A DNA stretch of 64,000 bases, taken from the NCBI RefSeq assembly GCF_016405885.1, contig NZ_JAEKGC010000010.1:62001-126000 (forward strand). The letters are read 5' to 3'. This document shows positions 1-64,000 of the stretch, piece by piece. The notes beneath the pieces were generated by a model. It did not search any database. It was not told where the DNA came from and saw nothing but the letters and a program-made list of their open reading frames with translations. The position numbers and the translations under genes are program-made. Positions within the stretch are counted from its first letter, which is position 1; the number at the start of each line of letters is the position of its first letter. Source of the stretch: Arthrobacter sp. MSA 4-2 (lineage in GTDB: Bacteria > Actinomycetota > Actinomycetes > Actinomycetales > Micrococcaceae).

Positions 1-519
1 TGCATCCTGGTGGGGCATTCGATGGGCGCCCAGATCGCTGCGGCGACGGCCGTGCGGGATCCTCAGCGGGTCTCGGGGGTCGTGCTGATCGGGCCGGTGG
101 TGGACCGGCGGCGCCGGTCGGTCTGGCGGCAGGCGGCGGCGCTCGGGCACGACTCGCTGCGCGAACTTCCCTCGGCGAACTTCATCGTCATCACCGACTA
201 CCTGCGGACCGGCCTGCGCTGGTATCTGAAAACGGTGCGCCCCATGATGGAGTACCGCCTCGAAACCGCCCTCCGCGCCGTGGAATGCCCCGTGCTGGTG
301 ATGCGTGGCTCACGGGATCCGGTGGCGCGTGAACCCTGGTGCCGGGAACTCGCCGAGGCCGCGCCCAACGGGTCCTTCACGGAGATTCCCGGTCAGCCGC
401 ATGTCGCCCAACAGGGCGCTCCTGAGGCGGTCGCCGACGCCATCCGGGCCTTTCTCGCCGGCCACCGCTCCGGGGTCGGCGACTCTCCGGGTCCGGAACC
501 CGTGCACCCCAATTCCTAA
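1..519 (+). CDS. alpha/beta hydrolase, 3' part only
   Basis: The reading frame is open from the window edge to a TAA at 517-519, so the N-terminus lies outside. It begins in the sequence ILVGHSMGA, the GxSxG nucleophile elbow of alpha/beta hydrolases with the catalytic Ser in HSMG. Later VLVMRGSRDPV is the usual strand-loop carrying the acidic residue, and GQPHVAQ supplies the catalytic His near the C-terminus. The substrate cannot be told from sequence. A MarR-type regulator follows 100 bp downstream on the same strand. Family is sure, function is not. Confidence 0.85.
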   Translation, partial: CILVGHSMGAQIAAATAVRDPQRVSGVVLIGPVVDRRRRSVWRQAAALGHDSLRELPSANFIVITDYLRTGLRWYLKTVRPMMEYRLETALRAVECPVLVMRGSRDPVAREPWCRELAEAAPNGSFTEIPGQPHVAQQGAPEAVADAIRAFLAGHRSGVGDSPGPEPVHPNS

Positions 520-621
520 GCACCCTTGCTTAAAGCTTTGGGTGGATCACAGGGAAAACTTGAAGATTTAGGTTCATAGTGGAGATATAGGGATTTACTA
601 GCGTCTGGAAGAAGTACCGTC

Positions 622-1065
622 ATGCCAAACCTGAACGAGTGGTCAACGAGCCGTCTCCTCACCACCGCCGCCCGGCTGGTGGACCATGCGTGGAACGAAC
701 GACTCCTCGATATCGGCATCACCCACGCGGGCTACACCACCCTGGGTGTCCTTTCCCGTGAGGGCACCATGACCGGCGCGCGGCTCGCCCTGGCCGTGCA
801 TGTCCAGGCCCAGACCATCGGCAAGACGCTGGAGAAGCTCGAGCGGCAGGGCTTCATCTCCCGCATCCGCGACACCCGCGACCGCCGCAGCCAGCGCATC
901 ACCATCACCGCGGCGGGGCTGATGGCCCTGGCCCGGGCCCAGGACATCGAGCGGTCCCTGATGAAGGGCGAGGGCCTTGAGTCCGAGGAGCTGCGCGGAC
1001 TCCTGCGCGACATCGTCGTCGAGCTCGCCCCGCAGCGGAGCAAGTCGGTTCCCACCGCTGTCTAG
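622..1065 (+). CDS. MarR family transcriptional regulator
   Basis: A 147-residue protein with the size and layout of MarR winged-helix regulators, which act as dimers on operator DNA and often respond to small aromatic ligands. The recognition-helix region reads LAVHVQAQTIGKTLEKLERQGFI (about residues 53-75) and the wing has RDTRDRRSQRITITAAG, the typical DxRxxR wing signature. The ATG at 622 follows a purine-rich GGAAGAAG. The 100-bp gap upstream could hold its own promoter. Target genes are unknown; the upstream hydrolase is one candidate. Confidence 0.9.
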   Translation: MPNLNEWSTSRLLTTAARLVDHAWNERLLDIGITHAGYTTLGVLSREGTMTGARLALAVHVQAQTIGKTLEKLERQGFISRIRDTRDRRSQRITITAAGLMALARAQDIERSLMKGEGLESEELRGLLRDIVVELAPQRSKSVPTAV

Positions 1066-1110
1066 GCCCTGCCGTCTAGTCTTCGAGCCGGCTGAGCGGA
1101 ACCTGCCAGC

Positions 1111-2484
1111 TCAGCACTCCACGACGTTCAGGGCGAGTCCGCCCCGGGCCGTCTCCTTGTATTTGTCCATCATGTCCGCCCCGGTGTCGCGCATCGTCTT
1201 GATGGCGATATCGAGTGAGACGTGGTGCTGCCCGTCGCCGCGCACCGCCATCCGTGCGGCGGTGATGGCCTTGATCGCGCCGACCGCGTTGCGTTCGATG
1301 CAGGGGATCTGCACCAGCCCGCCGACCGGATCACAGGTCAGACCGAGGTTGTGCTCGATCCCGATCTCCGCGGCGTTTTCCACCTGCTCCGGAGTGCCCC
1401 CGAGCACCTCGGCCAGGGCGCCGGCCGCCATCGCGCAGGCGGAGCCGACCTCGCCCTGGCATCCCACCTCCGCGCCCGAGATGGACGCGTTCTTCTTGAA
1501 CAGGGACCCGACGGCGGTGGCGGCCAGCAGGAAGCGTACGACGCCGTCGTCGCTGGCGCCGGGAACGAAGTCGACGTAGTACTTCAGGACGGCCGGGATG
1601 ATGCCGGCCGCGCCGTTGGTGGGCGCGGTGACCACGCGGCCGCCGGCCGCGTTCTCCTCATTGACCGCCAGGGCGAACAGGGTGACCCATTCCATGGTTC
1701 CGAGCCGGTCCTCGGGATCGTTGGCCTTCTCGAGGAGTTCCAGCTGACGAGCGGCCCGCCGCCGCACGGCAAGTCCCCCGGGCAGGACACCGCCGGTGCT
1801 GGTTCCCCGGCGGATGGTGTCCTGCATGACCTCCCAGATCTGCAGCAGGCCCGCCCGAACCTCCTCCTCGCTCCGGAAGGCCTGCTCATTGGCGAGCACG
1901 ATCTCGGAAAACGACATATCGTGCTTGCGGCATAATTCCAACAGCTGGTCGGCCGTATTGAACGGGAAGGGCACGACTACCTCGGGCCCGGGCTGCGTCT
2001 CGACGCCGATCTGGTTCTCGTCGAGGACGAATCCGCCTCCCACCGAGAAGTAGTCGCGCGCCCGAAGCAGCGTTCCCGCGGCATCCCACGCCTGGAAACG
2101 CATTCCGTTGGTGTGATATTCCAGCCGCTGCCGGCGGTGCAGAATGAGGTCCCGGTCGGGGTCGAAGCCGATTCCACGTTCGCCGGCCAGCCGCAGCGAC
2201 TTGAGCTCGCCGATGCGTCCCACCCGTTCGTCGGCGGTGGCCGGATCGACGAGATGGGGCTGGCTTCCCTCAAGGCCGAGCAGGATCGCCTTAACCGTGC
2301 CGTGACCGTGCCCGGTGACGCCGAGTGATCCGAAGAGCTCAACCTGGAGGCGGTCGACCCGCCCGAGCAGGCCCTCCTCCCGCAGCAGTTCCGTGTACAG
2401 GTAGGCGGCCGTCATCGGCCCGCCGGTGTGTGAGCTGGACGGGCCGATGCCGATCTTGAATAGGTCGAATGCGCTGATGGTCAC
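1111..2484 (-). CDS. sdaA: L-serine dehydratase (iron-sulfur, single chain)
   Basis: 457 residues, the usual length of the fused single-chain L-serine ammonia-lyase that converts L-serine to pyruvate and ammonia. N-terminal beta-domain motif [15 protein letters not shown] (about residues 12-26) and alpha-domain motif [11 protein letters not shown] are clear. Conserved Cys residues that hold the oxygen-labile 4Fe-4S cluster are at about 342 (GCQGE), 384 (LTCDPVGG) and 395 (IPCIERN). The protein ends in Cys, as in relatives where the C-terminal tail enters the active site. Last gene of the leftward gcvP-gcvT-sdaA set, 37 bp after gcvT, which fits glycine-to-serine-to-pyruvate catabolism. Confidence 0.95.
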
Positions 2485-2521
2485 TGAAGTCCCCCTGGTG
2501 AGGTGGAGCCGTCGATCGGCA

Positions 2522-3628
2522 TCACTTGGCGCGCTTGTAGAACGGTGTCTCCACGACGGTGAACGGCTCCGGGCGGCCGCGGAGGTCGACCTGGACTTCG
2601 GTGCCCGGCTCCGCGAGGGCCGAGTCGACGTATGCCAGTGCCACCGGGTAGCCGAGGGTGGGACTGGGCAGCCCCGACGTCACCGTGCCCACGGCCGTGC
2701 CGTCAACGACGACGTCGTACCCGGCGCGCGCGGAGCGCCGGCCGGTGCCGCGCAGCCCGACCAGGCGGCGTGCCGGCCCGGTGGCCTTCAACGGCTCCAG
2801 GACGGAGCGGCCCACGAAGTCCTCGGTCTTCTTGAGGCTCACCACCGGGCCGAGGCCAGCCTCGAAGGGGTTGGTTGAGAGGCCGAGCTCGTTTCCGTAG
2901 AGCGGCATGCCGGCCTCGAGGCGGAGGGAGTCCCGGGCGGCAAGGCCGCAGGGGATCAGGCCGTGGCCGGCACCGGCCTCGAGGGCCGCGTCCCAGACGC
3001 GCACGGCGAAGGAGTTGCCGACAAACAGCTCGAATCCGTCCTCGCCGGTGTACCCGGTGCGTGCCAGCAGGACCGGCACCCCGGCCAGTTCGACCTCGAC
3101 GGCGGCGTAGTAGCGCAGCGAGGTGATGGCCTCCGCGTCGTCGGGGGCCGCCATGGTGAGCAGGATCGCCTCGGCGTTGGGCCCCTGGACGGCCGCCAGG
3201 GCGGTGGTCTCCGACTGGTCCTCCACCACGGCGTCGAAGTCGGCGGCGCGGTCGCGCAGCTCCGACGCGACGGTGTCGGCGTTGGAGGCGTTGGGCACCA
3301 CAAGGAAGCGGTCCTCGGCCAGGCGGTAGGTGATGAGGTCGTCGATCACGCCGCCGTCGGCGTTGCAGATGAGGGAGTACTTCGCCTTCCCCACCGGCAT
3401 CACCGCCAGGTTGCCCACGAGCGCGTAGTTGAGGAACTCGGCCGCCTGGGGTCCGGTGACCAGGACCTCCCCCATGTGGGAGAGGTCGAACAGGCCGGCG
3501 GCGCGGCGCACCGTGTGGTGTTCTTCGAGCTCGCTGCCGTACTTCAGCGGCATCTGCCAGCCGCCGAAATCGGTGAAGGAGGCGCCGAGGGCTTCGTGCC
3601 GGGTGTAGAGCGGGGTCTGCTTGGGCAT
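2522..3628 (-). CDS. gcvT: glycine cleavage system T protein (aminomethyltransferase)
   Basis: 368 residues. Transfers the methylene group from the aminomethyl-lipoyl H protein to tetrahydrofolate, releasing ammonia. It carries TPLYTRHEALGASFTDFGGW at the N-terminus, LFDLSHMGEV, and ARTGYTGEDGFEL, all hallmarks of GcvT. The open frame continues far upstream, but that part is antisense-frame shadow of gcvP; the ATG at 3628 starts exactly at the conserved MPKQTPLY and sits 5 nt after the gcvP stop. Same operon as gcvP and sdaA. No gcvH lies on either side, which is unusual for the cluster. Confidence 0.96.
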   Translation of the reverse strand: MPKQTPLYTRHEALGASFTDFGGWQMPLKYGSELEEHHTVRRAAGLFDLSHMGEVLVTGPQAAEFLNYALVGNLAVMPVGKAKYSLICNADGGVIDDLITYRLAEDRFLVVPNASNADTVASELRDRAADFDAVVEDQSETTALAAVQGPNAEAILLTMAAPDDAEAITSLRYYAAVEVELAGVPVLLARTGYTGEDGFELFVGNSFAVRVWDAALEAGAGHGLIPCGLAARDSLRLEAGMPLYGNELGLSTNPFEAGLGPVVSLKKTEDFVGRSVLEPLKATGPARRLVGLRGTGRRSARAGYDVVVDGTAVGTVTSGLPSPTLGYPVALAYVDSALAEPGTEVQVDLRGRPEPFTVVETPFYKRAK

Positions 3629-3633
3629 TGGGT

Positions 3634-6495
<2,862 letters not shown>

Positions 6496-6542
6496 GGAAA
6501 CTCCGTACGTTCAAGCGCTGGAAGCGCGTCCCTTTTCGAGTT

Positions 6543-6750
6543 CCTCCCCGCTCTGTGTCTTGGACCTGAGAGTTTCCGCAGGGCTCCGTGCCTGCTTGCA
6601 CCTTCGGTGAGCGCTGCCTGCCCTCGGGGCCGGTGCGCTGCTTTCCAGAGTTGCCTAACCGCAGCGGTACTGGGCCTGAGAGATTCCTGGGGAGGATTTG
6701 CTCCTACGGCGCCTGCCGAGTGGATATGCGCGGCAGGACTCTCCCGCTGC
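6543..6750 (-). promoter_or_regulatory. tandem glycine riboswitch upstream of gcvP
   Basis: Two consecutive gcvT-type aptamers are visible on the minus strand. Aptamer 1 (about 6750 to 6661) has GGGAGAG, then GGCGCCGTAGGAGCAAATCC and CCCAGGAATCTCTCAGGC. Aptamer 2 (about 6650 to 6543) has GAAAGCAGC, CACCGAAGGTGCAAGC and GGAAACTCTCAGGTCC, closing with GGGGAGG. These are the conserved cores of the cooperative glycine riboswitch. The linker is about 10 nt. It lies 48 nt before the gcvP start, as expected for an ON switch for the glycine cleavage operon. Confidence 0.95.
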
Positions 6751-6769
6751 AGGTCAAAGGCATATGAAA

Positions 6770-6787
6770 TTGTGGTCGAAACCACAA
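6770..6787. promoter_or_regulatory. perfect inverted repeat at the gcv promoter (possible operator)
   Basis: TTGTGGT-CGAA-ACCACAA is a perfect 7-bp-arm palindrome directly upstream of the glycine riboswitch. Read on the minus strand, TTGTGG (6787-6782) can serve as a -35 with TATGCC about 17 bp on as a weak -10, so a bound repressor would block the gcv promoter. The TGGT-N4-ACCA core resembles operators of GntR/FadR-type regulators; that assignment is inference. Confidence 0.5.
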
Positions 6788-6870
6788 CGATCCTACCTTG
6801 GCAACCCCCGGCCGGGCAAAGGCGCCCGGGGCGGCGGCGCCCCGGGCCGCCGCCCTGCAGCGCCTACCCT

Positions 6871-6926
6871 CTTGTCCCGTTCAGGTTGTCCCGTTCAGGT
6901 TGTGCCGTTCAGGTTGTCCCGTTCCG
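6871..6926. repeat. 14-bp tandem repeat, four copies
   Basis: Four consecutive copies of GTTGTCCCGTTCAG (first base C in copy 1; G for C in copy 3; final AG changed to CG in copy 4). It sits in the gap between the 3' end of the DUF1810 gene (6963) and the gcv promoter. No coding frame covers it convincingly. Confidence 0.85.
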
Positions 6927-6962
6927 GACGCGCCGGCGGGTGTCGCCGCACAGGACCACTGC

Positions 6963-7403
6963 TTAGAGGCGTTCGTCGGTGGCGGAGTCGGGCAGTGAGT
7001 CGAAGTACTTCGCGAGGAGGTCGGAGAACACGGGCTCCCCGGGGGCGGCCCGGTGGAAGAGGGTCGCGCTCGAATGCAGTTTCCGGGCGTCGATGCCGCC
7101 GAAGACCGCTTCCGCGCTGTGCCCAGGCAGCGCGGCGGCAGCGGCGGCGCATTCGAGTAGCCGAGGCCCGAGGATGGGGTGGGCGAGATAGGCCCGCGCC
7201 TCGGCGAGGGAGGAGATGGCGAATTCGCGGGCCGTCGCGCTGCTCCCAAGGCCCTGGATCTGGGGAAAGACGAACCACATCCAGTGGCTCTGCTTGCGTC
7301 CGGCGCGGATTTCGCCGAGGGCCCGCGGGTAGGTGCCGCCCGCATCCTGGGCGGTGACGAACCGTTCCAGGCGGTAGGGGTCGTCTGCGGTCTTAGCGTC
7401 CAT
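6963..7403 (-). CDS. DUF1810 family protein
   Basis: 146 residues starting MDAKTADDPY; the ATG at 7403 follows a good GGAGG Shine-Dalgarno. DUF1810 signatures are clear: YRLERFVTAQD near the N-terminus, ALGEIRAGRKQSHWMWFVFPQIQGLG and later FGGIDARKLHSSATLF. The biochemical role of this widespread soluble family is not established, although some relatives were once labelled calpastatin without support. It follows the oxidoreductase gene at 7444 by 40 bp on the same strand. Confidence 0.88.
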   Translation of the reverse strand: MDAKTADDPYRLERFVTAQDAGGTYPRALGEIRAGRKQSHWMWFVFPQIQGLGSSATAREFAISSLAEARAYLAHPILGPRLLECAAAAAALPGHSAEAVFGGIDARKLHSSATLFHRAAPGEPVFSDLLAKYFDSLPDSATDERL

Positions 7404-7443
7404 TGGGGCCTCCTGTGCGTTCTCGTATGCGGTGAATGGACTG

Positions 7444-8886
<1,443 letters not shown>

Positions 8887-8901
8887 CGGTTCTCACTTTC
8901 C

Positions 8902-10047
8902 TCAGGCGGGCCGGGCGCCAGTGCCGGGCTGAGCTTCACTGCCAGGGTGGGCGGGCGCGGCGGTGACCGGCCTGACCTTGGCGGCGGTGGTGCCGCGCGC
9001 CGCGGCCAGCGCCTTCCGCGCAGCCCGCACCTTTCCCGGCAGGCTCCGCCGGGCGCGGAGGGCCGCGGCGAGGGCCCGGTACTGCAGCGGCTTCACGGGG
9101 AGGTCATACGTCGTGGGCACCACGACGACGTTCTTGGAAAAGTTCCGCTTGAAGGTGGTGACATTGGCGAGCTGCGGATAGTTCTCGCTGACGATGCCGG
9201 TCAGGGCGCAGGAGCGGTTGCCCGCGGCCTTGAGCTCCCGGAAGGCTTCCCAGAGCAGGAGGTAGGGCGCGAAGATCTTGCGCGCCTGCTGGGTGCTGCC
9301 CGCGAAGTAGTAGACCGCGGAGCCCCGGTACTCGCTCGTGATGAGCCAGCTCACCGGTTTTCCGTCGAGGTAGGCGACAAGCAGGCGGAGGTAGTCCCCC
9401 AGTTCGGTCAGCAGGGTCTCGTAGTAGTCGGACGCGAAGCTTTCGAATCCATCGCGTTCGGCGGTCTCCCTCATGATCGGAAAAAGGTCCTGCCGGAAGG
9501 TCTCACTCCATAGCTCATGAGGAATACTTCGGACTTCCACCCCGGATTTCTGGGCACGACGGATGCTGTTACGGGCGTTGGGCTTAAAGCTTCGGAACAG
9601 GCCCTTTTCTTCCGGCGTGAGATCGACAACAATCTCCCGCTCGAACCAGCCGTGCTCCAGGGGGCCTTCCGCGGGCGGCTGCGGTGTCGATACCTGCATT
9701 CGTATATACAGCGGATCGACCCCGGGGTCAGCCGCGAACTGCGCAAGGACAGTCGTCATCAGGGTGCGTTCGGCGGCCGGCGTCCGTTCCGCGAACCACA
9801 CGGGCCCGTTGACCACCACAAGGGAGGTCCTCAGACGCCGCTGGATGAGGAGGTAGCTGGCGACGGCAACGAGGGTTTCGCCGTCGTAGTACGCCCAGAT
9901 CCCGTAGGGGCGGCGGCCCAGGGCGGTCTCGAACCCGGCCCAGTCCGGGGTCTGCTCAAGCGGAACGACCACGTCGGGGTACCCGCTGACGAGCCGGTCG
10001 AAGTCCTCCGGGCCAAGTTTTTCGTATCGGAATGAAGCTGCGCTCAC
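8902..10047 (-). CDS. FemAB-type aminoacyltransferase (peptidoglycan bridge formation)
   Basis: 381 residues if it starts at the GTG at 10047 (SAASFRYEKLGPEDFDRLV). FemABX proteins are tandem GNAT-fold ligases that add amino acids from aminoacyl-tRNA to lipid II side chains. Seen here are the N-terminal region with QTPDWAGFETALGRRPYGIWAYYDGETLVA, RSFKPNARNSIRRAQKSGVEV and the second-domain stretch KPVSWLITSEYRGSAVYYFAGS. The open frame extends to 10257, but the extension is low-complexity and lacks a ribosome site. Arthrobacter-type walls have variable bridge peptides, consistent with such an enzyme; which residue is added cannot be read. Confidence 0.85.
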   Translation of the reverse strand: MSAASFRYEKLGPEDFDRLVSGYPDVVVPLEQTPDWAGFETALGRRPYGIWAYYDGETLVAVASYLLIQRRLRTSLVVVNGPVWFAERTPAAERTLMTTVLAQFAADPGVDPLYIRMQVSTPQPPAEGPLEHGWFEREIVVDLTPEEKGLFRSFKPNARNSIRRAQKSGVEVRSIPHELWSETFRQDLFPIMRETAERDGFESFASDYYETLLTELGDYLRLLVAYLDGKPVSWLITSEYRGSAVYYFAGSTQQARKIFAPYLLLWEAFRELKAAGNRSCALTGIVSENYPQLANVTTFKRNFSKNVVVVPTTYDLPVKPLQYRALAAALRARRSLPGKVRAARKALAAARGTTAAKVRPVTAAPAHPGSEAQPGTGARPA

Positions 10048-10229
10048 GTGGGTTCTTTCGCTGGGAATCCGTGCTCGCCCCAGCCTACCCGAGGCATCAG
10101 CGGCATTAACGGGGCCCGCACCGGAGCCTCCGGGGCAGGATCCGGCGGTGGACTTCGACCCCGCCGCGGCCCGCCGGAACCGGTGACGGTGAACGGGGAG
10201 CCTCCAACGTTGATAGAGTCCAACCGGCA

Positions 10230-10247
10230 TACGTCCAAATGGACGTA
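10230..10247. promoter_or_regulatory. perfect inverted repeat upstream of ino1 (possible operator)
   Basis: TACGTCCA-AA-TGGACGTA is a perfect 8-bp-arm palindrome 81 bp before the ino1 start, in the divergent gap between the FemAB gene and ino1. A TAGACT at 10246-10251 could be a -10 hexamer overlapping it. It is a good size for a LacI- or TetR-type dimer site. The regulator is unknown. Confidence 0.5.
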
Positions 10248-10327
10248 GACTGGACATTCTCTGCCCGACCCTCCCTTACGGGGCTGAACGGGCCAATTAC
10301 ACTTCAGCGGGCATTTTGAGGAGAACT

Positions 10328-11413
10328 GTGGGAACTAACCCCATCCGGGTGGCAATCATCGGCGTCGGTAACTGTGCCGCGTCCCTTGTACAGGGCGTGC
10401 ACTACTACCGGGACGCGGATCCGTCGGCCAAGGTCCCCGGTCTGATGCACGTCAAGTTCGGCGACTACCACGTCAGCGACGTGCAGTTCGTCGCGGCCTT
10501 CGACGTCGACGGCAAGAAGGTCGGCCACGATCTCGCCGAAGCGATCGGCGCCAGCGAGAACAACACCATCAAGATTGCCGACGTCCCCCCGACCGGCGTG
10601 ATCGTGCAGCGCGGCCACACCCTCGACGGCCTGGGCAAGTACTACCGCGAGACCATCGTGGAATCGGACGAGGAACCGGTCGACATCGTGGGCCAGCTCA
10701 AGGCCACCAAGGCCGACGTCCTCGTCTGCTACCTGCCGGTGGGCTCGGAGCACGCCGCGAAGTACTACGCGCAGTGCGCCATCGACGCAGGCGTGGCCTT
10801 CGTCAACGCCCTGCCCGTCTTCATCGCGGGGACCAAGGAATGGGCCGACAAGTTCACCGCTGCCGGCGTGCCGATCGTCGGCGACGACATCAAGAGCCAG
10901 ATCGGTGCGACCATCACGCACCGCGTCATGGCGAAGCTCTTCGAAGACCGCGGCGTGACCCTGGACCGCACGTACCAGCTGAACGTCGGCGGCAACATGG
11001 ACTTCAAGAACATGCTCGAGCGCGACCGCCTGGAGTCCAAGAAGATTTCAAAGACCCAGGCCGTCACCTCGAACGTGAAGGCCGAACTTCACGCCGACGA
11101 TGTGCACATCGGCCCCTCGGACTACGTGGCCTGGCTCGACGACCGGAAGTGGGCGTTCGTCCGCCTCGAGGGCCGCAACTTCGGTGACGCCCCGGTGTCG
11201 CTCGAATACAAGCTCGAGGTGTGGGATTCCCCCAACTCCGCCGGCGTCATCATCGACGCGATCCGGGCGGCGAAGATCGCCCTCGACCGGGGAATCGGCG
11301 GACCGATCCTGTCGGCGTCGAGCTACTTCATGAAGTCCCCGCCGGAGCAGTACGCGGATGACATCGCCCACGAAAAGGTCGAGGCGTTCATCCGCGGCGA
11401 CATCGAGCGTTAG
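10328..11413 (+). CDS. ino1: inositol-3-phosphate synthase
   Basis: 361 residues. Converts glucose 6-phosphate to 1D-myo-inositol 3-phosphate with NAD, feeding mycothiol and inositol lipids. The Rossmann motif [16 protein letters not shown] is at the N-terminus; [29 protein letters not shown] and [14 protein letters not shown] are the conserved core of the actinobacterial/archaeal short form. The GTG at 10328 follows TGAGGAGAA, a strong ribosome site, so I prefer it over the upstream in-frame TTG at 10316. MshA, which uses the product, is encoded nearby on the other strand. Confidence 0.95.
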
Positions 11414-11433
11414 GCTCCGACCCAAGGCAGGTC

Positions 11434-11466
11434 CCGGCCGTCTTCCTGGTTCAGGCAGGCGGCCGG
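11434..11466. terminator. possible hairpin terminator between convergent ino1 and fhs
   Basis: CCGGCCG at 11434-11440 pairs with CGGCCGG at 11460-11466, with an inner CCTG/CAGG stem. It lies just after the ino1 stop and before the fhs 3' end. There is no long T tract on either side, so efficiency is uncertain. Confidence 0.4.
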
Positions 11467-11586
11467 ATCGTTTAAGGCACGGCGGGCTAATCTCCGGCCG
11501 GCCCGTTTCCGACCACTGAGCGCAGCTGACCGCCCGGCAGGCCTGGCGAGGCGGGCAGCCGATCGGGCCGGTCGGCGGGCACGGGC

Positions 11587-13254
11587 CTAGAAGAGCCCGA
11601 CCGCGTTGCCGTCGGCGTCGACGTCCATTCCGAGGGCTCCGGGGACCTTCGGCAGCCCCGGCATGGTCATGATCGCTCCGGTGAGGGCGATGATGAATCC
11701 GGCGCCGGTCCTTGGGATGAGGTCCCGGACGTGCACCGTGAACCCGCTGGGTGCTCCGAGCCTGGTTGCGTCATCGGAGAACGAGTACTGGGTCTTGGCC
11801 ATGCACACCGGCAGTCCACCCCAGCCGTTCGCCTCGATTTCGGCGAGGCGGCGCAGCGCAGGCACCGAGAAGTCGACATTGTCGGCTCCGTAGACCTCCT
11901 GCACGATCGTCCGGATCTTCTCCTCCACCGGCTGCTCCAGCGGGTACAGATGGTGGAAGTCCGTCGGTTGGTCGAGGGCGGCCAGGACGGCCGCGGCCAG
12001 GTCGTCTCCCCCGGGTCCGCCGCCGCCCTGGCCCCACACGTCGGCGGCGGCGGCGGCGATGCCCTGCGAGGCGCACCAGCCCAGCAGCCAGTCGAGCTCG
12101 GCGTCGCTGTCGGTCGCGAAGCGGTTGATCGCCACGACCGGGGAGTATCCGAACTTCTCCACATTGCGGACGTGCCGCAGCAGGTTACCGGTGCCCGCCT
12201 CGAGCGCCGCGGCATTCGGTCCAGCCAGGTCCGCCTTGTCCACGCCGCCGTGCATCTTAAGTGCGCGGATGGTGGCCACGATCACGACGGCGTCGGGTGC
12301 GACGTCGGCCGCTCTTGCCTTGATGTCGAGGAACTTTTCGGCCCCCAGGTCGGCGCCGAAACCGGCCTCGGTGACGACGATGTCGGCCAGGCGCCGGGCG
12401 GTCTGGGTGGCGACCACGGAGTTGCAGCCGTGGGCGATATTGGCGAACGGCCCGCCGTGTACCAGGGCGGGGGTCCCGGCGATCGTCTGGACGAGGTTGG
12501 GCTTGAAGGCGTCCTTCAGCAGCAGGGTCAGCGCCCCCTCGACCCCCAGCTGGGCGACGGTGAGCGGCTTGCGGTCGTAGGAGTAGCCGAAGGTGATGCG
12601 CGAGAGCCGCTCCCGGAGATCGGCGAGGTCGGTGGCCAGGCAGAACACCGCCATGATCTCGGAGGCGGCCGTGATGTCGAAGCCGTCCTGACGGGGCGTG
12701 CCCTCCGCCGGACCGCCGAGGCCCACGACTACGCTGCGCAGGGACCGGTCATTCATGTCGAGGACCCGCCGGAAGGTGACCCGCCGCGGATCGATGTTCA
12801 GCGGGTTGCCCTGGTGAATTGAGTTATCCACGAGCGCCGCGAGCGCATTGTTCGCCGACGTGATGGCGTGGAAGTCCCCGGTGAAGTGGAGGTTGATCTC
12901 GTCCATGGGCAGCACCTGCGAGTATCCGCCGCCGGCGGCGCCTCCCTTCATCCCCAGCACCGGGCCGAGGGAAGGCTCCCGCAGGGCGATCATCACGTTC
13001 TGGCCGGCCCGGGCGAGGGAGTCGGCGAGCCCCACGGTACAGGTCGACTTCCCCTCGCCGGCGGGGGTTGGGCTCATGGCACTCACCAGCACAACCCGCC
13101 CGGGCCGCCCGGGCCGATCCGCGAGCAGGGTGGGATCGATCTTCGCCTTGTACCGGCCGTAGGGCTCCAGGGCGTCCCGTGGGACCCCCGCCGCATCGGC
13201 AATTTCCTCGATGGGTCGGATCGCCGCGCGGCGCGCAATCTCCAGGTCGCTCAT
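11587..13254 (-). CDS. fhs: formate--tetrahydrofolate ligase
   Basis: 555 residues, the normal length. Makes 10-formyl-THF from formate, THF and ATP. The ATP-binding motif [18 protein letters not shown] (about residues 62-79) and the downstream [27 protein letters not shown] are diagnostic. The C-terminus has [24 protein letters not shown]. The ATG at 13254 is 12 bp after the stop of the phosphatase-like gene at 13267, so it is probably the last gene of a leftward unit with mshA. Links to one-carbon flow from the gcv operon nearby. Confidence 0.97.
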
Positions 13255-13266
13255 GGGGCCAACCTA

Positions 13267-14049
13267 TCAGCGCAGTGCCGGCGCTCCGGCGAGCCCTGCC
13301 CGCTCCAAAACGTATTCCGTCATCGGCACATACAGGACGGGCGGCACATTGTCGTCGAGGGGGACGGCCACCTCGAGCTGGCCTTCGGCTTCGGACACAA
13401 AGAGGCCGGGGTCGTTGCAGTCGGCGAATCCGAGTGCCGGCACGCCGGCGGCTGCGGCTTCTCCCGCCCAGCCGTGGTCGGCGACCACGAGCTCGGGTCC
13501 CGGCTGGCCGGCGGCGGCGAGGGACTCGAGCACGAGGCGCATCGGCTGCGGGTAGTGGGTGTGCATCAGGTTCCCGTGCTGGTGCCAGGCCAGGACCCCC
13601 TGGACCTGGCGGACGTCCCCCTCCCGGAACCGGATCCCGTGCGGAATTTCCATCACTTCGGCACCGGCCTGTGCGGCGGCCGACGCGAGGGCTGCGTGGA
13701 CCGGAAGGAGACCCCCGGGATGGCCTGTAGCGAAGAGGATGCGTTCCCCGGCCCGGACGGAGCGGCCCAGCCGGTCGGCGAATCGGTCGAGCGCGGCCAC
13801 GCACTTGGCGGCGTCGATGGTGTCCTGGCCGGTGGTGTGGGACGGGTCGGCGCTGGTGCCGACCTTCTCGTGCATCAGGGTGAGGACCTCCTCGAAGGTC
13901 CAGGGGTGCGTGGTGCGCACGCCGAACTCGAGGTGCTCATTCCCGTCGAGGAATCGGCGCATGTGGTCGAGGTTGTTCTCCCGCGGGGTGGCCACCTCCC
14001 CGGTGATGCGGACGGAATCGAGGTAGCTGGCAAGTTCTTCGCGGTTCAC
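13267..14049 (-). CDS. conserved actinobacterial protein, phosphatase-like (function uncertain)
   Basis: 260 residues. I recognise the protein as one conserved next to mshA in Arthrobacter-like genomes and commonly labelled phosphatase, but I see no catalytic signature that proves it. Notable stretches are RFLDGNEHLEFGVRTTHPWTFEEVL, GTSADPSHTTGQDTI, LFATGHPGGLLPVH and LVVADHGWAGEAAAAGVPALGFADCND. It has no signal peptide or membrane segment. It lies 23 bp after mshA and 12 bp before fhs. One idea is that it dephosphorylates the MshA product (the missing-gene step called MshA2 in mycothiol synthesis); this rests only on position and label. Confidence 0.6.
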   Translation of the reverse strand: MNREELASYLDSVRITGEVATPRENNLDHMRRFLDGNEHLEFGVRTTHPWTFEEVLTLMHEKVGTSADPSHTTGQDTIDAAKCVAALDRFADRLGRSVRAGERILFATGHPGGLLPVHAALASAAAQAGAEVMEIPHGIRFREGDVRQVQGVLAWHQHGNLMHTHYPQPMRLVLESLAAAGQPGPELVVADHGWAGEAAAAGVPALGFADCNDPGLFVSEAEGQLEVAVPLDDNVPPVLYVPMTEYVLERAGLAGAPALR

Positions 14050-14072
14050 CGTCCTATCCTAGGGCGGCCGGA

Positions 14073-15320
14073 TCACCGAGCCGCAACGGAGGAGAAGCGC
14101 TCCACGGCGGTGCGGTAGCTCTGGGCCGTCAGCAGGGCGGTGCGCTGCCAGCCAAAGGCGAGCGCATGCACGGCGGCACCGCGCCCGAGAGCCTCCCGGT
14201 AGGCGGTGTCGTCGAACAGCCTCTCAAGGGCGGCCGACCACCCCCCGGCGGAGTGGCCGTCAACGAGCAGGCCCGTCCGGCCGTCGCTCACGGCCTGGGG
14301 CAGCCCGCCCACATTGGCGGCGAGGACCGGCGTGCCGCAGGCCTGCGCCTCGAGCGCCACAAGTCCGAAGGATTCGCTGTAGGAGGGCATGACGACGACA
14401 TCGGCCGCACGGAACCAGTGGGCGAGCTGGGCGGCCCTGACCGGTGGGTACAGCCGCACAATGTCGTGGAGCCCGGCGTCATCGATCAGCGGCTGCAGCT
14501 TCAGGGCGTCGGAGCCGCTCCGGGAGCCGAGGATGCTGACGGTCAGGGGAATGTCGGGACGGCGCTCCACGAGCTCGCGCACGGCGGCCACCAGCACCTG
14601 CGGTCCCTTGAGCTTCTGGATTCGTCCCGCGAACACGACATGGAAGGAACGCTGGGGGAACTGCAGCAGGGACCGGGAGACCTCACGCGAGCCGGGATTG
14701 AAGGTTTCGAGGTCGACGCCGGGGGCCACCACGTCGATTCTCTCGGCGTGCGCCCCGTAGAGGGATTCCAGCTCCGAGGCCTCCGTCGAGGTGTTCGCGA
14801 TCAGGCGTGCGGCGCCGGAGACGACGGCCTGCTCACCGCTGACCCGCACCGGCGGTTCCGCCGTGCCAAGGTTCTTCATCCTGAGGTTCTTGACCTTCGC
14901 CATGGTGTGCATGGAGTGGACGAGGGGCAGTTTCAGCTTGCGCCCGACGGTCAGGCCCACCGTTCCGGACACCCAGTAGTGGGAGTGAAGCACGTCGACG
15001 CCGCCGCCGGCCAGGGCGCCTGCCACTTCGGTCAGGGCCGCCGTGAAGGTCCCGGTCAGCTGGGGAAGGGCTTCCTTCGGAAGGCGGTGGGGTGGACCGG
15101 CGGCCAGGTGATGCACCCGGACGCCGTCCGCCATCTCTTCCCAGGAGGGCCGCTCCTCGCCCGTCCTTCGGGTGAAGATGTCGACTTCGACACCCACCCT
15201 CGCCAACTCCAGCGCCACGGAACGCACGTAAACGTTCATGCCGCCGGCGTCACCGGCTCCCGGCTGTTCGAGGGGGGAGGTATGAAGGGACAACATCGCC
15301 ACACGTCTCACGGGGGGCAT
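14073..15320 (-). CDS. mshA: D-inositol-3-phosphate glycosyltransferase
   Basis: 415 residues from the ATG at 15320, which has a strong AGGAGG six to seven bases upstream; an upstream in-frame start at 15338 would add six residues and overlap that site. MshA joins UDP-GlcNAc and inositol 3-phosphate, the first committed step of mycothiol synthesis. The GT-B signatures are SLHTSPLEQPGAGDAGGMNVYV at the N-terminus, HSHYWVSG, VFAGRIQKLKGP and the C-terminal ESFGLVALEAQACGTPVLA nucleotide-sugar site. Its acceptor is made by ino1 at 10328. Confidence 0.93.
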   Translation of the reverse strand: MPPVRRVAMLSLHTSPLEQPGAGDAGGMNVYVRSVALELARVGVEVDIFTRRTGEERPSWEEMADGVRVHHLAAGPPHRLPKEALPQLTGTFTAALTEVAGALAGGGVDVLHSHYWVSGTVGLTVGRKLKLPLVHSMHTMAKVKNLRMKNLGTAEPPVRVSGEQAVVSGAARLIANTSTEASELESLYGAHAERIDVVAPGVDLETFNPGSREVSRSLLQFPQRSFHVVFAGRIQKLKGPQVLVAAVRELVERRPDIPLTVSILGSRSGSDALKLQPLIDDAGLHDIVRLYPPVRAAQLAHWFRAADVVVMPSYSESFGLVALEAQACGTPVLAANVGGLPQAVSDGRTGLLVDGHSAGGWSAALERLFDDTAYREALGRGAAVHALAFGWQRTALLTAQSYRTAVERFSSVAAR

Positions 15321-15416
15321 CGTTCCTCCTCTCCCCATGGTCCGCTTGCGACTAGCGTCTTGAACGATACAACGCCGAGGGACGCCTCCACATTCCTCCG
15401 GCCGGGAGGCCGGTGC

Positions 15417-15734
15417 TCACCGGATGTTCAGGAAGTGCTGGGGCAGGAGGAAGCGGTCCGCACTGTCGCGTGCGGATCCCGCCTCCGGGCCCTGGATCTG
15501 CTGCCAGCGGGCAACATTCCGCCGCAGCGCCCTGAGCGTACGCTTCACCTTCCGCTTCCGATGGAAGCCCGGCATGGCCGTCGAGCCCTGTCGGCCACCG
15601 AGGGAGGTGGGGCTGACCGCGTCGGATGGCACAGCGGGAAGGACGGTGAATGATCCGGACATGATGAATTGTCCAGCCTTGGGTATTTCAACATTCGACG
15701 GTAATTGGCCATAAAGGGATTGGGACTTTGACAC
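15417..15734 (-). CDS. small basic hypothetical protein
   Basis: 105 codons starting GTG at 15734 after AAGGATAACC, a modest ribosome site. I recognise no family. The first 25 codons have low third-position GC, while the rest has the GC-rich codon bias of real genes here. The middle is strikingly basic (FHRKRKVKRTLRALRRN), which suggests nucleic-acid or membrane contact. It follows the attenuator-like hairpin at 15790-15838 and precedes mshA by 97 bp. It may be a regulated gene or only a spacer frame; the antisense frame at 15424-15714 is open too, but has no ribosome site. Confidence 0.45.
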   Translation of the reverse strand: MSKSQSLYGQLPSNVEIPKAGQFIMSGSFTVLPAVPSDAVSPTSLGGRQGSTAMPGFHRKRKVKRTLRALRRNVARWQQIQGPEAGSARDSADRFLLPQHFLNIR

Positions 15735-15789
15735 GGTTATCCTTCGGCAAGGGAAATTAAAGGGGATAGAACTGGTATTCCGCGGCGCG

Positions 15790-15838
15790 AAAAAACCCCG
15801 GAGGGGCAGCGGAAAGAAGGCTGCCGTTCAGAGGGGTT
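15790..15838 (-). terminator. attenuator-like intrinsic terminator downstream of the 22-codon ORF
   Basis: Read on the minus strand, AACCCC (15838-15833) pairs with GGGGTT (15799-15794) and GGCAGC pairs with GCTGCC inside it, followed by a run of six T. A competing hairpin uses GGGGT (15848-15844) with ACCCC (15837-15833), which would occupy the terminator's 5' arm. Mutually exclusive stems directly after a short ORF are the layout of translation-coupled attenuation. Confidence 0.6.
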
Positions 15839-15877
15839 GGACTACCCCGGAAGGGGGCCGCGCAGGCGCAGGAGCTG

Positions 15878-15946
15878 CTAGTGGCCGCGGATGACGAAGG
15901 TCGGATTGGGTCCGCGGGTCAGAAGGCCGCTCGACATGTTATTCAC
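15878..15946 (-). CDS. 22-residue leader peptide candidate
   Basis: GTG start at 15946 with a near-perfect AGGAGGT eight bases upstream, the strongest ribosome site in this part of the window. The predicted peptide is V(M)NNMSSGLLTRGPNPTFVIRGH, ending in TAG. Forty bases later come overlapping antiterminator/terminator stems (15790-15848). The C-terminal TFVIRGH has hydrophobic then R-x-H residues, loosely like ribosome-stalling peptides such as the IFVI of Erm leaders; this likeness is inference. It could instead be a tiny secreted or modified peptide. No similar peptide is known to me. Confidence 0.5.
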   Translation of the reverse strand: MNNMSSGLLTRGPNPTFVIRGH

Positions 15947-16079
15947 AATTCCTACCTCCTGTCCGAAAGATAACCAATAGAACCGTAGGCCCTGGCCCTC
16001 TCTGGGGAATGTCCCGGAGGACCAGTGGCTCAACAGTCAATCTACCCCATGCGGCGGCGCCGGCATAGGGGTCGAACTA

Positions 16080-16111
16080 ATTAATTCTAAAATTTTTCGG
16101 TTTATTTCGCC
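16080..16111. other. AT-rich block upstream of the leader peptide unit
   Basis: A run of A/T-rich sequence (read on the minus strand AAATAAACC, AAAAATTTTAGAATTAATTAG) stands out in GC-rich DNA. It follows the phosphatase stop codon directly and lies about 140 bp before the 22-codon ORF, so it could be an UP-type or AT-hook promoter element for that unit. I do not see a convincing -35/-10 pair. Confidence 0.4.
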
Positions 16112-16762
16112 CTAGAGATTCCACTGAACAATGGCGGGGGTGTGCTTATCCCAGCCCAGGGAGCAGACAGCCGCCGTGCCCAGCACGAACCGCCGCCCCT
16201 CCACCGGAGCGAACTCCAGCCAGCGGGCAGCCACCACGCGGAGGAAATGTCCGTGTGCCACCAGCAGGGCGTTCTGCACCGGCGGAGCATCAGGGTCTTG
16301 ATCCGCCGGGGTGTGGCAGCCGGCCTGGACGCGCGAGATGATGCGGTCGGCCCGTGCCGCAACCTGCTCAAGGGTCTCTCCGTTGGGGGCGCCGTCCTTC
16401 CAGATCAGGTAGTCGGGGTTCTCCCGGCGCACCTGGGCGCTGTTGCGGCCCTCGTTGTCCCCGTAATCCCATTCGTGGGCGTGCGGAACGATCTCGGGTT
16501 TGGGGAATCCGGCCAGCTCTGCGGTCCGGACGGCACGCTGGAGGGGTGAGCTCATCACCAGGTCGAATTCGATGCCGGCGAGGTGCCGCTTGGCCTCAAG
16601 CGCCTGCTCCTCACCGTACGGCGTCAGCGGCAGGTCCGTGAGACCTGTGTAGTTTCCGTCCCGGGACCACTCGGTCTCGCCGTGGCGTAGCAGCCACAGC
16701 CGCGGCAGCGGGGTGCCTGCGGGGGTGGGATCGGGCTGGGCTGCCCCTGAGAGCGGACTCAT
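16112..16762 (-). CDS. histidine phosphatase family protein
   Basis: 216 residues with the phosphohistidine motif LLRHGETEW at about residues 24-32 and the partner His in LLVAHGHFLRV near residue 170. The two Arg-His pockets define the phosphoglycerate-mutase-like phosphatase branch. Substrate is not evident; related actinobacterial enzymes act on sugar or nucleotide phosphates. The start ATG at 16762 overlaps the stop of the CCA-adding enzyme gene by four bases (ATGA), a sign of translational coupling. Confidence 0.92.
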   Translation of the reverse strand: MSPLSGAAQPDPTPAGTPLPRLWLLRHGETEWSRDGNYTGLTDLPLTPYGEEQALEAKRHLAGIEFDLVMSSPLQRAVRTAELAGFPKPEIVPHAHEWDYGDNEGRNSAQVRRENPDYLIWKDGAPNGETLEQVAARADRIISRVQAGCHTPADQDPDAPPVQNALLVAHGHFLRVVAARWLEFAPVEGRRFVLGTAAVCSLGWDKHTPAIVQWNL

Positions 16763-18201
16763 AGTGTCTCCTTTGATTCAGGTTGGTGTGACCACCAGCT
16801 GCGGAGCCGGGCCTCGGCGGTTGCCGGGTCCAACGGTCCGTGTTCCATGCGCTCCTCGAGGAGATAGCGGTAGGCGCGCCCCACCACCGGGCCAGGTGTT
16901 ATTCCGAGGAGGGCCATGATCTGCGCGCCGTCAAGGTCGGGGCGGATCATGGCAAGTTCTTCCTGTTCGGCCAGAGCGGAGATGCGGGCCTCAAGGTCGT
17001 CGTAGGCGAAGGCAAGCCGTTCCACCTGGCGCCGGTTGCGCGTTGTCACATCCGAGCGGACCAGCCGGTGGAGCCGCTCCAGCAGCGGCCCCGCATCGGT
17101 CACATAACGGCGCACGGCTGAATCGGTCCAGCCGGCCTCACCGTAGCCGTAGAACCGCATGTGCAGTTCGACGAGGCGGGACACGGCCTTGATGGTGTCG
17201 TTGTCGAAGCGCAGCGCGCGCATGCGGCGGGCGGCCAGCTTCGCGCCTACCGCGTCGTGGTGGCGGAAGCTGACGGCGTTTCCGGGGCCGAACTTCCGGG
17301 TGGCCGGCTTCCCGATGTCATGGAGCAGCGCTGCGAAGCGCAGCACGAAGTCCGGTCCCGGAACGGACCCGTCTTCGTCGGTCTCCAGCGCGCAGGCCTG
17401 CTCGAGGACGGTGAGGGAGTGCCGGTAGACGTCCTTGTGCCGGTGATGTTCGTCGATCTCGAGCCGCAGCGCGGACACCTCGGGAAGCACGTGATCGGCC
17501 AGTCCCGTCTCGACGAGGAGGTCGATGCCGCGGACGGGAGCGCGGCCGTTAATCAGCTTGACGAGTTCGTCCCGAATCCGTTCGGCCGAGATGATTCCGA
17601 TCCGCTCCGCCATGGCCGTCATCGCCTCGGCCACCTCCGGGGCGACGCTCACTCCGAGCTGGGAGGCGAAGCGGGCCGCGCGCATCATCCTCAGCGGATC
17701 GTCGGAGAACGACGACGACGGCGCGCCCGGGGTGCGCAGGACGCCGGCGTGCAGATCCTTCACCCCGCCGAAGGGGTCGACGAGCTCCATCGCCGGAAGG
17801 GTCAGGGCCATCGCGTTGATGGTGAAGTCGCGCCGGAGCAGGTCCTCCTCGAGGTTCGAACCGAAGGCCACGGACGGGTTCCTTGAACGAGGGTCATACG
17901 CGTCGGCGCGGTAGGTCGTGATTTCGATCTGGTGGGAGCCCCGGCGCAGCCCGATGGTGCCGAAGGCCCGCCCGATCTCCCAGTGGGCGTCCGCCCAACC
18001 GCGGATCACGGCGAGGGTCTGGTCCGGATCGGCATTGGTGGTGAAGTCGAGGTCCGGGGAGGTCCGGCCCAGGAAAAGGTCGCGGACCGGTCCCCCGACC
18101 AGTGAAAGTTCGTAGCCGGCTTGGCTGAAGAGCTCTCCCAGCTCGGTGACGACCGGCGGGAGCGGCGTGGTCAGGGTCGATTTGTCCAACGGGTGCACCA
18201 T
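16759..18201 (-). CDS. cca: CCA tRNA nucleotidyltransferase
   Basis: 480 residues. Adds or repairs the 3' CCA of tRNAs. The class II nucleotidyltransferase signature LSLVGGPVRDLFLGRTSPDLDFTT (about residues 34-57) supplies the GGxVRD loop and metal-binding DLD. RRDFTINAMAL and the DDPLRMMRAARFASQL NTP-selection motif follow, then a C-terminal HD domain with LLHDIGKPATR. At the standard actinobacterial position (pcnA) next to the NUDIX gene and murJ, which are divergent. Two of the tRNAs in the window lack encoded CCA and would need it. Confidence 0.96.
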   Translation of the reverse strand: MVHPLDKSTLTTPLPPVVTELGELFSQAGYELSLVGGPVRDLFLGRTSPDLDFTTNADPDQTLAVIRGWADAHWEIGRAFGTIGLRRGSHQIEITTYRADAYDPRSRNPSVAFGSNLEEDLLRRDFTINAMALTLPAMELVDPFGGVKDLHAGVLRTPGAPSSSFSDDPLRMMRAARFASQLGVSVAPEVAEAMTAMAERIGIISAERIRDELVKLINGRAPVRGIDLLVETGLADHVLPEVSALRLEIDEHHRHKDVYRHSLTVLEQACALETDEDGSVPGPDFVLRFAALLHDIGKPATRKFGPGNAVSFRHHDAVGAKLAARRMRALRFDNDTIKAVSRLVELHMRFYGYGEAGWTDSAVRRYVTDAGPLLERLHRLVRSDVTTRNRRQVERLAFAYDDLEARISALAEQEELAMIRPDLDGAQIMALLGITPGPVVGRAYRYLLEERMEHGPLDPATAEARLRSWWSHQPESKETL

Positions 18202-18350
18202 AGTCCCTTAAGCGTGCCAGATCGGGGGCCAAAATCCATGTCGGGGCCGCCCGCCGCCCCCGCTCCGGCCCGCCGGCGGCCCTATCCGGTCCGGCCCGTC
18301 CGGCCCGCCGTCGTCATTGCCCGCCGTTAAAGATCGTTAGAGTGGTCTGC

Positions 18351-18881
18351 ATGGACCGACCCGTTCCAAGTGCACCTAAACGCACCCCGTTGACAGTGTC
18401 AATGGGAAGCCCGGGCACGCCTGCACCGCAGCACCAGCTGCCCACGGTGGAGGAGGTGTCTGCGGGCGGGATCGTCGTGGACACTACCAGCGGGACCCTG
18501 AATGTCGCGATCATCGCACGCCTGAACCGCGGCGGCAGGCTGGAATGGTGCCTCCCCAAGGGCCATCCCGAGAACCAGGAAGACAGCGAGCAGGCGGCGG
18601 TCCGCGAGATCGAGGAAGAGACCGGTATCCGCGGGGACATCGTCACTGCGCTGGGGAGCATCGACTACTGGTTCACTGTCAGCGGACACCGGGTGCACAA
18701 GACGGTTCACCACTTCCTCCTGGTCGCCACCGGCGGACACCTGACCATCGAGAACGATCCGGACCATGAGGCGGTCGACGTCGCATGGGTGCCCCTTGAC
18801 GAGCTGGGGCGGAAACTTTCGTTCCCCAACGAACGGCGCATCGCGGATCTGGCCCGCGAGGTCCTGCCCAATTACCTCTGA
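18351..18881 (+). CDS. NUDIX hydrolase
   Basis: About 176 residues from ATG at 18351 (a GTG at 18342 is also in frame; neither has a clear ribosome site, so a leaderless start is possible). The Nudix box reads GHPENQEDSEQAAVREIEEETGI, matching Gx5Ex7REUxEExGU. It holds the position of mutT4 next to cca and murJ in actinobacteria. Likely hydrolyses a nucleoside diphosphate derivative; the exact substrate cannot be assigned. murJ begins 34 bp after its stop. Confidence 0.93.
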   Translation: MDRPVPSAPKRTPLTVSMGSPGTPAPQHQLPTVEEVSAGGIVVDTTSGTLNVAIIARLNRGGRLEWCLPKGHPENQEDSEQAAVREIEEETGIRGDIVTALGSIDYWFTVSGHRVHKTVHHFLLVATGGHLTIENDPDHEAVDVAWVPLDELGRKLSFPNERRIADLAREVLPNYL

Positions 18882-18915
18882 CGCACCGCGTCACGCAAGG
18901 AGACGAACGTTCTCA

Positions 18916-20691
18916 ATGTCCGAAAGCAACACAGCCTCGATCCCGGTGCAGGACACCGGCGTGCTGGCCGGGCGCACCCAGCGCCGTCCTGACGGCGCGG
19001 CCGCGGGACGGAACGGCGACGCCGCATCCGGTGGCAGCGGCACGGCAGAAGACACCACTGCCCGCTCCAGCGCCATCATGGCCGCCGGAACCCTTGTCTC
19101 GAGGTTTCTCGGCCTGATCCGCGTCGCGCTGCTTGCCACGGCGATCGGCACCCTAGGCCAGGTCTCCGACCTGTTTCCTGCGGCCAACAACCTGCCCAAC
19201 TTCATCTACCTGATGGTCGCCGGCGGCGTCTTCAACGCCGTCCTGGTCCCGCAGATCATTAAGGCAAGCCGCAAGGAGGACCGGGGGGCGGACTACATCA
19301 GCCGCCTCATCACCCTTGCGGCCTGCGGGCTGCTGGTCCTGACGGTCCTGGCGACGCTCGCCGCCCCCTTCATCGCGGACCTCGTAAGCAACGTCTCCGG
19401 TGCCCGTCTGGCCCTCGTGACCACCTTTGCCTACTGGTGTCTGCCGCAGATCTTCTTCTACGGGCTGTACGCCATCATCGGCCAGGTGCTCAACGCGAAC
19501 GGCTCGTTCGGCCCCTATACCTGGGCGCCCGTGGTCAACAACGTCATCTCCATCGGCTTCCTCACCGCCTTCATCGTGGTCCTGGGCCCGGAAAGCACCG
19601 CCGGGCACACGCCGGAGAACTGGACGCTCACCCACACCCTCCTGCTGGCCGGCGGCACCACCCTCGGCATCGTCGTTCAGGCGCTTGTGCTGTTTCTCCC
19701 GCTGAGGAGGCTGGGCCTGGGTTTGAGCCCCCGGTTTGGGTGGCGGGGCGTCGGCTTCGGCCAGACCGGAAAGCTCGCCTCGGTCACCATCATCACCATG
19801 CTGGTCGGCAACGGCCTGTACCTGGTGAACCAGTGGGTGGCTACCATCGCCACCGAGGCCCGCGCCGGCTACGCCAACCGCACCCCGCCCCAGCCGATTG
19901 CGGGTCTGGCGAACCTTGAGATCGGCTCGCTGGTCTATGTCCTTCCCCACTCCGTCATCGCCGTCTCCCTTGCCACAGTTCTGTTCAACCAGCTCGCGGC
20001 AGCGCACGCCGACGGCAACGTCGCGGCGCTCAGGGACACGCTCTCCCGCGGGCTGCGCACGATCGGGGTGGCCACGGTGTTCGGAGCCGCGGCCCTGCTC
20101 ACCCTGGCCGTACCGCTGGGGATGCTTTTCAGCGGCGGATCCCAGGCGAGCGGCGCGATCAACGCGGTGATCATCGCGCTGCTGGCCCTGGGCGCGCCGT
20201 TCCTTAGCGCGAACTTCTTCCTCAACCGGGTGTTCTACGCACGGGAGGACGTCGTCACCCCGCTGAAGATCCAGCTGATCCTCTCGGTGCTGGGAGTCGC
20301 TCTCGCCCTCACCGCCGGTGCCTTCCGGCCCGACCTGATCGTGCCGATGCTCGCGGTGGGGTACTCGGTGGGCAATGTGGTGGCGGTGGCCGTGACCCAC
20401 TTCTTCCTTCGACGGACCATTGGCAGTTACGGTGCCGGGCATATCTTCGACGTCCATGTCCGGCTCACCCTCGCCGGGATCGCCGCCGCCGTCGGCGGCT
20501 CGGCCCTTCTCTGGCTGGCGGGCGCATACCGGCCGGACGGATTCGTCTGGCAGTCGGTGCTGCACTCGACCGCCGTCCTCATTGTCGGCGGCACGGTGAT
20601 GGTCCTGATCTACCTTGCAGCGCTGAAGGCCCTGAAGGTCAGCGAGCTCAGCGAATTCCTTTCCCCGCTGCTCGCCCGGTTTAAGCGGTGA
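18916..20691 (+). CDS. murJ: lipid II flippase MurJ
   Basis: 591 residues with a polar N-terminal tail of about 55 residues and then some 14 hydrophobic segments. MurJ flips lipid II across the membrane for peptidoglycan synthesis. GTLVSRFLGLIRVALLATAIG and the later LPNFIYLMVAGGVFNAVLVPQ are the MurJ hallmark stretches. The ATG at 18916 is in the first possible frame position; an AAGGAG lies 15 bases upstream, further than usual. Unlike the mycobacterial MviN, this protein stops after the membrane domain; the pseudokinase-like part is a separate gene just downstream. Confidence 0.95.
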   Translation: MSESNTASIPVQDTGVLAGRTQRRPDGAAAGRNGDAASGGSGTAEDTTARSSAIMAAGTLVSRFLGLIRVALLATAIGTLGQVSDLFPAANNLPNFIYLMVAGGVFNAVLVPQIIKASRKEDRGADYISRLITLAACGLLVLTVLATLAAPFIADLVSNVSGARLALVTTFAYWCLPQIFFYGLYAIIGQVLNANGSFGPYTWAPVVNNVISIGFLTAFIVVLGPESTAGHTPENWTLTHTLLLAGGTTLGIVVQALVLFLPLRRLGLGLSPRFGWRGVGFGQTGKLASVTIITMLVGNGLYLVNQWVATIATEARAGYANRTPPQPIAGLANLEIGSLVYVLPHSVIAVSLATVLFNQLAAAHADGNVAALRDTLSRGLRTIGVATVFGAAALLTLAVPLGMLFSGGSQASGAINAVIIALLALGAPFLSANFFLNRVFYAREDVVTPLKIQLILSVLGVALALTAGAFRPDLIVPMLAVGYSVGNVVAVAVTHFFLRRTIGSYGAGHIFDVHVRLTLAGIAAAVGGSALLWLAGAYRPDGFVWQSVLHSTAVLIVGGTVMVLIYLAALKALKVSELSEFLSPLLARFKR

Positions 20692-20774
20692 GGGAACTGA
20701 CGCCGTAACCCGGGGAACAGGCGGTCGACCGGTAGCATGGGTAAAAATCAGCCAGCTTGCAGCGGGAGGAACAC

Positions 20775-22316
20775 GTGCCAGAAGCAGTAGACGTCGGTTC
20801 AGTGCTAGGGGGCCGATACAAAGTCACCGCCTATGTGCTGGCTTCTGCTGACAAGGACCTTGTGCTCGATGGCGTGGACCAGGTCCTGAACCGCCCCGTC
20901 AGCATCCTTGTCGCTTCGCCCGCCAACGCCGGCCAGGTGGCCGCCAGCGCGCGCGAGGTGGCAACCGGTGAGCGTCCCGGATCGATCCAGGTCCTCGACC
21001 TGGGAATCACCGAGGGCGGCACCTACCTCGTCACCAACCGGGCCTCCGCCGCAGACCTGCTGGACCTGATCGTGCAGCAGGACGCACCGTACATCGAACC
21101 GTTCTTCACCGACACCCTGGGTTCGGAAATCTTCGGGGTGGCACGGTCCACCGAGCCGGAGACCTACGACGAGGACCACTACGAGGAGACGGAACACGTC
21201 GAGCGCCGCTCACCATTCGCCAACCTGTCGAAGAAGTTCGGCCGGCCGGCGGCGGGAGCCACAGCGGAGGATGCCCAGCCGGTGACCGCCGGTGGTGCAG
21301 GGACCGCCGAACAGCGTGCCGTCGGTACCGAGTCCATCCCGAAGGCTTCCCGGCCGGTCCCGCCCGCGCCGGCGATGCCACCCGCGGGGTCACCCGAACC
21401 CTCCCGCGGATCGGCTGGCAGGGACTCCCGTCGGCAGGAGGATCCCAACCCGAAGGTGACCCGTCTTCCCAGTGAGCCCGAGGCATCGGGTTCCGGCAGG
21501 ACTATTGGCGCCGCCCTCGGCGCCTCGGCCCTGGGAGCGTCGGCTGCTGCCGGGCGGCCGGAGCGCGCTCCTTCCCGCTTCCCGGCCTCTCCTCCTGCGG
21601 ACGCCGACGACCGGGATGAGTACGAGGACGACCGCCCCGAAGGCAACCGGAAGTTCACCCGGATCCTGGTGGGAGCAGTTCTGTCGCTGCTTTTGATCAT
21701 CGCTGTGGTCCTCGCCGCGACAACCATCGGCGGGCTGTCCAACCCGACAGCCAATGACGACCCCACGACCACCGGTGGTGAAACACAGGGAGCGGAATCC
21801 ACCCCGCCTTCCGGAGCTGCCACCGAGTCCGCGGAGCCCGCCGCGGAAACGGTTCCCCCTGTCATCACCGGCGTGACGCGGCTGGTTCCCAGCAACCAGA
21901 ACCTCGACGCCCCGAACGACGCGAACCTACCCCTGACCGTGGACAACAACCCGGCGACCTTCTGGGGAAGCTATGTCTACGCCAATGATGTCTTCGGCGG
22001 ACTGGCGCAGAGCCTCGCTCTCGTGGTCGAACTCGAAGAGGAATCAACAATCTCAGAGGTGAAGATTGACCAGTTGAACGGCACCGGCGGAAACTTCTCG
22101 GTGCTGCTCAATGACGCCCCCACCTTGGAGGGAGCGGAGCAGATCGCTCAGGGAGGCTTCACCGGGCCGTCCATCACCACACCAGTTCCGGAAGGGGATG
22201 ACGGACCGGCCACGGCACGCTATGTGATCGTCAACTTCACCCAGCTGCCCCGGCTCTCGAACATTCAGGCGCAATTCCCCTGGGGACTGCGTATCGCGGA
22301 GATCGGCGTTTCCTAG
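20775..22316 (+). CDS. membrane pseudokinase-like protein with discoidin-type extracellular domain
   Basis: 513 residues from GTG at 20775 after GGGAGGA. Residues 1-120 resemble a protein-kinase N-lobe (SVLGGRYKVTAYV, then strand-rich sequence) but no HRD, DFG or catalytic Lys is visible. Residues 125-290 are acidic and Pro/Ser/Thr-rich. A transmembrane helix lies at about 295-320 (ILVGAVLSLLLIIAVVLAA). The exterior 370-513 has VDNNPATFWGSYV and RYVIVNFTQLP, typical of discoidin-like beta-sandwiches. In mycobacteria this module is fused to MviN and recruits FhaA after phosphorylation; here it is free-standing, 83 bp after murJ, while fhaA is at 60.1 kb. Confidence 0.75.
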   Translation: MPEAVDVGSVLGGRYKVTAYVLASADKDLVLDGVDQVLNRPVSILVASPANAGQVAASAREVATGERPGSIQVLDLGITEGGTYLVTNRASAADLLDLIVQQDAPYIEPFFTDTLGSEIFGVARSTEPETYDEDHYEETEHVERRSPFANLSKKFGRPAAGATAEDAQPVTAGGAGTAEQRAVGTESIPKASRPVPPAPAMPPAGSPEPSRGSAGRDSRRQEDPNPKVTRLPSEPEASGSGRTIGAALGASALGASAAAGRPERAPSRFPASPPADADDRDEYEDDRPEGNRKFTRILVGAVLSLLLIIAVVLAATTIGGLSNPTANDDPTTTGGETQGAESTPPSGAATESAEPAAETVPPVITGVTRLVPSNQNLDAPNDANLPLTVDNNPATFWGSYVYANDVFGGLAQSLALVVELEEESTISEVKIDQLNGTGGNFSVLLNDAPTLEGAEQIAQGGFTGPSITTPVPEGDDGPATARYVIVNFTQLPRLSNIQAQFPWGLRIAEIGVS

Positions 22317-22365
22317 GAAGCGCGGTGGCTGCCCAGGCACGGCGCCTCCTCCCGGACGCGCCCCC

Positions 22366-22391
22366 GGAATAACCCGAGGATAAGCATGGTT
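22366..22391 (+). promoter_or_regulatory. SigR/SigH-type promoter of trxB
   Basis: GGAAT at 22366-22370, exactly 18 bases, then GTT at 22389-22391 matches the GGAAT-N18-GTT consensus of the thiol-oxidation ECF sigma factor known to drive trxBA in Streptomyces and thioredoxin genes in mycobacteria. It lies about 75 bp before the trxB start. Confidence 0.75.
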
Positions 22392-22464
22392 GTGCTAGGG
22401 GTCCGCGGAGATCCATGCGCAGGCTACTGCAGCGTGCACCCAGATAGGAAGGTTCACCGTAAAC

Positions 22465-23511
22465 GTGACAACTGAAACCCAGACCGCAGCAGGCGGCACC
22501 CCCGAAGGCGAGCAGAAAATCCACGATGTCATCATCGTGGGATCCGGACCTTCGGGATACACCGCCGCCGTGTACGCGGCAAGGGCGAATCTGAAGCCGC
22601 TCCTGATCGCGAGTTCCGTCAAGGCCGGTGGTGAACTGATGAACACCACCGATGTCGAGAACTACCCGGGGTTCCCCGAGGGAATCCTCGGCCCGGAGCT
22701 GATGGAGAACTTCGAGAAGCAGGCGGCACGCTTCGGCACCGAAATCCTGTTCGAGGATGTTGTCTCCGTCGAGCTGACCGGTGAGGTCAAGAAGGTGACC
22801 ATCGGGACGGGAGAGACCTTCCTGGCCCGCGCTGTGATCATCTCCACCGGCTCGGCGTACCGTGAACTGGGCCTTGAGGATGAAAAGCGCCTTTCCGGCC
22901 ACGGCGTGAGCTGGTGTGCCACGTGTGACGGCTTCTTCTTCGGCAACCAGGACATCGCGGTCATCGGCGGCGGTGACTCCGCGCTCGAGGAAGCACTCTT
23001 CCTGACCAAGTTCGCCCGCTCCGTCACCGTCGTGCACCGCCGGGACACCCTGCGGGCCTCGAAGATCATGCAGGACCGCGCCCTGGCCAACGAGAAGATC
23101 CGCTTCATCTGGAACTCCGAAGTCATCGGCATCCGTGGCGAGAGCAAGGTGACCGGGATCCAGCTCAAGAGCACGGTCGACGGTGCGACCAGCGATCTGG
23201 ACGTCACCGGCGTGTTCGTCGCCATCGGCAACGACCCGCGCATCGAGCTGGTCAAGGACCAGCTGACCCTGACGCCGGAAGGCACCATCGCCGTCGTTGG
23301 CAGGACCTCGAAGACCTCCCTGCCAGGCGTCTTCGCTGCCGGCGATGTCATCGACCCCACCTACCGTCAGGCGATCACGGCAGCCGGCTCCGGAGCCGCG
23401 GCTGCCATTGATGTCGAGCACTACCTGGCCGACCTTGGCGACGCCGTGAGCACCGCGGCCGCAGTTCCCACGCCCCCGGCTGAAGCCGTGTCCGAGCAGG
23501 CTTTCGTCTAA
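22465..23511 (+). CDS. trxB: thioredoxin-disulfide reductase
   Basis: 348 residues. NADPH- and FAD-dependent enzyme that reduces thioredoxin in the cytosol. The FAD motif [21 protein letters not shown], the redox-active [10 protein letters not shown] (two Cys separated by AT), the NADPH motif [15 protein letters not shown] and the C-terminal [15 protein letters not shown] are all present. A C-terminal tail of about 25 Ala/Pro-rich residues is longer than usual. GTG start at 22465 after AGGAAGG. trxA follows after 19 bp, and a SigR-type promoter precedes it. Confidence 0.97.
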
Positions 23512-23530
23512 TCCACAAAGGGAGATACCA

Positions 23531-23857
23531 ATGAGCACTACCAAAGATGTCAGCGAAGCGACCTTCGAGGCGGACGTCCTCCAGGCTCAGAAACCGGTAA
23601 TAGTTGATTTCTGGGCTGAGTGGTGTGGCCCCTGTCGTATGCTTTCGCCCATCCTCGATGCGATCGCCGGAGAGCACTCCGAGAAGATCGACGTCGTCAA
23701 GGTGAACGTCGACGACAACCCTGCTATTGCCGCAAAGTACGGAATCACCTCGATTCCGGCTGTCTACGTCTTCAAGGACGGCGAGGTGGCAGCTAAGTCC
23801 ATCGGCGCCAAGCCCAAGCAGGTTCTTGAGCAGGAATTCTCAGCCTTCATCAACTAA
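23531..23857 (+). CDS. trxA: thioredoxin
   Basis: 108 residues with the canonical active site FWAEWCGPCRMLSP (Cys about 34 and 37) and the cis-Pro in ITSIPAVYVF. The general cytosolic disulfide reductant, recycled by TrxB encoded just upstream; the two share the SigR-type promoter. GGGAGAT precedes the ATG. The gene ends before a strong terminator at 23883-23914; the next gene, parB, is on the other strand almost 2.9 kb away. Confidence 0.98.
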   Translation: MSTTKDVSEATFEADVLQAQKPVIVDFWAEWCGPCRMLSPILDAIAGEHSEKIDVVKVNVDDNPAIAAKYGITSIPAVYVFKDGEVAAKSIGAKPKQVLEQEFSAFIN

Positions 23858-23882
23858 GGCTCAGTAGCCCTTCGAGGCTCAC

Positions 23883-23921
23883 AAGGCCGGCCGCCCCTAG
23901 GGACGGCCGGCCTTTCCTTTT
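23883..23921 (+). terminator. trxBA terminator
   Basis: AAGGCCGGCCG (23883-23893) pairs perfectly with CGGCCGGCCTT (23904-23914) around a 10-base loop, followed by the T-rich TCCTTTT. A classic intrinsic terminator 26 bp after trxA. Confidence 0.9.
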
Positions 23922-24439
23922 GCCGGTCAATCCTCGAGCGCCCCTCGAACGGAACAGGGAAGCTCAAGGCGGTCGGCCTGCCAGGTACCCGAGCCCGCCG
24001 GGGGTCCATGCCAACTGTTCGGGCGCACGACGAGGGAGCCCAACTGAGAGCTCAGGAGACGGCCCAGCAAACGGCCCAGGAGAGCGCCGAGCAGGGCCCG
24101 GGAGGGGCGCGGCCCTCCCGTCCGGACACCGGCCAGGGCGGCGCCTAAGGCCGCCTTGTCCCGCCAACAAGGGTGAGAGAGTCATGAACCGCCCTGGCCC
24201 GCCACGGGCTCGGAGAGAGCCGCGGAGCGCCCCGGCCCGCAGGGCCCGGCGAGAGGACCCGGGCGCCTCTGCCCGCCGGGACAGTTGGAAGCTCGCCCCA
24301 CCCGGGGCAGCGAGCCGAAGGCGCCGGGGAAGCGCGTGGCGCAGCCTTGTGAGGCACCGGTGGATAAGCAGCCTCCAAATGGCAGTATCGGCGCGCCTCC
24401 ACCGCTGCCCTGCCGGACCCCAGGCGGACTCGCACTCAT

Positions 24440-24453
24440 GTTTCACGTGAAAC
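24440..24453. other. parS site 1
   Basis: Perfect 14-bp palindrome GTTTCACGTGAAAC; with flanks it matches 15 of 16 bases of the consensus TGTTTCACGTGAAACA. Most trxA-proximal site. Confidence 0.92.
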
Positions 24454-24745
24454 TGCGTCTAGACCGTTCATGCGAGCATGCATCTGCCACGCTGCTAGAA
24501 GAGGCAATTATGGTTGCGAACCGTAGCCCACCGCCACGGCGCAGCGACATCCGCCGATCGGAAGACCGACCCGGCCGGGAAGGAGGAATGTGTACCGTGG
24601 TCTGGGTATCCCCCTCAAATGATGGACGCTAGCGTTGGCGGTGGTTACGTGAACGCCCAACTGGGGCGTGCCGAGACTCTGGTAGGGGGCAGCGGGGCGC
24701 GGCGTCCGGCACGGGCGTCCGAGTCATCCGACTCGGCTGGCTCCG

Positions 24746-24759
24746 GTTTCACGTGGAAC
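24746..24759. other. parS site 2 (one mismatch)
   Basis: GTTTCACGTGGAAC differs from the palindrome at one base (A to G), so binding is probably weaker. It lies 306 bp from site 1. Confidence 0.65.
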
Positions 24760-25169
24760 ACTCGCCAAGTAGCCGTATCACCGCCACTGATTGATCGACG
24801 ACCGACGCGACCGCTAAGATCGAGTGCCGCAGTGACCACGATGCTAGGGTCCAGGGTTTACGACCTCATGAATGCAGGCGTTTACAGGTGCGCGAACCGA
24901 CAGGTGTCCGGATGTGCGAATACACGGGCGCACGACCTCGCCGATACACGACCCCGCGAAGGCACGCCGGCGCGAACGCACGGCTGCATGCGAGCTCGCG
25001 CAGGGCTGAGGACCCGCTCTTCCCGTGTCTCTTGCGTCGGCATAGAACGCCGCACACCCGTCCTATCCGGACTCAAGGAACACTCGAATTGACGATTCAC
25101 TGAAGACTTCCATCGCACCCGTCTTGCTGAGGCGGCTCTTGGGCCGATTCACGCTCCCTACGACAGCTT

Positions 25170-25183
25170 GTTTCACGTGAAAC
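25170..25183. other. parS site 3
   Basis: Perfect core GTTTCACGTGAAAC preceded by T; 15 of 16 consensus bases. Confidence 0.92.
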
Positions 25184-25685
25184 CCCACGGCAACTCGAGT
25201 GAGCCTTCCGCTTTCGCTCGTCCCCCAAGGCAAACCGTGTTCGCCGAGACAGGAACGCCAGGACAATTCGCAGGCGTTCAGCAGGAGCCCTCGGCCGGTG
25301 GCGTTCACTGCTGGCTGCAGGGAAGCAAAAATGCTCTCACGAGAACGAAGACGGTAGCGTCCAACAGAGGCACACCTATTTACCCCAGTAGGCGGCCCGG
25401 TGAGAAGCAAGCGGATCAGCCCCAGCGGTACCCGGGTGCGGCTAACGAACGCGATAATCGCGGTGCACGCCAAGGTCGGCACCCTCGAGAAGTTGCTTGC
25501 GCCATGCGCACTCGACTTCCTCGGAGGAGCAGCCCATTGACCGTCAGTTGCACATGATCGACGCCCATCGCGGGTCGGCGGGTATCGCGAACAGGTCCCG
25601 CCCGCGGCGGAATGACTTCGGGCCCTCTGCGGAATAGTGGCCGTGAGGCAGCTGTGGGTGATTCCCTCGACGCGCCCGACCGCCG

Positions 25686-25699
25686 TTTCACGTGAAACC
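25686..25699. other. parS site 4
   Basis: Perfect 14-bp core, flanked by C on both sides. Confidence 0.92.
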
Positions 25700-25873
25700 G
25701 AGCGACCACCGATGCTCCGCCGATCCCGTGCTCCACCTGATCCGGGCATTCGTCATTCGCCAGGCTGGGCTCGAGACTGAGCGAGTGGAAGCACGGGCCG
25801 TGTCGACGCCGATGGCGCCCTGCCGAGGAGGGAAGACCTTGGTGGATGTGCGGGGCACCTGTGGAGAGCGGAG

Positions 25874-25887
25874 GTTTCACGTGAAAC
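25874..25887. other. parS site 5
   Basis: Perfect 14-bp core followed by A; 15 of 16 consensus bases. Confidence 0.92.
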
Positions 25888-26182
25888 AGCGGGTGTCGAC
25901 CGCTACTGCAGAACTGCAGGACGCCCGAACCAATCGCTACCGCCCATCACCAGCCCCCGGTCGTGAGCCGCCAACTACTATCTAGAGTCGAATCGTGGCG
26001 TCAGGGAGCGCCGCCGGACCTGGGTCCCGCCCTAAGATAACTATCGGATGCTGCTCGGAAGGCAGCGGCAAGCTGCACGCGGAGTGCCGGCCCTGCAGGA
26101 TCCGCCACTATTCGCGGCTTCCGCCCGCTTCAGTACCCGCCTGAGCAGCCACGGGCCGCAGATCGGCGGGCGTGCGCCGGGC

Positions 26183-26196
26183 GTTTCACGTGAAAC
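26183..26196. other. parS site 6
   Basis: Perfect 14-bp core with C and G flanks, which extend the dyad by one base pair. Confidence 0.92.
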
Positions 26197-26397
26197 GGAC
26201 ACCTGCCCCTCGGCATGGGTCGTACAGCGCCTGCTGCTCCTGTGCGGGACCCGGACGGCCCTGCGCATAGGACCTTGCACTACAAAGCCGTGGTGACGCG
26301 GTGTTGAGGCCCGCAAGGAGCCCTATTAACGCAATTCTCGCCCATCTCCCCAGGGTCGGGATGTCCGCAAGCTGCAGGTCGGCGCACGTTCGCGTCG

Positions 26398-26411
26398 GTT
26401 TCACGTGAAAC
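26398..26411. other. parS site 7
   Basis: Perfect 14-bp core GTTTCACGTGAAAC, 215 bp from site 6. Confidence 0.92.
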
Positions 26412-26590
26412 GGATGCGTCGATCCGGCTCCCGAGCAGCACCAGCCGGCGTACGCCGACGCACCGGGTACTGGCCTTGGTGTCTGCCATGCGCCGTCAGG
26501 CATCCCGACGGCCCCCCGTCTTTTGACCACCGGCCCTGGATAGGGTAATCCTCAGCGGCCCAGCGCTTGCGCGTCACCCACGCGCGGACA

Positions 26591-26604
26591 GTTTCACGTG
26601 AAAC
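26591..26604. other. parS site 8
   Basis: Perfect 14-bp core, only 76 bp from site 9 and 107 bp from the parB stop. Confidence 0.92.
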
Positions 26605-26655
26605 GCGTTCGCGCGGTGAACGAGATCGCGTGTTCTACATCGGTCGACCACGCGA

Positions 26656-26691
26656 AACGCCGGCCCGTTTCACGTGAAACGGGCCGGCGTT
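26656..26691. other. parS site 9 inside a 36-bp perfect palindrome
   Basis: The parS core at 26667-26680 is extended on each side by 11 bp (AACGCCGGCCC and GGGCCGGCGTT) to a perfect 36-bp dyad. It starts 20 bp after the parB stop codon, so as RNA it would form an 18-bp stem and may end parB transcription, although no T tract follows on the minus strand. Confidence 0.9.
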
Positions 26692-26710
26692 CAATGGGGT
26701 GTGACATCAG

Positions 26711-28315
26711 TCAGTTGGAAGGCGGTGTCAACACGGTCATGATGCGGTTGAGGTCATCCACACTCGCGAACTCGATGCTGACCTTGCCCTTGCGGGCGCC
26801 GAGCGTGATCTTCACGCTGGTATCGAGACGGTCTGACAGCGACGTCGCCAGATAGTCAAGACGTTCATGGCGCGCAGCATTACGGGGCGCGGTCTGCTTT
26901 GTCTGCCTCCGGAGCCCGTCGCTCATTGCCACGATCTCCTCGGTAGACCGCACAGAAAGGCCTTCGGCGACGATGCGCTGGGCCAGCTTTTCCATGTCGG
27001 CCTGGTCCGCAAGACCCAGGAGCGCGCGAGCGTGTCCCGCGGACAATACTCCGGCCGCAACGCGCCTTTGAACCAGAGGAGGGAGCTTCATCAACCGAAG
27101 CGTGTTGGAGATCTGCGGGCGCGAGCGTCCGATCCGCTCAGCCAGCTCCTCGTGAGAACAACCGAAGTCGTCGAGCAGCTGCTGGTACGCCGCCGCTTCT
27201 TCAAGCGGATTGAGCGAGCTCCGGTGAAGGTTCTCGAGCAGCGCGTCGCGCAGCAGGTCATCATCGGCCGTGGACCGGATGATCGCTGGCACACGTTCGA
27301 GCCCGGCTTCGCGGGTGGCACGCCAGCGGCGCTCACCCATAACCAGCTCGTAGGGGGCATCGCCCTTCTCCGACGAGGGGCGGACGACGATGGGTTGCAG
27401 CACCCCGATCTCACGGATGGAGTGAACCAACTCGGCCATGTCATCGGCATCGAAGACCGAACGGGGCTGCTTCCGGTTGGGGTGGATGGCATCGAGCGGG
27501 AGTTCCGCGAACCGGGCGCCCGGAACCTCAAGAAGTCCTCCTGGGTCGCCATCCACTCCGTCGGCCGGCGCGGGGTCCGCGTCCCCGGCCGCAGCGGTGG
27601 TATCGGGCGTCCCGCTCCCGGTAGGCATCTCTGCCTGTACGGGCGCTTCCCGCTCCCCAACCGCTGCAGGCTCCACTTCTGCCGCCGCTTCCGCCTCTGC
27701 GGGGCTCTCAGCGGCTTCCCCGGGGCCCCGAACGGCGGCTTCAGCCTCCTGCGGAGCGTCCACAGCTTCGGGCTCGTCCGCGGCCGTACCGGCCGCTCCG
27801 CGGGCGTCAGCGCGCTCTGGCGCCTGTTCGGGCTCCGGTCTGGCAGCAGCCTGGGCGTCGGCACCAGCCAGACCATCCGAGGCTGACGCGGCCTTCTTCC
27901 GGCCCTTGGCTTCGGTACTGCGGGCGGCGGACGACGGCGCGGCGGAAGCGTCGGCCACCGATGGGGAGGCTCCGGTTTCACGTGAAACCTCGGCCGGTGT
28001 AGGCACCGTCGTGGTTTCTGCGGCATCCGCAGCCGGAGGGACTGCGCCGCGCTTTGCCGGCGGTGCGGTCTTCGCTGCAGGCTTGCCACCATTGCGGCGC
28101 GACGGAGCGATCAACGCATCCTTGTTGATTCCGCTGCTCCGCTGCGCACGCTTTGCCCCGGGAGTCCCGTCATGCCCCTGCCCGGAGGTGAAGAAGAGGT
28201 CGGCAGGACGGCCGGACTGCTTGAGGGATTCGGAGGACACCTCCGTTTCTTCGGGAGGGGCGCTGGGAATGAGCGCCCCCAGACCACGGCCAAGACCCCG
28301 GCGCTTTTCCGCCAT
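26711..28315 (-). CDS. parB: chromosome partitioning protein ParB, with very long N-terminal linker
   Basis: 534 residues against about 300-380 for most relatives. The N-terminal MAEKRRGLGRGLGALIP is the conserved ParA-contacting peptide. Residues of about 20-260 form an Ala/Glu/Pro-rich, low-complexity linker. The core follows: HPNRKQPR (CTPase motif 1), GERRWRATREAG (about 328), ENLHRSSLNPLEEA, a helix-turn-helix (SHEELAERIGRSRPQISNTLRL) that binds parS, and a C-terminal dimer domain. It loads at parS as a CTP-dependent clamp. A parS site sits inside the linker-coding part at 27975. Confidence 0.96.
   Translation of the reverse strand: MAEKRRGLGRGLGALIPSAPPEETEVSSESLKQSGRPADLFFTSGQGHDGTPGAKRAQRSSGINKDALIAPSRRNGGKPAAKTAPPAKRGAVPPAADAAETTTVPTPAEVSRETGASPSVADASAAPSSAARSTEAKGRKKAASASDGLAGADAQAAARPEPEQAPERADARGAAGTAADEPEAVDAPQEAEAAVRGPGEAAESPAEAEAAAEVEPAAVGEREAPVQAEMPTGSGTPDTTAAAGDADPAPADGVDGDPGGLLEVPGARFAELPLDAIHPNRKQPRSVFDADDMAELVHSIREIGVLQPIVVRPSSEKGDAPYELVMGERRWRATREAGLERVPAIIRSTADDDLLRDALLENLHRSSLNPLEEAAAYQQLLDDFGCSHEELAERIGRSRPQISNTLRLMKLPPLVQRRVAAGVLSAGHARALLGLADQADMEKLAQRIVAEGLSVRSTEEIVAMSDGLRRQTKQTAPRNAARHERLDYLATSLSDRLDTSVKITLGARKGKVSIEFASVDDLNRIMTVLTPPSN
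27975..27988. other. parS site 10, inside parB
   Basis: Perfect GTTTCACGTGAAAC within the linker-coding segment of parB, read as Val-Ser-Arg-Glu-Thr. It is 1.3 kb from site 9. Confidence 0.92.
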
Positions 28316-28405
28316 TGGTTACCCTTTCAGATTGCGAACGGCTTAAGTTCGCGACATACGACGCTAGGAACAGTGTAGGGGCGGCTCAGCCGGCACCCGT
28401 TCAGG

Positions 28406-29488
28406 CTAACTACGTTCGGCGATTTCCGCTGCGGCCTCAAGGTAGGACAGGGCACCGGACGATGACGGATCATAGGTCATAACGGTCTGCTGGTAGCTTG
28501 GGGCCTCGGAAATTCGAACCGAACGAGGTACGACTGCCTTCAGGACCTGCTTCGGGAAGTGTTCCCGCACCTCGGCGGCCACCTGGGCGGCCAGGTTGGT
28601 CCGCCCGTCGTACATCGTGAGCAGGATCGTTGAGACAACCAGATCCGCATTGAGGTGCTTTTGGATCATCTCGATGTTCTTCAGCAGCTGGCTCAGTCCC
28701 TCAAGTGCGTAGTACTCGCACTGGATCGGGATCAGAACCTCCCGCGCCGCGACGAACGCGTTGACCGTGAGCAGTCCGAGGCTCGGCGGGCAGTCGATGA
28801 AGATGTAGTCAAGGCGGGGCTGACCGTTTTCGGCGCGCTCCTTGGCGTACACGTCGATGGCACGGCGCAGGCGCTGCTCCCGGGCGACCAGGGACACCAA
28901 CTCGATTTCGGCGCCCGCGAGGTGGATGGTGGCCGGCGCACAGATCAGGTTGTCGATGTCGGGGCATGGTGCCACAACCTGGCTCAACGGCAGGTCGTCG
29001 ATCAGGACGTCGTAGATGCTGTCGACTTCGGCGTGGTGGGGGATGCCCAGCGCGGTGGACGCGTTTCCCTGGGGGTCAATGTCGATCACCAGCACGTTGA
29101 GGCCGGAGGTGGCGAGTGCGGCGGCGATGTTGACGGTGGTCGTGGTCTTACCGACTCCGCCCTTCTGGTTGCTGATGGTGACCACGCGCGTGGACTCAGG
29201 CCGCGGAAGCTCGCGGCCCAGCAGCTTCTCCCGCCGCCGGGTCTCACTGGCCAGCTCCCGACCCAGCGGGGAGGATTCATCCATCGCTTCCATCACGCTG
29301 TTGCCCCTGCCGCTTTTCTTGGCCGGAGCATCCGTGGAGTCGGACAGTGAGAAGGTTGTTTCACGTGAAACGATTCCGGTGTTCGCCGGATCTGCAAACA
29401 CTTCCGGTTGAATTTCCCCGAGTCCTACCGCCAGCGGCGATCCCGCAACCAACAAGGTCGAGTTCCGCTTAGATGCGGTGTCTTTCAT
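28406..29488 (-). CDS. parA: chromosome partitioning ATPase ParA
   Basis: 360 residues if it starts at ATG 29488 (MKDTASKRNSTLL); the frame is open further up but overlaps rsmG, and later in-frame starts are possible because no ribosome site is clear. The deviant Walker A SNQKGGVGKTTTTVNIA lies after an extended N-terminal tail of about 100 residues. Then come VIDIDPQGNASTALG (A'), YIFIDCPPSLGLLTVNA (Walker B) and a conserved C-terminus. ParA forms ATP-dependent gradients on DNA that move ParB-parS complexes. parB follows 90 bp downstream. The tail encodes a parS site (29358). Confidence 0.95.
   Translation of the reverse strand: MKDTASKRNSTLLVAGSPLAVGLGEIQPEVFADPANTGIVSRETTFSLSDSTDAPAKKSGRGNSVMEAMDESSPLGRELASETRRREKLLGRELPRPESTRVVTISNQKGGVGKTTTTVNIAAALATSGLNVLVIDIDPQGNASTALGIPHHAEVDSIYDVLIDDLPLSQVVAPCPDIDNLICAPATIHLAGAEIELVSLVAREQRLRRAIDVYAKERAENGQPRLDYIFIDCPPSLGLLTVNAFVAAREVLIPIQCEYYALEGLSQLLKNIEMIQKHLNADLVVSTILLTMYDGRTNLAAQVAAEVREHFPKQVLKAVVPRSVRISEAPSYQQTVMTYDPSSSGALSYLEAAAEIAERS
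29358..29371. other. parS site 11, inside parA
   Basis: Perfect GTTTCACGTGAAAC within the N-terminal tail region of parA, again read as Val-Ser-Arg-Glu-Thr. It is about 5 kb from oriC. Confidence 0.92.
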
Positions 29489-29624
29489 AGTCACTCGGTA
29501 GCTCACTTCCAACATGCCAGGCACTGTTACCTCTAAGACTAACGGGTTGCCTGAACTTGCCGGCGTTCCCGCGCGGCGATCCGGCCACCGGCTCTCCGCC
29601 CAGGACCCGCAGCCGACGCCGGGA

Positions 29625-30299
29625 TCAGCCGACGGTGATGCGGACCACCGTCGTCGGTTCCTCCAGCACGGCTTCGCCTGCCGTGACAATCTCGACGCTG
29701 CTGCCGCCCAGGCGGCGGATGACCTTCCGGGCGTCGGCTACTTCTTCGGCGGCGCTGCGGCCCTTGATGGCGAGGACCTGGCCCTCGCCCCTAAGCAGGG
29801 GCATGGTGAGGCCGGCCAGCTTGGACATCGCCGAGACAGCCCGTGCGGTGACCACATCGACATCGACGGACTTGACGGCCTGTTCGGCGCGGGCCCGATG
29901 GACCGAGACGTTATCGAGGCCGAGATCCTCGACGACCTCATTGAGCCAGGCCACCCGGCGTTCGAGTGGTTCAACCAGCACAAGGGAAAGGTCGGGACGG
30001 GCGATGGCCAGGGCGATCCCGGGCAGGCCCGCGCCGCTTCCGACGTCGCACACGGACTTACCGTTCCCGATCAGCTCGGCGACGACGGCGCAGTTGAGGA
30101 CATGCCGCCCCCACAGCCGCGGGACCTCGCGGGGACCCAGCAGCCCGCGCTCGATGCCGGAGGTGGCAAGGTGCTCAACAAAGCGCTCCGCCAGGGCGAA
30201 CCGTTCGCCGAACACCGCTTCGGCTGCCTTCCGTTCCGCGTCCGTGGGAAGCACTGCCGGAGGCGTTCCGCCGACGGAGACCTGAGGGTCCTCAGTCAT
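29625..30299 (-). CDS. rsmG: 16S rRNA (guanine-527-N7)-methyltransferase
   Basis: 224 residues from ATG at 30299 (MTEDPQVSVGG), overlapping the jag stop by eight bases. RsmG methylates G527 of 16S rRNA with SAM; its loss gives low-level streptomycin resistance. The SAM-binding motif VCDVGSGAGLPGIALAIARPDL and the downstream LVEPLERRVAWLNEV are clear, as is RLWGRHVLNCAVV. Part of the leftward rpmH-to-parB cluster. Confidence 0.95.
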   Translation of the reverse strand: MTEDPQVSVGGTPPAVLPTDAERKAAEAVFGERFALAERFVEHLATSGIERGLLGPREVPRLWGRHVLNCAVVAELIGNGKSVCDVGSGAGLPGIALAIARPDLSLVLVEPLERRVAWLNEVVEDLGLDNVSVHRARAEQAVKSVDVDVVTARAVSAMSKLAGLTMPLLRGEGQVLAIKGRSAAEEVADARKVIRRLGGSSVEIVTAGEAVLEEPTTVVRITVG

Positions 30300-30837
30300 C
30301 GGCGGTGGAAACCACGATGTGGCGGCCGGGGCCTTCGCCCTCTGACTCACTCACGAACCCGAGCTCGGCCACGGCGTCATGGACGATCTTCCGCTCGTAG
30401 GCGCTCATCGGTTCAAGCACTACTTCGGCACCGGACTCCTTCGCCTCGGCCACAGCGTCTTCAGCGATCTTCCGGAGCTCGTCACCGCGTACACCACGGT
30501 AGCCGTCGACGTCGAGGACGAGCCGGGAGCGGTTCGAGGTTGCAGTCAGCACGGACAGCCGGGTGAGTTCCTGAAGCGCCTCAAGCACCTCGCCGTCGCG
30601 CCCGACCAGGGCCTTCAGCCCGTTGTTGCTGCGGTCCTCGGAGACGATGGAAATGTAGGTGCGCCCGCTGCGGACCTCGATGTCGATGTCCCCGTCGATG
30701 TCGGCGATGTCGAGGAGCTCTTCGAGATAGTCGGCAGCGACATCGCCCTCGTCCTCGAGGCGGGAGGCCTTGGAGGCGCCGTCGCCGTCCTCCTCCGTGA
30801 TGTCCGCGGGTTCCGGGCGCTCGTTATCGATGCTCAT
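30292..30837 (-). CDS. jag: Jag/KhpB-type RNA-binding protein (KH and R3H)
   Basis: 181 residues. After an acidic N-terminal third (GDVAADYLEELLDIADIDGDIDIEV) there is a KH-like region with LVGRDGEVLEALQELTRLSVL, and then the R3H region with LRKIAEDAVAEAKESG and MSAYERKIVHDAVAEL. Relatives bind RNA and affect cell elongation and division. Start ATG overlaps the yidC stop by four bases. Lies in the usual yidC-jag-rsmG order. Confidence 0.92.
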   Translation of the reverse strand: MSIDNERPEPADITEEDGDGASKASRLEDEGDVAADYLEELLDIADIDGDIDIEVRSGRTYISIVSEDRSNNGLKALVGRDGEVLEALQELTRLSVLTATSNRSRLVLDVDGYRGVRGDELRKIAEDAVAEAKESGAEVVLEPMSAYERKIVHDAVAELGFVSESEGEGPGRHIVVSTADD

Positions 30838-31796
30838 TTTTTCTTCCTCTTCTTGCGCTGGGGCTGGACCCGCTGGACTCGAGGCTGTGCGACCGTCTCG
30901 ACGACGGGTTCACCCTTCCGCTCGCCGAGCAGCGGGACAGCCGGGAGCCCCTTCTTGGCGCGCCTCTCGGCGAGGGCCTTGGCAGCCGGGGAGCCGGGGG
31001 TAGGCATGCGCCGGATGACGTAGAACTGCTGGGCCATCGTCCAGATGTTCGTGGTCGTCCAGTAGATCAGGACACCGATCGGGAAGTTGATGCCACCGAT
31101 GCCGAAGACCAGGGGAAGGATGTAGAGCATGATCTTCTGCTGACGCATGAAGGGGCTCTGCATCGCCTCCTCGGACATGTTCTTCGCCATGATCTGCTTC
31201 TGGGTGATGAACTGCGAGGCCGTCATGGCGATGATCATGAGGACCGAGAGGATGATCACACTCAGGTTGATGTTGCCGCCGAAGCTGCCCAGGAAGGTTG
31301 AGGACAGCGGCGCACCGAAGATGGTTGCGTCGTCGAACTGCCGCACTTCCTGGGGTGAGAGGGCACCGATGCCTTCGCCTTCCCTGCTCGCCTTCGAGAT
31401 TCCGTTCAGGACGGTGAAGAGGGCGAAGAAGAACGGCATCTGGATCAGGATGGGCAGGCACGCCGCGAACGGGTTGGTCCCGTGCTTCTTGTACAGGGCC
31501 ATCTGCTCCTGCGTCATTGCCTGACGCGAGAGCTGGTCGGTCTTACCCTTGTACTTCTGCTGGAGCTTGCGCAGGTCCGGCTGCAGGGCCTGCATTCCAC
31601 GCTGGGCCTTGATCTGCTTGACGAAGACGGGGATCAGGGCCGCCCGGATCACCACGACGAGGCCGATGATGGACAGCGTCCAGGTCCAGCCCGACGCCGC
31701 GTCGAGTCCCAGGAAGGTGAAGCCCTCGTGGAACATCACCATGATCCAGGACACCAGCCACCGGAAGGGGAACAGAATCGTCCCGAAGAAATCCAT
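30834..31796 (-). CDS. yidC: membrane protein insertase YidC
   Basis: 320 residues with about five membrane segments, the short actinobacterial form lacking the large periplasmic domain. It inserts proteins such as F0c into the membrane, alone or with Sec. Recognisable are SIIGLVVVIRAALIPVFVKQIKAQRGMQALQPDLRKLQQKYK (the hydrophilic-groove Arg in the first segment), LPILIQMPFFFALFTVL, and the C-terminal FPIGVLIYWTTTNIWTMAQQ. The tail is highly basic and ends RKKRKKK, likely touching the ribosome. Confidence 0.96.
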   Translation of the reverse strand: MDFFGTILFPFRWLVSWIMVMFHEGFTFLGLDAASGWTWTLSIIGLVVVIRAALIPVFVKQIKAQRGMQALQPDLRKLQQKYKGKTDQLSRQAMTQEQMALYKKHGTNPFAACLPILIQMPFFFALFTVLNGISKASREGEGIGALSPQEVRQFDDATIFGAPLSSTFLGSFGGNINLSVIILSVLMIIAMTASQFITQKQIMAKNMSEEAMQSPFMRQQKIMLYILPLVFGIGGINFPIGVLIYWTTTNIWTMAQQFYVIRRMPTPGSPAAKALAERRAKKGLPAVPLLGERKGEPVVETVAQPRVQRVQPQRKKRKKK

Positions 31797-31802
31797 AATC
31801 AG

Positions 31803-32162
31803 TTAGCTCCTCGAACCGCTCAGGCGGCCTTCGTCATCGTCCGGAATCACCGGGTGGTTCAACACAACTATCGCGGGCACTTTCCCGTCGGGAAAAATCC
31901 TGCCGCCCTCTGGCACGTGGTCCACGCCGCCGTCGTTCCAGGGATGGCATCGCAGGACCCTCTTCACCGCAAGCGTACTTCCCCGGAGGGCGCCGTGGAC
32001 GGTGACCGCCTCAAGTGCATAGGCCGAGCAGCTCGGGTAGAACCGGCAGACCGGTCCGTAGAGGGGGGAAACGATCCTCCGGTAAACCTTCAGCAGCAGG
32101 ATCAGCAGGCCACGGGGCGCATCGCGCAGGAGGCTCCAGTACCGGGGTCCGGTCGCCGTCAC
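31803..32162 (-). CDS. yidD: membrane protein insertion efficiency factor YidD
   Basis: 119 residues. The family core RGLLILLLKVYRRIVSPLYGPVCRFYPSCSAYALEAVTVHG with three Cys/Pro landmarks and GSTLAVKRVLRCHPWNDGGVDHVP is unmistakable. YidD assists YidC at the inner membrane. It overlaps rnpA by four bases upstream and ends six bases before yidC. The C-terminal 30 residues are an unconserved tail. Confidence 0.94.
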   Translation of the reverse strand: MTATGPRYWSLLRDAPRGLLILLLKVYRRIVSPLYGPVCRFYPSCSAYALEAVTVHGALRGSTLAVKRVLRCHPWNDGGVDHVPEGGRIFPDGKVPAIVVLNHPVIPDDDEGRLSGSRS

Positions 32163-32521
32163 AATCCCGTGTCTCCCTTGTCCCTGCAGCGCCGGAGCGC
32201 GCCGGCCGCCGCCTTATCGAAGTCGCTGCTCAAATCATCCCACCCCGCGAGGGCGGAAGCGGGAAGGGCGCGGACCACGAGGTCGAGCCCCTGCGGGTTG
32301 CGCGCGATGAAGGCCGCGGCCGCGGCACGCAGCCTTCGCTTGACGAGGTTGCGCGTCACGGCGTTCCCAACGTTCTTCCCGACGATGAATCCGCACCGGC
32401 TGGGCCCGCTCGGACGGGGCAGGGCATATAAGACGACGTTCCGGCGCCCTGAGCGGGCACCGGAACGTACGGTCCGTGCAAAATCTCCGGCGACGCGCAC
32501 CCGGTGGATCTTCGCGAGCAT
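32159..32521 (-). CDS. rnpA: ribonuclease P protein component
   Basis: 120 residues. Protein subunit of RNase P, which matures tRNA 5' ends. The RNR signature GKNVGNAVTRNLVKRRLRAAAAAF (around residue 50) and the N-terminal KIHRVRVAGDFARTVRSG are typical. Starts 84 bp after rpmH, in the universal rpmH-rnpA order. Confidence 0.95.
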   Translation of the reverse strand: MLAKIHRVRVAGDFARTVRSGARSGRRNVVLYALPRPSGPSRCGFIVGKNVGNAVTRNLVKRRLRAAAAAFIARNPQGLDLVVRALPASALAGWDDLSSDFDKAAAGALRRCRDKGDTGL

Positions 32522-32605
32522 CGACTATGCCTCTCCTAAGGAACCGGAAAAGTATCGAACTCCGCGCGATCCAGGCTGGGCTTCATCGCGGAAAGGGTTG
32601 TACCG

Positions 32606-32743
32606 CTATGCCGACAGTTCGGTGCGGCCCTTGCTGCGGCGTGCCGACAGAATGGCACGGCCTGCGCGGGTACGCATGCGAAGGCGGAAACCGTGCTTTT
32701 TGGCACGACGGCGGTTATTCGGCTGAAAGGTCCGCTTGCTCAC
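32606..32743 (-). CDS. rpmH: 50S ribosomal protein L34
   Basis: 45 codons from GTG at 32743. The product [20 protein letters not shown] followed by [24 protein letters not shown] matches bL34 throughout. First gene of the leftward rnpA-yidD-yidC-jag-rsmG-parAB cluster, diverging from dnaA across the 477-bp gap. Confidence 0.97.
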
Positions 32744-32989
32744 TGTGTTTACTCCAAGACGATCTTGAGATGCGTCCGGCCCATTGCAACAAGGGGGAAG
32801 AACAGACTGACGCGATTAAGGTGCACACCCGCAGAACGCTCGAAACGCCAGCACGCATCCGAGGCCTCTTACTACCCGGAACAGTCGTGATGGCATGCGA
32901 AATGCAGACATAAAGGACTACATAACGTTAGGCGACGGGACACAGCAGCGTCAAACCGGCCGGCGGCGGGCTCCATCCACTGCATCATC

Positions 32990-33180
32990 CACACCTGTGG
33001 ACATCCACCTGTGGACAATCGGCGGCCTCCGTACCGCGCCGGGTAGCGCCGGAATGCCTCGACGGGCCGTCCCGGGCCCTGCTTTGTCCACGGTTTCACC
33101 GCTATCTTCTGTAGTTTCCATCCTCTAGTCTTGGCAGGGCCGGTTTATCCACCATCTGTGTACAACCCTGTGGATTACGG
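32990..33180. promoter_or_regulatory. DnaA-box cluster upstream of dnaA
   Basis: The rpmH-dnaA gap (32744-33220) holds several DnaA-box matches: TGTGGACAT 32996-33004, TGTGGACAA 33010-33018 (TTGTCCACA on minus), TTGTCCACG 33084-33092, TTATCCACC 33145-33153 and TGTGGATTA 33169-33177. They likely serve dnaA autoregulation and origin function. The rest of the gap holds the divergent rpmH and dnaA promoters; no gene is seen. Confidence 0.8.
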
Positions 33181-33220
33181 CCATTTTCAAGTGCGGATTG
33201 TGAAGCTTTGAGGGGTATTT

Positions 33221-34633
33221 GTGGTGGAAACGGACGAGGTCAACGACGTCGGCAGCTCATGGCGGAAGGTGATCCGAACCCTTGAGCATGACGATCGCGT
33301 CACTCCGAGGCAGCGCGGATTCGTCGTTCTGGCTCAGGCCCAGGGACTGATCGGCACCACAATGCTGGTCGCCGTCCCGAATGAACTGACCCGCGAGGTG
33401 CTCCAGACCCAGCTGAAGGCTGCACTGGACGAAGCCCTGCACGAAGTGTTCAGGGAGGACATCCAGTGTGCGTTCGTCATCGACCCCGATCTCACTCCGG
33501 TCGCCGAGGAGGAGCCGGTTCCGGAATCGGCGCCCTCCCCGGAACAGCGGGAAGAACCGAAGCCCTCGCCGACGCCGCCAAGCAACTCCCATGAGTTCGG
33601 CCGGCTGAACCCCAAGTACATCTTCGATACCTTCGTCATCGGCTCATCGAACCGGTTTGCGCACGCCGCCGCGGTCGCGGTCGCCGAGGCTCCCGCCAAG
33701 GCCTACAACCCGTTGTTCATCTACGGTGACTCAGGCCTTGGCAAGACCCACCTCCTTCACGCGATCGGCCACTATGCCCGGCATCTCTACACCGGCATCC
33801 GTGTGAGGTACGTGAACTCCGAGGAATTCACGAACGACTTCATCAACTCGATCCGCGACGATGAGGGCACGAGCTTCAAGCAGACCTACCGCAATGTGGA
33901 CATCCTGCTCATCGATGACATCCAGTTCCTCTCCGGTAAGGACCGGACCCAGGAGGAGTTCTTCCACACCTTCAATGCGCTGCACAACCACAACAAGCAG
34001 GTGGTGATCACCTCGGACCTGCCGCCGAAGCAGCTTTCAGGCTTCGAGGAGCGCATGCGGTCGCGGTTCGAGTGGGGCCTGCTCACCGATATCCAGCCGC
34101 CCGAACTCGAAACCCGTATCGCCATCCTGCGCAAGAAGGCGATCAGCGACAGCCTGAGCGCACCCGATGACGTCCTTGAGTACATCGCGTCCAAGATCGC
34201 AACGAACATCCGGGAACTTGAGGGTGCGCTGATCCGGGTCACCGCCTTCGCGAGCCTGAACCGGCAGCCGGTCGACGTGAACCTGGCCGAGATAGTGCTC
34301 AAGGATCTGATCTCCGATGACGGCGCACAGGAGATCACCTCGACGGTGATCATGGCCCAGACCGCCGACTACTTCCAGATCAGCCTCGAGGAGTTGTGCA
34401 GCAAGTCCCGCACCCGCACCCTGGTGACGGCCCGGCAGATCGCCATGTACCTCTGCCGCGAACTGACCGACATGTCCCTGCCCAAGATCGGCCAGGAGCT
34501 CGGTGGCCGTGATCACACGACGGTCATCCATGCCGACCGCAAGATCCGCGAACTCATGGCCGAGCGGCGGGCGATCTTCAACCAGGTGACCGAACTGACA
34601 AACCGCATCAAACACAAGCAGCGGGAAGCCTGA
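33221..34633 (+). CDS. dnaA: chromosomal replication initiator DnaA
   Basis: 470 residues. N-terminal DnaB/DnaA contact domain 1-90, a Pro/Glu-rich linker 90-125, then AAA+ with [19 protein letters not shown], Walker [17 protein letters not shown] (about 168) and Walker [25 protein letters not shown]. Domain IV ends in [20 protein letters not shown], the DnaA-box recognition signature. GTG start at 33221 with AGGGG upstream; a second GTG follows at once. oriC lies directly downstream. Confidence 0.98.
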
Positions 34634-34639
34634 GACCGC

Positions 34640-34935
34640 CCGACGGGGGACCGCCCGACGGGCGGGAAATTAACAGCTGTGGACACAACTGTGGATAACC
34701 CCCGGAACAACCTGCCGGAACCTGAGGAAAACCCCCACCTGCCCTGTGGATCCGCGAAATGACAAGGATTTCCCCCACAGGGGCGGCTTCCAGGGTGGCC
34801 TGTGGACGCACAGCTTGTCCACAGGGCAGATCCGCGGACTACGGGCGGCGGACGGACTTATCCACAGTTTCCACAGCAGTTATTAACACTACGAACCTTA
34901 AACTTCAAAAAGTTCTTCAGATAACACTCTCGTGT
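34640..34935. other. origin of replication oriC (dnaA-dnaN gap)
   Basis: Between dnaA and dnaN are DnaA boxes on both strands: GTGTCCACA (minus, 34678-34686), TTATCCACA (minus, 34690-34698), a TGTGGATCC variant 34745-34753, TGTGGACGC 34801-34809, TTGTCCACA 34815-34823 and TTATCCACA 34858-34866. They are followed by an AT-rich stretch 34878-34925 (GTTATTAACACT...CCTTAAACTTCAAAAAG) that suits the unwinding element. The remaining 250 bp to dnaN hold the dnaN promoter and no gene. Confidence 0.92.
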
Positions 34936-35188
34936 TCCTGCACCCCGGTCCGGGCCCGGACCCGACCCGTTCCGGGTCGCTCCTCCCGGTTGTGCCGGCC
35001 GGCCCCGGCCCTTCCGATGGCACCCATCCACGGGACCCGGCGGCTCAGGCTAAGCTGTGTTCCAAGCAGGGTTGGGGTCAACGGTGCCCTCCCGGATTCT
35101 CTTTCCGCACAGACACCGGACCCCGCCCACGTACGTCCATGTCGGTGGTTGTACTCAAGAGGTACTTTGTGAAAGGCGGCTTCCTTCC

Positions 35189-36313
35189 GTGAAATTCAGA
35201 GTTGAGCGGGACGTTCTCGCGGAGGCTGTCTCCTGGACAGCGCGCTCCCTTTCCCCGCGCCCACCTGTTCCCGTGCTGGCAGGGCTGCTCATCAAGGCCG
35301 AGGGCGGAGCCCTCTCCCTGGCGAGCTTCGACTACGAAATCTCGGCGCGCCTGGAGATCCCCGCCGACATCAGCGAGGAAGGAACCATCCTCGTTTCGGG
35401 GCGCCTGCTTGCCGATATCTGCCGCAGCCTGCCCTCGGCGCCCGTCGAGGTGGCCACTGACGGCTCGAAAGTCACGCTGACCTGCCGGAACAGCCGGTTC
35501 AACCTCGCCACCATGCCCGAAGGCGAATACCCCGAGCTGCCGAAGCTCCCCGCCGTCAGCGGCGTCGTCGACGGCGATGCCTTCGCCCAGGCCGTCTCCC
35601 AGGTGATCATCGCCGCCAGCCGCGACGACACCCTGCCCATCCTCACCGGCGTCCGCATGGAGATCGAAGACGACCTCATCACGCTCCTGGCCACCGACCG
35701 GTACCGGCTGGCCCTGCGGGAAGTGTCCTGGAAGCCTTCCACACCGGGCATCTCCACCAGCGCCCTGGTCAAGGCCAAGACCCTCAACGAGGTCGCCAAG
35801 ACCCTCGGCGGCGCCGGCGACCTGAACATCGCCTTTTCCGATGACAGCGAACTGATCGGTTTCGAAAGCGGCGGCCGTCGGACCACCTCGCTGCTGGTCG
35901 ATGGGGACTACCCGAAGATCCGGTCCCTCTTCCCCGAAACCACGCCGATCCACGCCACCGTCGAAACCAGTGCCCTCGTCGAGGCCGTGCGGCGTGTGTC
36001 GCTGGTGGCCGAACGGAACACCCCGGTGCGGCTGGCCTTCACCCAGGGACAGGTGGCCCTCGACGCTGGCACCGGCGAGGACGCCCAGGCCTCCGAAGCC
36101 ATCGAGGCGACCCTTGACGGCGACGACATCACCGTCGCGTTCAACCCGCAGTACCTCAGCGAGGGCCTCGGCGCCTTCCCCAGCAGGTTCGTGCGCTTTT
36201 CGTTCACTTCCCCGCCAAAACCGGCTGTCATGTCGGCACAGGAGGAAGCCACAGGCGAGGACCGGGAAGACTACCGGTACCTGCTGATGCCCGTTCGGCT
36301 TCCGAACCAGTAA
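35189..36313 (+). CDS. dnaN: DNA polymerase III beta sliding clamp
   Basis: 374 residues from GTG at 35189 (KFRVERDVLAEAVSWTARSL). The clamp ring tethers polymerase and many partners to DNA. Three repeated clamp domains are visible; PVPVLAGLLIKAEGGALSLASFDYEIS in the first and the C-terminal YLLMPVRLPNQ (ligand pocket) are standard. The open frame extends upstream to 35057 but without clamp sequence. Confidence 0.97.
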   Translation: MKFRVERDVLAEAVSWTARSLSPRPPVPVLAGLLIKAEGGALSLASFDYEISARLEIPADISEEGTILVSGRLLADICRSLPSAPVEVATDGSKVTLTCRNSRFNLATMPEGEYPELPKLPAVSGVVDGDAFAQAVSQVIIAASRDDTLPILTGVRMEIEDDLITLLATDRYRLALREVSWKPSTPGISTSALVKAKTLNEVAKTLGGAGDLNIAFSDDSELIGFESGGRRTTSLLVDGDYPKIRSLFPETTPIHATVETSALVEAVRRVSLVAERNTPVRLAFTQGQVALDAGTGEDAQASEAIEATLDGDDITVAFNPQYLSEGLGAFPSRFVRFSFTSPPKPAVMSAQEEATGEDREDYRYLLMPVRLPNQ

Positions 36314-36316
36314 GGA

Positions 36317-36331
36317 CCGGCGTTACGCCGG
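36317..36331 (+). terminator. weak hairpin after dnaN
   Basis: CCGGCG-TTA-CGCCGG right after the dnaN stop forms a tight hairpin, but no T tract follows, so it may only pause transcription before gnd. Confidence 0.35.
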
Positions 36332-36361
36332 CCGACCCCCACGGTAGAAAGAGTAGATGCA

Positions 36362-37258
36362 ATGCATATTGGCCTTATCGGACTAGGCAAAATGGGCTTC
36401 AACATGAGGGAACGGCTGCGCCGTGGGGGCGTAACCGTCACCGGGTTTGATCGGAACCCGGAGCTGACCGATGTGTCCTCCCTTGATGAGCTGGTAGCCG
36501 CAGTCCCGGCCCCCCGCATCATCTGGGTGATGGTTCCCGCCGGAGCTGTGACCGACAACGTCATCCGCGAGCTGTCGGGCTCACTGCAGGAAGGCGACCT
36601 CGTCATCGACGGCGGCAATTCCCGTTTCACGGACGACCAGGCCCACGGTGCACTCCTCGCCGAGCACGGCATCTCCTTCCTCGACTGCGGCGTCTCGGGC
36701 GGTGTGTGGGGCCTCGCGAACGGCTACGGCCTGATGGTCGGCGGCAGCGACGCCGAAGTCGCCCGCGCCATGCCGATCTTCGATGCGCTCCGGCCCGAGG
36801 GCGAGCGGCACGAAAGCTTCGTCCACGTCGGGGATATCGGCGCCGGACACTACGCCAAGATGGTCCACAACGGCATCGAATACGGGCTCATGCAGGCCTA
36901 CGCCGAAGGGTATGAACTCCTCCAGGCCAAGGACATCATCAAGGACGTGCCCGGAACCTTCACCGCCTGGCAGAAGGGAACGGTCGTCCGGTCCTGGCTG
37001 CTCGACCTCATGGTGAACGCGCTGCAGGACGACCCCGAACTCGCCAAGGTTGCCGGTTACGTCGAAGATTCCGGTGAGGGACGCTGGACCGTCGAGGAAT
37101 CGATTGCCAACGCCGTGCCCACCCCGGCAATCACCGCCTCGGTCTTCGCCCGCTTCGCCTCGCGGCAGGATGACTCCCCGGCGATGAAGATGGTCGCGGC
37201 CCTCCGAAACCAGTTCGGTGGACACGCGGTACGCCCGGCCCGCCAGGATCCCGCCTGA
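36362..37258 (+). CDS. gnd: 6-phosphogluconate dehydrogenase, short (NAD-type) form
   Basis: 298 residues, the short GndA-like branch rather than the 470-residue enzyme. Oxidatively decarboxylates 6-phosphogluconate to ribulose 5-phosphate. The N-terminal MHIGLIGLGKMGFNMRERL Rossmann motif, VIDGGNSRFTDDQ, FLDCGVSGGVWGLANGYGLMVGG and the active-site HYAKMVHNGIEYGLMQAYAEG are clear. It sits between dnaN and recF as in other actinobacteria. Confidence 0.95.
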   Translation: MHIGLIGLGKMGFNMRERLRRGGVTVTGFDRNPELTDVSSLDELVAAVPAPRIIWVMVPAGAVTDNVIRELSGSLQEGDLVIDGGNSRFTDDQAHGALLAEHGISFLDCGVSGGVWGLANGYGLMVGGSDAEVARAMPIFDALRPEGERHESFVHVGDIGAGHYAKMVHNGIEYGLMQAYAEGYELLQAKDIIKDVPGTFTAWQKGTVVRSWLLDLMVNALQDDPELAKVAGYVEDSGEGRWTVEESIANAVPTPAITASVFARFASRQDDSPAMKMVAALRNQFGGHAVRPARQDPA

Positions 37259-37268
37259 GCGGGGGCCG

Positions 37269-38453
37269 GTGTACATAGAGCACCTATCGCTCACCGACTT
37301 CCGCAGCTACCACCAGCTCGACACCGGGCTGGATCCCGGCGTGACGGTGTTCGTCGGACCCAACGGCGTGGGGAAGACCAACATCGTCGAGGCCATCGGG
37401 TACCTTGCGTCCCTCTCCTCGCACCGGGTCAGCACCGACAAGCCCCTCATCGGTTTCTCCGCTGAGAGGGCGCTGGTGCGGGGGAAGCTTGTCCGCGGGG
37501 TGCAGCGGACAAGCGTCGAGGTGGAAATCAATGCCGCCGGCGCCAACCGCGCCCGGATCAACCGGGCGAACCCGGTCCGGGCGAGGGCGGCCGCAGGCAT
37601 CCTCAAGACCGTGCTCTTCGCTCCGGAGGACCTCGCCCTCGTCAAGGGCGATCCGGCCGTCCGGCGGCGCTACCTCGACGAGGTCCTCGTCACGCTGGTT
37701 CCGCACCAGGCCGCCCTACGCGCCGATTACGAGCGGGTCCTCAAGCAGCGCAACGCGCTGCTGAAATCCGCCCGGGCGGCCGGGCGGTTCTCGGGAGCTC
37801 ACGAGGCAACCCTCGAGGTGTGGGACCAGCACCTTGCCGAAACCGGGGCACGCCTCCTTTACGCACGGCTGGGCCTTGTCGAAAGGCTCCAGCCGCACCT
37901 GGCGCTGGCCTACGCCCAGCTGACCGACGGATCGAAGGAGGCGTCGGCCGCCTACCGGGCCACGGTGGCGGGCCTGTTCGACGACGAGGACCCGGATGCC
38001 GCCGGGATCCGCGCCGGGGAACTTCACGGCGCGGATCCCGCGGAATTGACAGACCGTTTCCTCGAGGCGCTGGTACAGCACCGCAAGAAGGAGCTCGACC
38101 GGGGAATCTCCCTGGTGGGACCGCACCGCGACGAGTTGAGCCTCATGCTGGGACCGGCCCCGGCCAAGGGATACGCCTCCCACGGGGAAACCTGGTCGAT
38201 GGCCCTGGCGCTGCGCCTCGCCTCCTACTACCTGCTCAATGAGGAGGACCAGACCCCCGGCGCGAGCCCGGTGCTGATCCTTGACGATGTCTTCGCGGAG
38301 CTGGACACTCAGCGGAGGAGAAAACTTGCGAAGATCGTCTCCGGCGCGGAGCAGGTGCTTGTCACCGCCGCCGTTCCCGGGGACATTCCGGAGGAGCTGA
38401 CAGGGCGGCAGCTCCGCGTCGTTCCTGGAGGAATCGATGCCGAGGCAGGCTGA
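37269..38453 (+). CDS. recF: DNA replication and repair protein RecF
   Basis: 394 residues from GTG at 37269 (YIEHLSLTDFRSY), 11 bases after gnd. The SMC-like ATPase loads RecA at single-strand gaps. Walker A FVGPNGVGKTNIVEAI (about residue 30), the signature GPHRDELSLML and Walker B VLILDDVFAELDTQRR are in place. Its 3' end overlaps the start of dciA by 17 bases. Confidence 0.96.
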   Translation: MYIEHLSLTDFRSYHQLDTGLDPGVTVFVGPNGVGKTNIVEAIGYLASLSSHRVSTDKPLIGFSAERALVRGKLVRGVQRTSVEVEINAAGANRARINRANPVRARAAAGILKTVLFAPEDLALVKGDPAVRRRYLDEVLVTLVPHQAALRADYERVLKQRNALLKSARAAGRFSGAHEATLEVWDQHLAETGARLLYARLGLVERLQPHLALAYAQLTDGSKEASAAYRATVAGLFDDEDPDAAGIRAGELHGADPAELTDRFLEALVQHRKKELDRGISLVGPHRDELSLMLGPAPAKGYASHGETWSMALALRLASYYLLNEEDQTPGASPVLILDDVFAELDTQRRRKLAKIVSGAEQVLVTAAVPGDIPEELTGRQLRVVPGGIDAEAG

Positions 38454-39090
38454 CGGATCGGGCAGCGGGCACACAGGACCTGACACCGGGGACGCGCCCG
38501 CGGACGGGGTGAACGAGGGCGCCGGCGCGGAGCCCGGGTCCCCGGGTGCTGCGCCCGGCCGGACCCCGGCCGGGGACGGCGGGCTTCCCGTCGGCGTCGA
38601 GCAGAACGCACCGGAAGCGCTGCTGAACCGGCTTCGGGATGCGTCGCAGTCCCGCGGCACACCACGGGTGCCGGTCGGCCGCCGCGCCCCGGCGGCCTCC
38701 CGGCGCCGCTACTCCCCGGCCCCGGTCTACGGCGGGCGGGATCCCGAAGGCCTCGGGAAGGTCTTCAACAAACTGCTCGCCGAACGCGGCTGGAACTCCC
38801 CCGTCGCCGTGGGGTCGGTGCTGGCGCGCTGGACCGAGCTCGTGGGTTCGGAAATCGCCTCCCACTGCCATCCTGAGAGTTTCGACGGGACCACGGTGCT
38901 GGTCCGCTGCGACTCCACCGCCTGGGCCACCCAGCTCCGGTTGATCAGTCCGGACCTGCTGCGCAGGTTCGACGCCGAGCTTGGACCCAAGGTGGTCACC
39001 CGCATCTCGGTGGTGGGGCCGGCGGGCCCAAGCTGGCGCAAGGGCGGACGCTCGGTGAAGGGCCGCGGCCCGCGGGACACCTACGGGTGA
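38437..39090 (+). CDS. DUF721/DciA family helicase-loader-like protein
   Basis: 217 residues. The N-terminal 90 are Gly/Pro/Ala-rich and disordered; the DUF721 core follows with GKVFNKLLAERGWNSPVAVGSVLARWTELVGSEIASHCHPESFDGTTVLVRCDSTAWATQLRLI. DciA proteins with this core load the replicative helicase in bacteria lacking DnaC, which fits the origin position. Overlaps recF by 17 bases, so translation is probably coupled. Confidence 0.9.
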   Translation: MPRQADGSGSGHTGPDTGDAPADGVNEGAGAEPGSPGAAPGRTPAGDGGLPVGVEQNAPEALLNRLRDASQSRGTPRVPVGRRAPAASRRRYSPAPVYGGRDPEGLGKVFNKLLAERGWNSPVAVGSVLARWTELVGSEIASHCHPESFDGTTVLVRCDSTAWATQLRLISPDLLRRFDAELGPKVVTRISVVGPAGPSWRKGGRSVKGRGPRDTYG

Positions 39091-39264
39091 CCGGCGTCAC
39101 CGACGGCCGGATCGGCCGGCAAATTCCGGCCCGCTCCTGAAATCGCGTGAGCGGCGGGTAGAGGTCCCGGGAGCCTTTCCGACGTATACGGCCCCTACCG
39201 GCGTCCTGCTGTTGGCTTAAAAGCGCCATTCTTGGCCGCTAGAGGCGGGTCTGTGCGGGATTGA

Positions 39265-41406
<2,142 letters not shown>

Positions 41407-41411
41407 GGATC

Positions 41412-41443
41412 CACCGGGTGCCGGCTCGTTCCGGTGCCCGGTG
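41412..41443 (+). other. stable hairpin between gyrB and gyrA
   Basis: CACCGGGTGCCGG pairs (two G-T wobbles) with CCGGTGCCCGGTG around CTCGTT. There is no T tract, so it is more likely an mRNA-stability or processing element than a terminator. Confidence 0.45.
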
Positions 41444-41487
41444 CCCCTGTCCGCGGTAAACATTTGAACGAAATGGAATAAGGACTT

Positions 41488-44145
41488 ATGAGCGAGACGC
41501 CGAATGACGGAGCCGCACCCGACGAGATCCTGGCCGGGGAGGTGTTGACCGACCGCGTTGAACAGGTCGACCTGCAGACCGAGATGCAGCGGTCCTACCT
41601 TGACTACGCCATGGCCGTCATCATCGGGCGTGCCCTTCCCGACGTGCGGGACGGGCTGAAGCCGGTCCACCGCCGGGTGCTGTACGCCATGTTCGACGGC
41701 GGGTACCGCCCCGAGCGTTCCTTCAACAAGTGCGCCCGCGTCGTCGGTGAGGTCATGGGCCAGTACCACCCGCACGGCGACGGCGCGATCTACGATGCGC
41801 TGGTGCGCCTCATCCAGGACTGGACGATGCGCTACCCGCTCGCCCTCGGCCAGGGCAACTTCGGGTCCCCGGGCAACGACGGTGCGGCCGCCCCGCGGTA
41901 CACCGAGACCAAGATGGCCCCGCTGGCCATGGAGATGGTCCGCGACATCGACGAGGAGACCGTCGATTTCCAGGACAACTACGACGGCAAGAACCAGGAA
42001 CCGACAATCCTGCCGTCCCGCTTCCCCAACCTGCTGGTCAACGGCTCCTCCGGCATCGCGGTGGGCATGGCCACGAACATCCCGCCGCACAACCTGCGCG
42101 AGGTTGCCGACGGCGTCCAGTGGTATCTGCAGCACCCCGAGGCCTCCAAGGAGGAACTGCTCGAGGAGCTGATCGTGAGGATCAAGGGCCCCGACTTCCC
42201 CACGGGCGCCCAGATCCTCGGGCACCGCGGCATCGAGGACGCCTACCGGACCGGCCGCGGATCGGTCACCATGCGCGCCGTGGTCAATGTCGAGGAGATT
42301 CAGGGCCGCACCTGCCTGGTGGTCACGGAACTGCCGTACCAGGCGAACCCTGACAACCTGGCGATCAAGATCGCCGACCTGGTCAAGGACGGCAAGATCA
42401 GCGGCATCGCCGACCTGCGCGATGAGACCTCCGGCCGCACCGGGCAGCGCCTGGTGATCGTGCTCAAGCGCGACGCCGTGGCGAAGGTCGTGCTGAACAA
42501 CCTGTACAAGCACACCCAGCTGCAGGACAACTTCAGCGCCAACATGCTCGCCATCGTCGACAATGTGCCGCGCACCCTGAGCCTCGACGCGTTCATCCGG
42601 CACTGGGTGACCCACCAGCTCGAAGTGATCGTCCGGCGCACCCGCTACCGCCTCCGCAAGGCGGAGGAGGCGGCCCACATCCTGCGCGGCTACCTCAAGG
42701 CCCTCGACGCCCTCGACGAGGTCATCGCCCTGATCCGCGCTTCCCAGACGGTGGAGGACGCCCGGGGTGGACTGATGACCCTGCTCTCCATCGACGAGGT
42801 CCAGGCCGCGGCCATCCTGAACATGCAGCTGCGCCGCCTGGCCGCCCTGGAGCGGCAGAAGATCCAGGACGAGCACGACAAGCTCGAGCGGGAGATCACC
42901 GAGTACCAGCGGATCCTCGCCTCCCCGGAGGTCCAGCGCTCCATCGTCTCGACCGAGCTCCAGGACATCGTCGACCGGCACGGCGACGACCGCCGCACCG
43001 AGATCCTCATGGGCTACGACGGCGACATGAGCATGGAGGACCTCATCCCCGAGGAGGAGATGGTCGTCACCATCACCCGCGGTGGATACGTCAAGCGCAC
43101 CCGCAGTGACAACTACCGCCAGCAGGCCCGCGGCGGCAAGGGCATCCGCGGTGCGCAGCTGCGCGGCGACGACGTCGTCGAGCACTTCTTCGTCACCACC
43201 ACCCACCACTGGCTGCTGTTCTTCACCAACCTCGGGCGGGTCTACCGGGCGAAGGCCTACGAACTGGTCGAGGCCGCCCGGGACGCGAAGGGCCAGCACG
43301 TGGCGAACCTGCTGGCCTTCCAGCCGGACGAGACGATCGCCCAGGTCCTGGACCTGCGTGACTACCAGCAGGCCCCGTACCTTGTCCTTGCCACCAAGCG
43401 CGGCCTGATGAAGAAGACGAGGCTCGATGACTACGACACCAACCGTTCGGCCGGCGTCATCGCCATCAACCTGCGCGACGGCGACGAGCTGGTCTCGGCC
43501 CAGCTGGTCTCCGAATCCGATGACCTGATGCTTGTCTCCCGCAAGGGGCAGTCGCTGCGCTTCACCGCCACCGACGAGGCGCTGCGCCCCATGGGCCGGG
43601 CCACCTCGGGTGTGACCGGAATGAAATTCAGGGCCGACGACGAACTCCTCGCCGCCGCCGTCGTCAGCGACGACTCCTTCGTCTTCATCGTCACCGAGGG
43701 TGGTTTCGCCAAGCGGACCAAGGTCGACGAGTACCGCGTCCAGGGGCGCGGCGGGCTGGGGATCAAGGTGGCCAAGCTCGCGGAGGAGCGCGGCGACCTC
43801 GTCGGCGCGCTCGTCGTCCAGGAGAGCGACGAGGTGCTCGTGGTGATGGAGGGCGGGAAGGTCGTCCGCTCGGCGGTCACCGGCGTCCCGGCCAAGGGCC
43901 GCGACACCATGGGTGTCATCTTCGCCAAGCCGGACAAGAAGGACCGTATTATCGGGGTGGCGCGCAACAGCGAGCGGTCGATGGCCGTTGATGACGACGC
44001 GGTTGAGGAAGCACAGATCCTTGAGGTCGCGCCGGACGGCACGGTGGGCGGCGCTTCGTCGGCGGACATCGATGAAGTACCGTTGTCGACAGATGAAACG
44101 GCTGAGCCCGATGCTGAGTCGCCGGAAAACGGAGGTAGCGAGTGA
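41488..44145 (+). CDS. gyrA: DNA gyrase subunit A
   Basis: 885 residues. Breakage-reunion subunit, with the catalytic Tyr in [17 protein letters not shown] and the QRDR stretch [18 protein letters not shown]. At the position equivalent to E. coli Ser83 there is Gly; the Asp87 equivalent is present. The C-terminal beta-pinwheel includes the GyrA-box-like [15 protein letters not shown] 50-residue acidic tail closes the protein. Stop overlaps the start of the DUF3566 gene by four bases. Confidence 0.98.
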
Positions 44146-44669
44146 GCTCGGCCAACACAAACCCGCGGTCCAGCGGAACGGTGCGTTCGTCTGGAAGCGG
44201 TCCGCGGGTCAACGCGCCGGCCCGCCCGGCGCAGCGGCCCTCGGCAGGACAGGCGGCGAGACCGGGGACCCGGCCCGGACTGGTGAAGCCGGCCCCGAAG
44301 GCCAAGGCGCGCAAGGCACGGCTGCTGGTGAGCAAGGTCGACCCCTGGTCGGTGCTGAAGATGGCCTTCCTGCTGTCGGTCGCCCTCGGCATCGTCACGG
44401 TGGTCGCCGCCATCGTGATCTGGACCGTCCTGGACCTCACCGGCATCTTCGACGGGGTCAACGACCTTCTGCGTGAGATCGCGGGCACCGAGAGCGGCGG
44501 CTTCGATCTGCGGCAGTTCGCCTCGCTGGGACAGGTTGTGTCCTTCGCCACCATCATCGCGGTCGTCAATGTGGTGCTCCTGACGGCCCTGGCGATGCTT
44601 TCGGCCGTGTTGTACAACATTTCCTCGGCCCTTGTCGGCGGTATCGGCGTCACCCTTACCGACGACTAA
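44142..44669 (+). CDS. DUF3566 membrane protein
   Basis: 175 residues. A basic Ala/Pro-rich N-terminal 55 residues precede [46 protein letters not shown] and a second hydrophobic span [44 protein letters not shown], the DUF3566 signature. Two membrane helices. The family always sits after gyrA in actinobacteria; its role is unknown. GTG start overlaps the gyrA stop. Confidence 0.92.
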
Positions 44670-44755
44670 GGTTTTTGGGCATCGGGCCGGGGACGGCGAT
44701 TTGAGGTTTGCCGAGTTCCTGCTGTAAAGTCGTATCTCGGCCCGATGAGGTATCG

Positions 44756-44829
44756 GGGCGTATAGCTCAGGCGGTTAGAGCGCTTCGCTGATAACGAAGA
44801 GGTCCCAGGTTCAAGTCCTGGTACGCCCA
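44756..44829 (+). tRNA. tRNA-Ile (GAT)
   Basis: 74 nt. GGGCGTA pairs with TACGCCC; the anticodon arm CTTCGCTGATAACGAAG places GAT in the loop; the T-arm CCAGGTTCAAGTCCTGG is standard. CCA is not encoded. Confidence 0.97.
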
Positions 44830-44866
44830 CGGATCCACCACCGCAGGCAACTGCTAGGAGACGAAT

Positions 44867-44983
44867 GTGAAGAAGTTGCTGATTGCCGCAGCTGCTGCAG
44901 CAGGCGTCTTGGTTTACAAGCGGTGGCAGGATTCAGAGAAGGAAAAGGCAGTCTGGAGCAAAGCGACCGACGAGGTCGGATAG
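44867..44983 (+). CDS. DLW-39 family small membrane protein
   Basis: 38 residues from GTG at 44867 after AGGAG. The sequence KKLLIAAAAAAGVLVYKRW, then QDSEKEKAVWSKATDEVG, matches the actinobacterial DLW-39 family in length, N-terminal helix and acidic tail; the DLW motif itself reads AVW here. One probable membrane helix (residues 4-17). It lies between tRNA-Ile and tRNA-Ala, the family's customary spot. Function unknown. Confidence 0.85.
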   Translation: MKKLLIAAAAAAGVLVYKRWQDSEKEKAVWSKATDEVG

Positions 44984-45028
44984 CTCCGGGCCGCAGCGGT
45001 TCGATCGAACCGGCTGAGGCTCATCACG

Positions 45029-45101
45029 GGGGCATGGCGCAATTGGTAGCGCACCTGCTTTGCAAGCAGGGGGTTCGGGGTTCGAGTCCCCGTGCCTCCA
45101 C
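45029..45101 (+). tRNA. tRNA-Ala (TGC)
   Basis: 73 nt. GGGGGCA pairs with TGCCTCC (one G-T wobble); anticodon arm CTGCTTTGCAAGCAG has TGC in the loop; T-arm CGGGGTTCGAGTCCCCG. CCA is not encoded. Confidence 0.97.
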
Positions 45102-45109
45102 CGAAGGGA

Positions 45110-45139
45110 AAAACCCCGGTCTACGGACCGGGGTTTTTC
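45110..45139. terminator. terminator after tRNA-Ala
   Basis: AAAAACCCCGGTC and GACCGGGGTTTTT form a symmetrical stem with A and T tracts at its ends, so it can work in both directions. Confidence 0.95.
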
Positions 45140-45222
45140 TTTGTCTCCGGCCGCCGCACCTCCCTCCCGCCTCCCTCCCGCCTCCGTACCGTGGCATCCT
45201 TCGGCTGCTCTAGGGTTGCAGG

Positions 45223-46137
45223 GTGATCATTTTCCTCTCGGTGCTCGGCGTCCTCGGTGTGTCGGCGTCCGGGCCCATTATGGCCGCGACGGCGGCGCCG
45301 GCCCTAGCCATCGCGTTCTGGCGCAACTCGATCGGCGCATTGATCATGGGAGGACCCGCGGCTGTCTCAAAACGCGCCGAGTTCCGTGCCCTGGGCCGGT
45401 CTGACTTCCGTAGCCTCCTCACCGCGGCGACGGCCCTGGCCCTCCACTTCGCCTGCTTCATCACCTCACTCAAGCTGACGTCGGTGGCCGCAGCGACCGC
45501 CCTGGTCTGCCTCCAGGTGGCCTGGATCGCCCTGTTCAACGCCGTGCGTGGGTCACGGCCTCCGGGCGTGGTGGTCACCGGGCTCACCATCGCGTTCGCC
45601 GGGGTCGTCGTGATCACCGGATTCGACCTGCAGCTCTCCGGCCAGGCGATCCTCGGTGACGTCCTCGCCCTGGCCGGAGGTGCCCTCGCCGGGATCTACC
45701 AGATGGCCGGCGCGACAGCCCGGCGCACCATGTCCACCGGGACGTACACCACCCTCTGCTACGGTGGGTGCGCCGTCATCCTGCTCGTGATGTGCCTGCT
45801 GTTCCGCCAGCCGCTGACCGGATTCTCACCGGCGGCCTGGCTCGGGATCCTCGGGGTGACCCTCGTGGCCCAGATCATGGGCCACAGCGTGTTCAATCAT
45901 CTGCTCGCCGTGATGAGCCCGCTGGTGATCTCGATGATCATCCTCCTCGAAATCCCCGGTGCCGCGCTCCTTGCCGCGGTCTTCCTCGACGAGCAGCTCC
46001 CGGCGGGAACCTACGCGGGGCTGCTGCTGATCCTGGTCGGCCTCGCCGTCGTGGTCCGCGGGCAGGCACGTTCCCGCCCGGCGGGCCGCACGGCCGCCCG
46101 GCCGGTCGAGGCACCGCCGGCGCTCGGCGGGGACTGA
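45223..46137 (+). CDS. EamA family (drug/metabolite) transporter
   Basis: 304 residues with about ten hydrophobic helices in two repeated halves, the EamA/DMT layout. The first half has ALAIAFWRNSIGALI and AAATALVCLQVAWIALF; the second has GHSVFNHLLAVMSPLVISMIILLEIPGAALLAAVFLDEQLPAGTYAGLLLILVGLAVVV, the diagnostic repeat end. Substrate is unknown; relatives export metabolites. GTG start at 45223 lies shortly after the tRNA terminator. Confidence 0.9.
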   Translation: MIIFLSVLGVLGVSASGPIMAATAAPALAIAFWRNSIGALIMGGPAAVSKRAEFRALGRSDFRSLLTAATALALHFACFITSLKLTSVAAATALVCLQVAWIALFNAVRGSRPPGVVVTGLTIAFAGVVVITGFDLQLSGQAILGDVLALAGGALAGIYQMAGATARRTMSTGTYTTLCYGGCAVILLVMCLLFRQPLTGFSPAAWLGILGVTLVAQIMGHSVFNHLLAVMSPLVISMIILLEIPGAALLAAVFLDEQLPAGTYAGLLLILVGLAVVVRGQARSRPAGRTAARPVEAPPALGGD

Positions 46138-46230
46138 GGCCGCCTTCAGAGGGTGCGTTTAACCAAAAGGGAGCGGGAAGGGCGGCCGGTATCCGGCTGC
46201 CCTTCCCGCTCCCGCAGGATCGTTAAGGTC

Positions 46231-47130
46231 CTAGCTGGTGGCGTCGTTCGGCTTCGCGGCGTGCTTGGCCGTGTCGGAGAGATCGACGGGAGCGTCCTTG
46301 ACCTTCTTGTTCGCGGCCTTTGCCTGCTCCGATGCGGCCGTCAGGTCCGGACCCGAGGTTCCGGTTCCCGTGGTGGCCGTGGTGGTTGTCGTCGTTGCCG
46401 TGGTCGGAGTGACCGGCGTCGTCGTGGTCGACGGCGGGGTGGTGGTGCTCTGGGTCACTGGGGCCGGCGTCTTCCACGGGTCCTCGACGGGCTTGGAGGC
46501 ACGCCAGGCGGCAACGCCGGCGGTGACCGCCGCGGCGATGATTCCGACGATCAGCCAGCCCTTGCCCTTCTTGGCCTGCTCCTGCTGGCGCTTCTTCAGC
46601 TCCTTCGAGGCCTGCAGCCCCGCTGCGACGAAGGCTTTCTGGGCATTGCGCGCTGCCTTCTTGTCTCCGGTCACGCGGGTGACCATGGAGGCGACCGCCG
46701 GCGGGATGGTGGCGACCGCAACCGAGCGGGACGCCGAATCGGCCGCCTCGCCGAGCTTGTAGGACAGCGCGGGGATGTAGCCGTCAACAACCTTCCCCTT
46801 GGCCGAGGTGAGGGCGGGACCGGCCTTGCCGAGAGTTTCCTGAACCTTCGGGGTGGTCGTGTCGATCACCTGGGTGATCCGGGGTCCGACCCGGTCCAGC
46901 CGCTCCTGGATCAGGGGGCTGACCGTGGCGTATCGGGTGGACACCCCGGTCGCGGCCTTCCTCATGCTCTCCTGAATCATCGGAGAGGCCGTCTGCACCC
47001 CCTTGTCCCAACGGGGCTTCGTCCAGCCGTAGGCGGCGCCGACATAGGGGATTGCCCAGCCACGGGCGGCCGCGATGCCCGCCAGAACGCCTTCTTCGAA
47101 TCCGGGCGCGGTCTTTTCGTTCTTCTTCAC
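46231..47130 (-). CDS. Thr-rich single-pass membrane protein, unknown
   Basis: 299 residues from GTG at 47130, which has a strong GGAGG; the longer frame to 47160 would lack one. Residues 1-175 are amphipathic with repeated SPMIQES, SPLIQERLDRV, TPKVQETLGKAGPAL units, suggesting a helical repeat. A membrane helix is at about 190-207 (GWLIVGIIAAAVTAGVAAW), followed by a Thr-rich stretch and a charged tail. I recognise no named family, though similar proteins occur in Arthrobacter relatives. Confidence 0.7.
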   Translation of the reverse strand: MKKNEKTAPGFEEGVLAGIAAARGWAIPYVGAAYGWTKPRWDKGVQTASPMIQESMRKAATGVSTRYATVSPLIQERLDRVGPRITQVIDTTTPKVQETLGKAGPALTSAKGKVVDGYIPALSYKLGEAADSASRSVAVATIPPAVASMVTRVTGDKKAARNAQKAFVAAGLQASKELKKRQQEQAKKGKGWLIVGIIAAAVTAGVAAWRASKPVEDPWKTPAPVTQSTTTPPSTTTTPVTPTTATTTTTTATTGTGTSGPDLTAASEQAKAANKKVKDAPVDLSDTAKHAAKPNDATS

Positions 47131-47281
47131 AAGTACCTCCAGGAGATCGTGACTCGTCATGGTCAGCCTACGTGCTATCCGCAGGCCTTGCTATTCATCC
47201 CTCAGGATTCCAAGGTTTTCACTGTGCGCGGAATGCTTCTCTCCCAGATTTTTGGCGGGCACCCCGTGGAAGAATGGCACC

Positions 47282-47824
47282 ATGACTGCTATTCCAACCG
47301 CAAAGGCCACCATCCACACCAACCACGGCGACATCGCTGTCAATCTCTTTGGCAACCACGCGCCGAAGACGGTGAAGAACTTCGTGCGCCTCGCCACGGG
47401 CGAGATTACCTGGACCCACCCGCAGACGGGTGAGGAAACCTCGAAGCCGCTGTACGACGGAACTATCTTCCACCGCATCATCAAAGACTTCATGATCCAG
47501 GGCGGGGACCCGCTGGGCCAGGGCATCGGCGGCCCGGGATACAAGTTCGATGACGAGATCCACCCCGAGCTCGACTTCAACGAGCCCTACAAGCTGGCCA
47601 TGGCCAACGCCGGGATCCAGGGCGGACGCGGAACGAACGGGTCACAGTTCTTCATCACCTCGGTGCCCACTACCTGGCTGCAGGGCAAGCACACCATCTT
47701 CGGTGACGTCACCGACGAGGCTTCACGGAAGATCGTGGACAAGCTGAACGCGATCGGCACCGATATGCGCGACAAGCCCCTCGAGGACGTCGTCGTCAGC
47801 AGCATCACCGTAGAGCAGCTCTAG
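47282..47824 (+). CDS. peptidyl-prolyl cis-trans isomerase, cyclophilin type
   Basis: 180 residues from ATG at 47282. Cytoplasmic cyclophilin speeding proline isomerisation during folding. Core motifs: HTNHGDIAVNLFGNHAPKTVKNFVRLA, GTIFHRIIKDFMIQGGDPLGQGIGGPGYKFDDE and MANAGIQGGRGTNGSQFFITSVPTTWLQGKHTIFG with the active-site Arg, Phe, Met, Gln, Phe and Leu/Trp set. No signal peptide. Corresponds to ppiA in the mycobacterial origin region. Rhomboid follows after five bases. Confidence 0.96.
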   Translation: MTAIPTAKATIHTNHGDIAVNLFGNHAPKTVKNFVRLATGEITWTHPQTGEETSKPLYDGTIFHRIIKDFMIQGGDPLGQGIGGPGYKFDDEIHPELDFNEPYKLAMANAGIQGGRGTNGSQFFITSVPTTWLQGKHTIFGDVTDEASRKIVDKLNAIGTDMRDKPLEDVVVSSITVEQL

Positions 47825-47829
47825 ACTCC

Positions 47830-48699
47830 GTGTCCTACGGAGTCCCCGCGGGCAGTCCGTCGCAGGAGGCGCCGGTCTGCCCGCGGCACCCCGACCGCAT
47901 CAGCTACGTCCGGTGCCAGCGGTGCGGCAGGCCGGCGTGCCCGGAGTGCCAGCGCCAGGCCGCCGTGGGCATCCAGTGTGTCGACTGCATCGCCGAACAG
48001 GCGCGCAACACCCCCAAGACCACCACCGCCTTCGGCGGCGCGGCCACCTCCGGCCGGCCGGTGGTCACCGTCGTCCTCATCGGCGCCTGTGTCCTGTTGT
48101 TCCTGCTCCAGATGGCCGTCCCGGGCCTGACGGCGTCGCTGCAGTATGCCCCGCTTTACACCGCGGGCTATGCCGGGACCATCGACGCCGAGCCGTGGCG
48201 GATGTTTACCGCCGCGTTCCTCCACTCGCCCAACTTCCTGCTTCACATCGCCTTTAATATGTACGCCTTGTGGATCCTGGGCCAGTCACTGGAGCCGGCG
48301 CTCGGGCGCGCCCGTTTCCTGGCGCTGTATCTGCTCTCCGCGCTGGGCGGTTCCGTGGGGGTCCTGCTGCTGAGCAACCCGTTCCAGCCGGTCGTGGGAG
48401 CCTCCGGCGCGGTCTTCGGCCTCTTCGGTGCCCTCTTCGTCATCCAGAAGAAGCGGGGCGGGGACGTCCGCCAGATCCTCGTCCTTATCGCCGTCAACGG
48501 GGTGCTGGGCTTCGTCGTGCCGGGCATCGCCTGGCAGGCCCACCTGGGCGGCCTGCTGACCGGGGCCGCCGTGGCGGCCGTGCTGGCCTACGTGCCCCGC
48601 GGCCGGCTGCGCCCGGCCCTTCAGTGGAGTGGGGTGGGGGCGGTGACGGCTGTCCTCGCCGTGCTGACCTTCCTTGGATCGGTCCTCATCACGGTCTAG
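47830..48699 (+). CDS. rhomboid family intramembrane serine protease with zinc-finger N-terminus
   Basis: 289 residues. The N-terminus has a Cys/His-rich, B-box-like zinc site (CPRHPDRISYVRCQRCGRPACPEC, then CVDC). Six or seven membrane helices follow; the rhomboid WRMFTAAFLHSPNFLLHIAFNMYALW, the catalytic Ser in VGASGAVFGLFGAL and the catalytic His in AWQAHLGGLLTG are in place, so it should be active. Substrates unknown. GTG start directly after the cyclophilin gene, hence likely cotranscribed. Confidence 0.95.
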   Translation: MSYGVPAGSPSQEAPVCPRHPDRISYVRCQRCGRPACPECQRQAAVGIQCVDCIAEQARNTPKTTTAFGGAATSGRPVVTVVLIGACVLLFLLQMAVPGLTASLQYAPLYTAGYAGTIDAEPWRMFTAAFLHSPNFLLHIAFNMYALWILGQSLEPALGRARFLALYLLSALGGSVGVLLLSNPFQPVVGASGAVFGLFGALFVIQKKRGGDVRQILVLIAVNGVLGFVVPGIAWQAHLGGLLTGAAVAAVLAYVPRGRLRPALQWSGVGAVTAVLAVLTFLGSVLITV

Positions 48700-48731
48700 G
48701 CCGCCCCGAACGCTGTGCACAACGAACCGGA

Positions 48732-48770
48732 AAGGGATCCGGCTGCCGCTCAGGCCGCCGGATCCCTTCG
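48732..48770 (+). terminator. terminator after rhomboid gene
   Basis: AAGGGATCCGG and CCGGATCCCTT form a perfect 11-bp stem around a self-complementary GC loop, 33 bp after the rhomboid stop. A short CTTT follows. Confidence 0.75.
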
Positions 48771-48772
48771 CT

Positions 48773-48900
48773 TTATCCACAGGGTTTATCCACACAGGGG
48801 AAAACTTACACACATGTAATTCCACAGATGTGGATAACAATGGGGCGGCACTCGGCGGATCGGGAGGATTTCCCCCAATCTTCTCCACACCTGTGGATAA
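48773..48900. other. distal DnaA-box cluster (four perfect TTATCCACA)
   Basis: Perfect boxes at 48773-48781 and 48786-48794 (plus strand) and 48829-48837 and 48892-48900 (minus strand), with weaker CTCCACA- and GTCCACA-type relatives nearby (for example 48994-49001). The region lies between the convergent ends of the rhomboid and SDR genes, so no promoter is expected there. It holds more perfect boxes than oriC itself. The rest of the 394-bp gap (48901-49093) shows an inverted repeat AGTGAC-TGCT-GTCACT at 48940-48955 and no gene. Confidence 0.85.
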
Positions 48901-49093
48901 CTTAGTGCACAACGTGTGTACAGGGAATATTGGGACAAAAGTGACTGCTGTCACTAAGGGTCCGGAGCTAGATTTCCCCCACGCCCCGCGTTCTGTCCAC
49001 AGCGGCCTCCCTAGATCCCCATCCCCCTGGGCCGGCGCTCCTGGCGGACGCGTTCCCGGCACCCCTGGAGGCCGGTGCTGTAGAGACGGGGTT

Positions 49094-50110
49094 TCAGGCC
49101 CCGGTCCCGCTCGGTGGGGCCGGTTCTCCGGCGCCTCCACGCGGTGGAGATTTCCGCCGTCGGGCGGACCGTAGGCCGTACGGCCAGGACCGCAGCGCGC
49201 CCGCGGTACGCCACCCGCCGGTCACGCGGTTGGTCGAGGGGTCGGATACGAAGACCGTCCCGGCGGCCGGGGAGGTCGACTCCCGGCGCAGGGCCAGGAT
49301 GTCCATCAGGGGGTGGATGCAGCGGGCGTAGAGGCCCGGCAGGAAGCGGGCGAGCGGGATAGCGGCGCCCTGGAGGCGTCCCACCACCCGGACCGGCCGC
49401 GGACGGCGCACGGTGCGCACGATGGCGCGGGCGACGCGTTCAGGGGCAACCACCGGGGGAAGAGGGTGGACCTCCCGGCCGGTGTAGTTCGCGGCATGCT
49501 GGTAGATGGGGGTGTCGATGGTGGCCGGCAGGACGGCGCAGATGGAAATCTGCGGAGCGTCCCGGTACTCGTGCCTCAGCACCTCGGCGAAGCCGAGCAG
49601 CCCGAACTTGCCTGTGACATACGGGGAGATATAGGGAGCGGAGACCTTGGAGAACACCGAGCCCACGAGGACGAGGGTGCCGCGGCCCTGTGCGCGGAAG
49701 TGCGGAAGGACGGCGCGGGCTCCATGCACCTGGCCGAAGAGCGTGGTCTCGACGATGCGGCGGAAGACGGCTGACGGTGTGTCCTCGAAGGTCCCATAGC
49801 TGTAGGTGGACGCGCACCCGATCCAGGCGTCGACGTGCCCGTAGGCGCGCAGGGCCGCCTCCATCAGGGCCTCGACGTCGGCCTCACGGGTCACATCGGT
49901 GGGAACGGCTACGGCCCGGGCGCCGAGCGCGGCGCATTCGGCGACGACGTCTCCGAGGCTCTCGGGCGAGCGCGAGGCGAGGACGAGCCGGGCGCCGTTT
50001 CCGGCGAAGGCGTGGGCCGTGGCCCGGCCGATTCCGCTTGAGGCTCCGGTGATGACGACGACGTCCCCGGGCGCGGGCGTCCCCTCAGGAGGGCCGGCGC
50101 GCGTCCCCAC
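49094..50110 (-). CDS. SDR family oxidoreductase
   Basis: 338 residues. NAD(P)-binding VVVITGASSGIGRATAHAFA (about residues 17-36), catalytic Ser in LVLVGSVFSKVSA and the Tyr-x-x-x-Lys pair in SPYVTGKFGLLGF are normal. The structural NNAG motif is replaced by IGCAST. The C-terminal 100 residues (GTVFVSDPSTNRVTGGWRTAG and beyond) are an extension rich in Pro/Arg. Substrate unknown. It converges with the rhomboid gene and is 15 bp downstream of crgA. Confidence 0.88.
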   Translation of the reverse strand: MGTRAGPPEGTPAPGDVVVITGASSGIGRATAHAFAGNGARLVLASRSPESLGDVVAECAALGARAVAVPTDVTREADVEALMEAALRAYGHVDAWIGCASTYSYGTFEDTPSAVFRRIVETTLFGQVHGARAVLPHFRAQGRGTLVLVGSVFSKVSAPYISPYVTGKFGLLGFAEVLRHEYRDAPQISICAVLPATIDTPIYQHAANYTGREVHPLPPVVAPERVARAIVRTVRRPRPVRVVGRLQGAAIPLARFLPGLYARCIHPLMDILALRRESTSPAAGTVFVSDPSTNRVTGGWRTAGALRSWPYGLRSARRRKSPPRGGAGEPAPPSGTGA

Positions 50111-50125
50111 CGGACATCGGCTCCG

Positions 50126-50371
50126 TCAGCGCCAGCGCGTGGTCATGAGGAACCCGATAATCGCAATACCGAAGCCGGCGACGATATTCAGTCCTTCCCA
50201 GGACCGCACGGGCAGGGTGCCTTCGGAGATGTAGTAGACGATGATCCACAGCAGGCCAAGGATCATCAGCCCGAACATGACCGGCTTGTACCAGACCGGG
50301 TTGGGCTTGGGCTCCGCTGCGACAGCAGTCCTGACCGGTGCGGTCTTCCTGCGGGGCTTTGACTCGGGCAC
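50126..50371 (-). CDS. crgA: cell division protein CrgA
   Basis: 81 residues with a basic N-terminal tail and two membrane helices: VMFGLMILGLLWIIVYYIS and GLNIVAGFGIAIIGFLMTTRWR. NPVWYKPVM before the first helix is the family signature. CrgA helps place the septal machinery (FtsZ, PbpA, Wag31 partners) in actinobacteria. Its position beside the kinase/wall operon and pabA/trpG is conserved. The 271-bp gap upstream holds only promoters as far as I can see. Confidence 0.95.
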   Translation of the reverse strand: MPESKPRRKTAPVRTAVAAEPKPNPVWYKPVMFGLMILGLLWIIVYYISEGTLPVRSWEGLNIVAGFGIAIIGFLMTTRWR

Positions 50372-50642
50372 TTATCCTCCTTGACGGGCCGGGCGGGAAC
50401 GGCCGGCCTTCAATGGCGCGGCGGGGCCGCCCGACGATTTTCCGCGCCGGCTCGAGCGGACTCCGGCGCGGGCACGGTTCCTGCTGTCGATTCTAACCAA
50501 GAATCCAGCGGTCGGGGCGGGGACTGCAGGGCCGGCGCCGGAAGACGCGTCCAGTGCCCCGTTCCACGGCCCCGATGCTGTCGGCAGGTCTGGACGGTGA
50601 CACAATTGGATCTATCACCCAGCAACGATTGGCATTTGTGAA

Positions 50643-51287
50643 ATGGCTGATTCAGTCCGGATTCTCGTCGTCGACAACTACGACAGCTTCGTCTACACCC
50701 TCGTGGGGTACCTTCAGGAACTCGGGGCGGAGACCACCGTCGTGAGGAACGACGACGTCACCCTCGCCGAAGCCGCGGCCCTGGCCGAGAGCCGCGACGG
50801 CGTCCTGGTGTCCCCCGGCCCCGGCACGCCCGCCGACGCCGGCGTCATCGTCGACCTCATCCGCTGGTGCGGCGACCATGCGAAGCCGATGCTCGGGGTC
50901 TGCCTGGGCCATCAGGCCCTCGCCGAGGCCTACGGGGGCACGGTGACCCACGCACCGGAACTGATGCACGGGAAGACCTCGCTCGTCGAGCACACCTCCC
51001 AGAGCGTCTTCGCGGGCCTCCCGTCGCCCCTGACCGCCACCCGCTATCACTCGCTGGCGGCCGTCAGCGAGGACCTTCCGGCCGAACTCGAGGTGACGGC
51101 CCGCACTGCCAGCGGAATCATCATGGGCCTGGAGCATCGAACCGCACCGCTGTGCGGGGTGCAGTTCCACCCGGAGTCCGTCCTCACCGAGGGCGGCTAC
51201 CAGATGCTTGGCACCTGGCTTGAGTCGCTGGGGCTTGAGGGCGCGGCGGCGAAGGCCGCAACGCTCAGTCCACTGATCTCCCGCTGA
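50643..51287 (+). CDS. glutamine amidotransferase, anthranilate/aminodeoxychorismate synthase component II
   Basis: 214 residues. Class I glutamine amidotransferase: LVVDNYDSFVYTLVGYLQELGAE, VLVSPGPGTPADAG, the nucleophile Cys in MLGVCLGHQALAEAYGG (about residue 84), and the His-Glu pair in GVQFHPESVLTEGG. It supplies ammonia for tryptophan or folate (p-aminobenzoate) synthesis; with no trpE/pabB alongside, the choice is open, though the gene at this site in actinobacteria is usually called trpG or pabA. Confidence 0.94.
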   Translation: MADSVRILVVDNYDSFVYTLVGYLQELGAETTVVRNDDVTLAEAAALAESRDGVLVSPGPGTPADAGVIVDLIRWCGDHAKPMLGVCLGHQALAEAYGGTVTHAPELMHGKTSLVEHTSQSVFAGLPSPLTATRYHSLAAVSEDLPAELEVTARTASGIIMGLEHRTAPLCGVQFHPESVLTEGGYQMLGTWLESLGLEGAAAKAATLSPLISR

Positions 51288-51326
51288 CCCCGATCACTGA
51301 CCTCACTCACTGACCTCACTCACTGA

Positions 51327-51349
51327 CCGGGCCGCTGTCCGTGGCCCGG
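51327..51349. terminator. hairpin between convergent pabA/trpG and pknB
   Basis: CCGGGCC pairs with GGCCCGG around GCTGTCCGT. Just before it, ACTGACCTCACTC-type direct repeats (about 51294-51327) occur. The hairpin could end both transcripts; no T tract. Confidence 0.5.
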
Positions 51350-51417
51350 CTTCCCGGGGCGCGTGGACTCTTCCCGCCGGGTTCGGGGGTCGGTATTGTG
51401 CGGTCACGGTACAGCGG

Positions 51418-53334
51418 TCAGGGATCGTTCGGCTTGGGCTTATCGCTTGGTTTTCCCGAGCCCGGAGGGCTGGTCTCCGTCTCGGGGGCGGGCTCAGGCG
51501 TAGGATCCTCGACCGGCTCCGGCTCCGGCGCACGGGAAACGGTGAGGACAATTTCAGTCCCCTGGTTCACCTCGGAGGCCGCCGGAGAGCTCTGCTCCAG
51601 GACCGTGCCGGGCTCCGCATCCTTGTCTTCGGCGACCTCCACCCTGAAGGGCAGCTTCACCGCGGGATCGGCCAATGCGGCCTCCGCCTCCGCCCGGGTC
51701 AGCCCGATGAGCTGTGGAACGCTCACCTTGCCGTTTGAGAGCACGAGGTTTACTGCGCTGCCGGCCGGGACTGACTGCCCGGACTCCGGATCCGTGGAGA
51801 CCACGCGGCCCTGCGGCATGTCGGGGCTCAGCGTCTCGGAAATTTCACCGCCCTTGAGGCCGACGGCCTCAAGGGCCTCCCGGGCCGAGGACTCTGTCAG
51901 TCCGGCGAGCCCCTCGGGTACCGCGATGTTGGCCGGACCCTTGGAGATCGAGATGGTCACCCGGGACTTGGCTTCCACCTGCGCACCGGCGGCAGGGTCG
52001 GAGTCAATGATCAGCCCCGCCTCCGTCGTGGCATGGAAGCGCTCTTCAACGATCGGGATGAGGTCGGCTTCATAAAGCGTCGCGACCCCGTCGGCCTCGG
52101 TCATGCTGGCTACAGCGGGAACCTCGATCCGGGGTGGAGCCTCCGGCTCTGTCCTGCCCACGGAGTACAGGAGGGCATAGCCGGCCGCGAGAACCACAAG
52201 CAGGGCGGCCAGGACCCACACCACAATCCAAGCCCGGCGGCGAGAATTGCGGTGCGCGCCGTCGTCGTAGTCCTCACCGGGTGCCGGGAGCAGGTCCTCT
52301 TCACGGTGGGTCAGGGAGGCGAGCGGTGAGGCTCCGGAGGAGGGCACCCGATCCATGGTGCGGGTGGCGGGGGATCCATCCTCCTCCGCTGGGAAAGGCA
52401 GTGCCGCTGCCGGAACCATCCGGGTCGCAGGCTCCACGGTCGCCAGAGCCTGGGTGGGCAGCGATCCGGTGTCGCTGAAGACCTTGCCGCGGCGGGCGTC
52501 CTCAAGGGCCGCCGCGAAGGAGGCGGCGTCCTGGAATCGATCCTGCCGGTCCTTCGCCAGGGCCTTGGCCAGCACCGAGTCGAGAGCCGGACTGACCTGC
52601 GGATTGAAGCTGCTGGCAGGTTTCGGTTCCTCCCGCACGTGCTGGTACGCCACCGACACCGGGCTGTCGCCCACGAAGGGAGGCCTCCCGGCCACCAGCT
52701 CGTACAGCAGGCACCCGGCCGAGTAGAGATCGCTGCGGGCATCGACGGTCTCGCCCCGGGCCTGCTCGGGCGAAAGGTATTGGGCAGTGCCCACCACGGC
52801 CTGGGTCTGCGTCATGGTGGCGGCCGAGTCGGCCATCGCCCGCGCGATGCCGAAGTCCATGACCTTCACGCGGCCTTCAGGCGTCACCATAACGTTCGCG
52901 GGCTTGATGTCGCGGTGGACGATTCCGGCGCGGTGGCTGTACGCAAGCGCGGACAGCACGCCGGCCAGATACCGCACGGCATCCTGCTCGTTCAGCTCCC
53001 CGGACCTCACCAGGTCCCGCAGGGTGCGGCCTTCCACGTACTCCATCACGATGAACGGCACCCGCACCTCGTGGTCGGGCCGGTCGGGGATCTCCTCCTC
53101 GCCCGTGTCGTAGACGGCGACGATATTGGGGTTGTTCAGCCCCGCCACCGCCTGCGCTTCCCGGCGGAACCGTGACTGAAACAGCGGGTCCCGGGCGAGG
53201 TCCTTGCGCAGGACCTTGATCGCGACCGAGCGCCCCAACCGGATGTCCCGGCCGAGGTGGACGTCGGCCATGCCGCCCCGCCCGATCAGGTGAAGGACCT
53301 CGTACCGGCCGTTGAGGACACGCTCGGCGGTCAT
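51418..53334 (-). CDS. pknB: Ser/Thr protein kinase PknB-like with three PASTA domains
   Basis: 638 residues from ATG at 53334 (MTAERVLNGRYEVLHLIGRGGMADVHLG). Kinase domain 9-270: Lys in AIKVLRKDL, VHRDIKPANVMV, DFGIARAM, and a Thr-rich activation loop (SAATMTQTQAVVGTAQYLSPEQARG). Membrane helix at about 368-393. Outside are three PASTA repeats (about 401-598), which bind muropeptides/lipid II, and a Pro/Glu tail. Regulates cell wall growth; last gene of the fhaA-to-pknB operon. Mycobacterial PknB has four PASTA units. Confidence 0.95.
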   Translation of the reverse strand: MTAERVLNGRYEVLHLIGRGGMADVHLGRDIRLGRSVAIKVLRKDLARDPLFQSRFRREAQAVAGLNNPNIVAVYDTGEEEIPDRPDHEVRVPFIVMEYVEGRTLRDLVRSGELNEQDAVRYLAGVLSALAYSHRAGIVHRDIKPANVMVTPEGRVKVMDFGIARAMADSAATMTQTQAVVGTAQYLSPEQARGETVDARSDLYSAGCLLYELVAGRPPFVGDSPVSVAYQHVREEPKPASSFNPQVSPALDSVLAKALAKDRQDRFQDAASFAAALEDARRGKVFSDTGSLPTQALATVEPATRMVPAAALPFPAEEDGSPATRTMDRVPSSGASPLASLTHREEDLLPAPGEDYDDGAHRNSRRRAWIVVWVLAALLVVLAAGYALLYSVGRTEPEAPPRIEVPAVASMTEADGVATLYEADLIPIVEERFHATTEAGLIIDSDPAAGAQVEAKSRVTISISKGPANIAVPEGLAGLTESSAREALEAVGLKGGEISETLSPDMPQGRVVSTDPESGQSVPAGSAVNLVLSNGKVSVPQLIGLTRAEAEAALADPAVKLPFRVEVAEDKDAEPGTVLEQSSPAASEVNQGTEIVLTVSRAPEPEPVEDPTPEPAPETETSPPGSGKPSDKPKPNDP

Positions 53335-53356
53335 CGGGATTCCCTCCACGGCGGCC

Positions 53357-55108
53357 TCACGATCCCGGGCTCGTCGCGTCGGGCGTGGGCGAGGACGATT
53401 CCTCGTCGGCGGGCGGCGTCGTGGGAGGGGGGCCCGAGGAGACGATGTACCGGACCTCGGAACCCTCATTGAGGTTCGTGCCTTCGGCCGGATCGACGCG
53501 GAGGACCGAGCCCGCCGGCTGGTCGGACACCTCGGAGCCGGCGTTGACCGGAGTCAGGCCCGCTTCGACGAGGCGCTGGCGGACCGTTCCCTCGTCCTGG
53601 CCCGCGAGACCGCCGGGGACGGCGACCTGGCGGGGGCCCTCGGAGAAGGTCAGCTGGATGGTCTGCCCGGGGCTGACCGTGCCCACCGGGTTGATGTCGG
53701 TCACCGCGCCGGCCGGTTCGGGCGATGGCTCGCCGGTGCGGTTCACCGACAGGCCCAGGGCGGTGAGCTCCGCGGTGACCTCGTCAACATTCCGTCCCAG
53801 GTATGCATTGGGGTCGATGACGATCGCCGCGGGCTCCGGCGTCGTCTGCTCCGGCGTCGGCGAGTTCGTCGTGGGGGTGGGGCGCGGACTCGGAGCGGTC
53901 GAGCGGGGGGCGGAACTTGTCGTGGCGGGCGCGGGGTCTCCGCGTTCGCCCGCCAGGAGCGGCCAGATGAGCATCGACGCCAGCGCAAGAAGGGCGATGA
54001 GCACAAGGATGATGACGGGAAGCAGCCAGGGGTTCCGGCGGTGCTCCTCGCGGTCCCGCGGCGCCTCCGGTTCCACCTCCTCCTCGGTCCAGTCCCGGGA
54101 AGCGGCAAGACCGCCGGTCCCTGCGGCGGCTGGAACCGCGGCTGCGGCGGCAATTGTCGGCATCGCCGAGGTGGACGGAGCGGGCACCGCGCGCGTGGCG
54201 GCGGTGTCCTGGCGGGGCACGGCGGCTGTTGCCTCGGCGTCCCCTCCGAACAGGAGCATGCCGGGGACCGCGGCCTCGGCGGCGCGGATCGAACCGGCTC
54301 GGATGGCGTCAACCGCCCGGGACAGGGATTCGGCGTCCGCCGGCCGGTCGGAGGGGTCCTTCGCGAGCATCGAGGCGATCAGTGCCCGCACCGGGTGCGG
54401 GATGTGCTCCGGAAGCGGCGGAGGGGCGTCGTTGACCTGGGCCAGGGCAATGGCGATCTGCGACTCTCCGGAGAAGGGGCGCCGGCCGGCCAGCAGCTCA
54501 TACCCGATGACGCCCAGGGCATAGATGTCGCTCGAGCCGGTGGCCTGCTGCCCGGTCGCCTGCTCGGGCGCGAGGTACTGGGCGGTGCCCATCACCTGGC
54601 CCGTCGCGGTCAGCGGCACCTGGTCGGCGAGCCGGGCAATGCCGAAGTCGGTGATCTTCACGCGCCCGTCGGGGAGGACGAGGATGTTTCCCGGCTTCAC
54701 GTCGCGGTGCACGAGTCCCTGCCGGTGGGCGACAGCGAGGGCGGTGGCGGTCTGGCCAATGATCGAGAGGGCGCGGTCCGGGGAGAGCACGCCTTCGCGC
54801 TCGATCACCGCCGAGAGGGGCTGGCCGGGCACCAGTTCCATCACGAGGTAGGCCGAGCCTTCTTCCTCGCCGTAGTCGAAGACGTTGGCGATGCCCTCGT
54901 GGTTCAGCAGGGCCGTATGGCGGGCCTCGGCGCGGAAGCGGTTCAGGAACGCGGGGTCCCCCGAGTATTCCTCTTTAAGGATCTTAATGGCGACGACCCG
55001 GCCCAGCACCTTGTCGCGGGCCTTCCACACCTCGCCCATGCCGCCGATGGCGATGCGTTCGGTCAGCTGGAATCTGCCGCCCAGGGTGATACCCGACGTA
55101 GGCCTCAC
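53357..55108 (-). CDS. pknA: Ser/Thr protein kinase PknA-like with two PASTA domains
   Basis: 583 residues. Kinase domain starts [23 protein letters not shown], with Lys in [31 protein letters not shown] and [13 protein letters not shown]. The juxtamembrane region is Ala-rich; the membrane helix is at about 358-384. The exterior has two PASTA repeats (about 431-556) and a Ser/Thr/Pro tail. In the mycobacterial gene order this slot is PknA, which lacks PASTA, hence the notable difference. Its ATG overlaps pbpA by four bases. Confidence 0.92.
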
Positions 55109-56547
55109 TGGTTCAACACCGCCTCAATGATCTGCTTGGCATTTGGACTTGTGAGCTGCGATCCCGTGGCCAGGTCGACATCCTCCATGACAATCGTGAC
55201 GGCGACCTGGGGGTCCTCCGCCGGGGCGAAGCCGGTGAACCAGGCGTTGTCCCCGCGCCCTTCGACCTCGGCGGTGCCGGTCTTGCCCGCCACCTCGACG
55301 CCCGGAATCTGGGCGCCCCGCCCGGTTCCGTTGTCCACGACGTTCACCATCCACTCGGTCAGCTGATCCGCCGTGCCGGCGCTGACCGATTCGTGGAGGA
55401 CCTCCGGTGAGGGTGAATCGATCAGCTCGAGGTCGGCGGCCCGCACGGCCTTGATGAGGTTCGGCTTCATCAGGACGCCGTCGTTGGCGATCGCCGAGGC
55501 GACCATGGCCATCTGGAGCGGAGTCACCTTGACGTCGAACTGGCCGATGGCCGACTGGGCGAGCTCGGGCTGGCTGAGGTCGCTGGGGAACTGGCTGGCC
55601 TCGACGGCCACGGGGATCTGGTGCCGTTCCCCGAAGCCGAACAGCCGGGCCTGTTCCTGGATGGCATCCTCGCCGAGGTCCCAGGCGATCTGGGCGAAAG
55701 GCGTGTTGCAGGACTGCTCGAGGGCGAACTCGAGGTCGGCGGTCGTGCGCGTGGCGCAGGTTCCATTGACGTAGTTGGGCAGGCCGATGGTGGTGCCGGG
55801 AAGGGGGAGCACGGGCGGGTTGGGAATCTGGGACTCGGCGTCGTAGTCGCCGGATTCGAGCGCCGCGGCGGCGTCCACCAGCTTGAAGACCGACCCCGGG
55901 GCCACCAGGGATTCGGTGGCCGGGTTGCGGTAGATGGACAGGCCGGGGACCGCCGAGAGCTGTTCGACGTTCCGGGCGGCGATCTCGGTGTCGTGGACGG
56001 CGATCAGGTTCGGGTCGTAGGAGGGCTTGGAGACCATGGCGAGGATGTTCCCGGTCGCGGGCTCGGTGACCACGATGGAGCCGCGCTGGCCCTCCGGGAT
56101 CAGGTCCCAGGCGAGCTGCTGGATCTGGGGGTCGATGGTGAGCTCAACCGAGGCGCCCTGGCTGCTGGCACCGGAGAGGAGTCCGACGATCCGGTCGTAG
56201 AACAGCTCGTCGCTGGTGCCCGAGAGCAGGCCGGCCGAGGCCTGCTCGAGCTGCGTGGACCCGTTGACCAGGGAGTAGAAGCCGGTCAGGTGGGCGTAGA
56301 GGTTCGGCTCGTTGTAGACCCGCTGGAAGTTGAACTGGTCGTTGGAGGGCACCGACTCCGCCACTGCCTTGCCGTCCACGAGGATCGCCCCGCGGGGCCG
56401 GCCGAAGTCCTGGTAGAGCTGCCGGTTGTTCCAGTCGTTGGTGTTGAGTTCCTCGGCCTCGAAGAACTGCACGTAGGTCAGCGATCCGAGGATGAGGGCG
56501 AACATCCCGATCGCCACCACCCATGCGCTGCGGATTGCCTGGTTCAA
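55105..56547 (-). CDS. pbpA: penicillin-binding protein 2-type transpeptidase PbpA
   Basis: 480 residues with an N-terminal signal-anchor ([22 protein letters not shown]). Class B PBP: Ser nucleophile in VAPGSVFKL (about 219), SCN of EQSCNTPF (about 278) and KTGT in [10 protein letters not shown] (about 421). It cross-links peptidoglycan with its RodA partner, encoded four bases overlapping upstream. Phospho-regulated in relatives by PknA/B. Confidence 0.96.
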
Positions 56548-57962
56548 CGTGATCCCTCCTTGGGGCGCCGTGGAAGCGCCCCCCTGCCTGAAGCCGACAG
56601 AACTGCGGCCGGTTCACTGGGGGCGGCCGTCCGCACCGGTCGGCGGGCGGTCTCCGAAATCAGCAGCAGCAGGGCGACGATGATCCAGTTCGCCAGCAGT
56701 GAGGACCCGCCGGCGGACATGAACGGGGTGGTGAGCCCGGTGAGGGGAATCAGCCGGGTGATGCCGCCGATGACCACGAAACACTGGAGGGCGATGGTGA
56801 AGGAAAGGCCGCAGGCCAGCAGCTTCCCGAACCCGTCCTTGGTGCCGAGGGCGGCCCGGAATCCGCGGGAGACGAGGAGGATGTACAGCAGGATGATGGC
56901 GAACACTCCGATCATGCCGAGTTCCTCGCCAAGCGCGGCAATAATCATGTCGCTGTTGGCATATGTCACGAGGTCGGGCCGGCCCTGGCCGAAGCCGGTT
57001 CCGGCCAGCCCGCCGTTGGCCAGTCCGAAGAGCCCCTGCACCACCTGCTGGCTTCCGCCCGGGGCCCGGTTGTACACCTCGGGGTCGAAGGCGTTGAGCC
57101 AGCTGTCGAAGCGGAGCGCCACGTGGCTGAACAGCTCAAGGGCGATGAAGGCGCCGACGCCGATCATGGCGAGACCGATCAGAACCCAGCTCACCCGGCT
57201 CGTCGCCACGTAGATCATGGCCATGAAGAGGCCGAAGAAGAGGATCGAGGACCCGAGGTCGCGCTGCAGGATCAGCACGCCGATGCTCACGAGCCAGGCG
57301 GCGATCATTGGGGCAAGGTCCTTGAACCGTGGGAGCTGGAGGGGGCCGAGCTTCTTGCCGGCCAGCAGGATCAGATCCCGGTTCGTGGAGAGATAGCCTG
57401 CGAAGAAGATGGCCAGGGTGATCTTGGCGACCTCTCCCGGCTGGAAGGTGCCGAAGCCGACATTGATCCAGATCCGAGCGCCGTTGATTTCGAGCCCCAG
57501 CGGGGTCAGCGGCAGCAGCAGCAGGATGGCGCTGACGATCAGCGAAATGTAGGTAAACCGCCGGAGGATGCGGTGGTCGCGCAGGAAGATCAGCAGAACC
57601 GAGGCGGCAACAATCGCCACCGCCGTCCAGGTCAGCTGCTGCGGCGCCACGGGAACGAAGTCCGGATTCTCCATCCGGGGCAGGTCCAGCCGGTGAATCA
57701 TGGCAAGGCCGATGCCGTTCAGGGCGATGACGATCGGAAGTATTACCGGATCTGCATATTTCGCTCGGATGCGGAGGATGAGGTGGACGAGGATCCCCAT
57801 GCCCACCAGGGTTGACGCCTGCCGCCAGAAGTAGTCGTTGAAAGGCTCCTCGCGCTCAAGCCCGGCTACGAAGTTGGCGCCCACGGCTACGGCGAAGGCA
57901 AGCAGCAGCAGGGCCGCCTCGACATTGCGCCGCGAGCGGGGGACGGTCAGTACATCGCTCAT
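56544..57962 (-). CDS. rodA: SEDS family peptidoglycan polymerase RodA/FtsW
   Basis: 472 residues with about ten to twelve membrane helices. SEDS glycosyltransferase that polymerises lipid II. Seen: WINVGFGTFQPGEVAKITLAIFFAGYLS (the SEDS core), ILQRDLGSSILFFGLFMAMIYVAT, and near the end GGITRLIPLTGLTTPFMSAGGSSLLANW. The operon position next to pbpA points to RodA. Overlaps pbpA and pstP by four bases each. Confidence 0.96.
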   Translation of the reverse strand: MSDVLTVPRSRRNVEAALLLLAFAVAVGANFVAGLEREEPFNDYFWRQASTLVGMGILVHLILRIRAKYADPVILPIVIALNGIGLAMIHRLDLPRMENPDFVPVAPQQLTWTAVAIVAASVLLIFLRDHRILRRFTYISLIVSAILLLLPLTPLGLEINGARIWINVGFGTFQPGEVAKITLAIFFAGYLSTNRDLILLAGKKLGPLQLPRFKDLAPMIAAWLVSIGVLILQRDLGSSILFFGLFMAMIYVATSRVSWVLIGLAMIGVGAFIALELFSHVALRFDSWLNAFDPEVYNRAPGGSQQVVQGLFGLANGGLAGTGFGQGRPDLVTYANSDMIIAALGEELGMIGVFAIILLYILLVSRGFRAALGTKDGFGKLLACGLSFTIALQCFVVIGGITRLIPLTGLTTPFMSAGGSSLLANWIIVALLLLISETARRPVRTAAPSEPAAVLSASGRGALPRRPKEGSR

Positions 57963-59581
57963 TCGAGGTTGCCTCCACAGTCGGCGGTGACGGCACCGGG
58001 GTCCGCCGCAGCACCCGAGGGTGACGGCCGGGCCTGCGGCGTCGCCGTCGCGCCCGCGGCTGCCGAGGGGGATGCGGACGGGGATGCGGAACGTGATGCC
58101 GAGGGGGATGGCGTCGGCGAGGGGGATGGCGTCGGCGAGGGGGACGCCGAGGCGGAGGAACCGGGGGTCGGTTCGGCGCTCGGGCCGTCGGTGGCCTGAG
58201 GGCCTCCCTCCGGCGCGCAGCCCACGGCGCGCAGTTCACCGCGCAGGTCCTCGATGATGCGTTCGGCTTCCCGGAGGTTACTGGCGGGCAGGCCGCCCTC
58301 CAGCTGGGAGCGCCGGAACTCCGGGAGGTTCGACACCGGAATGGTGGTCCGCTCATAGACGTGGCTGAGCTGGATGGGACCCAGCGTCTGCGGGACGCCG
58401 TTGTAGACGGCCACCCGGTCCCCCGCCGCCGCCACGTAGAACCGGGTCTGCGTCCAGGTGTAGCCGAATCCGAGCACGGCGAGCAGGATCAGCACTCCGA
58501 GCGTGACGAAGGCCGGGCCCAGCCAGCGACGGACCCGGCGCGCCGGAGCCTCCTCGAGGGGACCCTCGGGCGTCTGGGCCTTGTGGGTGAGCATCAGGGC
58601 GGCCCGCCGCTCGGTGGAGCGCTGGGTGACGATCGGGATCTGGCCGGTCTCGGTGGCAAGCGCCGCGGCACCCACCAGGAGGTGCGGCCGGCTGAGGAGG
58701 TCCTCACGGATCAGGTCGGCGCGTACGGCCGGTTCTGTGGGCTCTCCGGTACCGGCGGCCGCGGCGCCGGCGGGTCCCGCGGAGACCTCGCGCTCCCCCG
58801 CCGCCTCACGGGCCGAGGGCAGAACCGGGCGCAGCTCCGGCTCGGGCTCGTCGCCGGTGGTCAGGGCGACCTCGACGACGGCGACCGTGACGTTGTCCGG
58901 TGACCCACCGGCCAGGGTGAGCTCAACCAGCGCGTTGACACACTCGTCAAGGTTCGGGGTCTCCCGAACGATCTGCTCGACCATGCGGTCGTTCAGTACC
59001 GCTGTGAGTCCATCCGAACAGAGAAGCCACCGCTCGCCCGGCTCGACCTCGAGGGTCTGCAGATCCAGCTCCGGGCTCGCATCGACGTCGCCCAGCACCC
59101 GCATCAGGACGTTCTTGTGGGGGTGGACATCGGCTTCCTCGGGGCGGAGCCGGCCTTCATCGATCAGGCGCTGCACGAATGTGTGATCGGTGGTGATCTG
59201 CTCAAAGACGCCGTTTTTCAGGCGGTAGGCCCGGGAGTCACCGATATGGGCAAGTTCGAGCCGGTCCCCGTTCAGCAGCAGGGCGGTCACCGTGGTGCCC
59301 ATCCCGGCAAGCTGCGGGTTGGTGCTGACAAGTTCCGAAAGCAGGGAGTTGGCGGTCTGGATCTCGTCGGCCAGTTCGGTGCCGGCGTCGCCGCGCTGAT
59401 GGCTGCGGTCAAGGTGGACCAGGTCCAGGACGGTGGAGGCCGAGGCGATGTTGCCTCCGGCGTGGCCGCCCATCCCGTCGGCGACCACGGCGAGGTAGCG
59501 GCCTACATAGGCGGAGTCGTCGTTCTTGGCGCGGACCATGCCCACGTCGGAGCGCGCGGCGAACCGCAGGAAGTAGGCCAT
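57959..59581 (-). CDS. pstP: PP2C-type Ser/Thr phosphatase PstP
   Basis: 540 residues. PP2C domain about 1-235 with DVGMVRAKNDDSAYV, VVADGMGGHAGGNIAS, LAHIGDSRAYRLK and GGSPDNVTVAVVE, which hold the metal-binding Asp residues. Membrane helix at about 355-374. The outside domain ends in a Ser/Pro repeat tail made by 18-bp DNA repeats (58101-58154). Reverses PknA/PknB phosphorylation of cell wall and division proteins. Operon gene. Confidence 0.95.
   Translation of the reverse strand: MAYFLRFAARSDVGMVRAKNDDSAYVGRYLAVVADGMGGHAGGNIASASTVLDLVHLDRSHQRGDAGTELADEIQTANSLLSELVSTNPQLAGMGTTVTALLLNGDRLELAHIGDSRAYRLKNGVFEQITTDHTFVQRLIDEGRLRPEEADVHPHKNVLMRVLGDVDASPELDLQTLEVEPGERWLLCSDGLTAVLNDRMVEQIVRETPNLDECVNALVELTLAGGSPDNVTVAVVEVALTTGDEPEPELRPVLPSAREAAGEREVSAGPAGAAAAGTGEPTEPAVRADLIREDLLSRPHLLVGAAALATETGQIPIVTQRSTERRAALMLTHKAQTPEGPLEEAPARRVRRWLGPAFVTLGVLILLAVLGFGYTWTQTRFYVAAAGDRVAVYNGVPQTLGPIQLSHVYERTTIPVSNLPEFRRSQLEGGLPASNLREAERIIEDLRGELRAVGCAPEGGPQATDGPSAEPTPGSSASASPSPTPSPSPTPSPSASRSASPSASPSAAAGATATPQARPSPSGAAADPGAVTADCGGNLE
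58101..58154. repeat. 18-bp tandem repeat in the 3' end of pstP
   Basis: Two exact units of GAGGGGGATGGCGTCGGC and a third diverged one; they encode Pro-Ser-Pro-Thr-Pro-Ser repeats of the PstP tail. Copy-number change would alter only the extracellular linker. Confidence 0.8.
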
Positions 59582-59583
59582 GG

Positions 59584-60063
59584 CTATGGCCTCAATTCGA
59601 TAACCGTCTTACCGATCCGGATGGGCACGCCGGGGTCGACGGGGAGGGCACGGGTCAGCTGGTTCCCCGCAAGGTAGGTTCCGTTCGTCGAGCCAAGGTC
59701 TTCGATGAACCACCGGCTTCCCTGCGGGAACAGCCTCGCGTGCCGGCCGGAGGCATAGTCGTCCTCGAGCACCAGGGTCGCCTCCTGTGCACGGCCGAGC
59801 AGGATCGGGCTCGCGGCGAGGTCCAGCGTGGTGCCCGTCAGGGGGCCTTCGGTCACCACGAGCCGGCGGGCCTGGGGCCGGGACGGCGCAGGCTCCTCCA
59901 CCAGTTCCGGGTGCTTCCGGGCCTGCCTCGGGGTGGGGGTGCCGGTCTTGTTGCGCTGGCCCACCACCAGGTCGCGGCGCAGGGCGCTGACGGTGCTGAT
60001 CACCAGGATCCACACAAGAAGCAGGAATCCGTAGCGCAGCAGCGTCACGGTCAGTTCGCTCAT
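59584..60063 (-). CDS. fhaB: FHA domain membrane protein FhaB (FipA-like)
   Basis: 159 residues: an N-terminal membrane helix (about 8-28), a basic linker, and a C-terminal FHA domain (about 85-150) with ILLGRAQEATLVLEDDYASGRHARLFPQGSRWFIEDLGSTNGTYL, which has the phospho-Thr-binding Gly-Arg, Ser and Asn residues. Relatives couple kinase signals to FtsZ/FtsQ and wall synthesis. Overlaps fhaA by four bases. Confidence 0.93.
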   Translation of the reverse strand: MSELTVTLLRYGFLLLVWILVISTVSALRRDLVVGQRNKTGTPTPRQARKHPELVEEPAPSRPQARRLVVTEGPLTGTTLDLAASPILLGRAQEATLVLEDDYASGRHARLFPQGSRWFIEDLGSTNGTYLAGNQLTRALPVDPGVPIRIGKTVIELRP

Positions 60064-60791
60064 ATCCGGTGTCCACCGTTCTGGACGGGAACCAGTCGGA
60101 AGGTCATGCGGGTGCGGCCCATGGTGATCATCGAGCCGTCGGTGAGTTCGGTCTGGCCCTGGACGCGCTGGCCGTTGACGAAGCTGCCGTTGGTCGACCC
60201 GAGCTCGATGGCGACGGCCCGTCCACCGTCGGTGCGGATTTCAAGGTGGCGCCGTGAGACGCCGGTGTCCTCGACGAGGATGTCCGCCTCGGAGGACCTG
60301 CCAAGGACGATCGACCCGGCGTTCAGTGAGTAGCGCTGGCCGCCGAGTTCGAGGATGGGCTGGTACTGCACGGGCTGGCGCGCGGGGGCCGCCGGTGCGG
60401 CGGGCGACCGGGACCCCGGCTGCTTCTCAATACTCGAGTCGACCTCGAAGACACCGGGCTTCAGCGCCGAGTCGTTGGCGAAGGACACGCGCACCGGGCC
60501 CTGGAGGGTGTACTGCTGGCTGTTGACGTGCCGGATGACGACGTCGCACAGCTCTTCGGCGAGGGCCGATCCCCACTGTTGGGCCTGTTCGAAGTCAGGA
60601 TCCGAGAGCCGGGCGGTGAAGACGTTGGGGGCCAGGGTGCGTCCCTCGGCCAGAACCAGCGACTTGTGGTCGAGTTCGCGCCGCAGGGAGCTGGCGATCT
60701 CCACGGGCTGGACCCGGGAGCGGGATCCGGTGCTGAAGGCGCCCCGGACCAGCTTTTCCAAGCCACGTTCAACATTGTCGAGAATGCCCAT
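60060..60791 (-). CDS. fhaA: FHA and DUF3662 domain protein FhaA
   Basis: 243 residues from ATG at 60791 (GILDNVERGLEKLV), which follows a strong AGGAGGT; the frame open further up has no ribosome site. DUF3662 domain (about 1-125) with QPVEIASSLRRELDHKS, then linker and an FHA domain (about 150-235; SIVLGRSSEADILVEDTGVSRRHLEI, ELGSTNGSFVNGQ). In mycobacteria FhaA binds the phosphorylated MviN pseudokinase to restrain peptidoglycan synthesis. First gene of the leftward operon. The 336-bp gap to the tRNA at 61128 appears to contain only promoters. Confidence 0.94.
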   Translation of the reverse strand: MGILDNVERGLEKLVRGAFSTGSRSRVQPVEIASSLRRELDHKSLVLAEGRTLAPNVFTARLSDPDFEQAQQWGSALAEELCDVVIRHVNSQQYTLQGPVRVSFANDSALKPGVFEVDSSIEKQPGSRSPAAPAAPARQPVQYQPILELGGQRYSLNAGSIVLGRSSEADILVEDTGVSRRHLEIRTDGGRAVAIELGSTNGSFVNGQRVQGQTELTDGSMITMGRTRMTFRLVPVQNGGHRI

Positions 60792-61127
60792 GTGCCACCT
60801 CCTAACCGCTCGCTGCCTGATGTCGTGTCCGGTGCCGTGCTCGTGAACTTGTACGGTACCCAAGGTCCCGGGCGAAAGTGCCCAGGACCGTATAAACGCG
60901 GGTGCGTTCCCTTCGATACTACTGGGATGGCCTGGTAATAACCTTATTGAGGGCCCGGCCCGCCGCGGCCGCGCCGCCCGGAAGCCCGCCGGGTGCGGGG
61001 TGGGTGCGGCGGGGCGCGCGGACTGCCGCCGCGGCTCGTTTAGGTATTTTCTGGGATGCTCCGTTATGCTTATTTCTGCTGTTCACAAGTGAAACCGGAA
61101 CGAATCGGTGAGCTTGGAAACTTATTT

Positions 61128-61213
61128 GCGCGAGTGGCGGAACGGCAGACGCGCTGGCTTCAGGTGCCAGTATCCGAAAGGGTGTGGGGGTTCAAATCCC
61201 CCCTCGCGCACCA
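61128..61213 (+). tRNA. tRNA-Leu (CAG)
   Basis: 86 nt including an encoded CCA. GCGCGAG pairs with CTCGCGC; the anticodon arm CTGGCTTCAGGTGCCAG has CAG; a long variable arm (TATCCGAAAGGGTG) and T-arm GGGGGTTCAAATCCCCC mark a class II tRNA. Confidence 0.97.
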
Positions 61214-61218
61214 GACAA

Positions 61219-61250
61219 AACACCCCGGCCCGGCGGCCGGGGTGTTTTTT
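61219..61250 (+). terminator. terminator after tRNA-Leu
   Basis: AACACCCCGGCC and GGCCGGGGTGTT stem with CGGC loop, then a T-rich run. Strong intrinsic terminator, which also faces the dnaE2 3' end. Confidence 0.93.
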
Positions 61251-61317
61251 GTTTTTCAGTGCCTTCTCATGCCAGGTGCCTTCTGTTGTCTGGCATCCGA
61301 GGCCGGGCCCGCGGTGG

Positions 61318-64000
61318 TCAGCGGAAGTCCCGGGAGCGCGTGGTCGCCTTGAGCTGGAGCACCTCGATGCGGTCCGCCACCAGGTTCACGACCCCTTCGG
61401 CCGAGCGTTCGAGTATGCCGCGGACAATCACACTGCTGGCTTCCCGGGCCACCCGGCGGTAGCGCTGCCACACGCCCACGGAGCAGATCACATTGACCAG
61501 GCCGGTCTCGTCCTCAAGGTTCATGAAGGTGATCCCGCTGGCGGTTGCCGGGCGCTGCCGGTGGGTCACCACCCCTCCTGCCTCAACCCGCCGCCCCGGT
61601 TTGGCCACCTGCAGTTCGGCCGCGCTGAGGGCTCCCCGGCGCTTCAGCCTCGCCCGCACATGCCGCACCGGATGGTCATCGGGGGTGATCCCGGTGGCCC
61701 ACAGATCCGAGCCCACGGTGTCGATCCCCGACAGTTCAGGAAGCAACGGGGGCTGGATGTAGACGGCCGTTCCCTTGATCTGCCCCTCCCGTTCGGTGGC
61801 GGCCGGGCCGGCGTTCCACAGCGCCTCCCGCCGGGACAGGCCCATTGAGTCGAACGCCCCTGCGGCGGCGAGCAGTTCGAGCTGCGCGGCAGTGAGTTCG
61901 GTGCGCCGGACGAGGTCGCCCATGTCCTCGAAGGGTCCAGAATGAGTGCGCTCGTCCACGATCCTCCGGGCGACCTTCGCGCCGATGGACTGGACGCTGT
62001 CCAGGCCGAGGCGCACGGCGTAGTTGCCGTCGCGCCGGTGCCGGGTCGAATCGAACGGGACGCTGCGGTCGAACGGTTCAACCGGCGGCTGCTGGTCCTC
62101 GACGCAGCAGTGGGCTCCGGTGGTGCGGCCCCGGCGTTCCGGCCCGGGGGTGAAGCCGGGAAGGGGTTCAAGGCCGGCGTAAACCCCGGAGGAGAGGATA
62201 TCCGGGCGCAGCACCTGGACCCCGTGGCGGCGGGCATCGGCGACAAGGGTCTGCGGCGAGTAGAAGCCCATGGGCTGGGCCCGCAGCAGCGAGGCAAGGA
62301 AGGCCCCCGGGTAGTGGAGCCTCAGCCAGGCGCTGACGTAGACCAGCAGCGCGAAGCTGATGGAGTGGCTTTCCGCGAAGCCGAAGTTCGCGAACGCCTG
62401 GATCTTGTTGTAGATGGCATCCGCCGTGTCCGGCGGGATCCCCTTCGCGGCCATGCCCTCGTACAGCCGGGTCTTCAGCGATTCGATCCGTTCCTCACCG
62501 CGTTTGGACCCCATGGCACGGCGCAGCAGGTCGGCGTCGGCCCCCGAACAGCCCCCAACCACCATGGCCATCTGCATCAGCTGTTCCTGGAACAGCGGCA
62601 CACCGAGGGTCCGCTCCAGGACGGGTTCGAGGTCCGGATGGAGGTAGCGGACCTCCTCCTCGCCCATTTTGCGCTTGATATAGGGGTGGACGGCCCCGCC
62701 CTGGATGGGCCCGGGCCGCACCAGGGCCACCTCGATGACCAGATCATAGAACTGGCGGGGCTGCAGCCGGGGAAGCATCCCCATCTGGGCCCTGCTCTCC
62801 ACCTGGAAGACCCCCACCGAATCGGCGAAGCACAGCATGTCGTAGACGCCCTGTTCCTCCTTGGGGATGGTGGCCAGCTCCCATTTCTCGCCGAAGTGCT
62901 CCTCCACCAGATCGAAGTTGTACTGGATGGCGGCGAGGATTCCGAGGCCGAGCAGGTCGAACTTCACCAGCCCCATCCACGCGCAGTCGTCCTTGTCCCA
63001 CTGCAGGACGGTGCGCCCCTCCATCCTTCCATGCTCAATGGGGCATACTTCCCCCACGGGCCGGTCCGTGAGCACCATGCCGCCCGAATGGATGCCCAGA
63101 TGCCGCGGAAAGGTCAGGATGCTCCGGGCGAGCTCAACCACCGGTTCGGGGATGTCGTGGTCGGTGCTGGAGACAAGGCCTCCCCACCGCTCCACCTGCT
63201 TGGACCAGGCATCCTGCTGTCCCGGGCTGTGCCCCAGTGCCTTGGCCATGTCCCGCACCGCGAACTTGGGACGGTAGGTGATGACATTGGCCACCTGGGC
63301 GGCATTGAACCGCCCGTACTTGCGGTAGACGTACTGGATGACCTCCTCGCGCCGGTCCGAATCGAAGTCGACGTCGATGTCGGGCTCCTCATCGCGCATG
63401 CTGGAGAGGAAACGCTCGAAGGGCAGCTGGTACTTGATCGAATCCACGGCCGTGATCTCCAGCAGGTAGCACACGGCCGAATTGGCCGCCGATCCCCGCC
63501 CCTGGCACAGGATGCCCTGGCTTCGTGCGAACTGCACCAGGTCGTGGACGATGAGGAAGTAGCCCGGGAAGTTCTTGCTCTCGATGACATCGAGCTCCCG
63601 CTGGATCCGGTCCCGGACCTCCTCCCGGCCGGGATAGAGCCGGTCCGCCCCCTCCCACACAAGCCGGCGCAGGTAGCTCATCTGCGTGTGGCCCTCCGGC
63701 AGGTCGAGGTTCGGCAGGCCGGGCCTCACGCTGCGCAGCCGGAACGCCAGGTCCGCCGCAAGGTCGACGGTTCGCTCCACGGCGCCCGGGTACGCCCGAA
63801 ACCGCGCCGCCATTTCGGCGCCGCTGCGCAGGTGCGCGGTGCCCGCCGCCGGAAGCCAGCCGTCCATCTGGTCGAGGCTCCGGCGCGCCCGCACCGCCGC
63901 CAGTGCCGTGGCGGTCCGGTACCGGCCCGGGTCGGCATAGTGAACATTGTTGGTGGCCACCAGCGGCAGGTCCACCCGGGCGGCCAGGGCGGCCAGGGCG
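61318..64000 (-). CDS. dnaE2: error-prone DNA polymerase III alpha subunit DnaE2, C-terminal part
   Basis: The frame runs off the right edge of the window, so the N-terminal part is missing; 894 codons are visible. PHP-region end (LPLVATNNVHYADPGR), the polymerase core with DEEPDIDVDFDSDRREEVIQYVYRKYG (catalytic Asp residues), VLQWDKDDCAWMGLVKFDLLGLG, FPRHLGIHSGGMVLT and a C-terminal OB-fold (TASGITFMNLEDETGLVNVICS) are seen; ends VLQLKATTRSRDFR. The ILAAIQYNFDLVEE-type spacing is DnaE2-like. It acts in damage-induced translesion synthesis with ImuA/ImuB. Confidence 0.9.
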   Translation of the reverse strand, partial: ALAALAARVDLPLVATNNVHYADPGRYRTATALAAVRARRSLDQMDGWLPAAGTAHLRSGAEMAARFRAYPGAVERTVDLAADLAFRLRSVRPGLPNLDLPEGHTQMSYLRRLVWEGADRLYPGREEVRDRIQRELDVIESKNFPGYFLIVHDLVQFARSQGILCQGRGSAANSAVCYLLEITAVDSIKYQLPFERFLSSMRDEEPDIDVDFDSDRREEVIQYVYRKYGRFNAAQVANVITYRPKFAVRDMAKALGHSPGQQDAWSKQVERWGGLVSSTDHDIPEPVVELARSILTFPRHLGIHSGGMVLTDRPVGEVCPIEHGRMEGRTVLQWDKDDCAWMGLVKFDLLGLGILAAIQYNFDLVEEHFGEKWELATIPKEEQGVYDMLCFADSVGVFQVESRAQMGMLPRLQPRQFYDLVIEVALVRPGPIQGGAVHPYIKRKMGEEEVRYLHPDLEPVLERTLGVPLFQEQLMQMAMVVGGCSGADADLLRRAMGSKRGEERIESLKTRLYEGMAAKGIPPDTADAIYNKIQAFANFGFAESHSISFALLVYVSAWLRLHYPGAFLASLLRAQPMGFYSPQTLVADARRHGVQVLRPDILSSGVYAGLEPLPGFTPGPERRGRTTGAHCCVEDQQPPVEPFDRSVPFDSTRHRRDGNYAVRLGLDSVQSIGAKVARRIVDERTHSGPFEDMGDLVRRTELTAAQLELLAAAGAFDSMGLSRREALWNAGPAATEREGQIKGTAVYIQPPLLPELSGIDTVGSDLWATGITPDDHPVRHVRARLKRRGALSAAELQVAKPGRRVEAGGVVTHRQRPATASGITFMNLEDETGLVNVICSVGVWQRYRRVAREASSVIVRGILERSAEGVVNLVADRIEVLQLKATTRSRDFR

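Follow-up and report, generated by a model that had tools for sequence, protein, structure and literature searches.

The locus described here raises the question of why a bacterial chromosome should carry, beside its parB gene, 2853 bp of DNA that hold a series of parS sites and no recognisable gene. This stretch, referred to below as the desert (23858..26710), was studied in the genome of Arthrobacter sp. MSA 4-2 within a window of 64 kb, by which we mean the whole stretch of DNA analysed (positions 62,001–126,000 of its contig), taken from a draft assembly of 3,589,572 bases in 35 contigs. The left border is formed by trxA, encoding thioredoxin (23531..23857, plus strand; Pfam Thioredoxin, E 7.8e-31), and the right border by parB (26711..28315, minus strand; Pfam ParB_N, HTH_ParB and ParB_C); the two genes converge, trxA ending at 23857 and parB at 26711. 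Beyond parB lie parA (28406..29491, minus strand; Pfam AAA_31 and CbiA), dnaA (33221..34633, plus strand; TIGR00362, 538 bits) and dnaN (35057–36313; TIGR00663, 291.5 bits), and the positions of the last two place the origin about 8–10 kb from the desert. Pattern searches located eight perfect parS cores in the desert, at 24440..24453, 25170..25183, 25685..25698, 25874..25887, 26183..26196, 26398..26411, 26591..26604 and 26667..26680, and one core with a single mismatch, second in order, at 24746..24759, which corresponds to the recurrent variant GTTTCACGTGGAAC. Two further perfect sites occur within parB (27975..27988) and parA (29358..29371). The counts of nine and two sites, and the convergence of the flanking genes, had all been given correctly in the initial annotation.

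The 64-kb window thus carries 11 parS matches with at most two mismatches, while shuffled versions yielded a mean of 0.07 and a maximum of 1 (n = 100). Extending the scan to all 3,589,572 bases placed the ten perfect parS of the assembly within one 4.9-kb stretch at parAB, with none outside the trxA–parB gap, parB and parA, and the only other matches at up to two mismatches were one with a single mismatch (C29) and one with two (C2); the reversed parS pattern, used as a control, matched at 2 places. A comparable density across the genome, proposed in the initial annotation as counter-evidence, was not observed. The genome also encodes an SMC condensin, with a profile match above the curated cut-off. 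Since a ParB with ParB_N, HTH and C-terminal dimer domains, an adjoining ParA-type ATPase, SMC and GTTTCACGTGAAAC-type palindromes clustered near parAB occur together, the locus can be assigned to a ParABS system, and we consider it likely that the 2.85-kb stretch is the centromere of the chromosome, a gene-free zone predicted to load ParB at multiple sites.

The initial annotation had found no supportable gene between trxA and parB, and this was borne out by codon statistics and by Pfam and Rfam searches. Each of the 18 ORFs of 60 aa or longer in 23858–26710 had a negative codon log-odds score. The scores were positive for trxA and parB, which were outside the training set, as well as for trxB, parA and yidC, which were inside it, the 27 ORFs of that set including one or more shadow ORFs over parB. 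Ten ORFs of the desert searched against Pfam-A produced no match above the curated cut-offs and two below them (E 0.046 and 0.078). According to the coding model the gene-free stretch extends to 2877 bp and is the longest of the window, followed by one of 831 bp, and a 100-kb sample drawn from five other contigs has none longer than 941 bp. Within the 164 kb of the genome examined, the desert is thus about threefold longer than the next gene-free stretch.

An unrecognised small RNA or small protein, with the parS sites being secondary, could be encoded in the desert, given that curated families and codon statistics were the means of detection and that very short or foreign genes can evade both. 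We regard this as very improbable, because the desert showed no Rfam match at the gathering cut-off or up to E 0.5, ORFs of at least 70 aa gave no pairwise match between different gaps of the genus, and in three close species pairs the gaps approach the identity of shuffled sequence (see below). The ORF comparison also covers the conserved gene in the gaps of relatives that the initial annotation had named as evidence that would speak against its reading; none was found among ORFs of that size in the genus.

Degenerate mobile DNA or an assembly artefact would be another source of DNA without genes, and a contig end interrupts four of the 35 congeneric gaps, a hint of sequence that is hard to assemble. 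However, seven congeneric genomes assembled in one contig carry the same kind of gap (1.9–3.8 kb), and the desert lacks a Pfam match above cut-off among the ten ORFs searched, is unmatched in the rest of its genome, and shares matches of only 23–77 bp with 10 of the 99 other family genomes searched. An origin of this kind therefore seems improbable in the extreme.

The conservation of the arrangement was examined in 38 congeneric genomes, of which 35 yielded a ParB locus at the cut-off (34 relatives and the genome itself) and three were dropped. The ParB sequences closest to that of the window, among the genomes searched, belong to A. crusticola (G007, L098; 90%) and to an uncultured Arthrobacter MAG (G013, L097; 89%). 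A. crusticola is a member of the Micrococcaceae. All 35 trxA–parB gaps carry parS, each with at least one perfect site and with 3–10 sites having at most one mismatch, and the 31 complete gaps range from 1.24 to 3.76 kb. Over their combined 82,716 bp, the gaps contain 160 perfect sites, 51 with one mismatch and 10 with two, where about 0.0003 perfect sites are expected in random letters. The variant GTTCCACGTGAAAC, as at 24746, makes up 37 of the 51 one-mismatch sites and occurs at a further 34 sites in gaps of other genera; it is probably functional, because the half-site GTTCCAC is bound by ParB of several species, as described in excerpts of PMC7022226. In many congeners parS sites recur at 0.8–1.3 kb and at 2.3–2.6 kb from the parB 3′ end. 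The clear exception within the genus is the gap of G016 (L093), with a P450-like ORF in its trxA half, and two others (L067 and L069) each contain one coding-like segment of about 0.1 kb.

Outside the genus, the family sample comprised 40 loci from 31 other genera, with one or two genomes each (three for g29), and these were judged with codon models trained on the loci, the own-genome model having missed amidase genes. Three loci, L134 (g46), L140 (g52) and L145 (g39), were dropped with trxA lying outside the fetched stretch, and g46 and g52 were consequently not judged. Gene-free parS stretches of 0.9–6.8 kb (the longest 6.85 kb) adjoin parB in 22 genomes of 15 other genera, which makes 16 genera when that of the window is counted, and Pfam at E 0.01 gave no match for the 20 scanned of the 30 longest ORFs from six of the largest of these deserts. 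The initial claim of a zone rich in parS and devoid of coding sequence, and in this unlike the remainder of the genome as far as searched or sampled, is thus supported, and the zone is retained in 35 of 35 congeneric loci and in part of the family. Eleven genera (g23, g24, g25, g33, g34, g35, g36, g42, g43, g48 and g51) have gaps of 0.07–0.4 kb and carry most of their parS upstream, on the parB–parA side, from which it follows that the desert is dispensable for ParABS. The gaps of g32 and g38 measure 0.8 and 0.6 kb, respectively, and g27 has an amidase gene and 0.1 kb. One further g33 genome has a gap of 1.6 kb.

Other families of the order were represented by 15 loci, 11 of them with trxA. 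Ten of these 11 intervals contain coding segments, with 0.10–0.39 kb as the longest part free of them, while in the remaining one (f8) 0.76 kb is empty and carries three parS. In a tree of seven proteins all judged deserts above 0.9 kb fall in one clade with support of 1.00, several inner nodes being weak and the root set on a single outgroup locus. The simplest reading is that the desert was gained once at the base of this clade and later shrank in g42, g48 and g51.

The initial annotation had further supposed that a wall amidase gene usually occupies this position in relatives and that the parS zone had replaced it. The first part holds for some relatives: amidase-homologous ORFs follow trxA in three outgroup families as well as in five of the 31 other genera sampled (g27, g29, g30, g40 and g53), and the two examples scanned with Pfam both carried Amidase_3 and PG_binding_1. 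The same amidase query matched 8 of 37 other family genomes and none of the 38 congeneric ones. The second part fails, because in g29, g30, g40 and g53 an amidase gene next to trxA coexists with a parS desert of 0.9–5.2 kb touching parB, with further genes between the two in g53, and the desert is therefore not a simple replacement of the amidase gene.

These results bear on whether the desert is a passive relic, where gene loss left neutral DNA in which parS, tied to the vicinity of parB and oriC and restricted by coding sequence elsewhere, accumulated, its emptiness being a by-product. We consider this unlikely. It would agree with the absence of amidase matches from the genus and with the P450-like gene having settled in one species, but the coexistence in four genera indicates that the desert is no scar of amidase loss, and deserts of 0.9–6.8 kb have been kept in 16 genera, while elsewhere in the 164 kb examined of this genome the maximum is 0.94 kb. 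Moreover, in the 11 family gaps where genes share the space (one such gap belongs to the genus), none of the 66 parS falls in a coding segment, where 22.0 were expected, and in all 11 the longest empty part adjoins parB and contains all or nearly all of the sites.

Between the sites the DNA changes rapidly. For the window and G013, identity is 0.83 at 4-fold sites and 0.66 in the gap (0.43 when shuffled), and each of the nine gap sites of the window is aligned with a parS that has no more than one mismatch. For the window and A. crusticola, the 4-fold identity is 0.81 and that of the gap 0.47 (shuffled 0.44), and the A. crusticola gap is of near-equal length (2846 bp) and has the same number of parS. 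The average over 25 other intergenic intervals (7850 bp) of this last pair is 0.92, and two other species pairs gave gap values of 0.53 and 0.48 with intergenic values of 0.89 (22 intervals) and 0.86 (16 intervals), respectively, all of these intergenic values being somewhat high through the inclusion of some gene ends. Thus parS persists in three species pairs whose gaps are near-random (0.47–0.53); the end of the gap at trxA is among the parts still alignable between close species. Site layout was compared in twelve pairs: three have kept it, none of 300 permutations doing as well, two lie at 0.02–0.03 and seven are not significant, including the window and G013 (0.17). In the three pairs that keep the layout the spacers are at or near shuffled identity, except where they adjoin trxA. 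As judged from these alignments, the spacer letters appear to be unconstrained while the sites are retained. Their fast divergence may result from an absence of constraint, from a locally raised mutation rate or from recurrent exchange.

With regard to local mutation, conservation at 4-fold sites is lowest over the final 150 codons of parB (0.49–0.55) and increases through parA to yidC, a pattern suggestive of a hotspot that spreads from the desert. The difference between far genes and the parB 3′ end is 0.218 in four small-gap pairs (four genera) and 0.201 in 33 desert pairs (four genera; Mann–Whitney P 0.55), the small-gap control being a thin one that used 5 of 20 fetched stretches, the rest lying outside the divergence range or having no usable pair. 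Because the same gradient occurs in small-gap genera, this comparison lends a hotspot no support. On the trxB side the two sets do differ, far genes minus trxB giving +0.054 in desert pairs and −0.052 in small-gap pairs. Import of a foreign desert into A. crusticola by recombination appears unsupported: no donor was found among the 38 congeneric genomes, the parB 3′ ends still pair with their own clade, and identity fades with no sharp break.

Tandem duplication was considered as the main source of new sites and rejected, the similarity exceeding every shuffle in only 8 of 283 adjacent pairs, from five species; the signal is real and not dominant, and longer self-repeats are also present. A search of the spacers for k-mers, DnaA boxes and KOPS-like motifs revealed nothing consistent, and only parS stood out, DnaA-like boxes numbering 14 in 53 gaps and 3 after mono-shuffling; seven gene-bearing gaps were omitted from this set and the amidase-bearing L116, L117, L118 and L128 were kept. 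Spacers that are unconstrained and carry no motif besides parS are also what a passive relic would show.

The arrangement of the sites is less easily explained in that manner. Successive spacings in the window are 306, 424, 515, 189, 309, 215, 193 and 76 bp, and mean spacing per species is 393 bp (sd 90). For gaps with at least four sites, to which the spacing tests apply, the coefficient of variation (CV) is 0.40 in 32 congeneric gaps against 0.77 for random placement, with 29 of the 32 below random; it is 0.61 against 0.78 in other desert genera (n = 17) and random-like, 0.746 against 0.772, in small-gap genera and outgroup families (n = 21). The regularity is no proof of a fixed period, because a simple 150-bp exclusion rule reproduces it (null CV 0.456, z 1.9). 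An exclusion distance of 150–200 bp accounts for the spacing, although the rule is not strict since the window includes a spacing of 76 bp. Both this exclusion and the layout kept in three of twelve pairs would be unexpected for passively accumulated sites.

Hairpin-forming sequences occur at both edges of the desert. On the left, a GC-rich inverted repeat (23883..23914, plus strand) with 16-nt arms, 94% complementary and without a spacer, is likely to be the trxA terminator, as predicted from its sequence. On the right, an inverted-repeat search yielded a 36-nt perfect palindrome (26656..26691, minus strand) with the ninth parS at its apex, and the RNA fold of 26630–26720 on the minus strand gave −41.4 kcal/mol (z −4.8), a value that none of 200 shuffles equalled. 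In the window the hairpin is followed by a weak U-tract and is not flagged by the terminator rule; in some relatives the tract is T-rich. We read it as a predicted parB terminator that shares its apex with parS. Where the last parS lies at most 120 bp from the parB stop, it is flanked by hairpin arms of 7 bp or more in 18 of 31 congeneric gaps, compared with 5 among 180 other sites; for other genera the figures are 21 of 31 loci and 8 among 125 other sites. One outgroup locus (f8) has such arms. The arm letters vary between species.

Loading at parS in the form of a CTP clamp, followed by sliding, is established for the ParB family. In the centromere that we propose, each parS would be an entry point for ParB dimers, which would then close into CTP clamps and slide into the spacers, and the nine loading sites, 76–515 bp apart, would give rise to a single compact partition complex for ParA and SMC. 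With terminator-like hairpins of the convergent trxA and parB at its edges, the desert would be entered by little RNA polymerase that could strip clamps from the DNA. Selection would then retain the sites, a minimum distance of about 150–200 bp for most of them, and the emptiness, leaving the spacer letters free. Of these steps, ParB binding here, insulation from transcription and selection for emptiness itself are what we infer from the retained arrangement.

A wider proposal, which we advance tentatively and with slightly less confidence than an even chance, is that Arthrobacter-type Micrococcaceae have evolved a regional centromere: a gene-free parS array of up to nearly 7 kb, insulated from transcription, with sites mostly at least about 150 bp apart, with site number and layout under selection, with spacers that change faster than any other sequence examined around them, and with the parB-proximal site forming part of the parB terminator. 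Eukaryotic centromeres are gene-poor, and their function is conserved despite fast evolution of their DNA. The likeness is supported as far as gene-free, multi-kilobase DNA and fast turnover with retained sites are concerned, whereas dedication to segregation and a function kept through that turnover would be extensions by analogy; to our knowledge most eukaryotic centromeres have no comparable short defined site, and their proteins are unrelated to those of ParABS. The desert could nevertheless serve as a bacterial parallel to fast-evolving centromere DNA.

Chromosomal parS are usually described one by one, within or between genes. According to the initial annotation, parS clusters are as a rule dispersed among normal genes, and this proved too general. 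Caulobacter crescentus has five or more parS, of which the five strongest occupy less than 5 kb about 8 kb from ori, a density similar to that in Arthrobacter; there, unlike here, the sites lie inside essential or high-fitness-cost genes (excerpts of PMC5815017). The generalisation does not fit Corynebacterium glutamicum, also with an actinobacterial ParABS system and mostly intergenic parS, where nine of ten origin-proximal 16-bp sites are intergenic, albeit distributed over 35 kb and 73 kb from oriC, and do not form one gene-free block beside parB (excerpts of PMC7083940). In that organism ParB ChIP peaks cover parS, ParB and condensin fold the chromosome, and a single parS suffices, according to the same excerpts, which do not mention the fast-changing spacers and the parS-centred parB hairpin that characterise Arthrobacter. 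Streptomyces coelicolor, another actinobacterium with many parS near the origin, has 22 (excerpts of PMC5815017). A gene-free parS block in the Micrococcaceae was not found described in the literature consulted, namely titles and the openings of abstracts, with subscription papers mostly out of reach.

The natural variation of these deserts, in length (0.9–6.8 kb), site number (2–13) and spacing, is suited to testing the reason for multiple parS, a possible disturbance of ParB clamps by transcription and the minimum distance between two loading sites. Gap length and site number are only moderately correlated (r 0.46, n = 31), a point against the proposed loading zone.

Two other genera of the family, g26 and g29, carry parS sites of an altered form in the trxA-parB gap. 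The variant GTTCCACGTGAAAC accounts for all five sites in the gap of the g26 locus L113 and, at the two g29 loci, for 6 of the 8 in L116 and 12 of the 13 in L144. It is the commonest site form in each of these three gaps, as if the parS consensus of g26 and g29 had shifted toward it.

Tandem or spaced duplications flank or span parS in three gaps, with a period of about 70 bp in L144 (1581-1947), a period of 208 bp in the congeneric locus L063 (1644-2056) and an exact 124-bp copy in L149 (22-145 and 1913-2036). Long inverted repeats, of 335 bp at 72% and 178 bp at 72%, lie inside the 6.85-kb gene-free, parS-bearing desert of locus L132 from genus g44.

Among the 35 congeneric gaps, including that of the window, a long gene-like insert is present only in L093 (genome G016), where a P450-like ORF occupies positions 122-1480 in the trxA half (Pfam p450, E 6.8e-13).

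The trxA-parB region may be hard to assemble, since contigs end in or at the gap at four of the 35 congeneric loci (L063, L074, L082 and L086), all from draft assemblies, and the G015 draft is broken within parB. The parB match of another congeneric draft, G025 (locus L042), at G025:C3:90620-91528, contains one in-frame TGA.
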